Part shown: one piece after another, positions 1 through 49,520 of the stretch | How the letters are laid out: every line of letters begins with the position of its first letter | Numbering within the stretch: position 1 is the first letter of the stretch | Assembly (NCBI GenBank): GCA_025923455.1 | Contig: JAICFW010000058.1 | Location: forward strand, 1 to 49,520 | DNA from: Nitrososphaeraceae archaeon | GTDB taxonomy: Archaea; Thermoproteota; Nitrososphaeria; Nitrososphaerales; Nitrososphaeraceae | Reading direction: 5' to 3' | Length of the DNA: 49,520 bases | The notes under the pieces: model-generated | What the model was told of the DNA's origin: nothing | Database searches by the model: none | What the model saw: the letters and a program-made list of their open reading frames with translations, nothing else | Program-made: the position numbers and the translations under genes

Positions 1-519
1 ATCTTTTCTATCAGAAAGCGGTATCTTGACATTAATAGCAGGACTATTTATTTCACCGCCGCTGACAGTTTGGAATGTCCCGGTCGACAAAGTTTTCTTA
101 GCGCCTGAGCCTATGCTGATTTTATTCTTACCATCGTTATCGATATTACCTTCGACACAAGAATAAGATTGCATTTGATTTGTTATAGGATCGAGGGCAT
201 AAGCGCATACAAAGTACTCATCTCTGCTACCAACCGAAACGATATCGTTCTTTTCGTTGAATTCAAAAGACACAGTCGCGCTATTTGAATTCAAATTGTC
301 ACCGGTCAAATACTTGGTTCCAGTCTCTCCGTTAGCAGATGCAACAACCTTAAGTTTCTCAGGATGGCTGAGGCTTTTTAGATCTATTTTAGCGTCCACT
401 GAAAACTTTCCTGCCGCAAATATATGATTAGAATTGATGAAACTTGATGACAACATTAGAGAAAAAACCAATAGAGATATTGAAATTATTATTTTATTTT
501 TTAAATTAGCGTTTCTCAT
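1..519 (-). CDS. secreted protein of unknown function (3' end cut by window)
   Basis: The reading frame is open from an ATG at 519 to the window edge, giving 173 codons with no stop. The first about 35 residues form a typical signal peptide: a short basic start (MRNANLKNK), a hydrophobic run (IIISISLLVFSLMLSS) and a likely cleavage near IFAAG. The mature part is hydrophilic and beta-rich, with two visible Cys (in FVCAYALDP and YSCVEG). I do not recognise the family. It resembles the many exported proteins of unknown function in ammonia-oxidising archaea. The C-terminus lies outside the window, so a membrane anchor cannot be excluded. Confidence 0.75.
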   Translation of the reverse strand, partial: MRNANLKNKIIISISLLVFSLMLSSSFINSNHIFAAGKFSVDAKIDLKSLSHPEKLKVVASANGETGTKYLTGDNLNSNSATVSFEFNEKNDIVSVGSRDEYFVCAYALDPITNQMQSYSCVEGNIDNDGKNKISIGSGAKKTLSTGTFQTVSGGEINSPAINVKIPLSDRKD

Positions 520-610
520 TCCTTATTTTCTAACGAATTTCAAGTATATAATTCGGATGGAACCCTCATCTAGAACGTACTTCTCTTGATTATTTAGGCA
601 ATGATAAAAT

Positions 611-690
611 ATAAAAAAGTTAAAACCTGCCTGGGATTCGGACGGCTAGATAAAAAACATCCTTCCTCCCAAACAGGCTTAAAAGAAGGA
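611..690 (-). repeat. dispersed hairpin element, copy 1 (5' part)
   Basis: On the minus strand an outer stem pairs CCTGTTTGGGA (677-667) with TCCCAGGCAGG (636-626), with two G-U pairs. Inside it GGAT pairs with GTCC. The stem is followed by GGTTTTAACTTTTTTATA. The same block occurs at 31504-31575 and, without the first arm, at 38161-38219. Similarity to the 31.5 kb copy continues through GAAGGA and AATAAATAATT toward the neighbouring stop codon. The second hairpin found about 42 nt downstream in other copies is not clear here. The block lies just 3' of the small gene at 762-1007, so it may also act as its terminator. Confidence 0.75.
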
Positions 691-761
691 TTACTAATTG
701 AGTAAAAGAAAAATAAATAATTGAGCTGAAATTACTATTACGAAAAAATATTATAAAAAAT

Positions 762-1007
762 TTACTTTCCGATGGATGTTCGCATTTTATCCAATTGTTT
801 GTAATGTTCAAAGACAATGGACATAAGAATCGGTTCCAATAACACAGGTCTAACCGCGTTACTTCCCGCAGAATTATACAATTGTGGATAACAAAGCATT
901 TCATCAAAGAGTTTTTTGTCCTTTCTGTTCAGCATTTCTCTAAAAGGTTTCCATCTTGCTTTTTCAATTTCTGTGGCAATTCGATAAGAAGGTACTGTTC
1001 TACCCAT
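762..1007 (-). CDS. conserved small archaeal protein (MGRTVPSYRIA family)
   Basis: This 81-residue soluble, charged protein starts MGRTVPSYRIATE and ends with a helix containing PILMSIVFEHYKQ. A clear paralogue lies at 46812-47045 on the other strand; both share MGRTVPSYRIA, a basic helix, a central FDEM, LYN.AG, PVLL.PILMSI and F.HYKQ. A similar N-terminal pattern (MGRT.P.YR) is, as I recall, found in small haloarchaeal proteins of unknown function, so this may be an old archaeal family. No catalytic motif is visible. The hairpin element copy 1 lies just downstream. Function unknown. Confidence 0.8.
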   Translation of the reverse strand: MGRTVPSYRIATEIEKARWKPFREMLNRKDKKLFDEMLCYPQLYNSAGSNAVRPVLLEPILMSIVFEHYKQLDKMRTSIGK

Positions 1008-1223
1008 AAGATCAGATTAATCTTATTTAATTTAAAATCTGAATGACCTATAAGGGGAGGAGGGTAAATCATTTGGGCGACACAAACACCTCTTAAAACG
1101 TAGGTAAAATTTAAAAATGATTAACGTCTTTAACATATAAAATCTAGTGTTTTTTCAGTTTTATTATAAATATTCACAACTTAATCATAATTTTATTATA
1201 ATGAATTACCAAAAGGGGTTATA

Positions 1224-2429
1224 ATGGATTATGATAAAGCAAAGGAAAACGATATAGAATTGATACGTAAGGACTTTCCGATTACGAAAAAAAAGATATA
1301 CATGAACTGCGGATCGTTTGCACCAACACCCCTATCTACAATAAAGTCAATCACCGATTTCCTAGTAAGGTGCTCAGAACAAGGACCTGACTCAAGCTCT
1401 GTTCAAGAGTACATTACATCACTTATGAAAGAGCTTAGAAAAATTCTGTGTCGTCTCATTAACTGTGAGCCAGAAGAAATAATCTTCACTCAAAGTACTA
1501 CTGAAGGATTGAATTATGTTGCATCAGGTCTTGAATGGAAAAAATCTGACATTATTATCGCACGTGGCGGTCTTCATGAACACTATGCTAACTACTTTCC
1601 ATGGCTTAATGTTTCAAAAAAGTATGGTGTAAAACTAGAAGAGGTAAAAATTGATAAAAACGGCTTCTTCGATCTTGAGAAGATTGACAAAATCGCAAAG
1701 AACAAAAATTCTAGACTGATAACTCTTAGTCATGTTCTTTACAATAATGGAGCGATAATGCCCGTTGAGGAAATTGGCAAGATTGCAAAGAAACATAGTT
1801 TGCTATATTCGATAGATGCTGCTCAATCCGTTGGCACCATTACCGTGAATGTAAGAAAAATTGGATGCGACTTTCTGGCCTTTCCTGGATTCAAGTGGAT
1901 ATGCGGTCCTTCTGGGATAGGTATATTTTATTGCAAAAAAGAATCTGCCCCATTGTTGATTCCCAAGTATATCGGAGGAGAATCAGCAATTATTACTGAA
2001 GAAAAAAATCTGGTCTATGCTGAATCTCCACAAAAATTTCAAACTGGTTTTAGAAACTATGCTGGAATTGCCGGCCTTACATCATCTTTGAGGTACATTC
2101 AACACATGGGTATTGACACAATAAGAAGAATGAATATGAAAGTGGCCAATGAAATGATTGAGCAGTTAAGAAGAATTCCTGGTGTTTCGATATTTGTGCC
2201 CGAAGATGAGAAGCTTAGATCATCGATAGTTTCTTTTGACACAGACTCGGTACTTTCAAAGGTTGTTGTATCAAGACTCGAGGAAAATAAAATAATTGTT
2301 GCAGAGAGGGATATTATTGGTGGCGGAAAGAAAAAAGCAGTAAGAGCGTCGCCTCATTTCTTCAATACTTCTGACGAGGTTTTTACACTTGTTCAGAATA
2401 TTAAGAACATTCAAAACATGTTTGATTGA
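1224..2429 (+). CDS. class V aminotransferase (PLP-dependent, SufS/epimerase-like fold)
   Basis: The 401-residue protein has the full fold-type I layout of class V aminotransferases. A phosphate-binding stretch lies near TQSTTEGLNY (89-98), the cofactor-pairing Asp is D198 in SIDAAQSVG, and the Schiff-base Lys is K224 in PGFKWICGP. The C-terminal part has VRASPHFFNT, the pattern of isopenicillin-N-epimerase-like members, and lacks the reactive Cys loop of SufS/CsdA. It is therefore more likely an aminotransferase, epimerase or lyase than a cysteine desulfurase. The ATG at 1224 follows AAGGGG at a good distance. The 3' end overlaps the convergent RAM-domain gene by 19 bp. Substrate unknown. 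Confidence 0.88.
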   Translation: MDYDKAKENDIELIRKDFPITKKKIYMNCGSFAPTPLSTIKSITDFLVRCSEQGPDSSSVQEYITSLMKELRKILCRLINCEPEEIIFTQSTTEGLNYVASGLEWKKSDIIIARGGLHEHYANYFPWLNVSKKYGVKLEEVKIDKNGFFDLEKIDKIAKNKNSRLITLSHVLYNNGAIMPVEEIGKIAKKHSLLYSIDAAQSVGTITVNVRKIGCDFLAFPGFKWICGPSGIGIFYCKKESAPLLIPKYIGGESAIITEEKNLVYAESPQKFQTGFRNYAGIAGLTSSLRYIQHMGIDTIRRMNMKVANEMIEQLRRIPGVSIFVPEDEKLRSSIVSFDTDSVLSKVVVSRLEENKIIVAERDIIGGGKKKAVRASPHFFNTSDEVFTLVQNIKNIQNMFD

Positions 2430-2683
2430 TTCTTTTTGTCCTTTCCTGTCTGACCTTCAATTACTATCATTGTCAGGGTGGATCTAACCTTATCAATTCT
2501 TCTAACATGCCATGTTATTGTTTCTCTGAGTTTGTCCATAGTATCTGCGGAAATCTTCACAATTATATCATATACTCCGTATACACCACTTACTTCACTT
2601 ACTCCAGGGAGCTTTTTAATTTCCTGTAATATCTCCTCTTCAGAGCCCAGATCACAATTTATTAAAACATAAGCTGTTGGCAT
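2411..2683 (-). CDS. stand-alone RAM (Lrp/AsnC ligand-binding) domain protein
   Basis: This 90-residue protein matches the regulation-of-amino-acid-metabolism domain of Lrp/AsnC regulators without the helix-turn-helix. It begins with an AYVLINCDLGSE beta strand, then EILQEIKKLPGV, V.GVYDIIVKI, and a final strand around TLTMIVIEG. Such stand-alone RAM proteins form ring-like oligomers that bind small effectors and can pair with full-length regulators. The last about 12 residues are basic and probably disordered. The 3' end overlaps the convergent aminotransferase gene. Ligand and partner are not shown by the sequence. Confidence 0.88.
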   Translation of the reverse strand: MPTAYVLINCDLGSEEEILQEIKKLPGVSEVSGVYGVYDIIVKISADTMDKLRETITWHVRRIDKVRSTLTMIVIEGQTGKDKKNQSNMF

Positions 2684-2785
2684 ACTATTACATTATACTT
2701 CTAAGGAGTATTAAAACTCGTTGTAGAATTCGCGTATCCTATACTACTATTATCGCTAAAAATTCGTGTAAAGATTACCTTTGTA

Positions 2786-3448
2786 TTATCCTGTTTCCCA
2801 ATTCCCTGAAAAATTATTATCAATAGCGATAGCTCTTATGGGAGATCCGGAGGCTCCTGATAGTTTTAATGGTATCATTATCAGAGTAAAATTTTGGCTG
2901 TTAATTTCATCCAAATTGCACAGGTTTTCCACAATTAAGATTTCCTTATTTAATAATAATTTATGTACAGGAAAATTACTATCCGATCCCCTATCAATGC
3001 TGGGTGAGTCTATACATACAGCGTTTACTTTTTTATTTATCAGATATTCTGCGGCATCTTCTGAAAGACCCGGACTATGGCTGAAATAATAATCGTTGTC
3101 CATCTCGTTCTCCCACAAAGTAGAAAACACAATAGAATCACCCTCCAGCATCCTCACATTAGATGCTTCTATTTCATTTGCAGTTATTAATTCATTTGCT
3201 GCCTTGGTTATTTTAATGAGAATAGCTCTTGAAATGAATCTGTCGATTGGTATTTTATCGATTGATGAAACACCAGTAACAAAATGTGATGGAGCATCCA
3301 TATGCGTACCTGTATGAGTACTCATAAAGATCACTTCTGAATGATAATTATGCACATCCATTTTGTTCCAAGTAATAAATTTAGGTAATGGTGAACCTGG
3401 AAAAACTTTGGTATCAGTACTTATTTCTCTAGTTAAATCTAATATCAT
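2786..3448 (-). CDS. cyclase family protein (kynurenine formamidase-like metal hydrolase)
   Basis: The 220-residue protein contains the family hallmark STHTGTHMDAPSHF at about residues 43-56, whose His and Asp residues bind the metal. The start LDLTREIS is also typical, and CIDSPSIDRG followed by FPVHKLLL gives the other conserved block. Members hydrolyse N-formylkynurenine, isatin or similar amides. No tryptophan-breakdown genes lie nearby, so the substrate is open. The length matches the usual 200-220 residues. A small membrane-protein gene ends 15 bp upstream on the same strand and may be co-transcribed. Confidence 0.88.
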   Translation of the reverse strand: MILDLTREISTDTKVFPGSPLPKFITWNKMDVHNYHSEVIFMSTHTGTHMDAPSHFVTGVSSIDKIPIDRFISRAILIKITKAANELITANEIEASNVRMLEGDSIVFSTLWENEMDNDYYFSHSPGLSEDAAEYLINKKVNAVCIDSPSIDRGSDSNFPVHKLLLNKEILIVENLCNLDEINSQNFTLIMIPLKLSGASGSPIRAIAIDNNFSGNWETG

Positions 3449-3463
3449 CGATGGAATATGTAA

Positions 3464-3619
3464 TTATGATTTATTCATATCTCTTTTGCCCTTACGACCG
3501 GATCTGATTATTCCGTTAACGATGATGATACTCAAGAATCCGAAGGTGCCTATCAACACATAGAGGGCACCTCTATGGATCAATTCGGTTAGTTCATCTA
3601 TTATCATTTCCAATGGCAT
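3464..3619 (-). CDS. small single-span membrane protein
   Basis: From the ATG at 3619 this is 51 residues; a TTG at 3649 would add ten. An amphipathic start (PLEMIIDELTELIHRG) is followed by one hydrophobic span (ALYVLIGTFGFLSIIIVNGII) and a basic tail (RSGRKGKRDMNKS), which predicts a cytosolic C-terminus. It ends 15 bp before the cyclase-family gene on the same strand. I do not recognise the family. The clean amphipathic-span-basic layout supports a real gene. Confidence 0.55.
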   Translation of the reverse strand: MPLEMIIDELTELIHRGALYVLIGTFGFLSIIIVNGIIRSGRKGKRDMNKS

Positions 3620-3751
3620 TTGAAATTGATATAGATATCTAATGAACAAATAAAATATTTACTATAGATCAACAATCAACAGGGCGAGATATCAATTAAA
3701 AAATTTATCAAATATGGATGAATGATAAGATTTACACAAATCGTTATTGGT

Positions 3752-4075
3752 TTATTCTGATTTCAACCAGTTCCAAACCTCAATTCCTCTAATAGCGCAT
3801 TGCTTTCTTATAATTTGCCTTGCTCTTCGAGCAGCTTCCACTTCATTGATTGATTTTGTTCTCATATATTGTACCAATAATTCCTCGTAAAGTTTTTTTG
3901 CCCTCTCTTCAGAAAATTCTTTATATGTTTTTTTACTCGATTCATGTGCTATTATTTTTGATTTCTCATTATCTTGAGAATTAGACTGAGTTAATCCCTT
4001 TAGTTCTGCATATTCTAATTTACAATCAGGGCAATTATCATCAAAAAAATTCTTGTGGACGTTACATGCAGACAA
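3752..4075 (-). CDS. hypothetical protein with N-terminal zinc-knuckle-like motif
   Basis: This 107-residue protein starts MSACNVHKNFF and then has CPDC at about residues 15-18, so C4, H7, C15 and C18 could form a small metal site. The middle is polar, and the C-terminal half is a long charged helix (YKEFSEERAKKLYEELLVQYM...) ending in IEVWNWLKSE. The layout suggests a nucleic-acid or protein-binding helper, but no known domain is recognised. It is separated from the permease gene by about 90 bp. Function unknown. Confidence 0.7.
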   Translation of the reverse strand: MSACNVHKNFFDDNCPDCKLEYAELKGLTQSNSQDNEKSKIIAHESSKKTYKEFSEERAKKLYEELLVQYMRTKSINEVEAARRARQIIRKQCAIRGIEVWNWLKSE

Positions 4076-4167
4076 CTAGTTAGTATTAATGAAAGTTAGA
4101 TTTAAGGAAAGTGTACTTGAAGGCGACCAGAATAATTACGTCAAATCGCATCAAATGATAGCTGATA

Positions 4168-5454
4168 TTATGCCGGAGTCTTGGAGACCTTAAATTTTAG
4201 AACAAGCTTAGTAATCAACAGATATAGTAATGAGGAAACTACCAGACTTGGAATCGTAGAACCTATTGCTGGTAATTGCGATAAAAAAATTGGTGAAAGT
4301 TGAGAGAGCAAATAGTATGTCAAGGCACCAGCAAACCAGGCAGCAATAGCAGGATAACCTATCTTCATTATTTTGTTACCATACATCATATCACGCTGGT
4401 ATCTACCACGACTAATTACAAAATAGTCTGTTAGAATGACTCCAAAAAGAGGAATAAATAAGGCCCCTATCAAAAACAAAAATTGTTCATATCCTTCAAT
4501 AGATACAAAAATAGCCAAAATAGTACTTACAGCTGAGAATCCAATAATCAAATGTCGTTGATTTAGATTGTGAAAAATATTTTGCGAAGAAATTGCTGCC
4601 GAGTATATATCTGCAAAAGCGTTATCTATCTCATCGACAATCATAACTAAGAGAATAAAACCAAAGAAGATTGCCTGGATAGATATTATTATAGAGGAAA
4701 TATCTCCAACACCAAATAGTAGTCCTCCAACATAAAAAATGATATTTGTAATAGAAAATCCTACCAATGTACCTATAAAGGCACCTCTGCTAGTCTTCGA
4801 AAACCTGTTGTAATCTGAAACAAGGGGCATCCAAGAGATAGGCATAGCAATCACAATATCTAATGCAACAAAAAATGACATATCATTGCTTTCTTCAGAC
4901 ATCACGTTTGGAAGATTTTGAAATAGTAAGGTAACCAAAATTATTGCTGATGAAGCATAAACTATCCATATAGCAAACTTTGACAGCCACTGTTTTACCA
5001 CAAACAGGGGTCCAAAAATGCCAAGCAAGGTAATAATAATTCCAAATAAAATGTTCCATACAAAAGTAACGTTCATATTTGTTAATTGTTCCGCAGCCTT
5101 TGAAAGTATCAGAATTTCAAATGTAGTCCAGCCAATAAGCTGAATTATGTTTAGTACAGCAGCTAGATATGACCCGTACAGTCCAAAAGCCGGTCGCGTC
5201 CCAATAATTGATGGTACTGCATGATCGCTTCCTATTTTTCCTGCCATTGATAATAGTACGGAGCCTGCAATTGAACCAATAATGATTGCAAGCAATGCAT
5301 GGTAAAAGGGAGCGTCCGACAAAAAGGATCCTGCAGAAAAAACTAGCAATCCAACACCGAGACTGGACCACAAAATGAAATAATGAAAACTTCCAAGAAT
5401 TCTATGTTTTGGAGGAACTGGATCAATTCCCCATTGTGGCAGGTTAGGAACCAT
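4168..5454 (-). CDS. NCS1-family permease (cytosine/purine/hydroxymethylpyrimidine transporter)
   Basis: The 428-residue protein has about twelve hydrophobic spans and the family start WGIDPVPPKHRILGS.HYF, followed by GSIAGSVLLS, PSIIGTRPAFGLYGSY and IQLIGWTTFEI, all typical of the CodB/CytX branch of nucleobase:cation symporter-1. A later loop reads PLVSDYNRFSK, also conserved in the family. It should import a nucleobase or thiamin pyrimidine with H+ or Na+. I looked upstream for a TPP riboswitch signature and saw none. A thiamine-binding-like protein lies 10 kb away, too far to argue for linkage. Substrate open. Confidence 0.87.
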   Translation of the reverse strand: MVPNLPQWGIDPVPPKHRILGSFHYFILWSSLGVGLLVFSAGSFLSDAPFYHALLAIIIGSIAGSVLLSMAGKIGSDHAVPSIIGTRPAFGLYGSYLAAVLNIIQLIGWTTFEILILSKAAEQLTNMNVTFVWNILFGIIITLLGIFGPLFVVKQWLSKFAIWIVYASSAIILVTLLFQNLPNVMSEESNDMSFFVALDIVIAMPISWMPLVSDYNRFSKTSRGAFIGTLVGFSITNIIFYVGGLLFGVGDISSIIISIQAIFFGFILLVMIVDEIDNAFADIYSAAISSQNIFHNLNQRHLIIGFSAVSTILAIFVSIEGYEQFLFLIGALFIPLFGVILTDYFVISRGRYQRDMMYGNKIMKIGYPAIAAWFAGALTYYLLSQLSPIFLSQLPAIGSTIPSLVVSSLLYLLITKLVLKFKVSKTPA

Positions 5455-5611
5455 ATGGTGTTTACAAATTTTTATAAATATAAATCAAGAACAAATAATT
5501 TCCTAATTCATATTTCTTAAATAATCATTTGATTAATAAATCAAAAAAAATAAACAAATATCATAAAATTTTTACACAATGTTAATATGTGAAAACAACG
5601 TATATTATACG

Positions 5612-5734
5612 ATGTCTATTTGTGTTATGTGTCTCAAAACATACGATGAGAAGGAAGTAAATCTTCAACGAAAAATCGTAAACGATGAAGATTTCTGTAA
5701 TGAATGTTGGACCGAAGTAATGAATATTGAATAA
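5612..5734 (+). CDS. 40-residue zinc-ribbon miniprotein
   Basis: ATG to TAA encodes 40 residues with two CxxC knuckles, C4-x2-C7 (MSICVMCLK) and C29-x2-C32 (DFCNECW), separated by 21 polar residues. This is the classic layout of a one-zinc ribbon. There is nothing else in the protein, so it probably acts by binding a partner or nucleic acid. It lies alone on the plus strand between two minus-strand genes. It belongs to a set of tiny Cys-rich genes scattered through the window. Confidence 0.65.
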   Translation: MSICVMCLKTYDEKEVNLQRKIVNDEDFCNECWTEVMNIE

Positions 5735-5771
5735 TTCTATGTTAGAGTTTTGATTTGATCGTATGTGGTAA

Positions 5772-6263
5772 CTAGGAATTCCATTTTTTCTTCTTTAGAT
5801 CATATTCCTCTCTTGAATATCTTATAGTTGCTGGGTGGCCCATTACGACAACATTAGGAGGCACATCCTTTGTTACAACTGCCCCCATTGCAATCACACT
5901 ATTTTTCCCAACAGTTACCCCGGGTTTAAATACGGCTCTACCTCCAATTATTGCTCCGTCTTCTACCACTACTCCAGTCATTTTAGGGCTCATTGGATAA
6001 GGATCATTTGTAAATGCCGCGCAAGGACCTATGAATACATTTTTTCCAATCGTAGTTAGCGGTGGAATATACACTGATCCTTCAATTCTTGTATTATCCC
6101 CAATTTTTACATTATAATCTATATGAACGAGTGATCCTATTGAAACATTATCCCCTATCTCACTGTTGTTACCAATGTAACTAAAATGCCAAATTTTTAC
6201 ATTCTTTCCTAATTTTGCAGTTGCTGAAATAAAGTTTATTAAATTATTACTTTGTTTTTCCAT
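5772..6263 (-). CDS. left-handed beta-helix sugar N-acetyltransferase (WbpD/WlbB-like)
   Basis: The 163-residue protein is made of hexapeptide repeats ([LIV]G.n..IG pattern: KLGKNVKIW, IGNNSEIGDNVSIGS, KIGDNTRIEGSVYI, TIGKNVFIGP). The loop with FTNDPYP and the end GAVVTKDVPPNVVVMGHPA are hallmarks of trimeric acetyltransferases acting on UDP-3-amino-sugars. With the Gfo/Idh dehydrogenase at 6658-7641 it would supply two steps of a 2,3-diacetamido uronate-type pathway for surface glycans or N-glycosylation. The usual DegT-type aminotransferase is not in the window. Exact substrate is inference. Confidence 0.85.
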   Translation of the reverse strand: MEKQSNNLINFISATAKLGKNVKIWHFSYIGNNSEIGDNVSIGSLVHIDYNVKIGDNTRIEGSVYIPPLTTIGKNVFIGPCAAFTNDPYPMSPKMTGVVVEDGAIIGGRAVFKPGVTVGKNSVIAMGAVVTKDVPPNVVVMGHPATIRYSREEYDLKKKKWNS

Positions 6264-6338
6264 ACCTCATCTTCTCATATGTTTAAACTCATACTATATC
6301 TATATTCAATTTATGTTACTTCATATTCTCACAGTTAA

Positions 6339-6626
6339 TTACAAATGCCAAGGATGCCCATTTTTTATGATCTTACTGGGAATTTTTTCATGCCATTTTT
6401 GTAAAAACTGGATATCCTTTTCTTTATCTCGGAGTTCGTCTGGTAACATGACTGGAATTTCTTCAATGATAGGATAAAACCTTGAACACTGAGAGCAAAA
6501 AAGAACTCCTTCCTTTATTACATTTTCATTAATTGTTTTATCTTCGGCAGTATCAATTTCAATCAATTCCAATGGGTAGTATTTGTCTATAGGACATGCC
6601 AAGATGTCCAGCATCGATCGTCTCAT
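6339..6626 (-). CDS. Trm112-like zinc-ribbon-fold protein
   Basis: The 95-residue protein carries the Trm112/UPF0434 pattern: MLDILACPIDKYYPLEL at the start, a second Cys pair at FCSQCSRFYPI, then EIPVMLPDELRD. Trm112 proteins bind and stabilise methyltransferases acting on tRNA, rRNA and release factors. Archaeal Trm112 is known to serve several such enzymes. Here it sits between the sugar acetyltransferase and the Gfo/Idh dehydrogenase, so it could instead assist a glycan-linked enzyme. Four Cys are present, consistent with a zinc site. Confidence 0.83.
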   Translation of the reverse strand: MRRSMLDILACPIDKYYPLELIEIDTAEDKTINENVIKEGVLFCSQCSRFYPIIEEIPVMLPDELRDKEKDIQFLQKWHEKIPSKIIKNGHPWHL

Positions 6627-6657
6627 GATGATTTCTAGGTTTGCACATCTTATTATT

Positions 6658-7641
6658 TCATTTCAATTCTAAATATATTGGTGAACCGGTTTCACTAGAA
6701 AGAAGTGCTGCCTCAGCTACTTTTGTCACATTTGTGGCTTCTATGGCGGTAACAACAGGTTGCTTCCTCCTACCATCAATTACTTCAACAAAACTCTGTA
6801 ATTCTAGGACAAGTGGTTCCTGAAACTGCTGTCTTCTGGGAATAATAGTAGCATCACCATGATCAATTCTTATCTCTTGAGTAATAAAATCCCCGTTAAC
6901 TGTGCCTTCAGTGCATACGGCAGAAAATGTTCTAACCTTCTTTGGTGTCACCCAATTTGATGCAATTATCGCAACCTTCTGATCCTCAAATCCAAGCATT
7001 ATTGTTGCAAAATCCTCAAACAAGTGAAATTTTTTTCCAGCCCTAGCAAAAACCATTTTTGGCCCCCTACCGAAAAGAAACATTGCAGTATCTATATCAT
7101 GTACTGATGTATCATAAATTACTCCTACATCTTTGATATGTAAGGGCATTCTGTTTTCCCTATGGAATTCCATCATCAAAAGATCGCCATATGTCTGCTG
7201 CTGAATTATGTTCTTCAAATCCTGAACAGCAGGATTAAATCTTTCAACGTATCCACATGTCAGGACAACGTTTGCTTTGTCGGCCAGGTCAGTCATTTCT
7301 TCACATTCTCTAGATGAAAATGAAAGAGGTTTTTCCACAAATGCGTGACAACCATTTCCAATTACCTCCTTTACTACTGACAGGTGTGATTTAGTAGGTG
7401 TACACACAAGGCATGCGTCCAATTCACGTTCGTTAGAAAAAAAATCATTCATTGAAGAATAAGATTTTATATTGTATTTTTCCGCTATTTCTTTCGCGCG
7501 TTCTGCAGATAGATCACAAACAGCTCCTAGGACTCCCATATTATAAAGAACCCGGACATGGTTCTTTCCCCAACCACCGACTCCAATTACTCCAATTTTT
7601 AAGCCGCTATTCTTTTTGTTTACCAACTTGGCGTTAGCCAT
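6658..7641 (-). CDS. Gfo/Idh/MocA family NAD(P)-dependent sugar dehydrogenase
   Basis: The 327-residue protein has an N-terminal Rossmann fold with IGVIGVGGWGKNHVR (GxGGxG at 20-25) and the family motif VEKPLS at 102-107, whose Lys is catalytic. A C-terminal alpha/beta domain has HDIDTAMFLFG. The length is typical. Together with the hexapeptide acetyltransferase it fits a WbpB-like oxidation of a UDP-sugar acid, but other sugars are possible. Its start overlaps the end of the aminotransferase gene by 22 bp, so the two are translationally coupled. Confidence 0.85.
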   Translation of the reverse strand: MANAKLVNKKNSGLKIGVIGVGGWGKNHVRVLYNMGVLGAVCDLSAERAKEIAEKYNIKSYSSMNDFFSNERELDACLVCTPTKSHLSVVKEVIGNGCHAFVEKPLSFSSRECEEMTDLADKANVVLTCGYVERFNPAVQDLKNIIQQQTYGDLLMMEFHRENRMPLHIKDVGVIYDTSVHDIDTAMFLFGRGPKMVFARAGKKFHLFEDFATIMLGFEDQKVAIIASNWVTPKKVRTFSAVCTEGTVNGDFITQEIRIDHGDATIIPRRQQFQEPLVLELQSFVEVIDGRRKQPVVTAIEATNVTKVAEAALLSSETGSPIYLELK

Positions 7642-8540
7642 CCCATAAATTTTTCAGATTTTCCAGTTACTATATTTTCGTAATTTTCCCTTATACTTTT
7701 TGTAATTGAACCTTCCCTTCCAGTTCCAACTATATTTCCATCGATCTTTGTAATTGCAATTATTTCAGCGGCTGTTCCTGTAAGGAATATCTCATCTGCC
7801 AGATATAATTCTGTCCTTGAAATGGGACGCTCAACAACTTCATATCCCAACTCCTTTGCAATCGTTATGGCAGTATTTCTTGTAATCCCTTCCAGTATCG
7901 AATCTGCTAACTGGGGGGTGTGAAGTTTTCCATTTCTAACCACAAAAATGTTCTCTCCAGAAGCTTCACTGACATTCCCATTCCTATCAAGCAGTATGGA
8001 TTCATCGTATCCATTTCGCCTGCATTCTTGGGTAGCTAATACAGAATTAAGATAATTACCAGAAGCCTTTGCCATTGGGGGAATGGATTCATCGTCAATT
8101 CTTCTCCAGGAAGAAATACATGCAGAGATACCATCACCCTTGAAATATTTTGCAAATGGAAAAATTATGATTGTCGTATGTGTTGGAGAATTCTTAGTTA
8201 CGTTTAGATCTATTCCATGTAGACCAACAAATGTTAATGGCCGTATGTAACACGATTGTCTTATAGAGCTCTTTCGAATTAATTCTACAGTAGCTTTACA
8301 AAGTTCATCAGCAGAAAATCTTGTTGTAAAGGAATAGACATTAGCTGATTTATGGAGTCTTTCCATATGTTCCTTGAGTCTAAATATGTATAAATTGTCG
8401 TCATCAGACGAATATGCTCGGATGCCTTCAAAGACTGCTGTTCCATAGTGAAGAGCATGTACAAAGATCGGAACTTTGGCCTCCTCCCATTTAAGATACT
8501 GTCCATCGAACCAGACAAAATCTACACCCTTATCCTTCAT
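7620..8540 (-). CDS. ilvE: branched-chain amino acid aminotransferase (class IV)
   Basis: The 306-residue protein has the class IV start FVWFDGQYLKWEEAKVPIF.HALHYG..VFEGIRAY, the PLP Lys K158 in PPMAKASGNYLNS, and the signature LDRNGNVSEASGENIF, followed by LEGITRNTAI and IFLTGTAAEI. This is the pattern of archaeal and bacterial IlvE, which moves the amino group between glutamate and Leu/Ile/Val. It overlaps the downstream dehydrogenase gene. That context leaves open a role in amino-sugar formation, but sequence type favours branched-chain amino acids. Confidence 0.9.
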   Translation of the reverse strand: MKDKGVDFVWFDGQYLKWEEAKVPIFVHALHYGTAVFEGIRAYSSDDDNLYIFRLKEHMERLHKSANVYSFTTRFSADELCKATVELIRKSSIRQSCYIRPLTFVGLHGIDLNVTKNSPTHTTIIIFPFAKYFKGDGISACISSWRRIDDESIPPMAKASGNYLNSVLATQECRRNGYDESILLDRNGNVSEASGENIFVVRNGKLHTPQLADSILEGITRNTAITIAKELGYEVVERPISRTELYLADEIFLTGTAAEIIAITKIDGNIVGTGREGSITKSIRENYENIVTGKSEKFMGWLTPSW

Positions 8541-8597
8541 AATGGCAAATCAATTATTGGATAATAAAAGTATTCAAATATTGTGTATAGAGAACAA

Positions 8598-9314
8598 TTA
8601 GAGTATACCTTCTGCAGGGAACTTCATTCCAAATATCTTGATAGTCTTATCTTTAGATTGTGCATATTTTTCTATAATTTTCCAATTTTCCACAATTATA
8701 TTTGCAACGATCCTTGGCACCATATTTTGCCATGATTCTGTCGAAGATTCACCAGCTTTATTTCTATTATTTTGACTAAGGTTAACTTTATGATTTGAAT
8801 GATCCATATCATTTTTCAAATTTATGGTAAACTCATCCTTACCTAGTTTTTCTAAAGCTTCTCGGTACAATAATCCTTTCACATCCGATGAAGATATTTC
8901 GAGCCGTTTTGCCTTTATGGGGTGCAGATTATAGAATCGCAAAGCTATCCTTTCAGCCTTATCCCCTGTATACGAAATGAATCGGTCTTCTTCTATATCA
9001 CGCAAGACTCCACTTCGCAGAGACCATGAAAATGGTGAAAAAATCGGTGGAAGATATTTTATGAATGGAGATATGAACTTGTAATTAGGCAAAATTTCTA
9101 TATTATCCTGATCTTTGAACAATCCTAATAGCATCTTTTTTCTTAATTCGTAGGAAAATGGAAAGGTTCTTGTATTTACTTCTCTGCCTTGCTTTAGAAA
9201 AACTACTGGGAAAACATAAACATGATAATCTCTAGCTAATTGAGAGATTATTCTCTCATGGGAATATGTGACTGGATTTAAATGGGCAAGATAAAGAGCT
9301 GCAATTTTTTCCAA
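8598..9314 (-). CDS. nucleotidyltransferase-like protein (HIGH-type fold)
   Basis: The 238-residue protein begins with a beta strand and a degenerate HIGH-like motif (LYLAHLNPVTYSHERII), the place where cytidylyl- and NMN-adenylyltransferases bind the nucleotide. Later it has SYTGDKAERIALRFYNLHPIKAKRLEISSSDVKGLLY, which resembles the ISST.[IV]R motif of that superfamily. The region about 178-200 is a polar Asn/Ser-rich insert. The start is TTG at 9314. The substrate cannot be named. It heads the minus-strand cluster that runs to the acetyltransferase. Confidence 0.65.
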   Translation of the reverse strand: MEKIAALYLAHLNPVTYSHERIISQLARDYHVYVFPVVFLKQGREVNTRTFPFSYELRKKMLLGLFKDQDNIEILPNYKFISPFIKYLPPIFSPFSWSLRSGVLRDIEEDRFISYTGDKAERIALRFYNLHPIKAKRLEISSSDVKGLLYREALEKLGKDEFTINLKNDMDHSNHKVNLSQNNRNKAGESSTESWQNMVPRIVANIIVENWKIIEKYAQSKDKTIKIFGMKFPAEGIL

Positions 9315-9360
9315 TTATAAAGCTGAAGAGATATAATAACAAAAAGTAAGGAGAAAGCTC

Positions 9361-9672
9361 CTATGCTTTCTTTACTTCAATTTCTATTGTAGAGACATTC
9401 CTTGTTCTGCCATCTTCTGCTTGTAGTGTTTCTGATCCAATCCTGACGTCGCCTATTGCATACCCAGCATTTTCCATTCTCTTTAGGATTATCTGTGAAA
9501 CATCGACTGCTCTTCCAATGCTCAACCCTCTGGCCTTTATGGTGACTGATGGTTGATTTGCTAGTTGAATGAGTGTAGATGTCACATATGCCATCAGAGG
9601 TTTCTTACCTATGTATATAGAATCGCGGGGTCCATCTCTTTGTGGTTGTGTATTTTGTTGTACTTCAGACAT
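9361..9672 (-). CDS. alba: DNA/RNA-binding protein Alba
   Basis: The 103-residue protein is a standard Alba: a short polar N-terminal tail, then IYIGKKPLMAYVTSTL with the nucleic-acid-binding Lys pair, then VTIKARGLSIGRAVDVSQII, and the beta-hairpin loop around RIGSETLQAEDGRTRNVSTIEI. Alba dimers coat DNA and bind RNA in archaea. The Lys pair that is acetylated or methylated in other archaea is present. It is transcribed away from the gene at 9863. Identification is firm. Confidence 0.95.
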   Translation of the reverse strand: MSEVQQNTQPQRDGPRDSIYIGKKPLMAYVTSTLIQLANQPSVTIKARGLSIGRAVDVSQIILKRMENAGYAIGDVRIGSETLQAEDGRTRNVSTIEIEVKKA

Positions 9673-9862
9673 GAAAACCGTTAGTCAAAAGGATAATTTA
9701 AATCTAAAAGACAGTACCCCGGTACGAAAAAAACCAGATCTCATATTCAATCGTGTTCACCTATTCTCCAATTATGACAAAAATCGTAACTCAAATGTAA
9801 GAATAGGACTCAAACGTCCATCTCACGGTTATATATTTGGCCTGCGATTGTACTATTAATTT

Positions 9863-10372
9863 ATGAAGAGAAACTTCAAGGATGAAACCAACCCAAAAGA
9901 TAAATCACATGAATCAATTACGGATAAAGAATCTAATTTACAAAATGAAGAGTTATCGACAGAAATTCCGAAAGAAGACAATAGTAGGCCAATAAACTCG
10001 GAAAAAAAATTCAGGAGAACAAATTCAAATGTCAAGATAGAAGATTATGACTTGATAGTAAACAGCCTAAGAGACGCCAGCACTTCGTTCAAGGATGTTA
10101 TTTTCTCTCTTTCCAAAAAAGCTCAAGAAATTAGAGATAAGGCCGAAGAAACGTTCATAGTGGGAGCTAAGAGGGATGCAAGAGATATCCAGGCACTTGG
10201 AGACTATGTAGAAAACGTGATCAAGGGTTTTGAAGATACCATGTCAGAAATTAAAATGAGAAATTATGGCGACGAAGAAAAGCTACTTAAAGGCTACAAG
10301 AAGCTACTCGAAGAGCAAATTAATCTCATTAATGCAAGAATAGAACTGGTAAAGAGACTTAAATCTAGATAA
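9863..10372 (+). CDS. hypothetical coiled-coil protein
   Basis: The 169-residue protein has a disordered, charged N-terminal third (residues 1-57, rich in K, E, S, N) followed by helices with heptad-like spacing (LIVNSLRDASTSFKDVIFSLSKKAQEIRDKAEETF and EEKLLKGYKKLLEEQINLINARIELVKRLKS). No enzyme motif, Cys or membrane span is seen. It diverges from alba, with 190 bp between the two starts. A structural or chromatin-related role is possible from the neighbour only. Family not recognised. Confidence 0.7.
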   Translation: MKRNFKDETNPKDKSHESITDKESNLQNEELSTEIPKEDNSRPINSEKKFRRTNSNVKIEDYDLIVNSLRDASTSFKDVIFSLSKKAQEIRDKAEETFIVGAKRDARDIQALGDYVENVIKGFEDTMSEIKMRNYGDEEKLLKGYKKLLEEQINLINARIELVKRLKSR

Positions 10373-10485
10373 TTATGATAATTTAGAGATTTTATTTACC
10401 ATAAATTAATATTACCATATTCATCAACGATTTACCTATTCTTAGAAACAATATTTTATCATGAGGTATTTTTTTATTTTCTTTA

Positions 10486-11145
10486 TTGAGAATATTTAAG
10501 TGCATGCACATATCAATACTAGAAAACATGCCATCAATATTCGATAATATAAATCGGAGTAGCTTATCGATTGCATTATCAGTCCTTGCTATTTTTTCAA
10601 TCTTTCTGATTATTGACTATATTGAACATAATATGGCATTTGCCCTATTTCACGAAAATCCAATAATTCCAATTGCTGTTGAATCAGAGTTTCTTACCTA
10701 CGACGACATTATTACTGGATTTAGCATGAAATATCCTCAGGATTGGGATAGAGCACAACACATTGACAAATCGGTTACATTCCACGCTCCAAGGGAGATT
10801 AATTCTGATACAAATCCCGCAGATCTTGGTATTATGGTAATGCAAGTAGGATCAAATACTACACTTTCTTCCATAACACAGAATCAACTCAACACCCTAA
10901 AGAAACTATACCCGGACTTTCAAATTCAGGAATCCGTTGAAACCGTTTTTGTGGGGCATCCGGCGCATATGATTATCTTTACGGCAACCGATAACACACA
11001 AAATATGCGAAAAGCAATGCAGATCTGGTTTAAGGAAGATACCAAAGCATTTTTGATAACTTATAAATCAGATAATGAGAGATATTCTAAATATCTATCT
11101 ACCATTGATAGAATGTTAAATACCTTTTATACCTACAAAAATTAG
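10486..11145 (+). CDS. PsbP-like membrane-anchored secreted protein
   Basis: The frame starts at TTG 10486; ATGs at 10504 and 10528 are better candidates because the signal/anchor segment (SSLSIALSVLAIFSIFLIIDYI) then lies nearer the N-terminus. The mature domain has the PsbP pattern seen across ammonia oxidisers: GFSMKYPQDWDR, TFHAPRE, LGIMVMQVG, then VGHPAHMIIFTAT and a final YSKYLSTIDRMLNTF. A second relative lies at 25406-26056. These proteins face the outside of the cell; their role in archaea is unknown. Confidence 0.8.
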   Translation: MRIFKCMHISILENMPSIFDNINRSSLSIALSVLAIFSIFLIIDYIEHNMAFALFHENPIIPIAVESEFLTYDDIITGFSMKYPQDWDRAQHIDKSVTFHAPREINSDTNPADLGIMVMQVGSNTTLSSITQNQLNTLKKLYPDFQIQESVETVFVGHPAHMIIFTATDNTQNMRKAMQIWFKEDTKAFLITYKSDNERYSKYLSTIDRMLNTFYTYKN

Positions 11146-11232
11146 CTTAATCAGAGAAGGGTAAAGCGAATTATACCACAAAATTTAGTATATCTCCAGC
11201 AGTCACTAATACCAAATTTAGAGATCATCTGC

Positions 11233-13371
11233 TTATTCTTCGGGCAGCCTTGAAATTGTCAACAAATCTTCAATTTTCTCTTCGCTAACTCCTTTCTTAG
11301 CCAATTCTCTTCTCAGTTTCTTCTTATCTTTAATCTTCTGGGGCACGTTTCTTGTATACTGAGTAATATAATCGATAAATTGAGGATCGTCAATTGTAGC
11401 ATTGTTAAATTCTGTGCTGGAATTTACTGTTAATGTTTCATAGTTTGGGTTTATTATGATTGAATTTGTAAGTTCAGTATGCTTAAGGTCAGCGCCACCT
11501 AAATCAACACCAACCAGTCTGGCGCCACCCAGATTAGCGCCCACTAATCTGGCGCCACCCAGATTAGCGCCCACTAACTTTGCACCTACCAGATGAGCAT
11601 CTCTTAGGTTAGCTCCCCAAAGACGAGTACTCACTAAATTAGCTCCCCAAAGACGGGCCCCAACCAGATCAGCACCTCCTAAGTTTGTGCCGACTAATCT
11701 TGCACCGCTTAAGTTAGCACCCATCAAATCAGCACCGCTTAAGTTAGCACCCATCAAATCAGCACCATCAATGTCACTTCCGCTTAAGTTAGCACCCATT
11801 AGATCCGCATCCCTCAAATCCGCATCCCTCAAATCCGCATCCCTCAAATCCGCATCCCTCAAATCCGCATCCCTCAAATCCGCATCCCTCAAATCCGCTT
11901 CTCTCATAGATAAAATCTTAAATTCGTTGGCCCTTTTATCATTAAATTCATTAATCTTTCCACTTTGCAGTAACTTTATAGCTTCGTAGTTTATTGCTTT
12001 TCTATGTTTACTGGTTGGTTCTACAGAAGTTTCTATAGCATGTCTATAGATATTCCAATCCCGTACATTTCTTAAAGTATCTGAATTTTGAATTAGAAAT
12101 CTCCATAAATCAGAGTCTGTCTTAAAATCCCGTAACACTTTCCACACTTTCATATCTCCCTCCTCATTTTTTCCTTCGTACAGGTCCAGACTCTTTAGGC
12201 GTGTTTCGTCATCCATTTTTAGATACTTATCTAATCCCTTAAAGAATGATTCATCTGATCTTACCAATATATTATAAAACTTGGCCCATCGTAAATGAAT
12301 GGCTTGAATTATAAGTAATTCTTTTGCCTCAAAATTTTTCTTACCCGAAAAAATCAATTCTTTTGCCTCAAAATTTTTCTTACCCGAAAAAATTTCATGC
12401 GCCACAAAAAAGTTGTTCAAGAATCTTTTGATCTCTCTGGGATTATTGTCTATAGCTACTGAAATTAGATCTATATTTTTTTCTACTACGTCCTTGAACT
12501 TATCATGGATCATCCCTTTTTTTATTAAATCTTTGACCAGGTTAACAATATCATGATTACTCCATTTGGGTAAAGTAATTGGTATTTGAATCAACTTCTT
12601 AATATAATGCTCTCCATCAATACTCATTTTGTTATTTTCAATATTGCTATACTTGATAATCATATCATGACTTATTCCAATGATGTAAACAAATCCCTCA
12701 ATATCATGAAATATTCTTACGAGTTCTAAAATTTCAAGCGCTCTCTTGGGAGGACATTTATCTAAATCATCTACAAATACAATAATCCTGAATGCAGGAT
12801 TATCTAGCCGGAGGTTTCTTAATTCTTTCTTGATCTCTTCCAAACCATCAAAGTAGACCGTATCTCTATCTAATTCTGCTATTAGTTGGATCTTTGAATT
12901 TAATTCCCTTTTAAAAGTATCAAGCATCTCATCTGAAATTTCATCCTCTTCTGAAGCGTACTTGGATATGATTGATGTAAGGATATCTGGAGTTTTCTTG
13001 AGATAATTTATTGCACTTGTTTCCAACTTCCGTTTCAAAACTTGAAATTGTTTCTCAGACGGTAACGAAAATGCAATGCTTTTTAACAATGAAACCAGCG
13101 GGAATTGTTCCTGTTTATAGCGCCACGGTTCAAGTCTTATTCTGATCAAATCTTTATCAGTTTGCAGGACTTTGTCAACAGCATTAATCAAAGTGGTCTT
13201 TCCTGTTCCCCAATCGCCGAAAATCCCAATAGTAAATTTTGGATGTGAGTTTCTTACAATGTTGACTATAGCATTAGCATACAAATTGAAATCAAGAATT
13301 GGATCATTGGCAATGTCGTCTGTTAAGATTAACCCTCTTTGAAATAGTTCATCCTCCGTGGACAAAATCAC
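11233..13371 (-). CDS. KAP family P-loop NTPase fused to pentapeptide repeats
   Basis: The 712-residue protein has the KAP domain with Walker A GDWGTGKT (52-59) and Walker B VFVDDLDKCPPKRALEIL (198-215), including the family DDLD.C.P. A helical linker follows, then about 28 pentapeptide repeats A(D/N)LxX at roughly 487-629, forming a right-handed quadrilateral helix, and a charged C-terminal tail. There is no clear membrane hairpin inside the NTPase. A 39-bp in-frame tandem duplication repeats IFSGKKNFEAKEL near residues 326-351. Six near-identical 15-bp units encode ADLRD at 11810-11905. KAP proteins in bacteria include the phage-exclusion protein PifA, so a defence role is possible but unproven. 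Confidence 0.88.
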   Translation of the reverse strand: MILSTEDELFQRGLILTDDIANDPILDFNLYANAIVNIVRNSHPKFTIGIFGDWGTGKTTLINAVDKVLQTDKDLIRIRLEPWRYKQEQFPLVSLLKSIAFSLPSEKQFQVLKRKLETSAINYLKKTPDILTSIISKYASEEDEISDEMLDTFKRELNSKIQLIAELDRDTVYFDGLEEIKKELRNLRLDNPAFRIIVFVDDLDKCPPKRALEILELVRIFHDIEGFVYIIGISHDMIIKYSNIENNKMSIDGEHYIKKLIQIPITLPKWSNHDIVNLVKDLIKKGMIHDKFKDVVEKNIDLISVAIDNNPREIKRFLNNFFVAHEIFSGKKNFEAKELIFSGKKNFEAKELLIIQAIHLRWAKFYNILVRSDESFFKGLDKYLKMDDETRLKSLDLYEGKNEEGDMKVWKVLRDFKTDSDLWRFLIQNSDTLRNVRDWNIYRHAIETSVEPTSKHRKAINYEAIKLLQSGKINEFNDKRANEFKILSMREADLRDADLRDADLRDADLRDADLRDADLRDADLMGANLSGSDIDGADLMGANLSGADLMGANLSGARLVGTNLGGADLVGARLWGANLVSTRLWGANLRDAHLVGAKLVGANLGGARLVGANLGGARLVGVDLGGADLKHTELTNSIIINPNYETLTVNSSTEFNNATIDDPQFIDYITQYTRNVPQKIKDKKKLRRELAKKGVSEEKIEDLLTISRLPEE

Positions 13372-13633
13372 ATCTTACTTTAAACTTGATTCATTTTTAA
13401 GTATTTGTTGCTAATGAAGTTAATCTGGAATATTTTTGGATCTTGAAGAATAAGACATCCAGATTTTGCGCTAATAATTTATTAATTGATGTCTAATGAG
13501 CTCCAAGTAATATCAATGCGTTTTGGGGACTGCATTAGCCACAGCTTGTCGTAACCTCTGTTTTTGTACTCTGTTTATTTATTCTTATTTATGGAGACTT
13601 CTATTTTACACATTGTTTTCAAATCTATTAATC
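13372..13633. other. gene-poor stretch
   Basis: This AT-rich stretch follows the start of the KAP gene. I see promoter-like T/A runs near 13380-13400 but no convincing gene, repeat or RNA. A frame that enters it from a TTG at 13523 is treated under the next entry. Confidence 0.4.
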
Positions 13634-13765
13634 ATGTGCGAATTAAAGATGAATACTTATTTAGAGACCATTAGTGTCAGTTTGGCACTTCTCTGGATAC
13701 TTTCCAAATTATATGATGATACCTTAAAAGAGAGGTATTATTCAAGAGTAACATCGAAGCATTAA
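13634..13765 (+). CDS. possible small membrane protein
   Basis: From the ATG at 13634 the frame gives 43 residues, MCELKMNTYLE followed by a hydrophobic span (TISVSLALLWILSKLY) and a charged tail (DDTLKERYYSRVTSKH). The frame stays open upstream to a TTG at 13523, which would add a second hydrophobic stretch rich in Phe, Leu and Tyr. Nothing else supports it, and the upstream part could be chance reading of AT-rich DNA. Confidence 0.3.
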   Translation: MCELKMNTYLETISVSLALLWILSKLYDDTLKERYYSRVTSKH

Positions 13766-13810
13766 ATTTCTCATAATTTTCATAAATGATTTCATAATTG
13801 TGCGCAGTAA

Positions 13811-14149
13811 TTATTGAAGGGGATTTATTGAATGTCCTATAATACTATCCCCTTTCATGATAATGCAACACGGACACTTTTGTTCTATACAAACTGCTGC
13901 CTGTTCATGTTTACATACTGTACAAATACAGGGCTGTTGTTGAATTTTCCCCAGCTGTTCCATTTCTTTCTTTTCTCTGCGAGATCTTTCGTCAGCATAC
14001 AGCCATAGAAATACGACAGGTATTCCAATTGCAAAGAAAATGAGCATAGTACGTACAGGAACTTTCAAGACAAATAATGCAAGACCGAAAATCAATACTC
14101 CTATACCTAAAGTTGCAAGCCAGCGGTTTGTAAGGTTATCCATATCCAT
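13811..14149 (-). CDS. two-span membrane protein with Cys-rich cytosolic tail
   Basis: The 112-residue protein has two hydrophobic spans (LATLGIGVLIFGLALFVL and TMLIFFAIGIPVVFLWLY), a charged linker (ADERSRREKKEMEQLG), and a tail with Cys at CICTVCKHEQ...VCIEQKCPCCI. The seven Cys and two His could bind one or two metal ions. The tail lies on the positive-inside side, so it is probably cytosolic. It follows the gene at 14163 by 13 bp on the same strand, suggesting one transcript. The family is not recognised. Confidence 0.75.
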   Translation of the reverse strand: MDMDNLTNRWLATLGIGVLIFGLALFVLKVPVRTMLIFFAIGIPVVFLWLYADERSRREKKEMEQLGKIQQQPCICTVCKHEQAAVCIEQKCPCCIIMKGDSIIGHSINPLQ

Positions 14150-14162
14150 TTTAATTCATCTT

Positions 14163-14456
14163 CTACCTAATGTAAGGACTTTCTCCCTCATCATTTTCAA
14201 TATCTTTGTCTTTTTCATTCAAATTAATATCAGTTGAATCAATGTAAGTCTTTTTCTTTTTCCTTAGCAGTCTTCTGACTTCTTCAAGTATCTCCCTCAA
14301 TTGATCCTCGGAGATCTTGGCGATTTTAGCATCACATTCTATGCCTTTTAAATCAAGCACCTGCTCTGTTAGTCTAATAATCTCTTCTCTGTCTCTTTCT
14401 TCATCATCGGTAAGCATGTTAGCGCTTTTGAATCGGAAAAAGGCAAATTCGCTCAT
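14163..14456 (-). CDS. hypothetical helical protein
   Basis: The 97-residue protein is highly charged and helical (ANMLTDDEERDREEIIRLTEQVLDL, then KISEDQLREILEEVRRLLRKKKK), with a disordered acidic tail. It lacks membrane spans; a single Cys is present. It lies just upstream of the Cys-rich membrane protein on the same strand with 13 bp between them, so the two may work together. No domain recognised. Confidence 0.65.
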   Translation of the reverse strand: MSEFAFFRFKSANMLTDDEERDREEIIRLTEQVLDLKGIECDAKIAKISEDQLREILEEVRRLLRKKKKTYIDSTDINLNEKDKDIENDEGESPYIR

Positions 14457-14710
14457 CTATAGTAATAATACAACAAACTTATTATTATTATATCATGATT
14501 GATTGGGCTTAAGACTGGAACTTTAACTATTATTATGTATCTTGGAATCTTACAAAAATACTCCAAATATTAATTTTTATCTAATATAATATCTGATTAC
14601 TTTTTCTTTTTAATGTTCCCAAACATCCAGTTCTTGTTTTAGGTTTCATCTAGAAATCAATCCTTTAAAAAGCTAAAGTAACTTGGTAAATGTTGCTAAA
14701 AATTATAACA

Positions 14711-15124
14711 TTACATCAAGCCTTCTACGGGAGCAAATCCATGATAATATGGAATTTGACCCAATTCCTCTTTTGGTGGAATTTCTACAACTGATATTAG
14801 ATGCCCTTCCGGATCCTCAATAATTGCATGTTTTCCGAAAGATTCCTCGGTAATCCTCTTATGGAATTTGACCCCTTTTCCTTCGAGCTTTTTACAAACA
14901 TATTCCAGGTTATTGACATTGAATCCTACTAGCATATTTGAAAATCCTTTCTGTTTTATGCGCGCAGGATGTAATGCTAATACAGCACCTTGAGCTTCAT
15001 TTTGAAATTCAACCCAATCTGGTGACTGGTTTTTTATTTTAAGTTCAAGAATATCCCTGTAGAAGTTTACACTTTTTTCTAAATCCTCAACTAAAAGAAT
15101 AGCAGCGCCCAGTCGTTTGAACAT
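14711..15124 (-). CDS. VOC/glyoxalase superfamily protein
   Basis: The 137-residue protein has a single vicinal-oxygen-chelate module pair: GAAILLVEDLEKSVNFYRDILELK, then VLALHPA.., FNVNNLEYVCKKLEGKGVKF, and the end EESFGKHAIIEDPEGHLISVVE. His and Glu residues at the metal positions are partly kept (H in VLALHPA, E in SVVE). Members include glyoxalase I, dioxygenases and resistance proteins; the reaction cannot be named. The extra C-terminal tail (PPKEELGQIPYYHGFAPVEGLM) is unusual for the family's short members. Confidence 0.85.
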   Translation of the reverse strand: MFKRLGAAILLVEDLEKSVNFYRDILELKIKNQSPDWVEFQNEAQGAVLALHPARIKQKGFSNMLVGFNVNNLEYVCKKLEGKGVKFHKRITEESFGKHAIIEDPEGHLISVVEIPPKEELGQIPYYHGFAPVEGLM

Positions 15125-15438
15125 TCAATTCTTCTTATTTCTTTACACTTAAATTTGATTCGGTTTGCAATTCTTCATTTTACAAATCTTGATATCTTAT
15201 CATCAGCTTTCGTCAAAAAAGACCAAAATTAACCTGATGGTATATAGTAAACAGCCGTTACAGTTATCAAAATTCTGATACTATTGCAAAAGGATGTTTG
15301 ACAATCTATAATAGTTTGTAAGAAAAGGAACACCAAAGTGCTGAAAATAATATCCAAGAATGGTAATTAAAACAAATGGTTTATTGACCAAAAAAGAACT
15401 CTGGAAATGGTATTATGTTATGTTGTAGTATCATTAAC
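15125..15438. other. intergenic stretch without recognised gene
   Basis: Between the divergent VOC gene and the small Cys/His protein I see only AT-rich sequence. A 22-codon frame near 15361 is too short and lacks features. No strong inverted repeat is visible. Confidence 0.4.
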
Positions 15439-15630
15439 ATGTTTGGATATTCTGATCATTTTGTAAATATAGTGGGTAATGCAGAAGAGCCAATTTGTGA
15501 TTATCGTACATGTCGTCACAAGCTTTCAGAACACTATCCATCAAGTCGTATCTGTAGGTGCTCTCACCCAAGTAATAAAGCGATTGGAGTAAGACTTTCC
15601 ACAACTGCTAAGAGTACAATTCATCTGTAA
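15439..15630 (+). CDS. small Cys/His-rich putative zinc protein
   Basis: From the ATG at 15439 the product is 63 residues. The core CDYRTCRHKLSEHYPSSRICRCSHPSNKAIGV has C-x4-C-x-H, a second His, then C-x-C-x-H, which suggests a compact metal site. The layout is close to the 40-residue protein at 33985-34107 (CRCGH...GKH...CWCGC). An upstream ATG at 15415 is in frame but less convincing. The C-terminal STTAKSTIHL is polar. Function unknown. Confidence 0.6.
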   Translation: MFGYSDHFVNIVGNAEEPICDYRTCRHKLSEHYPSSRICRCSHPSNKAIGVRLSTTAKSTIHL

Positions 15631-15684
15631 ATCAAACAACAAACCAACTGTTAGTCAGGCTATGTTGTTAAACAAGTATGAATC

Positions 15685-15993
15685 TCACTTCAATTTGTTG
15701 ATGACAGAATCAACCTTTTGATCAAGATTTTGTTCTTTATCCAATCTTTCATCAATATGCACAATTGAAATTATTCTCTTTATTCCTGACGATTTAACTG
15801 CCTCATGTGCAATATTTATTGCATTCAGAATATCCACCATACTATTTGATTGAATTTGAGTTCCAAGTGGAGTAAGGGTTGCTCTCAGATCTTTGATCCC
15901 ACTAATTGCGTCAAAAGCTAGAGCTATTTCCTTACTCATGCTTGTTCCTGAACGAGAGCCAACAGGAACGAGACTTATCTCTGCGGTAATCAT
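15685..15993 (-). CDS. thiamine-binding MTH1187/YkoF-like (UPF0045) protein
   Basis: The 102-residue protein shows the UPF0045 pattern: ITAEISLVPVG at the start, a mid block LRATLTPLGTQIQSNSMVDILNAI.IAHEAV, and ending in helix EQNLDQKVDSVINKL. Structures of relatives form tetramers that bind thiamine or a related ring. The length is standard. The window also holds an NCS1 permease that could carry a thiamin pyrimidine, but it is far away. Function assignment rests on the family alone. Confidence 0.85.
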   Translation of the reverse strand: MITAEISLVPVGSRSGTSMSKEIALAFDAISGIKDLRATLTPLGTQIQSNSMVDILNAINIAHEAVKSSGIKRIISIVHIDERLDKEQNLDQKVDSVINKLK

Positions 15994-16116
15994 TCTATAA
16001 TTTTATTCTAAGAAAAATTATTTTAAGTACTCCTAATTATCAAAGGGTCTTGATTGAAAATGAGGTTTTTCTATTATCATTACCAATGTTTGAATGATGG
16101 AAGTCTGAGAGGAATA

Positions 16117-16572
16117 TTATTGTGTTTTATTTAGAACTATATTGTTTGTAATGGAATTAGATAGTGCAGCTGTCTTGTTCAAATCAGTAAATAATACAAC
16201 GGTAGTAATGGATTGAATAGTACTATTTGGTAAACTGGTAACAAATTGCTGAAAACCATTCTTTTCAGCTTTGAATCCATTGGGAATTGACGTCGTTTTC
16301 ATTAAAGTTCCATTAGCTGTATAAATTTTCATCGTCCCACTGATTTGTTTATCTACCGTCGCAGGATCTGTAACCGAATATGTGGTAGTTAACTTGATCA
16401 CCTGGACGTTCTTGCCCAGTGGTAAATAAAATTGGGCATCATTTAATTTTAGAACTATTTCCTTGCCATGGTGAGAAAATGCCGATTGCTGTAAAATCGG
16501 AAGGACAAATACGCCGACCATGATAAATAGGACAATATACCGATAATTTCCAGTTTTATTACTCCAGTTCAT
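16117..16572 (-). CDS. secreted protein of unknown function
   Basis: The 151-residue protein has a signal peptide (YRYIVLFIMVGVFVLPILQQSAFS) with likely cleavage before HHGKEI. The mature part is beta-rich with many Thr and Asn and several N-glycosylation-like NxT/NxS sites (ANGT, PNST, LNKT). It lacks Cys and enzyme motifs. This is the typical look of small exported thaumarchaeal proteins. It is followed 3' by open space and preceded by the MFS gene; no operon evidence. Confidence 0.7.
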   Translation of the reverse strand: MNWSNKTGNYRYIVLFIMVGVFVLPILQQSAFSHHGKEIVLKLNDAQFYLPLGKNVQVIKLTTTYSVTDPATVDKQISGTMKIYTANGTLMKTTSIPNGFKAEKNGFQQFVTSLPNSTIQSITTVVLFTDLNKTAALSNSITNNIVLNKTQ

Positions 16573-16712
16573 TCAGATATTCACCATTTTACTCATAGAA
16601 TATCATTTGAACATTTTATTCAAACTCGACATATATTAACAGTATATTATGCAGAATTGATTTTAATTAAGTGATAGTTTAGAATATTTGATCTTGATAC
16701 CAAATAATTTAT

Positions 16713-17867
16713 TCATTTTAACCTAACTACTGGAAGTATCAGTAGAATAATAACCAAGGCTCCTAATAACCAAGCCATCTCATATCCCAGGCCGCTCACT
16801 ATACTGGAAAATAAGACCGGAACCCAGAAGACCCCGAATAACGAAACACCATTTACGAAACTTACGGCAAGGGTCTGATACTGAGGTTGTGCCTTGTTGA
16901 TTTCTTTTGCTTTTGCATATACTATTACAAAACCTGCAGATAAGAAAAATCCTGTTATAAGGATCGATGCCGTAATAACATATAGTGAATCGGTAGCAAA
17001 ACCCACCAAACTGGACGCACTAATGATACCTGAAATCAACAGTAAATTCCTTGCATTCCCAATCTTGTCGTAGAGTTTCCCGAAAAATGGAGATGAGACA
17101 AGGGCAACAATTAGACTTAGGCTTCCTATCAACCCGGCATCAATTGGATTAATCTTTAAATGATCTACAAAGTAGAATACACTAAAAGTCAAAATCATAC
17201 TCGATCCTGCTTGAAATCCTAGCAATGTGATTCCAAGGACTATTAATGATTTGTTAAATAGAGTGCTAAAAACACGAGATACCTTAATCTTAAACTCATT
17301 CCTTATTTCATCGGCATCCCTTAGTAGTGTACTGCCTAGAATAATGGCAGTAGATATTCCCAACCCGCCACTCAAAATAAGTGTCGATCTCCAACCAAAT
17401 TGTTCCGCCAATATCACCCAACCAAATAATCCAATAATTCCGCCCAAGGCATGGGCTGAATTTAGTAATCCAATACCCAGTCCTTCCGATTCCTTTCCTA
17501 AATATTTCGAAACTAGGATAACGCTTGGACCAAAGAAACATGCCATTCCTAAACCAATTATGAATCTCAACAGGGTGATTTGCGAAGTATTACTAGCTAA
17601 TCCAGTTACTAATGCTGCAGATGAGGCAATCATGATTCCATAGATGGCAATCTTTCTAGGACCATACTTTGCAGCAATGATTCCTGCAGGTACTTGGAAC
17701 AGACCTACACCAATGAGAAAGCTGGCACTTATTATTCCAAGCATGGCGATATCTTCTTTAAAATCGGAAGCGACTAGGTAGAAGATAGAAGCAATGTTAA
17801 ACCAATTGATTGTATATACTACTCTTGCAAGCATTAATGAAAGAGTTGCGATTTTATATGGCTTCAT
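16713..17867 (-). CDS. MFS transporter
   Basis: The 384-residue protein has about twelve membrane spans and MFS features: after span 2 the loop PAGIIAAKYGPRKIAIYG (motif A type), then LLRFIIGLGMACFFGPS, LLNSAHALGGIIGLFGWVILAEQFGWRS, and in the second half FFGKLYDKIGNARN. The substrate cannot be told; similarity in style is to nitrate/cyanate/small-acid carriers. It lies 74 bp downstream of the cupredoxin-cyclase gene on the same strand and may be co-transcribed or controlled by its signal. Confidence 0.87.
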   Translation of the reverse strand: MKPYKIATLSLMLARVVYTINWFNIASIFYLVASDFKEDIAMLGIISASFLIGVGLFQVPAGIIAAKYGPRKIAIYGIMIASSAALVTGLASNTSQITLLRFIIGLGMACFFGPSVILVSKYLGKESEGLGIGLLNSAHALGGIIGLFGWVILAEQFGWRSTLILSGGLGISTAIILGSTLLRDADEIRNEFKIKVSRVFSTLFNKSLIVLGITLLGFQAGSSMILTFSVFYFVDHLKINPIDAGLIGSLSLIVALVSSPFFGKLYDKIGNARNLLLISGIISASSLVGFATDSLYVITASILITGFFLSAGFVIVYAKAKEINKAQPQYQTLAVSFVNGVSLFGVFWVPVLFSSIVSGLGYEMAWLLGALVIILLILPVVRLK

Positions 17868-17941
17868 AATATGATTACCTTTTTCTGAAAATTGTATTGT
17901 TTGTAAATAAGGACTGTTATACGCTCTATTGTCGAGAAACT

Positions 17942-19000
17942 CTAGTTTTGACCCATGACTACGTAATATTCAGTAATGTCTTCAAAAGCTTTTATTTTTT
18001 CTTCTTTTATTTGAATAGTTTCCATATTGAATTTTTGTGAAACCTTTTCCTTTGTATATTGCGATATAACGATTTGATCGGCTTCGGATATCCCTTCCAT
18101 CCTGCTTGCCAAATTCACATGAGTTCCTATCACTGTAAACTGATCTCTTTCTTGACTTCCCATGAGTCCAACTAAGACAGAGCCAGTATTAATCCCGCAT
18201 TTTATATCTATATTTGTATCAAAATTAGTAACCGTACTCCAAATATCCAACCAATTTTTTTTAAAAAATTGGAATGCCTTCTTGATTTTTAGAGCTGCGA
18301 CAATCGCATTCGATGCACCAATTGAACCGTCATCATCCGTTTCCTTGAATCCAAAATATGCTAGTATGCCATCCCCAATGAATTTATCAATTATTCCACC
18401 ATATTCATGTATAATTGGAACGGCTACGCCAAGATATTCGTTGAGAAATACCGCAATGAGCTCCGGATGGTCTTTAAAGATTTCAGTCAATTTTGAAAAA
18501 TTACTGATATCCCAAAAGACAATGGTCATTACTTTATTCTGGATTAGGATTGCATGAGGGTCACTCAGATATTCAATAATTGCTGGGTCCAGTTGTCTTT
18601 GAAGACGAGTTAATATTTTTTGATTTGCATTGTCGGATATTGACAAGTTTAGGCCGTCTAAAAATCTAGCCTTCTCGTCTTCTGTCATCTGATCCTCGGA
18701 TTTAGGTAACATCCCAATCACGCCTCTTTCAGAAGGATGCATAGTGCAGTAATATGGTATACTTTGTTGATTACTATCGATCTTAACAGTTGTAGATTCC
18801 CCCGGCAGCATGCTTCCAGTTTGAAAGAAAGGACTTGGCAAAGTAGAGTTCGCATCCCCTGAAGTCAAGTTATGTACCTTTGTATCTAGATTGATCCAAG
18901 TTATTGATTCACCTTTGACAATCTTGACAATCCTAGGCTCAAAGTACGCTATTTCATTAGTATTCTCTTTGAATTTAGGAATAACTACAAATTGTTTCAA
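17942..19000 (-). CDS. cupredoxin domain fused to class III nucleotide cyclase
   Basis: The 352-residue protein joins an N-terminal blue-copper-like domain (about 10-98) to an adenylate/guanylate cyclase domain (about 150-350). Copper ligands visible are H43 in KVHNLTSG, and C85 and H88 in YYCTMHPSE; the axial Met usual at H+3 is E91, and M97 lies further on. The cyclase has both metal Asp (D164 in VFWDISNFS, D210 in FIGDGILAYFG) and GINTGSVLVGLMG and VIGTHVNLASRMEG, so it looks active. The start is TTG at 19000 with an in-frame TGA directly before it, so there is no room for a signal peptide and the copper domain should be cytosolic. Redox- or copper-controlled cyclic nucleotide signalling is inferred. 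Confidence 0.87.
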   Translation of the reverse strand: MKQFVVIPKFKENTNEIAYFEPRIVKIVKGESITWINLDTKVHNLTSGDANSTLPSPFFQTGSMLPGESTTVKIDSNQQSIPYYCTMHPSERGVIGMLPKSEDQMTEDEKARFLDGLNLSISDNANQKILTRLQRQLDPAIIEYLSDPHAILIQNKVMTIVFWDISNFSKLTEIFKDHPELIAVFLNEYLGVAVPIIHEYGGIIDKFIGDGILAYFGFKETDDDGSIGASNAIVAALKIKKAFQFFKKNWLDIWSTVTNFDTNIDIKCGINTGSVLVGLMGSQERDQFTVIGTHVNLASRMEGISEADQIVISQYTKEKVSQKFNMETIQIKEEKIKAFEDITEYYVVMGQN

Positions 19001-19181
19001 TCAATTCTAAATAATTGACAGGGAATATAACTTACTTTCGTTCTTTTTACCCTAATTTGGTTTCAGATGTTCATATTATTAAAACGTAAACTCGACATTA
19101 AACAAATACGATGTTCAAGATGTACAAGAAGATCTGTATTTCAAGAAAGACATTAATTATAGTATCGGGTTTTTACAATTT

Positions 19182-19328
19182 ATGGAAGGAATTCAAAAAC
19201 TAAAATGTAGCTCCTGCGGGATTACATTCATGTCTGAAAATAATAGTCCACTTTGTCCTACATGTTCTGAAAATGCAAGTGCTCATAATCATGGAGCAGA
19301 ACATAGTTGTGGCTGTGGTGGTCACTAA
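19182..19328 (+). CDS. 48-residue zinc-ribbon protein with His/Cys tail
   Basis: ATG to TAA gives 48 residues with C9-x2-C12 (LKCSSCG) and C25-x2-C28 (PLCPTC), a zinc ribbon. A second metal-like tail follows: HNHGAEHSCGCGGH. The tail has four His and two Cys in 14 residues, which could bind copper, nickel or zinc. It is transcribed divergently from the cupredoxin-cyclase gene, an interesting pairing for metal sensing. No upstream in-frame start is available. Confidence 0.7.
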   Translation: MEGIQKLKCSSCGITFMSENNSPLCPTCSENASAHNHGAEHSCGCGGH

Positions 19329-19477
19329 CCACTTTTTTTAAGTTTTGATTAATACTACTTCAAGTATCAAGCTCATGAAAATATTTTAATTTGTTCACTT
19401 TAATAATTTCCGATCAAATATGCTATTGAATTCATAACCAACTTACTAAATGATTCCATGTCGTTGTCATGTCTTCC

Positions 19478-19876
19478 TTAAATAACTACAATTTCCAACT
19501 CGTCATAAGCATCTTTTACCGATAGCTCAACCAACGTATCTTCGTAAATTAATAACCAATCTCTTAAACCAACAACTGGAAGCTTTCTCACAAATATTTT
19601 TTCTGTCTCGATTAGAGTTGCCTTTAGATACGCAAATTGCAAAGGGATTTGATTTTCGGGATTTTTTATTTTAAAAAGACTCTCTTGAAGTTCTATGCCA
19701 GGGCGACCTCCCTGAATGTTTACTGTGACGTTTTCAGCATATCTGTTTTGTATTTTGGCCGTTACATAGCTCTGTCCTATTTCAAATCGATCTATATTCA
19801 ATAATACTTGAGACCTGACAATAGGTGACTTTGGTATTTCATGAAATAATACTTCAGATATTGCGTCAAAGAACAA
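19478..19876 (-). CDS. hypothetical beta-rich protein
   Basis: The 132-residue protein has no signal peptide or membrane span and alternates hydrophobic and polar residues as in a beta sandwich (VLLNIDRFEIGQSYVTAKIQNRYAENVTVNIQGGRPGIELQ). The C-terminus is acidic (VKDAYDELEIVVI). No family is recognised and no motif identifies a reaction. Flanking spaces of about 150-200 bp on each side suggest a single-gene transcript. Confidence 0.6.
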   Translation of the reverse strand: MFFDAISEVLFHEIPKSPIVRSQVLLNIDRFEIGQSYVTAKIQNRYAENVTVNIQGGRPGIELQESLFKIKNPENQIPLQFAYLKATLIETEKIFVRKLPVVGLRDWLLIYEDTLVELSVKDAYDELEIVVI

Positions 19877-20075
19877 GTCTTATATCAGCATTAAGTGGAT
19901 GATTATTCTATATACAATTTTCTACGGTTCTTCAATGAGATTTTTTCAAATCAATGGTTTGGCAGGTTTTTAATTAAGCGATAACTTTTCAAATACTATT
20001 TGATTTGTTTGTACCGTAAATTTGATTCAAATTTTATAACATTTTAATATATTATTTTAACTTAGTCTACCTGTC

Positions 20076-20720
20076 TTGATCACTCTTGATGAGCTAATAT
20101 TGTTATACGATTACTTTGGGTATCTTGGTATTTTATTAGTGAGCTTTATCATCAGTATATTGTTCTTTCTACCAATACCTTACTTCCCACTTCCTCTCAT
20201 AGCAGCTTTTAATAAGAATCTGGATCCACATATCATCTCTCTTTCTGGAACGGTTGGTGCTGTTGCCGCAAAAATGATCATATTTTATCTTGCGTACTCT
20301 GGACGCAATTACATTTTCAAAAAATCAAAAGGAAGAACATTGTCACTTCAAAAACTCCTAGGCAAATATGGATGGATAGGAGCATTTGTTGCCCCAATAA
20401 TTCCATTTTCTGAAAATTTCATCTATATCACATTGGGACTTTCTAAATACAACCCATGGAAGTTTGCCGTTTCAGTATTTGCTGGAGTTTTCTTATATAA
20501 CGAGTTTATAGTGTGGCTCGGAGTATTACTGGGACGGCCATTTGTTCAAAGCATTATTTCACAATTTACAAACACAAGCAATCCTACTGCCCTTATCATA
20601 GCCATAATTCTCAGTGGCGCTGGAGTACTGGTTACGTTATATTTGCTGGTAAAAATAAATTGGAATAAGATCATTGGAAAAAGGTTTCCATGGACCAGAA
20701 CTGATAATTCAGATGAATAA
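20076..20720 (+). CDS. VTT-domain (DedA/SNARE-associated-like) membrane protein
   Basis: The 214-residue protein has five to six spans and the VTT pattern: a re-entrant stretch with FFLPIPYFPLPLIAAF, GTVGAVAAKMIIFYLAY.GR, LGKYGWIGAFVAPIIPFSENFIYITLGLS, and a last long span. Family members handle lipid flipping or membrane homeostasis. The start is TTG. The C-terminal tail is basic then polar (KRFPWTRTDNSDE). The substrate is not shown by the sequence. Confidence 0.78.
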   Translation: MITLDELILLYDYFGYLGILLVSFIISILFFLPIPYFPLPLIAAFNKNLDPHIISLSGTVGAVAAKMIIFYLAYSGRNYIFKKSKGRTLSLQKLLGKYGWIGAFVAPIIPFSENFIYITLGLSKYNPWKFAVSVFAGVFLYNEFIVWLGVLLGRPFVQSIISQFTNTSNPTALIIAIILSGAGVLVTLYLLVKINWNKIIGKRFPWTRTDNSDE

Positions 20721-20871
20721 TCTACTGATATCTAAGGTAAAAGACCATATCACTAGCATGTTATACTAGGTACTTTTTAGGATACCAAACTAGCGTCATT
20801 ATTATATTACTGGGGTCCGTCGAGCACGTATTAGTATAATCTTAATTAGATATGAAGTTATTTTATACATA

Positions 20872-21570
20872 TTGCATTATTGGGTAGGCTCATTTTGTCG
20901 CATATTGGATAAGAGACAGGGAAATCCGTTATTTCCTGGTGGCGTCGCAGCTATATCAGACATCATCAAGATAGTTGCCGATATAGGAAATCATATTCCT
21001 GATAAATCATGGATGCTATACTTACTGGAATTGTTCAATATTCGCAATAATCCTATTGAGTTGAATTTGATATGTCAGTTTGATAATCAAGATTATTTTG
21101 AGGCAATTTTCCAGGGCATTAATAGATATAGATTCAAAAAAGTATTACCAATAGTTGGTCATTCATTCCTGCGAATGATAATGATGTACAAGAAAAACAG
21201 ACTGATTAGATATAGTCTTACTGATCAGATCAATGGGGACACAGAAATCTTTGATTTTCCTCTTGATAAAATGAATTTTGATTATGTTGGGGGTAATCAA
21301 TTTACCGGAATTGAGTGGTGGAACAAAACAGGTAATTTCCCTTATTCAATCAGATATAATGTAGAAGTATCTCAGCTTATGTTTGGATTTTTAGACAAGA
21401 CCGATCCTGAGTCAATTACTTTTGTTCCTCATAATTCATTGATACCAAATAATGATAACTCCGGGGCAGCTTATCCTATATCATTTCGAAATATAATGTT
21501 AAAGGACGGTTGTGTTTGTTACTCCGTTGAACCGGGCGAATGTAGTAATGGAATTCATTATAGCATCTAA
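20872..21570 (+). CDS. hypothetical protein with C-terminal Cys cluster
   Basis: The 232-residue protein starts at TTG and has no signal or span. The middle is a mixed alpha/beta region with IGHSFLRM-type helices and a beta part (RYSLTDQINGDTEIFDFP). The end reads GCVCYSVEPGECSNGIHYSI, with three Cys that could bind a metal. No family is recognised. An N-terminal Trp/Cys segment (HYWVGSFCRIL) may indicate that the true start lies further in. Confidence 0.6.
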   Translation: MHYWVGSFCRILDKRQGNPLFPGGVAAISDIIKIVADIGNHIPDKSWMLYLLELFNIRNNPIELNLICQFDNQDYFEAIFQGINRYRFKKVLPIVGHSFLRMIMMYKKNRLIRYSLTDQINGDTEIFDFPLDKMNFDYVGGNQFTGIEWWNKTGNFPYSIRYNVEVSQLMFGFLDKTDPESITFVPHNSLIPNNDNSGAAYPISFRNIMLKDGCVCYSVEPGECSNGIHYSI

Positions 21571-21697
21571 TCGTACTGCAAATTTGACATGAATGTTAAC
21601 AGATAAATAAATCTGACTGAAGTTAAAATAAATGCTCTCCAGATTATCAATTTTAAAAATCAAAGTTTAAAGCATACTCTATCCGAATTATTTTTAA

Positions 21698-21904
21698 TTG
21701 ATAGGATGGATCGTTCTTATATTAGCTATTCTAATTGTTTTGGCAGTGGTTGGATTAGGTTGGGAAACATTCTTTAGTGGTGTGAAGAAGGGTGCAGAGA
21801 AAATCAGTAATCTTCCAGAAGTAAAAAACCTAACCGATAAAGCAAAAAGCGAATTTGATAATATTATTGGTAACTCTACAGTTGATATTATTGCAATTTT
21901 TTAG
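21698..21904 (+). CDS. small single-span membrane protein
   Basis: The 68-residue product starts at TTG with one hydrophobic span (MIGWIVLILAILIVLAVVGLGW), then FFSGVKKGAEKISNLPEVKNLTDKAKSEFDNIIG, an amphipathic helix with repeats of Lys and hydrophobic residues. A hydrophobic stretch (VDIIAIF) ends it. It looks like the small membrane proteins found in many ammonia-oxidising archaea. Function unknown. Confidence 0.6.
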   Translation: MIGWIVLILAILIVLAVVGLGWETFFSGVKKGAEKISNLPEVKNLTDKAKSEFDNIIGNSTVDIIAIF

Positions 21905-21953
21905 AAAATAAAATTCTAATCTGTAATCTCTTGACTGTATTATGAAAGGGATT

Positions 21954-22021
21954 TGCCAGCCCCGTGTTTGGCATCCGTTCCATTATTGTTGATGTATTTG
22001 GTACTTTCGGTGAACGGAGCC
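21954..22021 (+). other. mutually exclusive hairpins in intergenic DNA
   Basis: TGCCA (21954-21958) can pair with TGGCA (21969-21973). GGCATCCGTTC (21970-21980) can instead pair with GAACGGAGCC (22012-22021) with one bulged A. The two stems share bases, so only one can form. This lies in the 339-bp gap before the zinc-finger gene at 22244; apart from it I see nothing else in that gap. Confidence 0.35.
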
Positions 22022-22243
22022 AAAAACCGAAATTTCTTCACTGATTAGTTGTGCACAACAAAATTTAAAACGATTTCACTAGATCTCGATCTGATGAGCC
22101 TTTTAAATAACTTATTGCCTTACAGTCAAACTCATCATAGAATAACTAATCCACCATGGAATTCGTATAGGTAAGACATTTAAGTGATGGAGACAAATAT
22201 TATACATGTTCTACACCACCTTGAAAAATGGAGGGGCATTTGA

Positions 22244-22378
22244 ATGGCACAAGAAATATCTGGTAGCGATAATCTAAAATGTCATCTATGTGGGATTATG
22301 TTTGCCACTCAACAAGAAAAGCAACAGCATATGAAACTGGAACACCAGAATAAAGAAGAGCCCACTGGGGTTGGTTAA
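22244..22378 (+). CDS. 44-residue C2H2 zinc-finger protein
   Basis: ATG to TAA encodes 44 residues holding one classical C2H2 finger, C13-x2-C16-x12-H29-x4-H34, with hydrophobic F20 and M30 at or near core positions. The rest is a short polar head (MAQEISGSDNL) and tail (QNKEEPTGVG). Single-finger C2H2 miniproteins occur in archaea and may bind DNA or partners. It stands alone between larger genes. Confidence 0.75.
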   Translation: MAQEISGSDNLKCHLCGIMFATQQEKQQHMKLEHQNKEEPTGVG

Positions 22379-22546
22379 ATAATAACACAAAGCTTAATTT
22401 TTTAATTCTAATGAAATTTGAGGCGGTAATAGGTTAATCATTATAGACGTAATTATAATTACTTTAAATGGTAATGTTTTAAAAATTACTTCATAAACCT
22501 TTCATATTGTAACTCGTTTATAAATATTAAATGACTTTATTAGAAT

Positions 22547-23626
22547 ATGAGACATTTAGGATATTGGGCATCACAAGAACAGTATTCAATGCAAGAACTG
22601 ATTAATTTTGTGCAAGAAGCCGAAAAAGGAGGGTTTGAAACAACGCTTACTAGCGATCATTTTCATCCTTGGTCTCACACTAATGGTCGTGGAAACTTCA
22701 CATGGGTATGGATCTCAGCTGCTGCTGAAAGAACAAAAAAAATGAAATTTATAACTGGGGTTACTGCAGCTGCATATCGATACAATCCTGGAATAATTGC
22801 ACAAGCATTTGCGTCATTGGATGTATTATACCCAGGGCGAATTGGACTAGGTGTGGGTTCAGGTGAAGCAATGAACGAAGTACCATTAGGATTTGATTGG
22901 CCTTCTGCAGAGATTAGAGTTGAAAGGGCAACTGAAGCTATTCAAATTATAAGAATATTATGGAATAAGAACACGACTAAAAGTTTGAATAATTCAGAAA
23001 AATTTTCAAATACTGATTCTACTATTCATAACAAACATCAAACTAGTATAGATAATGATGGGTTTGTAACGTTCAATGGTAAATATTTCAAAATAAAAAA
23101 AGCAAAATTGTATACTCCTCCCACGACTAATATTCCACTATATATGGCAGGTTCAGGTTCAAAGGCAATTAAAACTGCCGCTAAACACACTGATGGCTTG
23201 ATTACGACTTCGAAACCTGAAGGAGCCAAAGAAGTATTCGATATATTTGATAATGCAGCGTTGGAAGTGGACAAGGACCCTGTTTCACTCCAAAAAATAG
23301 CTAAACCGAAAATCTCTTACTCCGAGGACTATGAAAAAGCTTTCAAAGCGTCCGAGTTCTGGCGTACTACGCAAATTGAAGACGCATTTGATACTGATAT
23401 AAGTGATCCAAGGATTTTGGAACAAAAAGCAAAACAAGAAGTTTCTGATGAAGAACAGAAAAAATCAACAATAATAGTTACTTCTATTGAGGATCTAATT
23501 GCTCCAATCGAAAAATATTTTCAAGCAGGATTTACACAGATATATATTCACAGCACCAGCCCAGACGAGATTGAATTCATCAGATTATTTACAAAAAAAG
23601 TGCTGCCCTATTTTCAAGCTCGATGA
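22547..23626 (+). CDS. LLM-class F420-dependent oxidoreductase (Fgd-like)
   Basis: The 359-residue protein follows the F420-dependent glucose-6-phosphate dehydrogenase-like branch of the luciferase family: LGYWASQEQYS, TSDHFHPWSHTNGRGNFTWVW, ITGVTAAAYRYNPGIIAQAFASLD, PGRIGLGVGSGEAMNEVPLG. SDHFHPW and GVGSGE form the coenzyme F420 site. The true substrate may be another alcohol or sugar. Residues about 145-175 form a polar Asn/Ser/Thr-rich insert. Ammonia-oxidising archaea make F420, which fits. Confidence 0.88.
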   Translation: MRHLGYWASQEQYSMQELINFVQEAEKGGFETTLTSDHFHPWSHTNGRGNFTWVWISAAAERTKKMKFITGVTAAAYRYNPGIIAQAFASLDVLYPGRIGLGVGSGEAMNEVPLGFDWPSAEIRVERATEAIQIIRILWNKNTTKSLNNSEKFSNTDSTIHNKHQTSIDNDGFVTFNGKYFKIKKAKLYTPPTTNIPLYMAGSGSKAIKTAAKHTDGLITTSKPEGAKEVFDIFDNAALEVDKDPVSLQKIAKPKISYSEDYEKAFKASEFWRTTQIEDAFDTDISDPRILEQKAKQEVSDEEQKKSTIIVTSIEDLIAPIEKYFQAGFTQIYIHSTSPDEIEFIRLFTKKVLPYFQAR

Positions 23627-23650
23627 GAAGCCGTCTTTAGGCATTCTACA

Positions 23651-24079
23651 TTGACTTGGATATCCAAGTTCATTTGCTTTGATGATTTCATTATCACAAG
23701 CGATACTCTGGAGAAGGGAGCCAGTTCGCTGTTTAGTGATGAACTTCTAAATGTAATATTGTGTAAGTGTAAGATATTGGCATTAACTAGGGTTTCAGAA
23801 CAAGATAGAAAAAACATTATTTGGAATTTCATGGAAGAGTTATGGGAAAATTATGTGAATGCTAGGGAAAATAATTTGCCAACCACATTCAATCTCTTGG
23901 TTTTCTTTAACTTTGGAATTTTGAAGGATGGCTTTACGGAGAATGACAAGCTTTCTATTATCAAAGGGTATGCAAAGGAAAAAGGTTTCATCAAAATTAT
24001 AGGCACCGAAGTACACATAACTAAGAAAGGGCTAAAGGAATTTCAAAAAGATATCCACGACTGGGATATAAACACGTGA
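23651..24079 (+). CDS. hypothetical protein with winged-helix-like C-terminus
   Basis: The frame of 142 codons starts at TTG 23651; an ATG at 23831 would give about 83 residues. The C-terminal part (NDKLSIIKGYAKEKGFIKIIGTEVHITKKGLKEFQKD) has the helix-turn-strand-strand-helix look of a winged helix with basic ends. The N-terminal part has two Cys (ILCKCKILAL). It begins 24 bp after the LLM gene on the same strand, so it may be its regulator or partner. Not assigned to a named family. Confidence 0.5.
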   Translation: MTWISKFICFDDFIITSDTLEKGASSLFSDELLNVILCKCKILALTRVSEQDRKNIIWNFMEELWENYVNARENNLPTTFNLLVFFNFGILKDGFTENDKLSIIKGYAKEKGFIKIIGTEVHITKKGLKEFQKDIHDWDINT

Positions 24080-24181
24080 ACTACTTGGTGTATAATAGAA
24101 GATAGCTTGTCGTACTAGTCTAAGAATTCATAATTTACTACGGCCCGTTAAAGACTGGAGGTAATGGGTAAGTTTACACAG

Positions 24182-24784
24182 CTACATTTTTTCTGAAAGT
24201 TGTTGCTTCATTTTCTGAAATTCAGATTCACTCAAGATCCCCTTCTGTTTTAATCTAGAAAGTTTCTCAATTTCATCAGCGATTGAAATAGTGTCTATAC
24301 TGCTTGTTGCTTCACCGGTGCCATTATGTTTCATTCGTCGCCTTATTATTTCTAAAAGCTCTTCAGCCTTGTCTTTGGGGAGCGCTTCAATTACAGCTCC
24401 ATGATCGTCTTCCCCGCTAATATTTTCATCCATTAATCCTAACTTGCTCTTGTTTACCAACGTCGGAGCCTCAAATAATATAGTTGAGGTAAGAATTCCC
24501 TTCTGTAATTTAACGCTAGTTATAACGTCGTACGGAATATCAATAAGTTCCGATTTTAAGCCCAACATATAAGGATCTCTTATAATCACTCGTTTGTCAG
24601 TTGCTATAACAGTATTTGGTGTTAAAGCTGAGCCACCAGGCATTAATCTTGATTCCCTGGCCACAAGCAATACTTTTTCATCGGAGTTTAATATTTTCTC
24701 AATCTTCTCAATTTCATTTAATTCATTTCCATCAGTTATATCAGTATTAAATGAACGCTTTTCATCCGCCACCAATTTATACAC
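24182..24784 (-). CDS. bacterial-PH-like domain protein with C-terminal SHOCT
   Basis: The 200-residue protein contains a PH-like beta-barrel region (EKILNSDEKVLLVARESR..., NTVIATDKRVIIRDP, IPYDVITSVKLQKGILTSTILF) and ends with a short SHOCT helix pair (ADEIEKLSRLKQKGILSESEFQKMKQQLSEKM). This pairing is common in bacteria and archaea, where SHOCT is thought to guide oligomer formation. The start is GTG. Residues 120-160 are acidic and polar. The role is unknown; membrane association is possible. Confidence 0.82.
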   Translation of the reverse strand: MYKLVADEKRSFNTDITDGNELNEIEKIEKILNSDEKVLLVARESRLMPGGSALTPNTVIATDKRVIIRDPYMLGLKSELIDIPYDVITSVKLQKGILTSTILFEAPTLVNKSKLGLMDENISGEDDHGAVIEALPKDKAEELLEIIRRRMKHNGTGEATSSIDTISIADEIEKLSRLKQKGILSESEFQKMKQQLSEKM

Positions 24785-25044
24785 TATATTTAACGCTCAC
24801 ATATTTAATAAAAGCTCCCGTTAAATTCTAAATGTATCTGGGGATAATATTTACAACACTCGAAATTGATTGGTTGGAGCATAGTACAATTGGTTAAGAT
24901 GATAAAAATTAGAAAACCTATTTTATACCGCTTAAGCCCAACAACAGAATAGGACCAACAAGTTATTCTTATAAGCAAATGAAATGATTTCTTCTGGGAT
25001 ATCAGATTTTTTATGATAACATGATTTTAATCGACTGTTCGACC

Positions 25045-25170
25045 CTAAGAGTTGATTTTTCCTGGATAGAACACATGTGATATTAATCTGTGATAACAAT
25101 TATTACAGACAAACATATCTAGAAATTGATTTAACGAATGAATATGTTTTCTACAATAGTCACATTTCAT
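25045..25170 (-). CDS. 41-residue zinc-ribbon miniprotein
   Basis: ATG to TAG on the minus strand encodes 41 residues with C3-x2-C6 (MKCDYCRKH) and C22-x2-C25 (VCNNCYHR), separated by 15 residues, as in other archaeal one-zinc ribbons. Additional His residues flank both knuckles. It lies in an otherwise empty stretch of about 600 bp between the PH/SHOCT gene and the PsbP-like gene; the rest of that stretch is AT-rich with no clear feature. Confidence 0.65.
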   Translation of the reverse strand: MKCDYCRKHIHSLNQFLDMFVCNNCYHRLISHVFYPGKINS

Positions 25171-25405
25171 AGTTTCCAATATGATATTATATACATTAAA
25201 ATTTAAATAGTTTTTAATAATAATTTAGGCAAATATTTTCTTGATTAATTTTCTATATTATACATCTAGTGTTATCGAACATCTGTGCCTAAAATTAGAA
25301 CCTCTCAGTTTATCGGATGTGTAATTAATTGATGTAAAATTGATACATTATGGAGGTAATAGAAACAATTAAAGGACGCATTTGTTGATTCTCGATAATT
25401 ATAGT

Positions 25406-26056
25406 ATGAAACTCTTTTTTGAAGGATTATTATTGATCTGTGTCTGTGCCTGTATGTGGGCTAGCGCCGCATTTCAAATAGAAATTACACCACAGACAGT
25501 TCTTGCTGCAGAACAGGCAGTACCAAGCATGAATAAGACTAATTTTGGTTATCAACTTGAATCAAATGTTACTGATAGAAATACCATAAACGAAATTGCT
25601 TATAAGAATCCCCAACATGGAATCATTATGTTGTTCCCTTCAAATTGGACATTTTCCTCAAGTGGTTTACCAGAATATAATCAAATTGCTGCATTTTATG
25701 CTCCATTGCAAAACCTATCCGATCCAATTCCAGCTAGATTTACTATCGCTGTAATGAGCTATGAGCAAAATATACCTCTCAAGGAGTTTACTAATATGAC
25801 AATAAGCTCCCTTAATCAGACCGGCCAAATTATGATCTCAAGTTCTGATCCTATTAGTCTCGCTGGGCGACCAGGCCATCAGCTTGTATTTTCAACATTA
25901 CCAAATATGGGTAATCCTATTTCATTTGAGATATTGCATTCTTGGACAGTAATTGACAACAAGATTTATGTTTTTCAATATAGTGTCGAAAGCGCCAAAT
26001 TTGATACCTATCTTCCTACAGTCAAGCATATTTTAGAATCATTGAGAATAGAATAG
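25406..26056 (+). CDS. PsbP-like secreted protein
   Basis: From the ATG at 25406 the product is 216 residues with a signal peptide (MKLFFEGLLLICVCACMWASAA). A TTG at 25382 is in frame but would lengthen the pre-signal part. The mature domain has HGIIMLFPSNWTFSSS, IAAFYAPLQN, FTIAVMSYEQ, LAGRPGHQLVFS and a C-terminal FDTYLPTVKHILESLRIE, the PsbP-family pattern also present at 10486-11145. Several NxT/NxS sites are visible. Its role on the cell surface is unknown. Confidence 0.8.
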   Translation: MKLFFEGLLLICVCACMWASAAFQIEITPQTVLAAEQAVPSMNKTNFGYQLESNVTDRNTINEIAYKNPQHGIIMLFPSNWTFSSSGLPEYNQIAAFYAPLQNLSDPIPARFTIAVMSYEQNIPLKEFTNMTISSLNQTGQIMISSSDPISLAGRPGHQLVFSTLPNMGNPISFEILHSWTVIDNKIYVFQYSVESAKFDTYLPTVKHILESLRIE

Positions 26057-26176
26057 ACACGAGATAATAATCCATTGTGAGATCCCTGCAAGAAATAAGT
26101 CTCATATTTAGAAGACGTTTAACGTTTAATAGACCACAGAAGTAAAAATCATATATTAACAAGCGTTGAGGGACAG

Positions 26177-27040
26177 ATGGGAAGTAAAAGAAAGTTAGTC
26201 ATTACAATAGTTCCATTGATAATTATTATTGCGACCATTTTCTATCAAGTTGCAATTGCAAGGATATCTTCTGAGTCTCTCACAAAGTTAGACAAGTTTG
26301 GAATATTGGAAATATATCCTACTAAATTAGGGGGAAGGGAATGGTTTATTGACATGAACAAGCCTGTTGAGGACCCAGGGTTTAATCCTGGGTCAAATAT
26401 TACTAGGCAATTAGATGGTTCATGGCAGATAAATGGAAGACTTGAGAATGGCACGTACGTTGGGGAAGTGAGAATGGAAGTCGGTAGACTTCCAGGATCC
26501 AAAGAATGGAAGAATGTCGAGATGACCGGATATGCCAAAATAATTCCATCCAACAATCCAAATGATTCGCTGGTCTGGTCGATCAGAGGAGGAAGGCATA
26601 ATAGTACAGTTCCTTGTGAAGGAACAGCTCTTAAGGGAGAAATCGATATCAACGGTACGGTTTCTTGGGTCAAGGAGATATGGCATACGGGAGGATATAC
26701 CAGCAAACGAGCCGAAACACAAGTTACAGAACCCATTATTGGCAGATGGATTGGTTGGAAAGTTGTTGTCTACAATATGAACAATGATACCGCAGTAAAG
26801 ATGGAATCTTATCTTGATGACAGAGCAAATAATCATTGGATAAAGGTTACCGATTTGATTGATAGTGGTGGATGGTACGCTAATGAACCAGATCCTTTAT
26901 TTTACGGCGCAAACTGCGGTAAGGCTAAAGATCACATAATAACAAATGGAGGAGCTCTAGCAATATTTAGATCTGACAATATGACATGGAATTTTAGGGA
27001 CTTGAGTGTGAGAGAAATTCAGCCTCCATTATCTCCGTGA
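26177..27040 (+). CDS. secreted protein, possible carbohydrate-binding/jelly-roll fold
   Basis: The 287-residue protein has an N-terminal membrane anchor (KRKLVITIVPLIIIIATIFYQVAIA). The mature part is Trp- and Gly-rich and beta-like (GREWFIDMNKP, WQINGRLENGTYVGEVRMEV, WSIRGGRHNST, GRWIGWKVVVYNM, SYLDDRANNHWIKVTDLIDSGGW). This looks like a concanavalin-type jelly roll seen in exported sugar-binding proteins or lyases. Two Cys could form a disulfide (VPCEGTA and GANCGKA). No catalytic residues can be named. Confidence 0.72.
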   Translation: MGSKRKLVITIVPLIIIIATIFYQVAIARISSESLTKLDKFGILEIYPTKLGGREWFIDMNKPVEDPGFNPGSNITRQLDGSWQINGRLENGTYVGEVRMEVGRLPGSKEWKNVEMTGYAKIIPSNNPNDSLVWSIRGGRHNSTVPCEGTALKGEIDINGTVSWVKEIWHTGGYTSKRAETQVTEPIIGRWIGWKVVVYNMNNDTAVKMESYLDDRANNHWIKVTDLIDSGGWYANEPDPLFYGANCGKAKDHIITNGGALAIFRSDNMTWNFRDLSVREIQPPLSP

Positions 27041-27205
27041 ACTTTCATCGTTCCAGTCCTTTCATCATGAACAATAAAAAAATCTAGTATTATTACTGAG
27101 ATAGATATTTGGTTACATAAGGCTTGTTTGAAATTGATTGTTGGTCTTAAACCATTACATCTGAATCCTAGCTCTTATAATCTTTGTTGACCACAGTAAT
27201 AATAC

Positions 27206-27991
27206 ATGCCAGCTAGAAGCTTATGGCAAGGTAGTATCTCGTTTGGACTTGTAAATATACCAGTTAAACTATATTCAGCAACAAATAACAAGGAATATGT
27301 TTTCAATCAATTATGCCAAAACGGACATAGGATTAGATACAAGAAATGGTGTCCGGAGGAAGAAAGAGAGGTTCCATTTTCAGAGATAAAAAAAGGTTAC
27401 GAAATTGAAAAAGACAACTACATCGTATTTGAAAAGGAAGAACTTAACAAGGTAAAATTAAAAACAACTCATTCAATTGATATTAAGGAATTTATAGAAT
27501 ACAAAGAACTTGATCCAATCTTAATAGATAACAGCTACTATGTGGCTATTGATCCGAAAAAAGGAAACGAAAAGGCCTATGTACTCTTAGTAAAAATATT
27601 AAATGAAAATAACTTGGTGGCCATCGGCAAAGTTGTTCTAAAGGACAGGGAAAACGTGATAGCTTTGAGACCTTATCAAAGAGGTCTTGTTATGCACGTC
27701 CTGAATTATCTAGACGATATGAAGCCTGTGGATGAAATCCCCGAAATGGGAAACACAAAAGCAAAATTAGATCCACAAGAAATTTCGCTCGGCAAGATAC
27801 TAGTACAAAAGTATCGCAGCAAAGAGTTTGATATTGGAGATTATTCCGACACTTATGTTCAAGAACTAAGGAAGCTCATAGAGGCAAAGAGTAAGGGAAG
27901 AAAGTTTGTTTCGTCCGCTCCAAAGGTAGCAAAACCCACCAAGGATCTTCTTGAGGCTCTCAAGGCCAGCATCGAAACCGAGAGGAAGTAA
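27206..27991 (+). CDS. ku: Ku protein (bacterial-type NHEJ)
   Basis: The 261-residue protein is a full bacterial-type Ku: MPARSLWQGSISFGLVNIPVKLYSAT at the start, KKWCPEEEREVPFSEIKKGYEI, KGNEKAYVLLVKIL and ALRPYQRGLVMHVL in the ring core, and a basic C-terminal tail (KSKGRKFVSSAPKVAKPTKD). Ku homodimers ring DNA ends and bring in LigD. The matching LigD lies at 34357-37071 in the same direction. An archaeal genome with a complete bacterial-type end-joining pair is uncommon. A TATA-like TTATAAT lies about 28 bp upstream, so the mRNA is probably leaderless. Confidence 0.95.
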   Translation: MPARSLWQGSISFGLVNIPVKLYSATNNKEYVFNQLCQNGHRIRYKKWCPEEEREVPFSEIKKGYEIEKDNYIVFEKEELNKVKLKTTHSIDIKEFIEYKELDPILIDNSYYVAIDPKKGNEKAYVLLVKILNENNLVAIGKVVLKDRENVIALRPYQRGLVMHVLNYLDDMKPVDEIPEMGNTKAKLDPQEISLGKILVQKYRSKEFDIGDYSDTYVQELRKLIEAKSKGRKFVSSAPKVAKPTKDLLEALKASIETERK

Positions 27992-28085
27992 ATAAATATA
28001 AAAAAGCCCACACTTATTGTTGAAATTCAAACGCAAATAACTTGATAATGAAACTGACAGGATTAAATATACTATATGATTTAGT

Positions 28086-28388
28086 ATGCAAATTATGGAA
28101 TACGAGGATTACGGTAAAAAGATGCTCATATATGCAGGTATTGCCATTGTAGGTATATTTTTTGGATTACAGGTCATGTTTGGTTTTCCTTTGTTCAAAT
28201 CATTCGAAAGTGATAGTGTGAGTGATGCACGAGTTGTAATCAAGGATGCCAACGGAAACTGTGTATTAGGAGCTTCTGATAAAATTCCTAGGATACTTCA
28301 CAATTGCCCCTATGACAAAGAAGACATTGTATCAATTACATATAAGAAAGGTACACCAGATATTAGGACACATAGTCTAAAATCCTAG
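28086..28388 (+). CDS. small membrane-anchored protein
   Basis: The 100-residue protein has a short head (MQIMEYEDYGKKM), one span (LIYAGIAIVGIFFGLQVMFGFPLF) and an outer or inner domain with two Cys (GNCVLGASD and HNCPYDKED) that could pair. The end KKGTPDIRTHSLKS is basic. A second ATG is present at codon 4. The style is typical of small thaumarchaeal membrane proteins. Function unknown. Confidence 0.65.
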   Translation: MQIMEYEDYGKKMLIYAGIAIVGIFFGLQVMFGFPLFKSFESDSVSDARVVIKDANGNCVLGASDKIPRILHNCPYDKEDIVSITYKKGTPDIRTHSLKS

Positions 28389-28485
28389 TTACGGAAACGG
28401 AGACGTCCGTTATAATTTCAAATTTTGTAAAGCGTTATATTTGATGTTCAATATAATAATATGTGGACGAGGACTTTACTAAAAA

Positions 28486-28683
28486 TTGACTTGTTTATTA
28501 TGTGATGCTGAGGTTGATCCTGAATCTGGTGTTCAAATATGTCCAACCTGTGCAATAGTAGCGATGTCGGATGAGGATTTCCAAAACTTAGGTTATATTT
28601 CTCTAGTTGAAAATGTCAAGCCTAAATCCATTAGCGATAAAGAGCGGAAAAGAATCTTGGATTTGTATATCCCTGTACGCTGA
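28486..28683 (+). CDS. 65-residue zinc-ribbon protein
   Basis: Starting at TTG the product has C3-x2-C6 (MTCLLCDAE) and C19-x2-C22 (QICPTCAIV), a zinc ribbon, followed by a helical acidic-then-basic part (MSDEDFQNLGY...ISDKERKRILDLYIPVR). An aspartate/glutamate-rich spacer lies between the knuckles. It may bind a protein partner. It is one of about ten such tiny proteins in the window. Confidence 0.65.
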   Translation: MTCLLCDAEVDPESGVQICPTCAIVAMSDEDFQNLGYISLVENVKPKSISDKERKRILDLYIPVR

Positions 28684-28810
28684 TTACATCAGATAGAAAC
28701 CAAATTATCAGTAAAAAAGGATGTGCTAATTGAGGATACTTTTCGTCTAGCTTTTTAAAAAGAAAAATAAAAATTAGACAGTATAAATAACTAATGCGAT
28801 TTATACCAGA

Positions 28811-29041
28811 CTAATCTTTCTTGAAGGCCTTTGCCTCATCTTTAGTAACATTAAACCAAACTTTATGTCCATCGAATCGCACCGCTCTGTTTTTAGGCAA
28901 GTAGAATTTGTCTTTATCAACAATTCCTCTTTTTGTTACCACAGTATCTGCATCCAAGTCATGCACTTCGCCCAAATCATAATCATCAATACCCCTAGCT
29001 TCCTTTTTCAAAACGTCGTCCCAGTTTGTAATTCCACTCAT
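28811..29041 (-). CDS. PRC-barrel-like small protein (copy 1)
   Basis: The 76-residue protein has the block WDDVLKKEARGIDDYDLGEVHDLDADTVVTKRGIVDKDKFYLPK, which resembles PRC-barrel-like DUF domains. A close paralogue at 32971-33201 on the other strand shares KKEARGI.D.DLGEV, TK.GIVDKDKFYLPK, and F.VTK.EA. The pair bracket the small-gene region between ku and ligD. No enzyme motif is present; a scaffold or RNA-related role is possible for PRC-barrels in general. Confidence 0.75.
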   Translation of the reverse strand: MSGITNWDDVLKKEARGIDDYDLGEVHDLDADTVVTKRGIVDKDKFYLPKNRAVRFDGHKVWFNVTKDEAKAFKKD

Positions 29042-29285
29042 ACACTATTTAGGGCAACATGTGATTTAAGGGTTAAAATTCTCCATCCTCCATCATCCAT
29101 CAAGTGAGTAAAAGGAGAGAGTATTATAAATGCAATATAAAATTCGAGGAAACAATTAAGAATTGATTCTTTTCACTATATAGCTCTATTTGATAGTTTA
29201 GTTACTTGGGTAAGTATCATTGATATATAACATTCAGTCTTAATGTGCATGTTAATAAACTATTTTGCTAATTGTTAGAATTTCT

Positions 29286-29864
29286 ATGAAGAAAAATAGT
29301 GTCTTACATGAAGTGGTCTTTGCATTACTGCTATTAGTAACAACGGTAACTTTTACCAATCTGACATATATCCATGCCCAGGATGAGGAAGGCGATATTG
29401 GTACTGATAACGAGATTATGTCACAACTAGGACCTGAAGTACTAGCAAATGAGACAGGATCCTTTCTAAATGGGACGAGCTTGATAAATCCCGGTGAGGC
29501 TGGTGTTGAAGGCTTTGACAATTTCACATCTCCACTAGGAAATGAATCATTACTCTCAGAAGATGAATCCATTGATACTGGAAATGAATCATTACTCTCC
29601 GAACAAGACGATGTAGAAAATGAGTTTGGAAATGAAACCACAACAACTGAGACAGAAGCACCACCAGTAGACAATACTTCTGAGTTAGCATTCGAAGATG
29701 ATGGGGATGTTATTTCACAATCACAACAAGGAGTTACTTCTGATATTGATCAAAGATTAGAGACTGTTGCAGCTGCTACTCTTGGGCTAACCAATGTTAC
29801 TGCAAAATCGGAAAATGAACAAATGACTAATAGTAAACCAAATCTCACAGTTGGTAGCGAATAA
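29286..29864 (+). CDS. secreted acidic low-complexity protein (5' half of a possible split gene)
   Basis: From the ATG at 29286 the product is 192 residues with a signal peptide (VVFALLLLVTTVTFTNLTYIHA) and an acidic, Asn/Thr/Ser-rich mature part with repeated GNESLLSE units (at about residues 82 and 98). It ends in NLTVGSE. The next frame, starting 14 bp before this stop, continues with a folded-looking domain that has no signal of its own. The two may be one gene broken by a frameshift between 29824 and 29862. Confidence 0.65.
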   Translation: MKKNSVLHEVVFALLLLVTTVTFTNLTYIHAQDEEGDIGTDNEIMSQLGPEVLANETGSFLNGTSLINPGEAGVEGFDNFTSPLGNESLLSEDESIDTGNESLLSEQDDVENEFGNETTTTETEAPPVDNTSELAFEDDGDVISQSQQGVTSDIDQRLETVAAATLGLTNVTAKSENEQMTNSKPNLTVGSE

Positions 29865-30492
29865 TCCAAATAGTCCAGCAGCAATTGCAATTAAGAAACT
29901 TGCGCAGGAATACTCAAACGGAGAAATTGATGAAATAGATATTGCAACCCAGCAAATAGGAACTCAAATAGCACAAGGAAATGACATAGAGCAAACCCTT
30001 ATTCAAATAACAAATAATATCGAAAATAATATTAAAAACGTAAAAATAAGCATAGACAATTTTGACAAGATAATCGTACATCCCAACACACTAGATGTGG
30101 ATAAGAAAATAATTACTGAAACGATAACGACTATAAAGAAATCAAAATCTATAGTTGATGTACCTCGCATACATATAAAATTTGACGATGATGAAAAGAA
30201 CTTGGTACTACGAGTTCTAAATACAAATGATGTTAAGTACGAACTGCCGTTTAGCAAAAATAAGGGTGGGTTTAAGTTGGATGCGGATGATTTTAGAGTA
30301 AAAGTTATTGGAGGAAAAGGAAAGATTCAAGCTAGAGATAAAGAGTTCCTTGACAAGGATAGAAGAAATGGTAACGTTTACCTTAACACGGATGAAATAG
30401 ATTCAGGAAAATATTTGTTGGAAGTATACATAAAATTGAGTGATGGTTCAGTTGGTACATGGGCACGTGGTTCAGTGACTATAACTAATTAA
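29851..30492 (+). CDS. extracellular-type domain protein (3' half of a possible split gene)
   Basis: The 213-residue frame starts at a TTG inside the previous gene. It begins VANNPNSPAAIAIKKLAQEYSNGEIDEIDIATQQIG, an alpha region seen in several exported thaumarchaeal proteins, then an Asn/Ile-rich part, and ends in a beta domain (YLLEVYIKLSDGSVGTWARGSVTITN). It has no signal peptide, although the fold looks extracellular, and the upstream gene has one. A translational frameshift, a sequencing error or a real split are all possible. Confidence 0.65.
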   Translation: MVANNPNSPAAIAIKKLAQEYSNGEIDEIDIATQQIGTQIAQGNDIEQTLIQITNNIENNIKNVKISIDNFDKIIVHPNTLDVDKKIITETITTIKKSKSIVDVPRIHIKFDDDEKNLVLRVLNTNDVKYELPFSKNKGGFKLDADDFRVKVIGGKGKIQARDKEFLDKDRRNGNVYLNTDEIDSGKYLLEVYIKLSDGSVGTWARGSVTITN

Positions 30493-30526
30493 TAGTTCAC
30501 TTTATTAAGTCATAGTGACGATACAG

Positions 30527-30892
30527 CTAAAAGTCGGAAGAACCACCTGCACTATATGGACTCCCCTTGATGGTTATGACAAAGTCCAAGTCATTAATAC
30601 GCTTCAATAAATTAAGATCAAGGCTATGACTAACTATCATTTTCGTTCCCTTTAGATAAAAACCTGGAGCCATACCGGTAACGTTAATCACTCTCTCTCT
30701 TATTTGTTCAGTATCTTGATCGGGTTTGAGAATCATTTCCAGAGTATAAATATTCTCTCTATTTGCCTTTTCATCAAAAATCAATCGGACAACTAAAAGA
30801 GGATCCACTTTTGAGAATACGGTCTTGATAGCATTATCGGCCTCTGTAAATTCTTTCACAACTTCCTTAACACCATTTTCTTGATCACTCAT
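30527..30892 (-). CDS. hypothetical protein, thaumarchaeal style
   Basis: The 121-residue protein is soluble with alternating strands and helices (VVRLIFDEKANRENIYTLEMILKPDQDTEQIRERVINVTGMAP), and ends in VITIKGSPYSAGGSSDF. The acidic start (MSDQENGVKEVVKEFTEADNAI) is helical. It is convergent with the secreted gene before it. No named family is recognised. Confidence 0.65.
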   Translation of the reverse strand: MSDQENGVKEVVKEFTEADNAIKTVFSKVDPLLVVRLIFDEKANRENIYTLEMILKPDQDTEQIRERVINVTGMAPGFYLKGTKMIVSHSLDLNLLKRINDLDFVITIKGSPYSAGGSSDF

Positions 30893-31019
30893 TTACTCTT
30901 AATAGCTTAAAATATTGGTTATATATTTTATGTAAGTGATTAAACTAGTTAGTTCTTTACTATCTATTTTCAATAAACGAGAGGTATGCAGGTGCTTGAA
31001 CCAAAACAATATTCCGTTC

Positions 31020-31244
31020 CTAATATTCAATCAAAAGTGATGCACACTTGTCAATAAACGCCTCATAATCTGAATCGATTTCCTTTTTGTTATACGAAAT
31101 TCTGCAATAATCATGCGAGTGAAATACATCGTCAATCACATTACATTTGTTACAAGTCCAATGAACATATTCCATACAAGTATTGCAGGTGGCACTAGGA
31201 ACTAAATAATTTCCACATCCTCTGCATAATTCTTTGTTATACAC
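31020..31244 (-). CDS. small Cys/His zinc-binding protein
   Basis: The 74-residue protein has C7-x2-C10 (LCRGCG), C20-x2-C23 (TCNTC), a WTCNKC pair, and HSHDYC, so up to seven Cys and three His can bind two zinc ions in a RING- or B-box-like crossed layout. The C-terminal part (DSDYEAFIDKCASLLIEY) is a helix. It may work as a protein- or RNA-binding module. Its 5' neighbour region holds the hairpin element. Confidence 0.65.
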   Translation of the reverse strand: MYNKELCRGCGNYLVPSATCNTCMEYVHWTCNKCNVIDDVFHSHDYCRISYNKKEIDSDYEAFIDKCASLLIEY

Positions 31245-31414
31245 AATACTGATAATTGATTGCTCGTAATAGATTTAGTGAATGTGATTCATTTAGACGA
31301 TATTTGACTATGTTGAGAAATTATTGAATGTACGTTATTTAATGAAAATACAGCAATCTATGTTATGGCTACTATACCCATTATTATGATATTAAACCAT
31401 TAAATTTATCGAAA

Positions 31415-31590
31415 ACTGTGTAGGCCCTGAATGGTAGCGATAGAATATTGTTGGCCCACGCAGTCTGAGTTCTTCATTTGCGTAATAGTAATTCCTCACT
31501 AAATTATAAAAAAGTTAAAACCTGGCTGGGATTGGGATTGATGCATAAAAATGATCCTTCCTCCCAACCAGGCTTTGAAAGAAGGAATAA
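31415..31590 (-). repeat. dispersed hairpin element, copy 2 (most complete)
   Basis: Read on the minus strand: outer stem CCTGGTTGGGA (31572-31562) with TCCCAGCCAGG (31531-31521); inner GGAT with ATCC; then GGTTTTAACTTTTTTATA; about 40 nt later a second hairpin ACTGCGTGGGCC (31464-31453) with GGCCTACACAGT (31426-31415) around a loop containing AACA and ATTCAG. The 38.2 kb copy has the same order and spacing. It lies 3' of the small secreted gene at 31622-31819. The element fills most of the gene-free stretch 31245-31621; nothing else is seen there. Confidence 0.8.
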
Positions 31591-31621
31591 TTTTTTGAGA
31601 ATAAGTGAAATAAATAATTAA

Positions 31622-31819
31622 CTAATCTTTATAGCATTTACCGTCGGCCGATAGATCATTTTTCTGTTCCTTTTCGCACATCTTGTGCGTATCAAAACAA
31701 ACGTAACCTTCCTGATCTTCATCATAACAATACTCATGTGAATCAGAATATGCGTTATTCGGTATCGACATAGAGCCAAAAATGATAGCCATAGCAACAA
31801 ATAGTACTGTTATGTTCAA
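31622..31819 (-). CDS. small secreted four-Cys protein (YCYD family, member 1)
   Basis: The 65-residue protein has a signal peptide (ITVLFVAMAIIFGSMSIPNNAYS) and a mature part HEYCYDEDQEGYVCFDTHKMCEKEQKNDLSADGKCYKD. Four Cys in a C-x9-C-x6-C-x13-C layout could form two disulfides. A tandem paralogue lies upstream at 31983-32189 and a frameshifted one at 45804-46016. The start is TTG, with an in-frame stop two codons before it. The family is not known to me. Confidence 0.7.
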   Translation of the reverse strand: MNITVLFVAMAIIFGSMSIPNNAYSDSHEYCYDEDQEGYVCFDTHKMCEKEQKNDLSADGKCYKD

Positions 31820-31916
31820 CCATTATCAATTGTTATAATACTAATTAAACGTTGTACAGTCTCATTAAAGTTAATTTAAATAATTAACTCTGAGGGGAAG
31901 CAATTTGGAAGCATGG

Positions 31917-31936
31917 AACTGAGCCTCCCATCAGTT
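31917..31936. other. short perfect hairpin between YCYD paralogues
   Basis: AACTGA (31917-31922) pairs with TCAGTT (31931-31936) around an 8-nt loop, GCCTCCCA. It follows an A/T-rich run downstream of the 31983-32189 gene and may help end its transcript. Confidence 0.35.
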
Positions 31937-31982
31937 TGTTTGAAAGTTGATAAAATATCGTAAAAATATTATAAAAAATTTC

Positions 31983-32189
31983 CTACTCTGTGGAATTATA
32001 GCATTTACTTTCTGCTAATAAATCATTTTTCTGCTCATTTTCGCAAACCTTTTTGGTTTCAAAACAAATGAAGCCCTCCATATCTTGATCGTAACAATAA
32101 ATACTTGGTGTAGCAGCGGATACAATTCCAGTTAATACGATCGTACCGATAAACGTGGAGATAATCAAAAAGACATTAAGAATTCTCAT
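31983..32189 (-). CDS. small secreted four-Cys protein (YCYD family, member 2)
   Basis: The 68-residue protein has a signal peptide (ILNVFLIISTFIGTIVLTGIVSA) and the mature motif IYCYDQDMEGFICFETKKVCENEQKNDLLAESKCYNSTE. The Cys spacing equals that of member 1, and YCYD, GF/YxCF, K.C, EQKNDL and KCY are shared. The two genes are a tandem pair on the same strand about 160 bp apart, which suggests local duplication. Small secreted disulfide proteins can be cell-surface factors, inhibitors or toxins; none of these is shown here. Confidence 0.72.
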   Translation of the reverse strand: MRILNVFLIISTFIGTIVLTGIVSAATPSIYCYDQDMEGFICFETKKVCENEQKNDLLAESKCYNSTE

Positions 32190-32294
32190 TACTAAAATAT
32201 GACAACATAGTTTAATATCAATAGTCAGAAATTCTCATTTTCTATTTCTTTCAATTGCTTATAGTGTTCAGGTGTTCAAATATAATAATATACA

Positions 32295-32339
32295 CCGATG
32301 GGGTTTTGATCCAATAGAATTCTATGAAGCCCCCATCGG
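32295..32339. other. hairpin with an inner palindrome
   Basis: CCGATGGGG (32295-32303) pairs perfectly with CCCCATCGG (32331-32339). The loop contains a 12-bp perfect palindrome, ATAGAATTCTAT (32314-32325), so a three-way structure is possible. It lies in the 350-bp gap 32190-32539, close to hairpin element copy 4. Confidence 0.5.
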
Positions 32340-32426
32340 CGGTTATATGGTGAGTTCGTTTGCGTTATATACATATGAGCAACATATTATAAAAAAATTC
32401 AGCGAATTAAGCAACGACCGAAACCC

Positions 32427-32526
32427 GATGGGCCATCCGACCGCTCTTCAGGCCCACCAGTAATGGAAGTTGGGATTGGTGTTCTTGTTGGAAAAACTAT
32501 GCTCAATAAATTATAAAAAAGTGAAC
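32427..32526 (-). repeat. dispersed hairpin element, copy 4 (partial)
   Basis: On the minus strand the segment 32526-32500 (ACTTTTTTATAATTTATTGAG) matches the tail that follows the first stem at 31504-31520. About 39 nt later CTGGTGGGCC (32460-32451) can pair with GGCCCATCGG (32434-32425) with two G-U pairs, matching the second hairpin of the other copies. The first stem is missing. The element lies just 3' of the gene at 32540-32830. Confidence 0.55.
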
Positions 32527-32539
32527 AAAAAAGGAAAGA

Positions 32540-32830
32540 TTAGAGGGGATCGCCTGAAGTCCCCTGGTTCTTATCTCTCTTTACGGCGGTAGGCTCATGT
32601 GAAGCAATATCTTCCGGATTCATCGGTTCTTTGCCTCCAGATTCATTATATTGTCTGTTTCCAGCGTCTTCGTTAGCTGTATAAGAGTCAGAATCTGTTA
32701 CTCTTTCTGCAGTGTCATCAACTGCTTCCTTAACTCCCTGTGCAGTGCCGCCAACTACGTCCTTAACTCCCTCTCCGGCTTCCTTAAAGCCCTTTTTTAC
32801 TTTATCAAAAGCCTTTTCTTCTTCATTCAT
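32540..32830 (-). CDS. hydrophilic stress-type protein (CsbD/LEA-like)
   Basis: The 96-residue protein is extremely hydrophilic, rich in Glu, Lys, Asp, Gly and Ala, with repeated helix-like units (FDKVKKGFKEAGEGVKDVVGGTAQGVKEAVDDTAERV) that resemble CsbD and LEA-type desiccation proteins. The C-terminal half (NPEDIASHEPTAVKRDKNQGTSGDPL) is disordered. Such proteins protect cells under drying, heat or osmotic stress. That role matches a soil archaeon and the nearby repair genes, but is inference. Confidence 0.68.
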   Translation of the reverse strand: MNEEEKAFDKVKKGFKEAGEGVKDVVGGTAQGVKEAVDDTAERVTDSDSYTANEDAGNRQYNESGGKEPMNPEDIASHEPTAVKRDKNQGTSGDPL

Positions 32831-32970
32831 GATAAACTCACTACAACAAGTTATTTAACGCTTCAGCCGGTTCGCAAGACTCCGGAAGTGTTTCATTTAT
32901 GGTAACATGAGAATTAAATGTGTCGGCGTGCAAACAAATTGTTAAATTTAATATTGCAAATAATCGAAAT

Positions 32971-33201
32971 ATGGAAGAAACAATAGACTGGAAGAATGTC
33001 ATCAAAAAAGAAGCACGTGGTATAAATGACTTCGATTTGGGAGAGGTTCAAGAGGTAAGCGGGGAACAAGTAATAACTAAAAAAGGGATCGTTGATAAGG
33101 ACAAGTTTTATTTACCTAAAAGTAAAGTGAACAGTTTTGATGGCGACAAACTACGGTTTGAAGTTACTAAAGAAGAGGCCGAGATCTATAGACGCGACTA
33201 G
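32971..33201 (+). CDS. PRC-barrel-like small protein (copy 2)
   Basis: From the ATG at 32971 the product is 76 residues: METTIDW-type start (MEETIDWKNVIKKEARGINDFDLGEVQEVSG is split over two strands of the barrel), then TKKGIVDKDKFYLPK and FEVTKEEAEIYRRD. It is about 55 percent identical to the protein at 28811-29041 by eye. An in-frame TTG farther up (32920) would add 17 unlike residues and is less likely. Function unknown. Confidence 0.75.
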   Translation: MEETIDWKNVIKKEARGINDFDLGEVQEVSGEQVITKKGIVDKDKFYLPKSKVNSFDGDKLRFEVTKEEAEIYRRD

Positions 33202-33206
33202 CCTAG

Positions 33207-33380
33207 TCACATTCTTTTGATTTGATCTTTACATACTTGATAGAATACCCAATCCAAAATCCGCAATTCGCTATCTAAAATATCGGATTCAAATATAGAA
33301 TCTTTCTTCTTTATTTCCTGTATAGTTTCATTCATCCTAGATTCAATAAGACTACAAATTTCCACATTCGGATTTTTCAT
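33207..33380 (-). CDS. possible small helical protein
   Basis: From the ATG at 33380 the product is 57 residues: MKNPNVEICSLIESRMNETIQ followed by a Lys/Glu helix and ending RILDWVFYQVCKDQIKRM. The frame stays open upstream for about 35 more codons, with protein-like sequence (FYTPPLIGDTDLKKRIELINWV), but no standard start codon is present there. Either a rare start is used or the gene is decayed. Confidence 0.4.
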   Translation of the reverse strand: MKNPNVEICSLIESRMNETIQEIKKKDSIFESDILDSELRILDWVFYQVCKDQIKRM

Positions 33381-33506
33381 ATTTTCTAGAACCCAGTTAA
33401 TTAATTCAATCCTCTTTTTGAGATCTGTATCACCGATAAGTGGAGGGGTATAGAAAAGAAAGAACGTTCTTAAAATCTTTATTTAGGTGAGACTGTCAAT
33501 TATGCT

Positions 33507-33641
33507 ATGTCAAGACCATTCGGACCATTCGGACCAAGTGGACCTCCTGGCCCTATATGTTTGAAATGTCATCGCGCTGTAGATCATAATTGGAAGTGTA
33601 AAAACAAAAACTGTCCAAATTACAAAATAGGGTGGAGGTAA
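33507..33641 (+). CDS. 44-residue Pro/Gly-rich zinc-knuckle protein
   Basis: ATG to TAA encodes 44 residues. The first 16 are collagen-like (MSRPFGPFGPSGPPGP); the rest is a small metal module C18-x2-C21-x9-C31-x4-C36 with extra H22 and H27. FGP and GPP triplets are repeated at the DNA level. It lies between minus-strand small genes. Function unknown. Confidence 0.6.
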   Translation: MSRPFGPFGPSGPPGPICLKCHRAVDHNWKCKNKNCPNYKIGWR

Positions 33642-33700
33642 GAAGGACTTGGATAAATTATGGATAAATTAATTTAATCGCGTTTGATTTATGATGCGAA

Positions 33701-33874
33701 TCAAGAAGTTCGTGTTTTCTCATAAGATAGAAGATAAGCGCCCGCCACGACCATAACAAGGCCAATTATACCAACCGTATACGAATAAGGTCCTCCTTCC
33801 GCCATTAAATTATTAAAGTTCCAGTTTGATCCGACAAGTGTACCTATTCCACTAACTATGAAACCTACGAGCAT
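33701..33874 (-). CDS. 57-residue two-span membrane protein
   Basis: The product has two hydrophobic spans (MLVGFIVSGIGTLVG and YTVGIIGLVMVVAGAYLLS) joined by a polar loop (SNWNFNNLMAEGGPYS), ending YEKTRTS. The even spans and short basic tail look like a genuine miniprotein. An in-frame stop lies six codons upstream. Family not recognised. Confidence 0.55.
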   Translation of the reverse strand: MLVGFIVSGIGTLVGSNWNFNNLMAEGGPYSYTVGIIGLVMVVAGAYLLSYEKTRTS

Positions 33875-33984
33875 CCCAATATCTGTATCTTATTCATCCT
33901 CGGTCGTCCGTTTTTATAAAATCACTTTTGCTTAGTACGTTTCTCCATATCTGCGACCTGATCAAAATAAAACAAAATCTGATC

Positions 33985-34107
33985 TTATTCTTTAAGAGTA
34001 AACTCAGGACATCCACACCAACAATTAAGGTATGTCTTCGGGCCTATACTTTTGGCATGTTTCCCAGCAAGATGGCCACACCGGCAAATATCGAAATCAG
34101 AAGCCAT
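33985..34107 (-). CDS. 40-residue Cys/His-rich putative zinc protein
   Basis: ATG to TAA encodes 40 residues with C8-x-C10-x-H12-x4-H17 (CRCGHLAGKH) and C29-x-C31-x-C33 (CWCGC), enough for one or two metal ions. The layout matches the protein at 15439-15630 (C...CRH...H then CRCSH). It lies 250 bp before ligD on the opposite strand. Function unknown. Confidence 0.6.
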   Translation of the reverse strand: MASDFDICRCGHLAGKHAKSIGPKTYLNCWCGCPEFTLKE

Positions 34108-34356
34108 TAATTTAAATACAAATAGAAGTGTGTCAATATTGGTTTAAAAACTATTTACATACAATCTATTCTTGATACTAACAGAGAAAATGCACAATAT
34201 TTCTTTATAATGGACATATGAATACCCTAACTCACCTTTCTATAAGGCAATAACTAATCACTTAAAAACTAATTAAGATTACTTTTCTCTTTCTGATGCT
34301 AATATGGCGCATGACTTTTAAAATGGTGCAGACCGACAAGTTCACCTATTTTTATT

Positions 34357-37071
34357 TTGTATTGCAAGTACAATTGTGGATCGCCAGAAGGAGTGAGTGA
34401 AACGAGAAAACCTAACACGGCGCTGGTCAGTTATAATAAGAAAAGAGACTTTGAAAAAACGAGTGAACCCAAGGGAGTAATAAACCCTAGTGAGAAAAGT
34501 ACGAAATTAAGAGATTTTGTTGTCCAGAAACATGATGCGTCTCACCTTCACTATGACTTTAGACTGGAATCTGAGGATGGTGTTCTAAAATCTTGGGCGG
34601 TACCCAAAGGACCTTCAATGGATTCCACCATCAAGAGACTGGCAGTATTGGTCGAAGATCATCCTCTAGACTATCTACACTTCGAAGGAACAATAGAACC
34701 CGGAAATTACGGCGCTGGTACGGTGATAGTGTGGGACACTGGAAGTTATACCAGTAAAGAGAACCTTTTACAGCAAATGGAAAAAGGAAAAATCTCAGTT
34801 GAACTCTTTGGGAACAAACTAAAGGGTCTGTTTTCTTTGGTCAAAACTAAGAGGGATAATCAATGGTTGTTGATTAAATCGAAAGATCAATACGCATCAA
34901 GCCAAGATGTAACAACCGAACAACCAGATTCCGTCTTGACTAGCAGGTCGAATTCGGACATTGAAAATGAAAGCATTAACAAGAGAAATAAAAGGAAACT
35001 CAAGACTAATAATCTCACATCTTCTATTGATTCTAAGAACGATAAACAAACAATAAGTTTTCAAAGAATAAAACCTATGCTCGCTTCGCCATTTGAAAAA
35101 GCCTTTAATCGCAAAAATTGGGTATTTGAAATTAAATGGGACGGTGTAAGGGCAATTGTGTTCAAGAATAGAAAGAATTTTAAGATTCAGTCGAGAAATG
35201 GTAACGATATTACAGATAAATATCCTGAAATATTAAACGACTTAAAACTCTCGCTGAAAGAATGTGAGTCTGTCGTAGTAGACGGTGAGATAGTTGTCCT
35301 AAATCAGGAAGGCGTCCCAGATTTTCACGCCCATCAACACAGAATGCATGTTCAAAATAGTAGAGAGATAATGGCTCTTTCTGTAGAAACTCCTGCGACC
35401 TATTACATTTTTGATGTACTGTATAAAGATGGCAAGGATGTTAAATCCCTAGGTTATATCAAAAGGCGAAGAACGTTATTAAGTATAGTAAGGATAAATA
35501 AATCAATTAGAATATCCGACTATATTGAAGAAAAAGGAGTGCAGGTGTTTGAGAATAGTAAGAAATTAGGCCTTGAAGGAATAGTAGCCAAACATAAAGA
35601 TAGTATGTACACAGAGGGTATAAGGTCCAAAGATTGGTTGAAAATAAAGAACACCAAGACGCAAGACTGTGTAATTGTAGGTTATACAAAAGGAGAAGGC
35701 GCTAGAGGCAGATATTTTGGATCGCTCGTGCTGGCTGTATACTCTACGCAAGAAAGAAAATTAAAGTTTGCGGGGCATGTAGGGACTGGCTTTGATGATG
35801 AAACTCTTGAAACTGTATATGCCAGGATCAAAGGCTACGAAATTGCATCTCCTCCGGTAGATAAAGTTCCCTACCTCAATCGTAAAACGACCTGGCTGAA
35901 GCCGATAAATATTGCCGAAGTAAAATTTGGCGAGTGGACCAAGGATGGAATATTGAGGGCACCCGTCTTCTTAAGAATTCGCGAAGACAAAAGACCCGAA
36001 GAGTGCATTACTGAAGCGGACAATCCTACTGACAGTTCTCAAATTAGAATCAATAAAAAGAGTGAAAATAGCACTAGTATTACCAGTGCCAATAAAGTAA
36101 AGTTAACAAATCCCGATAAGATATACTGGAAGGCCACGAAGGATCATCCCAGGTTTCTGAAGAGGGATCTAATAGAATATTATGAGCGCATTAGCGCCTG
36201 GATATTACCACATTTAAAAGATAGACCTCTTTCCCTTAGCCGTTATCCAAATGGAATCAGCGGTAATTCATTCTATCAAAAAGATTGGGATAAGAAAAAG
36301 CCAGACTTTGTAACTACAGCAAAAATTCATTCTGAACAAAGAGGAGATAGTATTAACTACATTATTTGTAACAACATGGAGAGTCTTCTTTGGATAGCGA
36401 ATTTGGGATGTATTGAGATGCATCCGTGGTACAGTAGAATTAAAGAGTTTGACAAGTGCAGCACCTCCACTCAAATGTTTGAAGAAAAATGTGGACTTAA
36501 TTTTCCTGACTTTATTGTTTTTGATCTAGATCCGTACATCTATTCTGGTAAAGAAAAAAAAGGGCAGGAACCAGAATACAACGCAGCCGGGTTTAAAGCC
36601 GCAGTAGAAATTGCTTATGAATTAAGAGATATTTTAGAAGGGCTGAAAATCCACTGCTATGTAAAAACATCGGGAAAGTCAGGATTGCATATTTATGTTC
36701 CTATTTCCAATACTTATCCCTATGAACAAACCAAGAATTTTGCTGAGGTAATGGCCAAAATGATGGTTTCAAAATTTCCAAACAAAGTTACAACGGAATG
36801 GAATACTTCAAAGAGGAAAGGCAAAGTATTTTTCGACTATAATCAAAATGCGAGGGGCAAAACAATAGCGTCTGTTTACTCCTTACGTCCTACTCCAACG
36901 GCAACCGTTTCAATGCCTATTTCTTGGAAAAAATTGGATTCCATCTTTCCGACTGATTATAATATATTAACTATCTCGAAAATTATTAGGAGCGATGGTC
37001 CCTGGCAAAATATTCTCTCAGATAAGCAAGACCTTAAAAAAATAATTTCTGAAATGAAAGAGATAGTCTAG
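34357..37071 (+). CDS. ligD: LigD: ATP-dependent DNA ligase D (PE-LIG-POL)
   Basis: The 904-residue protein has all three LigD domains in the order phosphoesterase, ligase, polymerase. PE (about 47-180) has VVQKHDASHLHYDFRLE and GNYGAGTVIVWD. A polar linker (180-235) follows. LIG (about 236-550) has adenylated Lys K260 in FEIKWDGVRA, then VDGEIV and EGIVAKHKDS. POL (about 580-900) has DLDP (723-726), H778 in SGKSGLHIYVP, and SVYSLRP. It seals double-strand breaks with Ku (27206-27991). The start is TTG at 34357; an in-frame GTG at 34393 lies close to a GGAG. The large size and order match the multi-domain bacterial type rather than the separate enzymes described in Methanocella. Confidence 0.95.
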   Translation: MYCKYNCGSPEGVSETRKPNTALVSYNKKRDFEKTSEPKGVINPSEKSTKLRDFVVQKHDASHLHYDFRLESEDGVLKSWAVPKGPSMDSTIKRLAVLVEDHPLDYLHFEGTIEPGNYGAGTVIVWDTGSYTSKENLLQQMEKGKISVELFGNKLKGLFSLVKTKRDNQWLLIKSKDQYASSQDVTTEQPDSVLTSRSNSDIENESINKRNKRKLKTNNLTSSIDSKNDKQTISFQRIKPMLASPFEKAFNRKNWVFEIKWDGVRAIVFKNRKNFKIQSRNGNDITDKYPEILNDLKLSLKECESVVVDGEIVVLNQEGVPDFHAHQHRMHVQNSREIMALSVETPATYYIFDVLYKDGKDVKSLGYIKRRRTLLSIVRINKSIRISDYIEEKGVQVFENSKKLGLEGIVAKHKDSMYTEGIRSKDWLKIKNTKTQDCVIVGYTKGEGARGRYFGSLVLAVYSTQERKLKFAGHVGTGFDDETLETVYARIKGYEIASPPVDKVPYLNRKTTWLKPINIAEVKFGEWTKDGILRAPVFLRIREDKRPEECITEADNPTDSSQIRINKKSENSTSITSANKVKLTNPDKIYWKATKDHPRFLKRDLIEYYERISAWILPHLKDRPLSLSRYPNGISGNSFYQKDWDKKKPDFVTTAKIHSEQRGDSINYIICNNMESLLWIANLGCIEMHPWYSRIKEFDKCSTSTQMFEEKCGLNFPDFIVFDLDPYIYSGKEKKGQEPEYNAAGFKAAVEIAYELRDILEGLKIHCYVKTSGKSGLHIYVPISNTYPYEQTKNFAEVMAKMMVSKFPNKVTTEWNTSKRKGKVFFDYNQNARGKTIASVYSLRPTPTATVSMPISWKKLDSIFPTDYNILTISKIIRSDGPWQNILSDKQDLKKIISEMKEIV

Positions 37072-37217
37072 GCTTAAATAATAACTATGGATATCGTCTG
37101 TTAGTTACTAATTTTATTCAATCTAAATGTTGGAAGTCAATAGGAATTAATGAGGGCTAACGAATTACCGCAACTATTGTGGTGGGGTCATATTATTTCC
37201 AATGATGAAATCTTGTT

Positions 37218-37670
37218 CTACTCTACATGCTTTTCTATGATTGATTGTATTCTTCCACCAAATTTTCTTTTATACTCAGATCTGCATGAAGTGCAGCAGA
37301 AGAACCGTTCATAATTAGCAAACTTGAAAACTTGTGGAACTCCGGCAATAATTCCATGACAAAAATCACAGTCTAAGACTATCTTCAAACCCTTTTTTAA
37401 TTTCTTGAATTGTTGAATACTATTATCATTATGATAATTCTTATCTTGTATTCCAAAATTAGTATTAGCATTTACTTTTGCAACTTTTCCAAAATCAAGT
37501 ACTGGTACGACTCGTTGGATGAAACCTACATTTACCAGTCTTTCAAATCTTGCTTTGACGGTAGGAGTTGTAATACTAGTTTCACGCGAAATCTGACGAA
37601 AAGACTTACGTCCATCCTCAAATAGCGACTTTAGTATTGATATGTCATAGTCATCAAGTTCAACTGGCAT
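37218..37670 (-). CDS. AsnC-type HTH regulator with TRASH metal-sensing domain
   Basis: From the ATG at 37670 the product is 150 residues; a TTG at 37694 would add eight. The N-terminal part is an Lrp/AsnC winged helix (LDDYDISILKSLFEDGRKSFRQIS..., TPTVKARFERLVNVGFI). The C-terminal part is a TRASH-type site with C-x2-C-x20-C-x3-C (DCDFCHG, then FFCCTSCRSEYKRKFGG). Related archaeal regulators sense copper and control copA. Here copA lies 3 kb away, and both promoters share the palindrome TTTACATTTGTAAA. The usual AsnC RAM domain is replaced. Confidence 0.88.
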   Translation of the reverse strand: MPVELDDYDISILKSLFEDGRKSFRQISRETSITTPTVKARFERLVNVGFIQRVVPVLDFGKVAKVNANTNFGIQDKNYHNDNSIQQFKKLKKGLKIVLDCDFCHGIIAGVPQVFKFANYERFFCCTSCRSEYKRKFGGRIQSIIEKHVE

Positions 37671-37703
37671 GATGATTGAAGGGTGCAGAGTCAAATATTA
37701 AAT

Positions 37704-37717
37704 TTTACATTTGTAAA
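37704..37717. promoter_or_regulatory. copper-type operator at the regulator promoter
   Basis: The 14-bp palindrome TTTACATTTGTAAA (arms TTTACA and TGTAAA, 2-bp centre) is identical to that at 40838-40851, and the match extends to 20 bp. Here it lies just downstream of a TATATAC box (37719-37725) for the minus-strand regulator, between the box and the expected transcription start, the position of a repressor. Confidence 0.7.
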
Positions 37718-37809
37718 GTATATACCATAATATCATTAGTGATATCTCTCATACAAAGCTAAATCCCTATCTTTTTTTATATTGAAAAAAGTAAAGTTTA
37801 CTGTTAGTC

Positions 37810-38217
37810 TTGAAACTTTACATCGGTTGTAGCGGCTGGAGTTATACTTCTTGGCAGGGTCCCTTTTACCCTCAAAATATGGAGAATAGGGCATGGCTGC
37901 CGTATTATTCTCAAATTTTTAACTATGTAGAAATAGATTCCACTTTTTACAATATTCCAAGTGAATTAATGGTAAAAAATTGGGATAAAAGAACTCCTGA
38001 TAATTTTAGATTTACAGCCAAATTTCCTAAAATAATAACACATGATAAGAAATTCAAAAATGTGGAAAATGATTTAGAATTATTCTACAAAAGAATGGAA
38101 CCACTTAAAGATAAGATTTTGTCGTTACTAATACAGTTACCTCCCTCTTACAAAGTTAAAGAAGGACCTTTTTTATTTAGTCCCGTCCTATCTCCCAATC
38201 AGGTTTTAACTTTTTAA
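37810..38217 (+). pseudogene. truncated DUF72 protein
   Basis: The frame opens with the DUF72 pattern (LYIGCSGWSYTSWQGPFYP, then YYSQIFNYVEIDSTFYNIPS, FRFTAKFPKIITHD and LLIQLPPSYKV) but ends after 135 residues where the family usually has 230-260. The last about 18 codons are not family-like and coincide with hairpin element copy 3, which begins at 38161. No continuation of DUF72 is seen in any frame downstream. The start is TTG at 37810, with AGTAAAGTTTACT just upstream. This looks like a gene cut by recombination or insertion at the element. Confidence 0.75.
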
Positions 38218-38303
38218 TATTTTATTGTTCATAATTGAGTAACGTCAAAGCGTCTTACATCGCTGATGGGCCAACCTATCTACTACGATTCAGGGCCCAT
38301 CAG
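38161..38303 (+). repeat. dispersed hairpin element, copy 3
   Basis: The block starts GAAGGACCTTTTTTAT, has GGAC paired with GTCC, CCCAATCAGG and GGTTTTAACTTTTT, and 44 nt later the perfect hairpin CTGATGGGCC (38263-38272) with GGCCCATCAG (38294-38303). Order and spacing equal those at 31415-31575. The first stem arm (CCTG.TTGGGA) is missing and is replaced by DUF72 coding sequence. Both the loop start AAC and the end ATTCAG match the 31.4 kb copy. Confidence 0.8.
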
Positions 38304-38338
38304 TATTCTAAAATCTCTTTAAACAGTAACCGAAACTT

Positions 38339-38872
38339 TCACTCATCTTCACCAGTTTCAGTTTCTTCACTTTCATCCTGTTCCTCTTCTGTGCCATTTT
38401 CTTTTGCCTCATCCTCGACATCTGATTGCAACTGTGCCAAGGTATTGTTACTACTGGTACTGCTGTTATTAGATTGAGAAAGGGCCAATTTGTTTTTTAG
38501 ATTCTCAAGAAATCCCCCCGCTTTTGGACTTGAACTTGAGCCTGTTGATGGATCCTGTAAAACTCCGTTATCTTCCTGGGAATCAGGAGTAGTTATATAC
38601 TGCAGTTCTGGATCTTCACAACTGACTACCGAAAATGAACCATCAGCATCCTTTTGTATAGTGCATGTTTGGCAATACCTCTCTCCGAGAGTTTGGCCAG
38701 GAACATTCTCTCTCCAGCAACAAGTCATTGAAGTATCTCCGCCTGAGCAATTCTTACTATCCCACCATCCTCGTGACGGCGGTACAGCACAAGCATCAGG
38801 TATGGATGAAGCAAAATAAAGAAATGGAACTAACAATATAACGCTAGAAGCAAAAACAGCAGATCTTTGCAC
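38339..38872 (-). CDS. secreted Cys-rich protein with acidic tail
   Basis: The 177-residue protein has a signal peptide (VFASSVILLVPFLYFASSI) and a Cys-rich domain (NCSGGDTSMTCCWRENVPG, then RYCQTCTIQKD and VVSCED), followed by a long Ser/Asn/Glu-rich tail (from about residue 100) ending EETETGEDE. Seven or eight Cys probably form disulfides outside the cell. A similar design, with an acidic linker, appears at 39402. Family not recognised. Confidence 0.7.
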   Translation of the reverse strand: MQRSAVFASSVILLVPFLYFASSIPDACAVPPSRGWWDSKNCSGGDTSMTCCWRENVPGQTLGERYCQTCTIQKDADGSFSVVSCEDPELQYITTPDSQEDNGVLQDPSTGSSSSPKAGGFLENLKNKLALSQSNNSSTSSNNTLAQLQSDVEDEAKENGTEEEQDESEETETGEDE

Positions 38873-38958
38873 GAATAGTATTCATCTTGTCTTTTATAAA
38901 AACTTTGGAGGTTTGAATGTTACCCTTGTGACCTGGAAGGTAAAAGTCGGCGGATAAA

Positions 38959-39099
38959 TTAACGATCAAGAAGCAATCCTATTAACGTACCAAAGGCGAC
39001 AATCGACCCTATCGCCACTATCAAGCCTATTAACTTTAGGTGATCCTTGTATGACTTAATTTTCTCACCAGACGGCTTGTATCCTTTCGGAAGGGTCAC
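38959..39099 (-). CDS. 46-residue single-span membrane protein
   Basis: A GTG start gives TLPKGYKPSGEKIKSYKDHLK, then one span (LIGLIVAIGSIVAFGTLIGLLL) ending DR. A basic, cytosolic head followed by a Gly-rich span is typical of small membrane subunits. A stop lies five codons upstream in frame, so a start near here is required. No family assigned. Confidence 0.5.
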   Translation of the reverse strand: MTLPKGYKPSGEKIKSYKDHLKLIGLIVAIGSIVAFGTLIGLLLDR

Positions 39100-39401
39100 A
39101 TCATCAAATATTTGTTACCATTTAATAAATTCGTCGGATAATAGTTGTTCTATAGACGTGGTTCAATTTAGCAATTCAAGGATTTAGAATACAAAGTGCT
39201 TTTAGGAGAGGGAGCGTATAATTTGGTCTTCGATCTTCAAGAAAATTTTCTTTAATATTTTTGGAATGATATTCACTTTCAAACAAACTGACGCGAGGTA
39301 ATTCATTCTACCTTCATTCCATAGAAAAATACTTTTATGCATATACGCTATTAACCTATTCAACGAATAGAATCATCAAATACGGACTAGTATCTCCTTT
39401 A
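39100..39401. other. intergenic stretch without recognised gene
   Basis: AT-rich sequence with a TATA-like run near 39335-39350 that probably serves the gene at 39402. No repeat, RNA or further gene is seen. Confidence 0.4.
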
Positions 39402-40046
39402 ATGTTTCTTCTAGCAGTAAGTCTTGTATTTACCGGCGAATATTCGAAAGGACAAAGTACAAGTGATGTTTCTAAATTTAGTACACGGCCCGATATTGGA
39501 ACAGAAGAAGAACCAACAATAAACGATGATGCAGAAGAGGAAGAAACAATGGAAGATGATGAGACAGAGCCGACGGATGAGGAAGAAAATGATACCGTTA
39601 CAAGCGTACCTCCCAAGAGATCTTTTGGAGCAGATTTGGGGTTAGACAATCTCACCACAGCACCCACAGAGGAACCCGCGAAACTGATATTCAGTTCATG
39701 CCAAAAAGATTTCCCTAATCCTATACGTGCCGAAGATATTAATAGATATAGACCAATTAGTTGTAATGTACCAGGTGCTTCCCCAAATGATAATGTCGTA
39801 GTTTCTAACACACCACTTGACCCTCGTGGGTGTAATTTCATAGCCTCTTCACGAGTTTCGGCGCCAAATAATGTATCTATTCTATTGTTTGACGGAAGAG
39901 GAACTCCGGAGAGTTTTGTGAAGGGCGTGGAGAGAGGCGGCTTGCATGGCCATGAGGCACATTGCGATAGGCTGTGGATAAAAGGTACAGTGATATTTTC
40001 CATTATTGTATTCCGTCCGGAAGTGCCGATATTATCGGTTCATTAG
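39402..40046 (+). CDS. secreted acidic protein, C-terminus possibly frameshifted
   Basis: The 214-residue frame has a short signal-like start (FLLAVSLVFTGEYSKG). The hydrophobic part also extends upstream of the ATG (IIKYGLVSPLMFLLA) without a standard start codon. An acidic linker (EEEPTINDDAEEEETMEDDETEP) leads to a folded domain with Cys in FSSCQKDF, ISCNVPG, RGCNF and AHCDR. The last about 23 residues look unlike the rest. In another frame the DNA reads YCIPSGSADIIGSLEELQDKNR and stops at 40073, suggesting a frameshift near 39970. Confidence 0.6.
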   Translation: MFLLAVSLVFTGEYSKGQSTSDVSKFSTRPDIGTEEEPTINDDAEEEETMEDDETEPTDEEENDTVTSVPPKRSFGADLGLDNLTTAPTEEPAKLIFSSCQKDFPNPIRAEDINRYRPISCNVPGASPNDNVVVSNTPLDPRGCNFIASSRVSAPNNVSILLFDGRGTPESFVKGVERGGLHGHEAHCDRLWIKGTVIFSIIVFRPEVPILSVH

Positions 40047-40289
40047 AAGAATTACAAGATAAAAATAGATAAAGACTAAATTACTTTGATTTATGGATGT
40101 CTTTTTCACTTCTGCCTTCTTTCCTAATATCTATTATTTTTGAGTGTTACAAGCGAGTGAAACAAATAGCAAACATGTAGAATGTTTATTGAAGTGGGTG
40201 AAAAACTTACATACATCTGTACAAAGTATTAGTATCACCTTGAAAATTGTCTATGCGACTGTCATGTGCTTAATATTATTATTTCGTTT
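40047..40289. other. gene-poor stretch, first part
   Basis: No convincing gene is seen. A frame from 40144 contains a signal-like run (MCLILLFRLAIFSL) that could be the start of a decayed small secreted protein continued by another frame in the next segment. Confidence 0.3.
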
Positions 40290-40445
40290 AGCGATATTTT
40301 CCCTGTGTGGGAAGTCTCTGGGAGACCTGCAGGATTTGTTCCGAGTTGCAAAGATGGATGCAACAGGCATCCAATCACTGCAGGCCCTGGGGTGGATGCA
40401 TGTCCTGGGGTGGAAACACAATGCATTTTCGGAACCCACTTAGAT
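40290..40445. other. GC-rich island with short repeats
   Basis: This segment is clearly richer in G and C than its flanks. It has two copies of CCTGGGGTGGA (40384-40411), two of CTGCAGG, and small hairpins GTCTC/GAGAC and TGGATGC/GCATCCA. One plus-strand frame reads a Cys-rich peptide (PSCKDGCNRHP, then DACPGVETQC and VCQC), without a good start. It may be a decayed secreted protein or foreign DNA. From 40446 to 40833 I see nothing further. Confidence 0.35.
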
Positions 40446-40837
40446 GTAAGTGTATGTCAATGTGTTCGAAATTAAATACCTCCTTAGATACCTGTTGCCC
40501 GATTTCTTGAATAAAATCACGAAGTTTAAAGTACGCTTCCCTTTTCATTTATTATCAGTTCAAAGTGTTTTTGACAGTACTTTTGGATTCTTGTTATCTT
40601 TGGGTACTTATTTCCAACCTGGACTGACCTGTTTAGTGGCAAAAGCATCAGAAGTATTACTTAAAAACGTCTGAATATCTAGCAATTAAACGCCTTTTCA
40701 TTGATATGGAGACGACCTGGACTGTTGTCACCGGTCCATTTTTAGTGTCACAAACTGCCATTTCCTGAGCACGAAAAAATCGATATATTCGATTTTCCTA
40801 AAAATAGACGTTTAATAACACATACGCGTCTTAAAAT

Positions 40838-40851
40838 TTTACATTTGTAAA
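40838..40851. promoter_or_regulatory. copper-type operator at the copA promoter
   Basis: TTTACATTTGTAAA, identical to 37704-37717. Here it lies upstream of a TTATATTT box (40861-40868), which in turn is about 25 bp before the TTG start of copA. The site is therefore upstream of the TATA box, an activator-like position, and the mRNA is probably leaderless. Confidence 0.72.
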
Positions 40852-40889
40852 GTTCAATTGTTATATTTGGTCTAGTTTACTATAAGATA

Positions 40890-43055
40890 TTGGCAAAAGA
40901 TCCCATATGTGGCATGTTTGTGGAAGAAAAACTTGATTCAATCAGATACAGTACGAAAGGTAAAGAGTATTTGTTTTGCAGTAATCAATGTCTGCATGAA
41001 TTCATAGAGCCAGAAAAGGAGCTCAAGAAATTAAAAATTCACGTGGCGATAAGCATTGGCCTAACAATACCTATATTAATTTTGAGCTTGCCTCACATGC
41101 TTCCTACCCAATTCGGTCAATTTCTTCCTATGGACTTGATGCATAACTCAAGTTATATTATGTTGGTATTAGCTACCCCTTTACAATTTTGGATTGGCTG
41201 GAGATTCTATAAGGGCTTTTGGGACGGGGTTAAGGCAAGAGCATCAAACATGGATACACTTATAGCAATAGGAACTTCGGCAGCATATCTGTATAGCGCT
41301 GCAGTAACAATCACTCCAGATCTCTTTCCATTTAAAGCAGTTTATTTTGAAACTGCTGCTGTAATTATTACTTTGATACTTATGGGTAGATTGCTAGAAA
41401 CAAGAACAAAAGAAAGAGCTTCTATCGCAGTAAGAAAATTACTTGATTTGCAGCCACGTATGGCTAACGTATTGCGACCAACAACTAGTCCTTCTGGACA
41501 AATCCTCGAAACGGAAACTGAAATTCCTATTGAGCAAATTAGGGAAGGGGATATATTGATAGTTAGACCTGGTGAGAGTATTCCCACCGACGGACTAATA
41601 ATAGAGGGTGCATCCTCATTGGACGAATCCCCTATTACCGGAGAGAGTATTCCTGTTGATAAAACAAAAGGTGAAGACGTTATTGGCACAACTATGAACA
41701 AGACAGGCTTGTTAAAGATTAAAGCTGCAAAGGTCGGACAAGATACAGTACTCTCACAGATAATAAATCTTGTTGAAGAAGCTCGGACCGGCAAAGCTCA
41801 AATGCAAAGGACAGTAGATCAGGTTGCAAAATATTTTGTTCCTGCAATAGTTATCACTGCGATCGGCGTAGGGCTAGGTTGGTATTTTGTGGGAAACATA
41901 GGTTTCACATATAGTCTTTTAGCTTTCGTTTCAGTAATCATTATTGCCTGTCCTTGTGCCTTGGGAATTGCCACGCCAGCTGCATTGATGATGGGCTCCG
42001 CTAAGGCTTCTGAGTACGGTATACTATTCAAGGGTGGAGAATATCTGGAGATTGCAAGTAAAGTACAAACAATAGTATTTGACAAGACTGGAACACTAAC
42101 AGAAGGAAAACCATCTGTTACCGATATTTATGCTATATCTGAATCCAAAATTGGAGAAAAGGAATTGCTGCGATTGGCTGCTATTGCAGAATCGGGCTCT
42201 GAACATCCATTAGGACAGGCAATTGTAAGGAAAGCAAAAGAAGACAATGCGATTCCAAGTCCAGAATTAGCCGAATCAATTGCAGGGCATGGATTAATTG
42301 CGAAGTATCAAAACCATGTATTTATGGTAGGAACAAGGAAACTTATGGTTGATAATAAGATTTCAATTTCTCAAGATGTTGAGTCAAAGTTGAGCGAATT
42401 CGAAAATGAGGGCAAGACTGCTGTCTTGGTATCAATAGATTCTAAACTTTCTGGAATTTTAGCTCTTGCTGATACATTAAAAAATACTGCCAAGACTGCT
42501 GTGTGGTCCTTAAAATCTGATGGGAAAGAGGTCATACTGCTTACAGGAGACAATGAGAGAACAGCAAATCATATAGCAGCTGAATTAGGAATCAAAAATG
42601 TTATGTCCCAAGTTATACCACAACAAAAAGAAAAAGTAATCGCAAAACTCATGTCGGAGAAGAAAATAGTAGCCATGGTAGGAGACGGAATTAATGATGC
42701 ACCAGCATTAGCTAGAGCTGACTTGGGAATAGCTATTGGATCAGGGACAGATGTCGCAAAAGAAACTGGTGGTATTATACTAATAAAAGGTGACGTTAGA
42801 GACGTATCCATAGCACTCGAGCTAGGTAGGAGAACAGTTTCCAAGATTAAACAGAATCTTTTCTGGGCTTTTGCATATAATACAGGATTGATACCAATTG
42901 CTGGAGGTGTATTAGTTCCGCTACTCGGAGTCGGAATATTTGGATGGTTACCAATGTTGGCAGCACTGGCAATGGCTATGAGTTCTGTAACTGTAGTTGG
43001 TAACTCTATTTTACTTGGAAGATACAAACCAAATTTCTCTCATGCACCATTATAG
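40890..43055 (+). CDS. copA: Cu+-exporting P1B-type ATPase with N-terminal TRASH/YHS domain
   Basis: The 721-residue protein has P-type ATPase motifs: C354-P-C356 in the ion path (IIACPCALGIATPAALM), phosphorylated D398 in FDKTGTLTEGKP, SEHPLGQAI, GDGINDAPALA, and the C-terminal YNTGLIPIA and MSSVTVVGNS of copper carriers. Instead of HMA domains it begins with a metal module, C7 (DPICGM) and C30-x3-C34 (FCSNQC), a TRASH/YHS fold. Eight spans are expected. It should export Cu+ from the cytosol. The start is TTG. The AsnC-TRASH gene 3 kb away shares its operator and is the likely regulator. Confidence 0.93.
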   Translation: MAKDPICGMFVEEKLDSIRYSTKGKEYLFCSNQCLHEFIEPEKELKKLKIHVAISIGLTIPILILSLPHMLPTQFGQFLPMDLMHNSSYIMLVLATPLQFWIGWRFYKGFWDGVKARASNMDTLIAIGTSAAYLYSAAVTITPDLFPFKAVYFETAAVIITLILMGRLLETRTKERASIAVRKLLDLQPRMANVLRPTTSPSGQILETETEIPIEQIREGDILIVRPGESIPTDGLIIEGASSLDESPITGESIPVDKTKGEDVIGTTMNKTGLLKIKAAKVGQDTVLSQIINLVEEARTGKAQMQRTVDQVAKYFVPAIVITAIGVGLGWYFVGNIGFTYSLLAFVSVIIIACPCALGIATPAALMMGSAKASEYGILFKGGEYLEIASKVQTIVFDKTGTLTEGKPSVTDIYAISESKIGEKELLRLAAIAESGSEHPLGQAIVRKAKEDNAIPSPELAESIAGHGLIAKYQNHVFMVGTRKLMVDNKISISQDVESKLSEFENEGKTAVLVSIDSKLSGILALADTLKNTAKTAVWSLKSDGKEVILLTGDNERTANHIAAELGIKNVMSQVIPQQKEKVIAKLMSEKKIVAMVGDGINDAPALARADLGIAIGSGTDVAKETGGIILIKGDVRDVSIALELGRRTVSKIKQNLFWAFAYNTGLIPIAGGVLVPLLGVGIFGWLPMLAALAMAMSSVTVVGNSILLGRYKPNFSHAPL

Positions 43056-43091
43056 TTTCCAACTTATCTTACAAATAAACAATATGCAATT

Positions 43092-44399
43092 TTATTCGGG
43101 CAGTATTCTGAAAACCTTGCCTTGTCCAATAGATACTACATACAAGTAACCATCTGGTCCAACAGTGAGGTCAGTTATCCCACCAAATCCTGCTCCGAAT
43201 ATAATCTCCTCTGCTCCAGAGGTGATCGGGTTCCGAATATATCTATCTGCAAGTGCTGGGGGAAGTATGAGGTCATTTCTCGCTTCGTTTAATTCAAAGT
43301 GATAAATACGACCATTGTGAACGTCTCCAACAAACATGTCGTTCTCATATTGAGGTCCTAATTTATCAGAATCTAGAAATACTATTGACGTCAATCCTGC
43401 GCTTTTTATCCAAACTAATTTGGGATCATAATATCTTCCGTTACCATCGAATGTTATCAGATCATTAGTATTAAATTTTTTTTGTGAGGCTGAAAAACCA
43501 TACATTTGTTGCCAACCGCTATTGAATCCTGGATTTACTAGGTTTATTTCATCTCCATCCGCTGGTCCATTCTCTGTGTCCCATAGGAAGCCTGTTATGG
43601 GATCAAAATCGAGTCCAAAACTGTTCCTAATGCCATAGGCGTAATACAATCGCAAAGGCATGGAATCTCCTAATATTCCTTCACCTACAGGCTTTCCACC
43701 TTGTGTTATTCTTAAAATACCACTGCGTCCATCCGCAACTATTCCATCATCAAAGTTTTGAGCTTGTGTTGCTTCAAAATCGGCTTTAAATGACCCGTCA
43801 ATGTCACCTACCGGAACGTAAATGTTGTTGTCAGGACCGATTTCTATTGCTCCTCCGTTATGTCTTGGTCCAGGATCTGCAGGCAAATCCAAAAGAAGTA
43901 CGGGATTTACAAGTCTATTATCAACTAATTCATATTTGTAAAGGCGATTTCCTATTGGGGTTTTACCTGCCCTATCACTTCCATCATTACCCTCAATTTC
44001 GGTAAAGTAGAGGTAAACATTTGTTTTGAAATCATTTTGGGAAACTGCGATTCCACACATTCCCCTTTCAATAGAATTTGCTACATCCACATCAAGAAGA
44101 GGCAAATCTGTAACTATCCCTCTATTAACCCTCATTACGGTTCCTTTGTCCTTTTCCAAAACAAGAAAGTCATCAGGACCTAGGAAAGCCATGGTTGTAG
44201 GTACCTGCAACCCTTCAGCTACCTCCTCAACTTTGAGGCTGGAATCTGAGACTTCGGGATGGTCTGTCCCCTTGTTAAGCACCCTTTCTTTTAACGTGGT
44301 TTGACCGTAGGTCTGATCAAAATAAAAGGTGACATTAAAGATAAAAATAAAGAGAAACAGAAGAGTAAGATAGCTGTTCACCCTAGGCCGAAAAAGCAA
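43092..44399 (-). CDS. PQQ-dependent sugar (glucose/sorbosone) dehydrogenase-like protein
   Basis: The 435-residue protein has a signal peptide (YLTLLFLFIFIFNVTFYFDQTYG) and a six-blade beta-propeller of the soluble GDH/GSDH family: LQVPTTMAFLGPDDFLVLEKDKG, ERGMCGIAVS, GPRHNGGAIEIGPDNNIYVPVGD, YYAYGIRNSFGLDFDPITGFLWDTENGP.DGDEINL, and GPDGYLYVVS. The His in PRHNGG and the Arg in GIRNSFG match quinone-site residues. It would oxidise sugars outside the cell if PQQ is available; otherwise it may bind sugar only. It is convergent with copA. The start is TTG. Confidence 0.88.
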   Translation of the reverse strand: MLFRPRVNSYLTLLFLFIFIFNVTFYFDQTYGQTTLKERVLNKGTDHPEVSDSSLKVEEVAEGLQVPTTMAFLGPDDFLVLEKDKGTVMRVNRGIVTDLPLLDVDVANSIERGMCGIAVSQNDFKTNVYLYFTEIEGNDGSDRAGKTPIGNRLYKYELVDNRLVNPVLLLDLPADPGPRHNGGAIEIGPDNNIYVPVGDIDGSFKADFEATQAQNFDDGIVADGRSGILRITQGGKPVGEGILGDSMPLRLYYAYGIRNSFGLDFDPITGFLWDTENGPADGDEINLVNPGFNSGWQQMYGFSASQKKFNTNDLITFDGNGRYYDPKLVWIKSAGLTSIVFLDSDKLGPQYENDMFVGDVHNGRIYHFELNEARNDLILPPALADRYIRNPITSGAEEIIFGAGFGGITDLTVGPDGYLYVVSIGQGKVFRILPE

Positions 44400-44527
44400 G
44401 ATTAGATTCGCGTTTCACAGCAAGTAACGACAAATATTAATTTACCTTCTCAGCTCTAGCATGCAATTCTGCCGTTAGCATTTAATTCTCATAACGTTTA
44501 TGAATATAGACTATTAATTCTCGTTAG

Positions 44528-45148
44528 TTGAGATCACTTTTAGTCTACATAATTACATTTTTTATGTTCTCAGCATCATCACTATATTTTTTGGTTGCAA
44601 TTTTTGGAGAAAGTATCGAAAGCGACGAAAAACACATTTTGCAGCCAGTTAAAGGACAAGAAGAAGTTGTTAATGAATCCGGACACAGTGAAAGCCAGGA
44701 AGAACTTGAAACACACAGTGAAACAAATGAAACATCAGAACAACATCTACAAGAAGAACAGGTTCTGGCGCAAAACGCAAGTGAATCAAATCAGATTGAA
44801 CGCGAACAAGGAGATAGAACACAACATCAGGAAATGTTTGAAAAACAGCGCCGCATATTAGAATTATCACTTTCAATTGGAGCTGGAATCGGCTATGCTG
44901 CAACAGGGCTATGGATGATACTAGACAAGAAGAACAGTAAAAGTCCGTATATAATAGCAATAGTTGGTTCTTTCATATTATTAGGAGCATATGCTTCATC
45001 CCGAACAATAGGGATTTCCAATTTGGGTATAGAGCCCGTAGGCATATTGGATTCAGTTGTGGCAGGACTCCAGGTCGCAATTGTTGCTACTTGTCTATAT
45101 ATTCTAATGACTAGAATACATCCCGATGGAATTACTGTTGATAAATAG
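44528..45148 (+). CDS. membrane protein with long acidic extracellular linker
   Basis: The 206-residue protein starts at TTG with a signal/anchor (LLVYIITFFMFSASSLYFLVAIFG), then a charged Glu/Gln/Ser-rich segment (about 28-115) and three spans in the C-terminal half (LSIGAGIGYAATGLWMIL, SPYIIAIVGSFILLGAYA, VAGLQVAIVATCLYILM). The layout, an acidic loop and a small membrane bundle, recurs in thaumarchaea. No transporter or enzyme motif is visible. Confidence 0.68.
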   Translation: MRSLLVYIITFFMFSASSLYFLVAIFGESIESDEKHILQPVKGQEEVVNESGHSESQEELETHSETNETSEQHLQEEQVLAQNASESNQIEREQGDRTQHQEMFEKQRRILELSLSIGAGIGYAATGLWMILDKKNSKSPYIIAIVGSFILLGAYASSRTIGISNLGIEPVGILDSVVAGLQVAIVATCLYILMTRIHPDGITVDK

Positions 45149-45213
45149 CATTCAAATATTCAGAAAAACAGTCCAGACAAGATTAAATAGTCGAAATAGA
45201 TATTTCGGCAATT

Positions 45214-45615
45214 TCAGAAAATCTCGTTATGTACTAGACTTAATAAAGAATCTTCAATTTGCCTTAGTTTCACGGGTTTAATCAAAATGTCAATATTTTT
45301 GTCGTAAAAAACCTCATGCTTTGATATTTCATGATCTAAAAATTCAAAAGCAGTAATGAACATTATACATGACGATGGAAATTTCTTTAGGATTTCCGAT
45401 GCGACTTCAATTCCGTTCCTGTTACCTGGTAACCGATAATCTATAATATAAGCATTAGGACGCTCGATATCAATATCGTCCAATATAGTTTCGGAGTTAA
45501 TATACGTCCTAATTACTCGATGACCTTTTCTAGAAAGATAGTCGCTATAAAGGGTTAGAATGTCCTCTTCGTCATCAAGAATCATTATTGTTAACCTTTT
45601 TCTTGTTTCTACCAT
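45214..45615 (-). CDS. single-domain response regulator
   Basis: From the ATG at 45615 the product is 133 residues with a CheY-like receiver domain only: acidic pair D14/D15 in MILDDEED, phosphorylated D59 in YIIDYRLPG, T88 in MFITAF, and K113 in ILIKPVK. There is no output domain. In ammonia-oxidising archaea such receivers are fed by histidine kinases elsewhere in the genome. A TTG at 45633 would add six residues. The partner kinase is not in the window. Confidence 0.9.
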   Translation of the reverse strand: MVETRKRLTIMILDDEEDILTLYSDYLSRKGHRVIRTYINSETILDDIDIERPNAYIIDYRLPGNRNGIEVASEILKKFPSSCIMFITAFEFLDHEISKHEVFYDKNIDILIKPVKLRQIEDSLLSLVHNEIF

Positions 45616-45803
45616 GATGATCAATCCGCTCAATTAATCTGCTCGGTCGATCGTTTATGACGATTAATTGTAATCATCGTTGGATCAACATACTATTTAC
45701 AAGTTTATCAGGATATGTCTTATGTCCTGACCATGTACTATTGACAAGTAGTACTCGACTATCCAATCCTAAGAGGACTTATCGTTTTACGCCATTCACG
45801 AAA

Positions 45804-46016
45804 TTATTTATCGTTTCTATTCCAAATTTTCGTTGTAACAAGGACTTTCTGCCATGTCATCGCTTTTCCATACCTTCGTGCATAGCAATATTTAGCATCT
45901 CCAACTTGATCATAACAATAATCTTCTTCCGAGACAGTCGTCGCATTTGAACCATTGACTGTTACTGAGATTACCAAGATCAGTGTTGTAAATAATGGAT
46001 TAATAAGTTCAATCAT
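45804..46016 (-). pseudogene. frameshifted third member of the YCYD secreted family
   Basis: The frame starts with a signal peptide (ELINPLFTTLILVISVTVNG) and YCYDQVGDAKYCYA, then runs into sequence unlike the family. In a second frame from about 45883 the DNA reads CTKVWKSDDMAESPCYNENLE and stops at 45817, which matches the end of the 31983 paralogue (TKKVCENE, DLLAES.CYN). A one- or two-base shift near 45883-45890 explains this. The 70-residue product as read would lack the last Cys pair. Confidence 0.7.
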
Positions 46017-46275
46017 TACGAACCAGCGAATAATATCATGCTTATTAAATTCAAACTAACATTCTCTAAAATGAGAATACGATTCTAGTTTCTACGTGAA
46101 CAATTCTAAAATTTTTGTAAAATTGTTATTCTTTTATCAAAATGAAGTAGAACTCATGACATAATTGAAGTAGACATATTGCATGATGAAGTAAAAATAC
46201 TGGATAGGAAATTTTATCAAATTTTAAGATAATAAAATAAAAAGGTTATAACAAGGTTTTAATTAATATCTCAAA

Positions 46276-46392
46276 TTGGAAAACCAATCTGATGAATGTC
46301 AACTATGTCATCACACTAGAGAGTTCCACATATTAGAGAACGGAAAATATGGTATTTGTCTGAAATGTCATTGCATTAATTTTAAAGATTAA
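46276..46392 (+). CDS. 38-residue zinc-ribbon miniprotein
   Basis: From TTG to TAA the product has C8-x2-C11 (DECQLCHHT) and C28-x2-C31-x-C33 (ICLKCHC), with His next to both knuckles, so one zinc ribbon is likely. It is followed by an A/T-rich stretch. The region before it (46017-46275) holds no other gene that I can see. Confidence 0.6.
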   Translation: MENQSDECQLCHHTREFHILENGKYGICLKCHCINFKD

Positions 46393-46450
46393 AAAACTAT
46401 TTTGTTTATATCACGTACGGACAATGAGCAGATAGTAAAAGTTCCAAATA

Positions 46451-46699
46451 TTATTTTATGGTGTTATTCTGTAGATATTCCTGAAACATTTGCAATGTCG
46501 TCAATTGTAAAGTATTCATCATTTGATCACATAAGGCTTCACTAGTGGTCTGGGCCCTTAAGCACGTTTGATACAGCCTAATATCATCAGCGTTTAGATT
46601 TTCATAATTCTGAGGCAAACCATATACTTGATTTGAAATAAGAACTGTAAAAACAAGCAAGGTTGTAACTATAAATAAACCCACATTAGTCATTTTCAA
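46451..46699 (-). CDS. small secreted helical protein
   Basis: The 82-residue product has a signal peptide (VGLFIVTTLLVFTVLISNQVYG) and a helical mature part with two Cys (YQTCLRAQTTSEALCDQMMNTL) that could form a disulfide. The end is polar (QNNTIK). No family recognised. Confidence 0.65.
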   Translation of the reverse strand: MKMTNVGLFIVTTLLVFTVLISNQVYGLPQNYENLNADDIRLYQTCLRAQTTSEALCDQMMNTLQLTTLQMFQEYLQNNTIK

Positions 46700-46811
46700 A
46701 TATTATCTTAGCTACTACTTGAGTTTTATCTCTTGTCCAACTATATTCGCATGTCCCTCCTTCCCTTGGTAGTCATTTTGATCTTAAATTACGATGTAAG
46801 GTATTGAAATT

Positions 46812-47045
46812 ATGGGCCGAACTGTACCTTCATATCGAATTGCTTCTGAAAGAGAAAGAAGGAAGTGGAAAATATTTAGAGATCAATTGGACAAACGTGA
46901 AAGAAAAACGTTTGATGAAATGATGTCCATTTCAAGATTGTATAATGTTGCTGGTGTAGGTTCTTGTAAACCTGTTCTATTACATCCGATTCTGATGTCT
47001 ATAATATTTGATCATTATAAGCAAATGAGAAACACTCGAAAATGA
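46812..47045 (+). CDS. conserved small archaeal protein (MGRTVPSYRIA family, second copy)
   Basis: The 77-residue protein is a paralogue of that at 762-1007: it shares MGRTVPSYRIA, a basic helix (KWKIFRDQLDKRERKTFDEMM), LYNVAG, PVLLHPILMSI and FDHYKQM. It lacks membrane spans and contains one Cys. Both copies stand near small secreted-protein genes. The 260-bp space after it (47046-47306) shows no clear gene. Function unknown. Confidence 0.8.
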   Translation: MGRTVPSYRIASERERRKWKIFRDQLDKRERKTFDEMMSISRLYNVAGVGSCKPVLLHPILMSIIFDHYKQMRNTRK

Positions 47046-47306
47046 AAATAAAGATGATTAAGAATTGGTCACAGGATTAATTTTGTTTTTGAAATGGAGC
47101 TGGTAGTTTATGAATCATATTTGACATGATTTCTTGACCCAATGATTTAACTTATAATTTATAATAAGGTTCAGTGGGATTCGGACACTTCATGTATTCG
47201 GGTTCTGTCAACTTGGTATTTACTTTTTGTTCTCAATATACTTAAAATTTTGTCAATTATCGAAGAGAGAATCAGATAGCTTGAAAAGAAAATATATTGT
47301 TTCACA

Positions 47307-47702
47307 TCAAGGTTTAGAATCAGACCATTTTCTCATCCACTGCATTAAGTTAATAACAGATTCTACCAGTTCCTGTCCCTTAGGAGTAAGCTTGTATTCT
47401 ACTCTTGGAGGTATCTCGTTATATGCTAGTCTTTCCAAAATTTTACCTTCTTCCAGTTCCTTTAATCTACGAGCCAGTGTCTTACTGCTAAACCCTTTCA
47501 GTAATTTTCTAAATTCCTTATATCTTACTGGCTGGGAAGAACAACAAAGAGGTATTAACATCTCTAAAGTTCCCCTTTTAGTAATTAACTTCCGAACTTT
47601 AGCGGTTTCCTTCATCAGAATAGCTGCGTTATATCCCTCAAAATTACACCCATCCTGATATATTGGAAGTTGGTTTACTTTCTGTCCATTTGTTTCCGAC
47701 AT
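47307..47702 (-). CDS. HxlR-type winged-helix regulator of the ars cluster
   Basis: From the ATG at 47702 the product is 131 residues; longer readings run into the divergent arsM gene. It has the HxlR pattern: a conserved early Cys (DGCNFEGY), TLEMLIPLCCSSQPVRYKEFRKLLKGFSSKTLARRLKELEEGKILERL, and PRVEYKLTPKGQELVESVINLMQWMRKW. The CC pair (C53-C54) next to the recognition helix could bind arsenite. It diverges from arsM with 63 bp between starts, in which the arms TGTTTACTA and TAGTAAACA flank a central ATTTAAAT. Confidence 0.85.
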   Translation of the reverse strand: MSETNGQKVNQLPIYQDGCNFEGYNAAILMKETAKVRKLITKRGTLEMLIPLCCSSQPVRYKEFRKLLKGFSSKTLARRLKELEEGKILERLAYNEIPPRVEYKLTPKGQELVESVINLMQWMRKWSDSKP

Positions 47703-47709
47703 GTCTCTC

Positions 47710-47757
47710 TGTTTACTAAAGTATCCTCGACAATTTAAATAGTTTCTGTAGTAAACA
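47710..47757. promoter_or_regulatory. ars divergent promoter with long inverted repeat
   Basis: TGTTTACTA (47710-47718) and TAGTAAACA (47749-47757) are perfect inverted arms with a 30-bp gap. At the centre lies the palindrome ATTTAAAT (47733-47740), a TATA-like core about 30 bp from the arsM start and 34 bp from the regulator start, so one core could serve both directions. Binding to the arms would flank and control both promoters. Confidence 0.65.
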
Positions 47758-47765
47758 ATAATGAC

Positions 47766-48539
47766 ATGAAACAAGAAACATTGAAGGCAAAAATTAAAGA
47801 ACGATATGGCAAAATTGCCTTGGAAGGTAACCCAGAGCGTTGTTGCGGTCCAGAATGCTGCAGCTCTTCTGAACCCAATCCACAAGTCTCATCGATTTCT
47901 GTCGGCTACAATGTCAAGCTATTAGATTCTATACCACAGTCATCAATACTTGGTCTGGGTTGTGGAGCTCCACTTAATTTCGCTAATTTAAAGGCTGGAG
48001 AAATTGTAGTAGATTTAGGCTCAGGTGCTGGAATAGATGCATTCTTGGCATCCAGAGAGGTTAAGGAAAATGGTAAAGTAATTGGAATAGACTTTACTGA
48101 TGAAATGCTAGATAAAGCAACCTCTGCGGCAAAAGAGAATGGATTTACCAATGTTGAGTTTCGAAAAGGAGACGTTGAAAATAACATTCCAGTTGATGAT
48201 AATACAGTGGACGTTGCTATCAGTAATTGTGTTATCAACTTGGCTTCTGATAAAGTTAAAGCATTCAAAGAAGTTTATCGCATCCTGAAGAAAGAAGGTA
48301 AGGGAAGGATAATAATTTCAGATTTAGTTACAAGTAAAGAGGTTGAGGGAGAATCAGTTAATGCTGAAAATTGGTGTAGTTGCATTGACGGAGCATTAAC
48401 AAAGAAAAATTACATTAACAGCATAAAGGAAGCGGGTTTTGAGAATGTCAGAGTTTTAAATGAACAGTTATACATGAAGGAAGATAAGACTGGTGGAAGA
48501 AATATATCAAGCATAATTGTCGGAGCAATGACAAAATGA
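47766..48539 (+). CDS. arsM: arsenite S-adenosylmethionine methyltransferase
   Basis: The 257-residue protein has the SAM site VVDLGSGAGID (81-91) and the arsenite Cys set in ArsM order: C66 in LGLGCGAP, C155 in SNCVINL, and C204/C206 in NWCSCIDGAL. The N-terminus has two further Cys pairs (RCCGPECCSS, 25-34). It adds methyl groups to As(III). The start codon is about 30 bp from a TATA-like core, so the mRNA is probably leaderless. It overlaps arsC by ATGA, so the two are translationally coupled. Confidence 0.94.
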   Translation: MKQETLKAKIKERYGKIALEGNPERCCGPECCSSSEPNPQVSSISVGYNVKLLDSIPQSSILGLGCGAPLNFANLKAGEIVVDLGSGAGIDAFLASREVKENGKVIGIDFTDEMLDKATSAAKENGFTNVEFRKGDVENNIPVDDNTVDVAISNCVINLASDKVKAFKEVYRILKKEGKGRIIISDLVTSKEVEGESVNAENWCSCIDGALTKKNYINSIKEAGFENVRVLNEQLYMKEDKTGGRNISSIIVGAMTK

Positions 48540-48976
48540 AAATATCATTTGGCAAGCCTAAATTAGAATCAGAAAGGATAATCCTTTTTGTGTGTGTGGA
48601 AAACGCTGGTAGAAGTCAAATGGCTGAGGGCTTCTTTAACAATAGTCCTCCAGAAGGATACAGAGCAGTTAGTGCTGGAACAAAGCCAGTATCGCAAATT
48701 AATCCTGTTGTTATTGATGTCATGAGGGAAGTTGGTATCGATATCACTAATCAAAAATCTAAGGAAATTACAGAGGATATGATGCGAAACTCTTTCAAAG
48801 CTGTGAATATGGGTTGCATGGAGAAGGATTCATGCCCGACACTATTTTTGCCAAATGTTTTGGATTGGAATTTGGAAGACCCCAAAGGTAAATCTTCTGA
48901 AAAAGTGAGGGAGATAAGAGATGAAATTGAACAGCGAGTAAAAGAACTTGTCGCAAGTATCAAAATTCACAAGTAA
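48536..48976 (+). CDS. arsC: arsenate reductase, low-molecular-weight phosphatase type
   Basis: The 146-residue protein has the P-loop C20-x5-R26 (FVCVENAGRSQMAEGFF) and the later Cys pair C94 and C100 (MGCMEKDSCP), as in thioredoxin-linked ArsC, and WNLEDPKGK near the catalytic Asp. It reduces As(V) to As(III), the substrate of ArsM. It begins inside the arsM stop codon (ATGA) and ends in overlap with the MIP gene. The family and role are clear. Confidence 0.93.
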   Translation: MKISFGKPKLESERIILFVCVENAGRSQMAEGFFNNSPPEGYRAVSAGTKPVSQINPVVIDVMREVGIDITNQKSKEITEDMMRNSFKAVNMGCMEKDSCPTLFLPNVLDWNLEDPKGKSSEKVREIRDEIEQRVKELVASIKIHK

Positions 48977-49520
48977 ATTATCCATTACTCAAAAAAAATT
49001 TCTTGCGGAACTTATTGGCACATTCATTGTAGTAGTTTCCGCTACGGGTTCAGTTGTTATTGATGCAAAGCTAGGAGGAATTTTCGGAATTTCATTTATA
49101 GCGTTTGCTCCTTTTGTCGGCGTAGCAATATGTGTTTACCTTTTTAGTAAAATATCAATGGCGCATTTTAATCCCGCTGTTACAATTGGTTACTTAATCA
49201 CAGGACACTTGAAAAAGAATTTGCTAATATGGTATCTTGTTGCGGAATTAACAGGTGCATTAATTGCGAGTATTTTTGTTAAATATGCGATAGGTGTTGA
49301 AGCCAATCTAGGAGCTAATTCTCCAGACTACAACTTTTCTCTTCCTCTCATTTTCGGCATTGAGGTTTTGGCTTCTGCACTGTTGATGGCGGTAATATAC
49401 GCAGTTGTTCTTACAAAGGGATTGAAGGGTTTTAGTGGTATTGCTATTGGCGGTATAGTTGGATTGGACATTTTTTTCTTTGGACTTATTTCTGGTGCTT
49501 CAATGAATCCTGCTCGTTCT
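48948..49520 (+). CDS. MIP-family channel (aquaporin/AqpS-like), 3' end cut
   Basis: The frame starts at TTG inside arsC (29-bp overlap), since an in-frame stop lies three codons before it, and is open to the window end (191 codons). It has the first NPA box (HFNPAVTIGY), spans such as FLAELIGTFIVVVSATGSVV and FIAFAPFVGVAICVYL, and the second NPA at SGASMNPARS. Channels next to ars genes move arsenite out of the cell (AqpS type). No ArsB or Acr3 is visible before the cut, so this is likely the As(III) exit route. Confidence 0.87.
   Translation, partial: MSQVSKFTSKLSITQKKFLAELIGTFIVVVSATGSVVIDAKLGGIFGISFIAFAPFVGVAICVYLFSKISMAHFNPAVTIGYLITGHLKKNLLIWYLVAELTGALIASIFVKYAIGVEANLGANSPDYNFSLPLIFGIEVLASALLMAVIYAVVLTKGLKGFSGIAIGGIVGLDIFFFGLISGASMNPARS

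Follow-up and report, generated by a model that had tools for sequence, protein, structure and literature searches.

A predicted cytosolic cupredoxin fused to a class III nucleotide cyclase in soil ammonia-oxidizing archaea, a candidate copper or redox sensor

What could a cupredoxin do in the cytoplasm, on the same polypeptide as an enzyme predicted to make a cyclic nucleotide? The question is raised by a gene in a 49,520-nt stretch of Nitrososphaeraceae DNA (contig JAICFW010000058.1; the whole stretch is referred to below as the window). The source genome (1.93 Mb, assembly 95% complete) contains archaeal amoA, and the host is thus an ammonia-oxidizing archaeon (AOA). A preliminary description had recognized in a single open reading frame a blue-copper-like domain ahead of a class III cyclase, and this architecture is confirmed, both Pfam domains scoring above their curated cut-offs. 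Its suggestion of a copper- or redox-gated cyclic nucleotide signal is supported in part. We give a probability of about one half to the reading that the cytosolic cupredoxin, with Glu in axial ligation, is a copper or redox sensor gating the cyclic nucleotide enzyme in several genera of soil AOA. Metal binding, the identity of the metal, the homodimer, the direction of gating and the physiological role of the fusion are predictions from sequence.

Architecture and start of the fusion gene

The gene and its parts are located as follows.

17942..19000, minus strand: gene of the cupredoxin-class III cyclase fusion, coding for 352 aa from a TTG start (ORF, Pfam, orthologs)
19025..19030, minus strand: TATA box TTATAT, centre ~27 bp before the TTG, kept in 8/8 orthologs
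18707..19000, minus strand: cupredoxin domain, residues 1-98, complete eight-stranded fold (PF00127, model, match to 5fc9)
18551..18706, minus strand: helical linker, residues 99-150, with an LxRxLDP segment ahead of the catalytic domain, transducer-like (helices in the model)
17945..18550, minus strand: class III cyclase catalytic domain, residues 151-352 (PF00211; 3r5g CyaB, Z 25.5; 1wc1 CyaC, Z 23.8)

The Copper-bind domain (PF00127) covers residues 18-91 (E 4e-6, 27.6 bits against a curated cut-off of 21.2), and Guanylate_cyc (PF00211) covers residues 158-347 (E 1.6e-18, 67.4 bits against 21.9). The full-length model of the fusion has pLDDT 82.1 and pTM 0.61, so that the placing of the domains relative to each other is uncertain. 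Within the linker, D138-P139 is invariant in the aligned fusions.

An in-frame TGA lies immediately 5' of the TTG start codon, which had been taken to leave no room for a signal peptide. The orthologs bear this out, as they retain both the stop and the TTG together with the TATA box: a GTTATATTCCCT-like element has its TATA centre ~27 bp from the TTG in 8/8 orthologs, and the sequence farther upstream is variable. In archaeal promoters, such a distance between the TATA box and the start indicates a leaderless transcript beginning at the start codon. With a leaderless mRNA from the TTG, a longer N-terminus, and hence a signal peptide, is therefore impossible. A wrong start codon was considered and is ruled out by the conserved stop and TTG and the conserved TATA box. 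Mean hydropathy over 15 residues peaks near the N-terminus at no more than 1.3 in the Glu-type family, compared with 2.5-3.0 in 7/8 complete cupredoxins of Met type sampled within this archaeal family. The export that characterizes blue copper electron carriers of the plastocyanin/amicyanin type is not found in the fusion, whose sequence indicates that the protein is soluble and cytoplasmic.

Predicted metal site and catalytic centre

The residues expected to form the metal site of the cupredoxin domain are encoded at the following positions.

18872..18874, minus strand: codon of H43, a predicted metal ligand, unchanged in all 20 cupredoxin domains aligned, fused or split
18746..18748, minus strand: C85 codon, predicted metal ligand, invariant in the same 20 domains
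18737..18739, minus strand: H88 codon, predicted metal ligand, invariant in the same 20 domains
18728..18730, minus strand: E91 codon, axial position, invariant in the 20 domains; occupied by Met in the ordinary cupredoxins of the same genomes

Modelled alone, the cupredoxin part has eight strands and pLDDT 91.7. Its best match among solved folds is 5fc9 (Z 14.6, rmsd 2.1, 94 residues), followed by 9cck (Z 12.9) and then by plastocyanins and amicyanins, so the structure prediction that had been proposed as a check yields a complete cupredoxin fold with strong matches to solved structures. Both the eight-stranded fold and the His-Cys-His ligand triad of cupredoxins are present. Across the 20 aligned fused and split domains, where mean column identity is 43%, the columns without variation are P22, I27, N37, H43, Y83, C85, H88, E91 and I95; in this alignment the loop of L046 is shorter by one residue, and the position of the Glu in L096 and L098, the two split forms with the longest loops, depends on an inserted loop. 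The Glu noted earlier in the axial position after CTMH is therefore a constant feature, E91 being invariant in all members, and the axial Met of the plastocyanin/amicyanin type is absent throughout.

This Glu separates the family from other cupredoxins of the same genomes. The DNA pattern [YF]xCxxHPxExG has 20 sites in 15/70 family genomes (3 matches for a reversed control pattern), and the Met version has 751 sites in 69/70. Nineteen of the 20 Glu-type sites are intact fusions; the remaining one (G323:C289) is a 192-aa ORF that looks like a fusion ending just past the linker. Since none of the 19 fusions is Met-type, these counts show that Glu goes with cyclase-linked cupredoxins and not with the other ones of HPxMxG type.

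Three known cupredoxins help to place the site. The closest solved fold, the purple cupredoxin Nmar1307 of Nitrosopumilus maritimus (5fc9), is 23% identical and has the CxxHP loop in common, but carries Arg instead of Glu at the axial spacing (loop CSFHPWR) and consists of one domain, with no cyclase attached. The preliminary description had compared the site to that of nitrosocyanin, the red copper protein of Nitrosomonas europaea, whose ligand set is His2-Cys-Glu. The comparison stands as far as the axial Glu and the shared cupredoxin fold (Z 10.6) are concerned; it fails in that nitrosocyanin is less similar than other cupredoxins, 5fc9 being nearer, and in that its Glu sits elsewhere in the polypeptide than E91. 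Nitrosocyanin also differs from the fusion in being exported and having no cyclase. Amicyanin matches the cupredoxin part with Z 10.5-10.9, and the loop spacing of the fusion (Cys, His at +3, axial residue at +6) is that of amicyanin, a periplasmic electron carrier with axial Met (98).

The catalytic residues of the cyclase domain are encoded as follows.

18509..18511, minus strand: D164, first metal Asp, invariant in 14 fusions
18383..18385, minus strand: K206, adenine-type base residue, invariant, aligned with Lys of CyaC and CyaB
18371..18373, minus strand: D210, second metal Asp, in 13/14 fusions, Gly in paralog L050
18134..18136, minus strand: T289, class IIIb-type base residue, aligned with Thr of CyaC and CyaB
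18113..18115, minus strand: N296, transition-state residue, invariant
18101..18103, minus strand: R300, transition-state residue, invariant

All six known catalytic positions are thus filled, and D164, D210, N296 and R300 are retained together in 13/14 fusions. The fold aligns with CyaB (3r5g) over 192 residues with rmsd 1.9. This complete catalytic set, together with the PF00211 match and the fold score, agrees with the earlier statement that the cyclase is intact with both metal Asp; the positions given then for H43, C85, H88, E91, D164 and D210 are those found here. The Lys/Thr base pair is that of the class IIIb adenylyl type, and the fusion cyclase is accordingly predicted to be specific for ATP, producing cAMP. 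The paralog L050 (2807-3874, plus strand) has Gly for D210 and Ser at 289 and keeps all four cupredoxin ligands; its cyclase may be catalytically dead.

CyaC of Arthrospira (Spirulina) platensis and CyaB of Pseudomonas aeruginosa share with the fusion the catalytic fold, the metal Asp pair, Lys/Thr and Asn/Arg. Their input domains differ from that of the fusion and, to our knowledge, neither has a cupredoxin domain. The photoactivated and rhodopsin-linked cyclases OaPAC, bPAC and RhGC likewise combine a sensor with a class III cyclase, but their input is light rather than a metal-binding cupredoxin.

Fused, split and cupredoxin-less forms

The search for the same domain pair in other genomes, suggested in the preliminary description, gave a clear result. 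Profile search detected 19 intact fusions in 15/70 Nitrososphaeraceae genomes belonging to genera g1, g2, g4 and g7: the window's genus has ten, G323 has three, G406 and G182 have two each, and G189 and G082 one each. Seven orthologs from independent assemblies, 81-96% identical to the window protein, all keep the stop and TTG, H43, C85, H88 and E91, and the four ligand residues are also kept in distant fusions of ~38-42% identity. Outside Nitrososphaeraceae, no fusion was detected at E<=1e-20 among 398 genomes of the phylum, and no full-length match beyond the family was found among 400 genomes of the class; bacteria at large were scanned only with peptide patterns of close relatives. Both domains are under strong purifying selection, dN/dS being ~0.05-0.10 in the cupredoxin as well as in the cyclase part (Nei-Gojobori, pairs with dS > 0.4; for the near-identical pair of the window and L001, dN/dS in the cupredoxin part is meaningless).

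In seven loci (L045, L046, L096, L098, L099, L100 and L101) the pair occurs in split form: a leaderless cupredoxin ORF of ~140 aa without a signal peptide is immediately followed or overlapped by a cyclase ORF of the same orientation. Genes that are adjacent or overlapping here and fused elsewhere therefore provide Rosetta-stone evidence linking the two domains. In the cyclase tree, the split cyclases cluster (94/88), whereas cupredoxin-less cyclases are nested among fused ones, and the fused/unfused label needs at least 4 changes. An old association with one fusion event, one split and several later losses is possibly the simplest story. Several relatives of the fusion cyclase have no cupredoxin, and the cyclase is thus usable without it. 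Taken together at the level of sequence, the many fusions, the adjacent-gene versions and the private conserved Glu support a functional link between cupredoxin and cyclase.

Some loci depart from the common architecture. L022 (G263:C59) is a fusion that has decayed to a pseudogene with C85, H88 and E91 all replaced, and the same genome has the split pair L045. A longer version of the fusion, of 571/572 aa (L043, 1456-3171, plus strand; L095, 1841-3553, minus strand), has extra domains flanking the cupredoxin-cyclase core on both sides; L048 is a related cyclase with a comparable tail and no cupredoxin.

Proposed mechanism, alternatives and genomic context

In the mechanism that we favour, His43, Cys85, His88 and Glu91 of the N-terminal domain would bind a metal, most likely copper. 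Occupancy of the site, or its oxidation state, would shift the linker helices, the helical segment 107-145 acting as transducer; this shift would alter the alignment of a head-to-tail cyclase homodimer and so raise or lower the synthesis of cAMP from ATP. The fusion would then report intracellular copper in AOA, which have a large inventory of exported copper proteins. Copper is the first candidate because the Cys/His/His copper set is complete and the host lives on copper enzymes. A carboxylate as axial ligand would lower the reduction potential of Cu, which suits a cytosolic site. Points against this mechanism are the neighbours beyond the genus, which are not copper genes, the failure to detect a PF00027 protein in the window's genome, the cyclase relatives that have no cupredoxin, the loss of the second metal Asp in L050 and the decayed fusion in G263.

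The same features leave some room for other readings. Copper might be permanently bound, with its oxidation state, or binding of NO or nitrite at an open site, gating the cyclase in place of copper supply. This variant, which we consider possible but rather unlikely, would also be served by a carboxylate-lowered Cu potential, and the N. maritimus purple cupredoxin, the nearest solved fold, is described as having an open type 1 site. NO serves as an intermediate in AOA (PMC6308003). However, the Glu that fills the fourth ligand position in all members makes the site less open, and the sequence offers nothing that separates redox or NO sensing from sensing of copper occupancy. Somewhat less probable still is a sensor of another metal (Zn, Fe or Co) on a cupredoxin scaffold, in which Met was replaced by Glu since copper was no longer the ligand. 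A His2CysGlu site could indeed also hold Zn or Fe, the cytosol contains almost no free copper, the invariant Glu stands where copper cupredoxins carry Met, and a cupredoxin-like domain of Bacillus anthracis is known from a zinc-bound and a copper-bound structure (4hcg, 4hcf); yet the fusion fully retains the Cys/His/His set with amicyanin-type spacing, and AOA are copper-rich.

The domain might instead bind no metal at all and serve as an interaction or dimerization module that recruits a partner or adjusts the cyclase dimer; standalone cyclases of the same clades do manage without it. We regard this as unlikely, since few residues of the domain are invariant and these include the three metal-binding side chains and the Glu, while other surfaces vary, and since C, H and E disappeared jointly from the decayed G263 copy. 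An anti-phage cyclase of Pycsar type with an unusual input domain is very improbable: the PADLOC PycC models do match the cyclase domain (best E 9e-24), but they match class III catalytic domains in general, the four neighbours tested match none of the effectors modelled in PADLOC, though a remote or unlisted effector may be present, base recognition is of the Lys/Thr adenylyl type, and throughout the genus the locus is stable and occurs once. The window does derive from a fragmented genome assembly; nevertheless, the chance of a fortuitous gene fusion or an assembly artefact is negligible, and this explanation is ruled out by the orthologs in independent assemblies, the ~20 loci, the low dN/dS and the conserved promoter.

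As to a receiver of the predicted cAMP, no CRP-type cNMP-binding protein (PF00027) was detected in the window's genome (assembly 95% complete). PF00027 is present in 28/70 family genomes, mostly in ORFs of ~560 aa. One of these was examined, L136 (1210-2883, plus strand), a protein of 557 aa in which a cNMP-binding domain precedes a region resembling thioredoxin reductase; ORFs of similar length with PF00027 occur in many family genomes. A classical cAMP receiver was thus tried and rejected, the domain being undetected in the window's genome and the relative examined being a thioredoxin-reductase-like fusion. Divergent from the nearest out-of-genus fusions lies a universal stress protein gene (L049, 3547-4053, plus strand; L094, 1404-1967, minus strand), and this protein is a candidate receiver because mycobacterial universal stress proteins bind cAMP (PMC11107214).

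Each of the two domain families is known, and a cytosolic Glu-type cupredoxin combined with a class III cyclase appears to be undescribed: in the open-access literature searched, we found no paper on the cupredoxin-cyclase pair or on nucleotide cyclases in Thaumarchaeota. Very few predicted archaeal adenylate cyclases are of class III (PMC8646023). If the copper or redox reading is true, the fusion would give class III cyclases a new type of input, show a cytosolic cupredoxin in the rare role of a sensor, and open a way into cyclic-nucleotide signalling of the heavily copper-dependent AOA. With the axial Glu private to this family, a single substitution would put the copper site to a direct test.

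The genes next to the fusion are those named in the preliminary description, a divergent His/Cys-rich zinc ribbon and a downstream MFS gene.

16713..17867, minus strand: MFS transporter gene, possibly co-transcribed, 74 bp downstream of the fusion on the same strand; same genus only
19182..19328, plus strand: 48-aa Cys/His-rich zinc-ribbon-like protein, divergent from the fusion; same genus only

Both the MFS gene at 74 bp and the divergent ORF are found in every ortholog of the genus with flank sequence, and they may share a promoter or operon with the fusion. Beside fusions of other genera neither was found, so these neighbours say little on mechanism; the neighbours of fusions beyond the window's genus are not copper genes. 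Assigning a function from the neighbours was accordingly rejected, the MFS, zinc-ribbon and VTT genes being syntenic within the genus only. The zinc-ribbon-like ORF ends in a HNHGAEHSCGCGGH tail and is 75-100% conserved in all genus orthologs; its product is possibly a metal-binding protein. Elsewhere in the window, a P-type metal ATPase with a CPC motif and a YHS-like N-terminus (40890-43055, plus strand) is probably a copper exporter, and a gene resembling arsenite methyltransferase, with one resembling arsenate reductase after it (47766-48976, plus strand), is accompanied by an HxlR-like regulator ORF on the opposite strand, as judged by eye.

What the first reader, a model, noticed from the sequence alone, without database searches (positions are those of the whole stretch)
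31415..31590. Dispersed multi-hairpin element with paired changes between copies
Four related blocks (611-690, 31415-31590, 32427-32526, 38161-38303) share an order: outer stem CCTG..TGGGA/TCCCA..CAGG, inner GGA(C/T)/(G/A)TCC, GGTTTTAACTTTTTTATA, a 39-44 nt spacer, then a hairpin (CTGATGGGCC/GGCCCATCAG type). The inner stem is U-G in copy 1, U-A in copy 2 and C-G in copy 3, and the second hairpin changes A-U to G-U in copy 4. Pairing is kept only when read in one orientation, so the element probably acts as RNA. It may be a small non-autonomous mobile element, an omega-RNA-like remnant or a new ncRNA/terminator class. I cannot name a known family.
Basis: partly seen in the sequence, partly recalled or inferred. 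Interest (0 to 1): 0.85.

Follow-up and report, generated by a model that had tools for sequence, protein, structure and literature searches.

The report
Family of tiny archaeal hairpin-RNA genes
The repeated hairpin blocks look like members of a previously undescribed family of very small RNA genes, each with its own promoter, scattered and sometimes lined up in tandem in one genus of (apparently) soil ammonia-oxidising archaea; what the RNAs do is not known.

Summary
The window holds five full units, one decayed unit and three related 'D' units (one truncated). A covariance model finds about 120 copies in 11 of 12 genomes of the genus and one weak hit in 58 other genomes of the family. All ten stem pairs show changes on both sides (158 cells against 45 in shuffles).

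The conserved GTTTTAACTTTTTTATA block is not part of the RNA fold. Read on the RNA strand it is an archaeal promoter: AA at -33/-32, TATA at about -28 to -20, CATA at about -10, pyrimidine at -1 and A at +1 (position 34). Small-protein genes with the same block have their ATG at that position. Each unit is thus best read as a promoter, a roughly 24-nt A/C-rich leader and a GC-rich hairpin, giving an RNA of about 54-78 nt.

IS200/IS605, omega-RNA, integron attC and Rfam membership are not supported. Several copies lie in recently inserted islands, but nothing shows that units move by themselves. Transcription and function are inferred, not shown.

The parts
38208..38303 (+). A-type RNA gene: promoter 38208-38233, predicted start about 38241, leader, hairpin 38263-38303
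   Evidence: cmsearch R1 78.8 bits, R2 73.8 bits; RNA fold z -4.9
32425..32523 (-). A-type RNA gene: promoter at 32523-32498, predicted start about 32490, hairpin 32425-32460
   Evidence: R1 69.8 bits; RNA fold z -1.3
32293..32399 (-).
   Evidence: R1 45 bits, R2 57 bits; fold z -3.3
31890..31981 (-).
   Evidence: R2 50.1 bits
31521..31623 (-). D-type RNA gene: promoter TTAATTATTTATTTCAC, hairpin CCUGGUUGGGA/UCCCAGCCAGG with possible UCCUUC/GAAGGA pseudoknot
   Evidence: alignment A3 and pair counts; fold z -3.9
31416..31516 (-). A-type RNA gene directly downstream of the D unit; predicted start about 31483
   Evidence: R1 39.9 bits, R2 48.8 bits
626..724 (-).
   Evidence: 80% identical to 31521-31623, A3
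530..621 (-). decayed A-type unit: promoter block intact, hairpin largely lost
   Evidence: R2 18.9 bits, E 0.23
38166..38203 (+). 3' half of a D unit fused to the truncated DUF72 ORF
   Evidence: sequence comparison with intact D units; DUF72 matches only profile positions 1-96 of 217
30921..34135 (.). island holding five units, absent at the matching place in three related genomes; flanked by AATATTGGTT
37720..40834 (.). island holding the 38208 unit, absent in three related genomes; flanked by a 20-bp direct repeat AAATTTTACATTTGTAAAGT

Best explanation
Each unit is a minimal non-coding RNA gene. An archaeal promoter (AA..TTTATAAT-TTGTTG-CATA) starts transcription at position 34. The transcript is an unpaired A/C-rich leader of about 24 nt followed by a GC-rich hairpin of 27-51 nt, about 54-78 nt in all. 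The family has multiplied within one genus by tandem and segmental duplication. The most likely role is trans-acting regulation, with the leader as the contact region and the hairpin as a stabilising and perhaps terminating 3' end. Supported by sequence evidence: promoter geometry and strand, base-pairing selection, family and range. Inferred: that the RNA is made, its exact 3' end, and its regulatory role.
For: Strand: G.U 128 against A.C 21 in 115 copies. In copies recruited by the 20-nt block alone it is 33 against 7, with hairpins in 32 of 61 against 0 of 61 shuffled. Covariation: 10 of 10 pairs change on both sides, 158 cells against 44.7 in shuffles, 0/500. In D units 7 of 11 outer pairs change on both sides. 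Promoter: Y-A-R at positions 33-35 in 38% of block-only copies, against 2-16% at other positions. The spacing (AA -33/-32, TATA about -28 to -20, CATA about -10, pyrimidine -1) fits archaeal promoters as described in PMC5316973. Small-protein genes with the same block have ATG at position 34, and LEA-like, DUF2171 and small secreted-protein genes show RTTG followed by 13-15 nt and ATG. Leaders form subfamilies shared between species while the loops do not align. Range: 120 hits in 11 of 12 genus genomes, 1 in 58 others.
Against: No transcript data. U enrichment after the hairpin is weak. A promoter matrix made from tRNA upstream regions was inconclusive and scored the opposite orientation higher. 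A 21-nt leader core has no antisense target in the genome at up to 3 mismatches, so only short seeds could act. Copies are related, so G.U and pair counts are not fully independent.
Confidence: 0.72

Rival explanations
1. Punctuation element: promoter plus hairpin act in cis, ending the upstream transcript and supplying an attenuated promoter for the next gene.
For: In the 30.9-34.1 kb island genes and units alternate on one strand, and promoters start right after stop codons. U is mildly enriched after hairpins. The same promoter class drives nearby protein genes.
Against: No bias in the orientation of neighbouring genes: 14 against 11 on one side, 17 against 10 on the other. Tandem arrays of up to four units have no gene in between. 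Leaders are conserved in subfamilies.
Confidence: 0.2
2. Non-autonomous mobile element (MITE- or REP-like) that happens to carry a promoter and a palindrome.
For: Dispersed, multicopy, intergenic, genus-restricted; units abut each other. Units lie in islands missing from relatives.
Against: The copies are diverged (best other copy in this genome 87% over about 100 nt; mean column identity 50%). No single-unit empty site or target duplication was found. No Y1 transposase. The islands carry genes and are much larger than a unit.
Confidence: 0.1
3. Single-strand DNA recombination site, integron attC-like: gene cassettes shuffled at folded bottom-strand hairpins.
For: Mosaic of small genes shared between unrelated places; one-strand folding; GTTAA-like junctions.
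Against: Hairpin ends are CTG/CAG, not RYYYAAC/GTTRRRY. The block has promoter geometry and leaderless genes use it. Breaks of similarity near the blocks (25% against 4%) follow from the repeats themselves. No IntI search was made.
Confidence: 0.04
4. Omega-RNA-like remnant of IS200/IS605 or TnpB elements.
For: One TnpB-like ORF in this genome and fragments in one relative.
Against: Nine other genomes of the genus carry the units without TnpB, and Y1 is absent. The hairpin is at the 3' end and no guide region follows it.
Confidence: 0.01

Closest known systems
Multi-copy small regulatory RNA families of bacteria (for example Qrr, LhrC; from memory)
   Same: Several short, independently promoted, related RNAs per genome with unpaired segments and a terminal hairpin
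   Different: Archaeal promoter, no described chaperone, no sequence similarity found; targets unknown
Archaeal intergenic ncRNAs with TATA/BRE/PPE promoters (86 reported in Thermococcus onnurineus, PMC5316973)
   Same: Intergenic, same promoter geometry
   Different: Here one homologous family with about 2-23 copies per genome, some in tandem arrays, restricted to one genus
REP/MITE/PATE palindromic repeats
   Same: Short dispersed intergenic palindromes
   Different: Each unit has a promoter with a defined start; pairing is kept on one strand only; no Y1 transposase; no single-unit insertions seen
Integron attC sites, also known in Archaea (PMC9668308)
   Same: Imperfect palindromes that fold on one strand, near small genes
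   Different: No core boxes; variable hairpin ends at CTG/CAG; promoter function evident

Membership tests
Any Rfam 15 family | covariance-model score at gathering threshold | tested here: not met
   no hit in the window at gathering; nothing relevant at E<=5 in 31380-32560
Archaeal promoter-driven ncRNA gene | BRE, TATA, -10 A/T element and Y/R start at canonical spacing | tested here: met
   positional profiles, spacing from PMC5316973, ATG of protein genes at the same position
Archaeal promoter-driven ncRNA gene | a transcript exists | not testable with these tools
   no RNA-seq available here for this genus
Structured RNA | stem conserved by changes on both sides, one strand | tested here: met
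IS200/IS605-derived element | Y1 transposase in the genome or close relatives | tested here: not met
   0 of 12 genus genomes over cut-off; controls ring
TnpB omega-RNA | association with tnpB | tested here: not met
   TnpB in 2 of 12 genomes only; units in 11
MITE | single-unit insertion with target duplication | tested here: inconclusive
   only whole islands with 10- and 20-bp direct repeats seen
Integron attC | RYYYAAC and GTTRRRY boxes pairing at the ends of the folded site | tested here: not met
   hairpin ends inspected in 27-116 copies
Integron | IntI-type tyrosine recombinase | not tested
   only a weak phage-integrase-like ORF next to units in L115 was seen
Intrinsic terminator | U-tract directly after the hairpin | tested here: inconclusive
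   T 73% at +1, then about 43-52% over +2 to +6

The most novel reading that the evidence does not exclude
The units are an array-forming guide-RNA system: variable 5' leaders act as address sequences, the common hairpin is the handle for an unknown protein, and the whole set is co-regulated with small stress-type proteins through the same TATA-TTGTTG promoter.
Probability: 0.06. Interest if true: 0.85.

Novelty: new member of a known kind. Interest (0 to 1): 0.5.

Why it matters
No small-RNA family of this kind turned up in Rfam or in the papers searched, and almost nothing was found on regulatory RNA in ammonia-oxidising archaea. A family of about 120 copies with a predicted start site for each copy can be tested in a single RNA-seq experiment. 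The shared TATA-TTGTTG promoter also links these RNAs to small stress-type and secreted protein genes, which suggests a common regulon and gives a genus-specific promoter motif.

Tried and rejected
Exact-pattern scan of genome contigs: two chance hits in bacteria. First inverted-repeat scan failed on thresholds; repeated, where window palindromes as a class were barely above shuffles, so recurrence and not raw palindromes is the evidence. Reading the tail as a top-strand promoter: tRNA-based matrix inconclusive. It was dropped because the start-site signal and the ATGs of protein genes lie on the other strand. Site-specific recombination at tails: break enrichment is explained by the repeats. 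Antisense target of leader subfamily I: only three matches in the genome, two of them in units and the third beside another unit. Viral contigs: six chance-like matches to block or hairpin patterns; the three block matches gave at best 29.6 bits, mostly from the block alone, and the three hairpin matches were not scored. Box C/D and H/ACA membership considered from memory: no consistent C box, D box or ACA. Genome-wide RTTG-N13-ATG: not general, so the promoter class is specific to some gene families.

Full report
WHAT IS THERE. The block TATAAAAAAGTTAAAACC occurs three times in the window against 0.38 expected. Comparison with other copies shows that the four blocks are composites of two unit types placed head to tail: D units (stem CCTG..TGGGA/TCCCA..CAGG) and A/B/C units (stem CTGATGGG-type). 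A covariance model (R1) built from 22 A-type copies finds five strong units in the window: 38208-38303 (+), 32425-32523, 32295-32399, 31416-31516 and 31890-31981 (all -). It also finds one decayed unit at 530-621.

RANGE. The 20-nt block with up to 2 mismatches gives 86 hits in the 12 genomes of the genus against 4 for the reversed control pattern. Model R2, built from 150 matches, gives 120 hits in 11 of 12 genus genomes (2 to 23 per genome over the two searches) and one weak hit in the other 58 genomes of the family. Units also form tandem arrays, with up to four consecutive units at a period of about 98 bp.

STRAND AND COVARIATION. In 27 copies taken by consensus, stems hold 29 A.C on the top strand, which read as G.U on the other, against 5 G.U on the top strand. 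With strand-symmetric scoring in 115 copies it is 128 against 21. Copies recruited by the block alone, with no demand on the hairpin, give 33 against 7, and 32 of 61 have a strong hairpin against 0 of 61 shuffled. In alignment A2, 94.1% of cells pair, all ten pairs show changes on both sides, and 158 cells change on both sides against 44.7 in shuffles (0 of 500; slid structures far lower). A2 was fitted to the model and copies are related, so these numbers lean upward; the block-only test does not share the first bias. D units: 7 of 11 outer pairs change on both sides. The inner GGAY/RUCC stem and a possible UCCUUC/GAAGGA pseudoknot show no changes on both sides.

THE BLOCK IS A PROMOTER. Aligned at the block on the RNA strand, positions 1-2 are AA, 6-12 TTTTATA, 17-20 GTTG and 24-26 ATA. 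After a featureless stretch there is a second peak at 33-36, Y-A-A-C. With block-only recruitment, Y-A-R at 33-35 is found in 38% of copies and in 2-16% at other positions. With +1 at position 34 this gives BRE at -33/-32, TATA at about -28 to -20, a -10 A/T element and a pyrimidine at -1, the spacing reported for archaeal promoters (PMC5316973). Independent calibration: protein genes preceded by the block have ATG at position 34 in several cases. Homologues of three small-protein families of the island (LEA-like, DUF2171, secreted 65-aa) have RTTG, then 13 to 15 nt, then ATG in most cases, as leaderless messages would. This spacing is not general in the genome. The predicted RNA from position 34 to the hairpin end is 54-78 nt (5th to 95th percentile, median 65).

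ANATOMY OF THE RNA. The leader is A 37%, C 26%, G 14%, T 22%. Leaders fall into subfamilies shared between species (for example AAGTGTCGACAAGTGCCAAGAACACGCGCG and ATAAAYCCGTAACAACGATTCATTC) while the loops of the same copies do not align. This suggests the leader is the constrained part, although over all copies loops too find better partners than shuffled ones do. A search for antisense partners of one leader core in the genome found three matches, two in units and one beside a unit.

CONTEXT. Units are intergenic, with no bias in the orientation of neighbours. The 30921-34135 island (five units) and the 37720-40834 island (one unit plus a truncated DUF72 gene) are absent in three relatives each, at sites with direct repeats of 10 and 20 bp. 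So some copies arrived on larger insertions; no insertion of a single unit was seen.

ALTERNATIVES. No Rfam family. No Y1 transposase in the genus. TnpB does not track the units. Integron attC core boxes are missing. A cis role as terminator plus promoter remains possible, especially since some units begin right after stop codons.

CONCLUSION. Best reading: a genus-specific family of tiny promoter-leader-hairpin RNA genes. Promoter, strand, fold and range rest on sequence statistics. Transcription, the 3' end and the regulatory role are inferred.

Noticed in passing
window 30921-34135 and 37720-40834: Two islands of about 3.2 and 3.1 kb missing from related genomes; the second is flanked by a 20-bp direct repeat with dyad TTTACA-TT-TGTAAA, the first by AATATTGGTT. 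They may be integrated by an unknown recombinase.
   Followed up: partly
window 37810-38217: DUF72 gene cut at profile position 96 of 217 and joined to half a D unit at an AGAAGG/GGAAGG micro-homology; related DUF72 stretches lie at many other places in the genus.
   Followed up: partly
window 34357-37071: 904-aa LigD-type protein (3'-phosphoesterase, ligase, primase-polymerase) in an archaeon, in DNA shared with relatives, between two islands.
   Followed up: no
window 31622-31819, 31983-32189, 32540-32830, 32970-33201: Small-protein families (secreted Cys-containing, LEA-like, DUF2171-like) that recur at many places in the genus and share a TATA-TTGTTG promoter with ATG 13-15 nt after TTG.
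   Followed up: partly
L101 14703 and 14822 (another genus, g9): The CAACAAATTATAAAA block recurs at 119-bp spacing with different hairpins (ACCAGGC..GCCTGGT); possibly a distant version of the same arrangement.
   Followed up: no
L115 307-1017: Tyrosine-recombinase-like ORF (weak match to archaeal phage integrase) close to an array of units.
   Followed up: no

Follow-up and report, generated by a model that had tools for sequence, protein, structure and literature searches.

Comparative analysis of a 49,520-nucleotide stretch of DNA from a Nitrososphaeraceae archaeon (GCA_025923455.1, contig JAICFW010000058.1; here called the window) revealed a 14-bp operator that stands both at the gene of a TRASH-domain regulator and at copA, the gene of a heavy-metal P1B-ATPase. 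We propose that the regulator is a copper sensor of the CopR/CopT type that acts on this shared operator, activating copA and repressing itself, and that an ancestral operator was split by an insertion. We give this reading a probability of roughly 0.6. The features of the locus are listed in Table 1.

Table 1. Features of the regulator/copA locus (positions in the window)
Feature	Position	Strand	Remarks
TRASH regulator, CopR/CopT type, 150 aa	37218..37670	-	HTH_AsnC aa 5-52, disordered linker ~56-96, TRASH 100-137
TRASH domain of regulator (aa 100-137)	37260..37373	-	Pfam
TATA-like box of regulator, TTAATAT	37695..37701 (read 37701-37695)	-	+3 from operator, ~27 bp before ATG
Left copy of 20-bp exact direct repeat AAATTTTACATTTGTAAAGT, operator inside	37700..37719	+	single copy in sister genome L063 8568-8587
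Operator copy at regulator, TTTACATTTGTAAA	37704..37717		window and genome scans; conserved in orthologue promoters
Inserted segment (3.1 kb)	37720..40833		absent between regulator and copA in G055, G048, G051, G047 and G046
Right copy of 20-bp exact direct repeat AAATTTTACATTTGTAAAGT, operator inside	40834..40853	+	
Operator copy at copA, TTTACATTTGTAAA	40838..40851		38 bp before start codon; scans; equal spacing in orthologues
TATA box of copA, TTATATTT	40861..40868	+	+10 from operator, ~26 bp before TTG start
copA, heavy-metal P1B-ATPase, 721 aa	40890..43055	+	TTG start, N-terminal YHS
YHS domain of CopA (aa 3-44)	40896..41021	+	PF04945

Pfam matches of the regulator comprise an AsnC-type helix-turn-helix (HTH; PF13404, 2e-10, aa 5-45) and an archaeal TRASH domain (PF08394, 2e-8). 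With the YHS domain of the pump, this confirms the earlier observation that both products carry a TRASH/YHS metal module. Across 18 orthologues the HTH core and the TRASH cysteines C101, C104, C125, C126 and C129 are invariant, and the recognition region GRKSFR..SR....TPT..AR..RL is nearly so. A structure model of moderate confidence (mean pLDDT 67) consists of the HTH, an unstructured linker (aa 56-96, low confidence) and the TRASH domain, and its close structural matches cover the HTH (Lrp HTHs) and little else. No RAM/AsnC_trans_reg domain was among the Pfam matches up to an E value of 10, which places the protein outside the full-length Lrp/AsnC class (HTH plus RAM); its oligomerisation may therefore differ from that of Pyrococcus furiosus CopR. 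CopA scored above the curated cut-offs of TIGR01525 (609.6 bits, cut-off 346) and TIGR01511 (550.6 bits, cut-off 397). The membrane signatures read in its translation are IIIACPCALG (CPC), KQNLFWAFAYNTGLIP and MAMSSVTVV (YN/MxxSS, Cu(I) type), and we take the CPC and YN/MxxSS signatures to be those of P1B-1.

A scan of the whole window returned TTTACATTTGTAAA at the two positions reported by the first-pass annotation and no third full copy, and the genome-wide scan bore this out. The palindrome is TTTACA-N2-TGTAAA, with a central TT that is not symmetric. Nor is the motif frequent in the genome: TTTACANNTGTAAA, in which the two central bases are free, has exactly two matches in 1.93 Mb, both at the regulator/copA locus (reversed control, one), so that the proposal of a common operator stands. 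One-mismatch sites are not in excess genome-wide (17, versus 15 for the control) and none of the 13 examined shows a promoter layout; we therefore rejected them as further operators. At an AT content of 65%, 0.75 copies of TTTACANNTGTAAA per genome are expected from composition and 0.5 from the control rate, and a chance repeat of an AT-rich string could be considered on these figures. However, both copies sit in two linked promoters with a fixed spacing that is conserved across many genera, and this cross-genome conservation refutes the chance reading, to which we attach a negligible probability.

In 70 genomes of the window's family (168 Mb), the operator occurs 184 times, compared with 43 occurrences of the reversed control, and its copies stand at the starts of orthologues of the TRASH regulator, of YHS-copA pumps and of other metal genes. 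Among family regulators selected on the basis of the protein alone, 29 had readable DNA upstream, three of which (L017, L019 and L032) were added from a separate reading. An exact operator lies just upstream of the start in 22 of these and a one-mismatch operator in one. The remaining six, all from genus g7 (L016, L020, L025, L027, L028 and L031), have no operator in their own promoter. The copA-type genes of genus g7 keep it, and autoregulation may have been lost there. Operators were also found at some, though only some, Nitrosopumilaceae-like regulators (L187-L190 and, by coordinates, G121, G229 and G231). Copy number follows the presence of the regulator in both families: genomes of the Nitrosopumilaceae-like family f9 hold 4.96 copies with a regulator versus 1.59 without (p 2e-8), and those of the window's family 3.09 versus 0.93, while the reversed control showed no significant difference in either.

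Some operator copies are also present in genomes where no regulator was recognised. Together with the g7 regulators that have no site, these could point to another transcription factor as the owner of the operator, with the regulator as a bystander. We consider this very improbable, because operator and regulator co-occur in two families, the operator is located at the regulators' own promoters, the HTH is invariant and the operator resembles an experimentally mapped CopR motif. The comparative evidence thus lends good support to the earlier claim that regulator and copA have the operator in common, and that one regulator would serve both.

Alignment of the promoters on the operator revealed two spacings. 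A TATA-like box begins at +10 in 33 of 35 copA promoters (shuffled, 0.5) and in 13 of 16 promoters of a YHS mini-gene (shuffled, 0.3), and at +1 to +4, never at +10, in 27 of 34 regulator promoters (shuffled, 2.4); since the compared promoters are related, the shuffle figures are not independent-sample probabilities and the spacings describe a pattern rather than independent events. The window conforms at copA, where the operator lies upstream of the TATA box as first described. At the regulator, it had been placed between the TATA box and the start, an arrangement that we could not confirm: the conserved box TTAATAT sits between the operator and the ATG. The sequence TATATAC (37718-37724) was rejected as the regulator's TATA box, as it falls at the junction with the insert and shows no conservation, and as non-divergent regulator promoters conserve a TATA-like box downstream of the operator and none upstream. 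Given boxes at +3/+4 for the regulator and +10 for copA, the operator is, on this alignment, upstream of both, and closer at the regulator by about 6 bp, or half a turn of the helix. The geometric argument originally made for opposite effects, with the operator on different sides of TATA, was thus wrong. The TFB-binding stretch of the regulator promoter should lie inside the operator, the BRE sequence being assumed. Both boxes stand about 26-27 bp before their start codons, which suggests leaderless transcripts for both genes, with the start sites assumed. In relatives with the divergent arrangement, the regulator could also make use of the copA TATA as read on the opposite strand.

How the two copies arose is visible in related genomes, all of them Nitrososphaeraceae/Nitrososphaerales drafts. 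In G055, G048, G051, G047 and G046, a gap of about 85 bp with a single operator separates the regulator from a divergent copA; G055 and G048 are the nearest relatives (regulators 95-96% identical to the window's). Divergent, adjacent pairs exist in further genomes as well, whereas in the window the two genes are 3.2 kb apart. The flanks of the inserted segment match G055, the left one as far as 37719 and the right one from 40834 on, with an overlap that is the 20-bp repeat, which indicates that 3.1 kb were inserted and the operator was duplicated. Judged from these flanks, the two operator copies derive from one shared divergent operator that was separated by the insertion. Ancestrally, this one operator would have served both divergent promoters; entry of the segment, with duplication of the operator as a 20-bp direct repeat, would have left both genes with a full operator and core promoter of their own.

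The split, as read from the assembled contigs, could alternatively be an assembly join at the repeat, a reading that bears on the origin of the second copy and not on operator function. In its favour, the genome is a draft of 162 contigs and the repeat is exactly 20 bp, that is, k-1 for k = 21; the close sisters are also unsplit. However, the insert is DNA of the same lineage (98% identity to G055), and G052 and several further genera likewise have separate operators for regulator and copA. Moreover, assemblers normally finish at larger k, where a 20-bp overlap is unable to join contigs. We therefore regard an assembly join as unlikely.

No inverted repeats were found at the ends of the 3.1-kb insert, and its listed ORFs comprise a DUF72 fragment and two without a match. 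Lacking terminal inverted repeats and any recombinase (transposase or integrase) among these ORFs, the insert was rejected as an insertion sequence or integrative element. It was likewise rejected as a duplicate of another locus in the window's own genome (G000): its part at 38292-38839 is single-copy there, and in G055, where its counterpart (G055:C237:5250-5794) is 98% identical, it occupies a different genomic place. The DUF72 ORF (37810-38217, plus strand) is truncated, its profile match being confined to the first 96 of 217 positions. Up to 38166 it shares 83% identity with a paralogue at G000:C15:939-1334, beyond which it diverges; it is probably a gene fragment brought by the insert. 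A short repeat built around a palindromic core (CTGATGGGCC...GGGCCCATCAG) lies at 38195-38307; it is dispersed, with similar stretches on contigs C8, C27, C32, C82 and C119 of the window's genome. The ORF at 38339-38872 (minus strand) encodes a secreted-looking, cysteine-rich protein with no Pfam match.

In other genera, the operator is also found about 37-41 bp before the start of further genes. These candidate targets, most of them of metal-handling types, encode a 47-aa YHS protein, HMA proteins, one of them CopZ-like, an HMA-ATPase, a Usp, a cysteine-rich DUF326 protein, a DHA2-like MFS transporter and an ODP-type beta-lactamase-fold protein. The stand-alone YHS protein (MAKDPVCNMNVDEKTAKH...), a possible copper chaperone, is under the operator in genera g5 and g10 (L085, L081, L093, L076 and others), and its gene usually lies just beyond the 3' end of the regulator gene. 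A second regulator copy, ending within the TRASH domain, is present at L072 2459-2916, where one operator separates it from the divergent gene of a DUF326 cysteine-rich protein.

Elsewhere in the window, a Ku-domain protein (27206-27991) and a LigD-like protein with ligase, 3'-phosphoesterase and primase-polymerase domains (34357-37071) suggest an end-joining pair of bacterial type. The region 47307-48976 encodes an HxlR-type regulator, a methyltransferase resembling arsenite methyltransferases and a low-molecular-weight phosphatase/arsenate-reductase-like protein, presumably an arsenic cluster.

The window regulator shares with the CopR/CopT type an AsnC-type HTH, the TRASH cysteines, a neighbouring copper P1B-ATPase and a semi-palindrome directly upstream of BRE/TATA (the BRE being assumed). 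In our proposal, a regulator dimer would bind the TTTACA..TGTAAA half-sites through its AsnC-type HTH, and the C-terminal TRASH domain would sense Cu(I). At copA, the TATA box is fixed at +10 and the operator immediately precedes the TFB-binding stretch, from which it follows that the copper-loaded regulator may help TBP/TFB to bind and so turn on the pump. At the regulator gene, where the TATA-like box begins at +3/+4, the bound regulator would overlap the TFB site on a nearly opposite face of the helix and hold down its own transcription.

The closest experimental precedent is P. furiosus CopR (PF0739), which is divergent from copA (PF0740) and binds the semi-palindrome TTNNCAWWWTGNNAA immediately before the BRE; it activates copA and represses copR by blocking TBP/TFB (PMC7830388). 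Both systems pair an HTH-plus-TRASH regulator divergently with copA and have several target promoters, and the window operator shares with TTNNCAWWWTGNNAA the outline TT..CA-W-TG..AA. Unlike the P. furiosus motif, it has a central spacer of two instead of three bases and an almost fixed TTTACA/TGTAAA. The window regulator also differs in having no apparent His-rich tail, its shared promoter is split by 3.1 kb, and the archaeal phylum is another one. From the dual role of P. furiosus CopR and the common operator outline we infer copper-dependent activation of copA and self-repression, which the 6-bp difference in operator-to-TATA spacing also supports.

Two other assignments of sign were weighed. 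The main rival, in which the regulator represses both promoters until copper releases it from the DNA, is unlikely in our view but deserves attention: the operator adjoins both TATA boxes, and repression of both genes is reported for CopR of Thermococcus onnurineus, a species closely related to P. furiosus, in the account cited in PMC7830388. Against it, copA and the YHS mini-gene have their TATA fixed at +10 with the TFB stretch free, as is typical of an activator site, and copA activation is described for P. furiosus, Saccharolobus solfataricus 98/2 and Halobacterium salinarum, as summarised in PMC7830388. Activation of both genes, with positive autoregulation, could be read from an operator upstream of a conserved TATA-like box at each. 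It is less likely still, as the regulator's box abuts the operator (+3/+4) with the TFB-binding stretch falling within it, and as the regulator's expression in several archaea is described as low and independent of copper (summarised in PMC7830388). Activation of copA with self-repression thus remains our preferred assignment. More tentatively, and at somewhat less than even odds, we extend it to a spacing code across the Nitrososphaerales, in which TATA at +10 would mean activation (pump, YHS mini-protein, HMA chaperone, transporter) and TATA at +3/+4 self-repression, and in which operator duplication would preserve the code at both genes when inserted DNA breaks a shared promoter.

The regulator type, its divergent arrangement with copA and the dual role are already known. 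Ptr2 of Methanocaldococcus jannaschii is a full Lrp protein with a RAM domain and is not known to have a TRASH domain or a metal, and the TRASH regulator of H. salinarum is the one named VNG1179C. As an Lrp-family activator that stimulates TBP binding, Ptr2 resembles the proposed action at copA (as cited in PMC7830388). Compared by description, CopT/CopR of the S. solfataricus cop cluster and the H. salinarum regulator are likewise TRASH-domain, Lrp-like proteins next to or controlling copA, and are reported as positive regulators in the accounts cited in PMC7830388. The CopA2/CopZ/CopT cluster of Nitrososphaera viennensis, with a thaumarchaeal CopT beside a P1B-ATPase and CopZ (PMC7785015), is probably the same system as that of the window. 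The N. viennensis study gave no operator for these genes and described how they are regulated as an open question; the motif that it published, TTCSGSMTTTGWACYANT, stands upstream of copC/D and MCO genes and differs from the window operator (PMC7785015). In the literature searched, most of it openly accessible, we found no operator described for the cop genes of ammonia-oxidising archaea.

The split locus indicates how two divergent genes that share an operator can be parted with both promoters retained. Ammonia-oxidising archaea rely heavily on copper enzymes, and the control of their cop genes has been called an open question (PMC7785015). With a 14-bp operator, a probable regulator, a list of candidate targets and a spacing rule that predicts opposite signs, this control becomes testable, and the regulon may be predicted in uncultured genomes.
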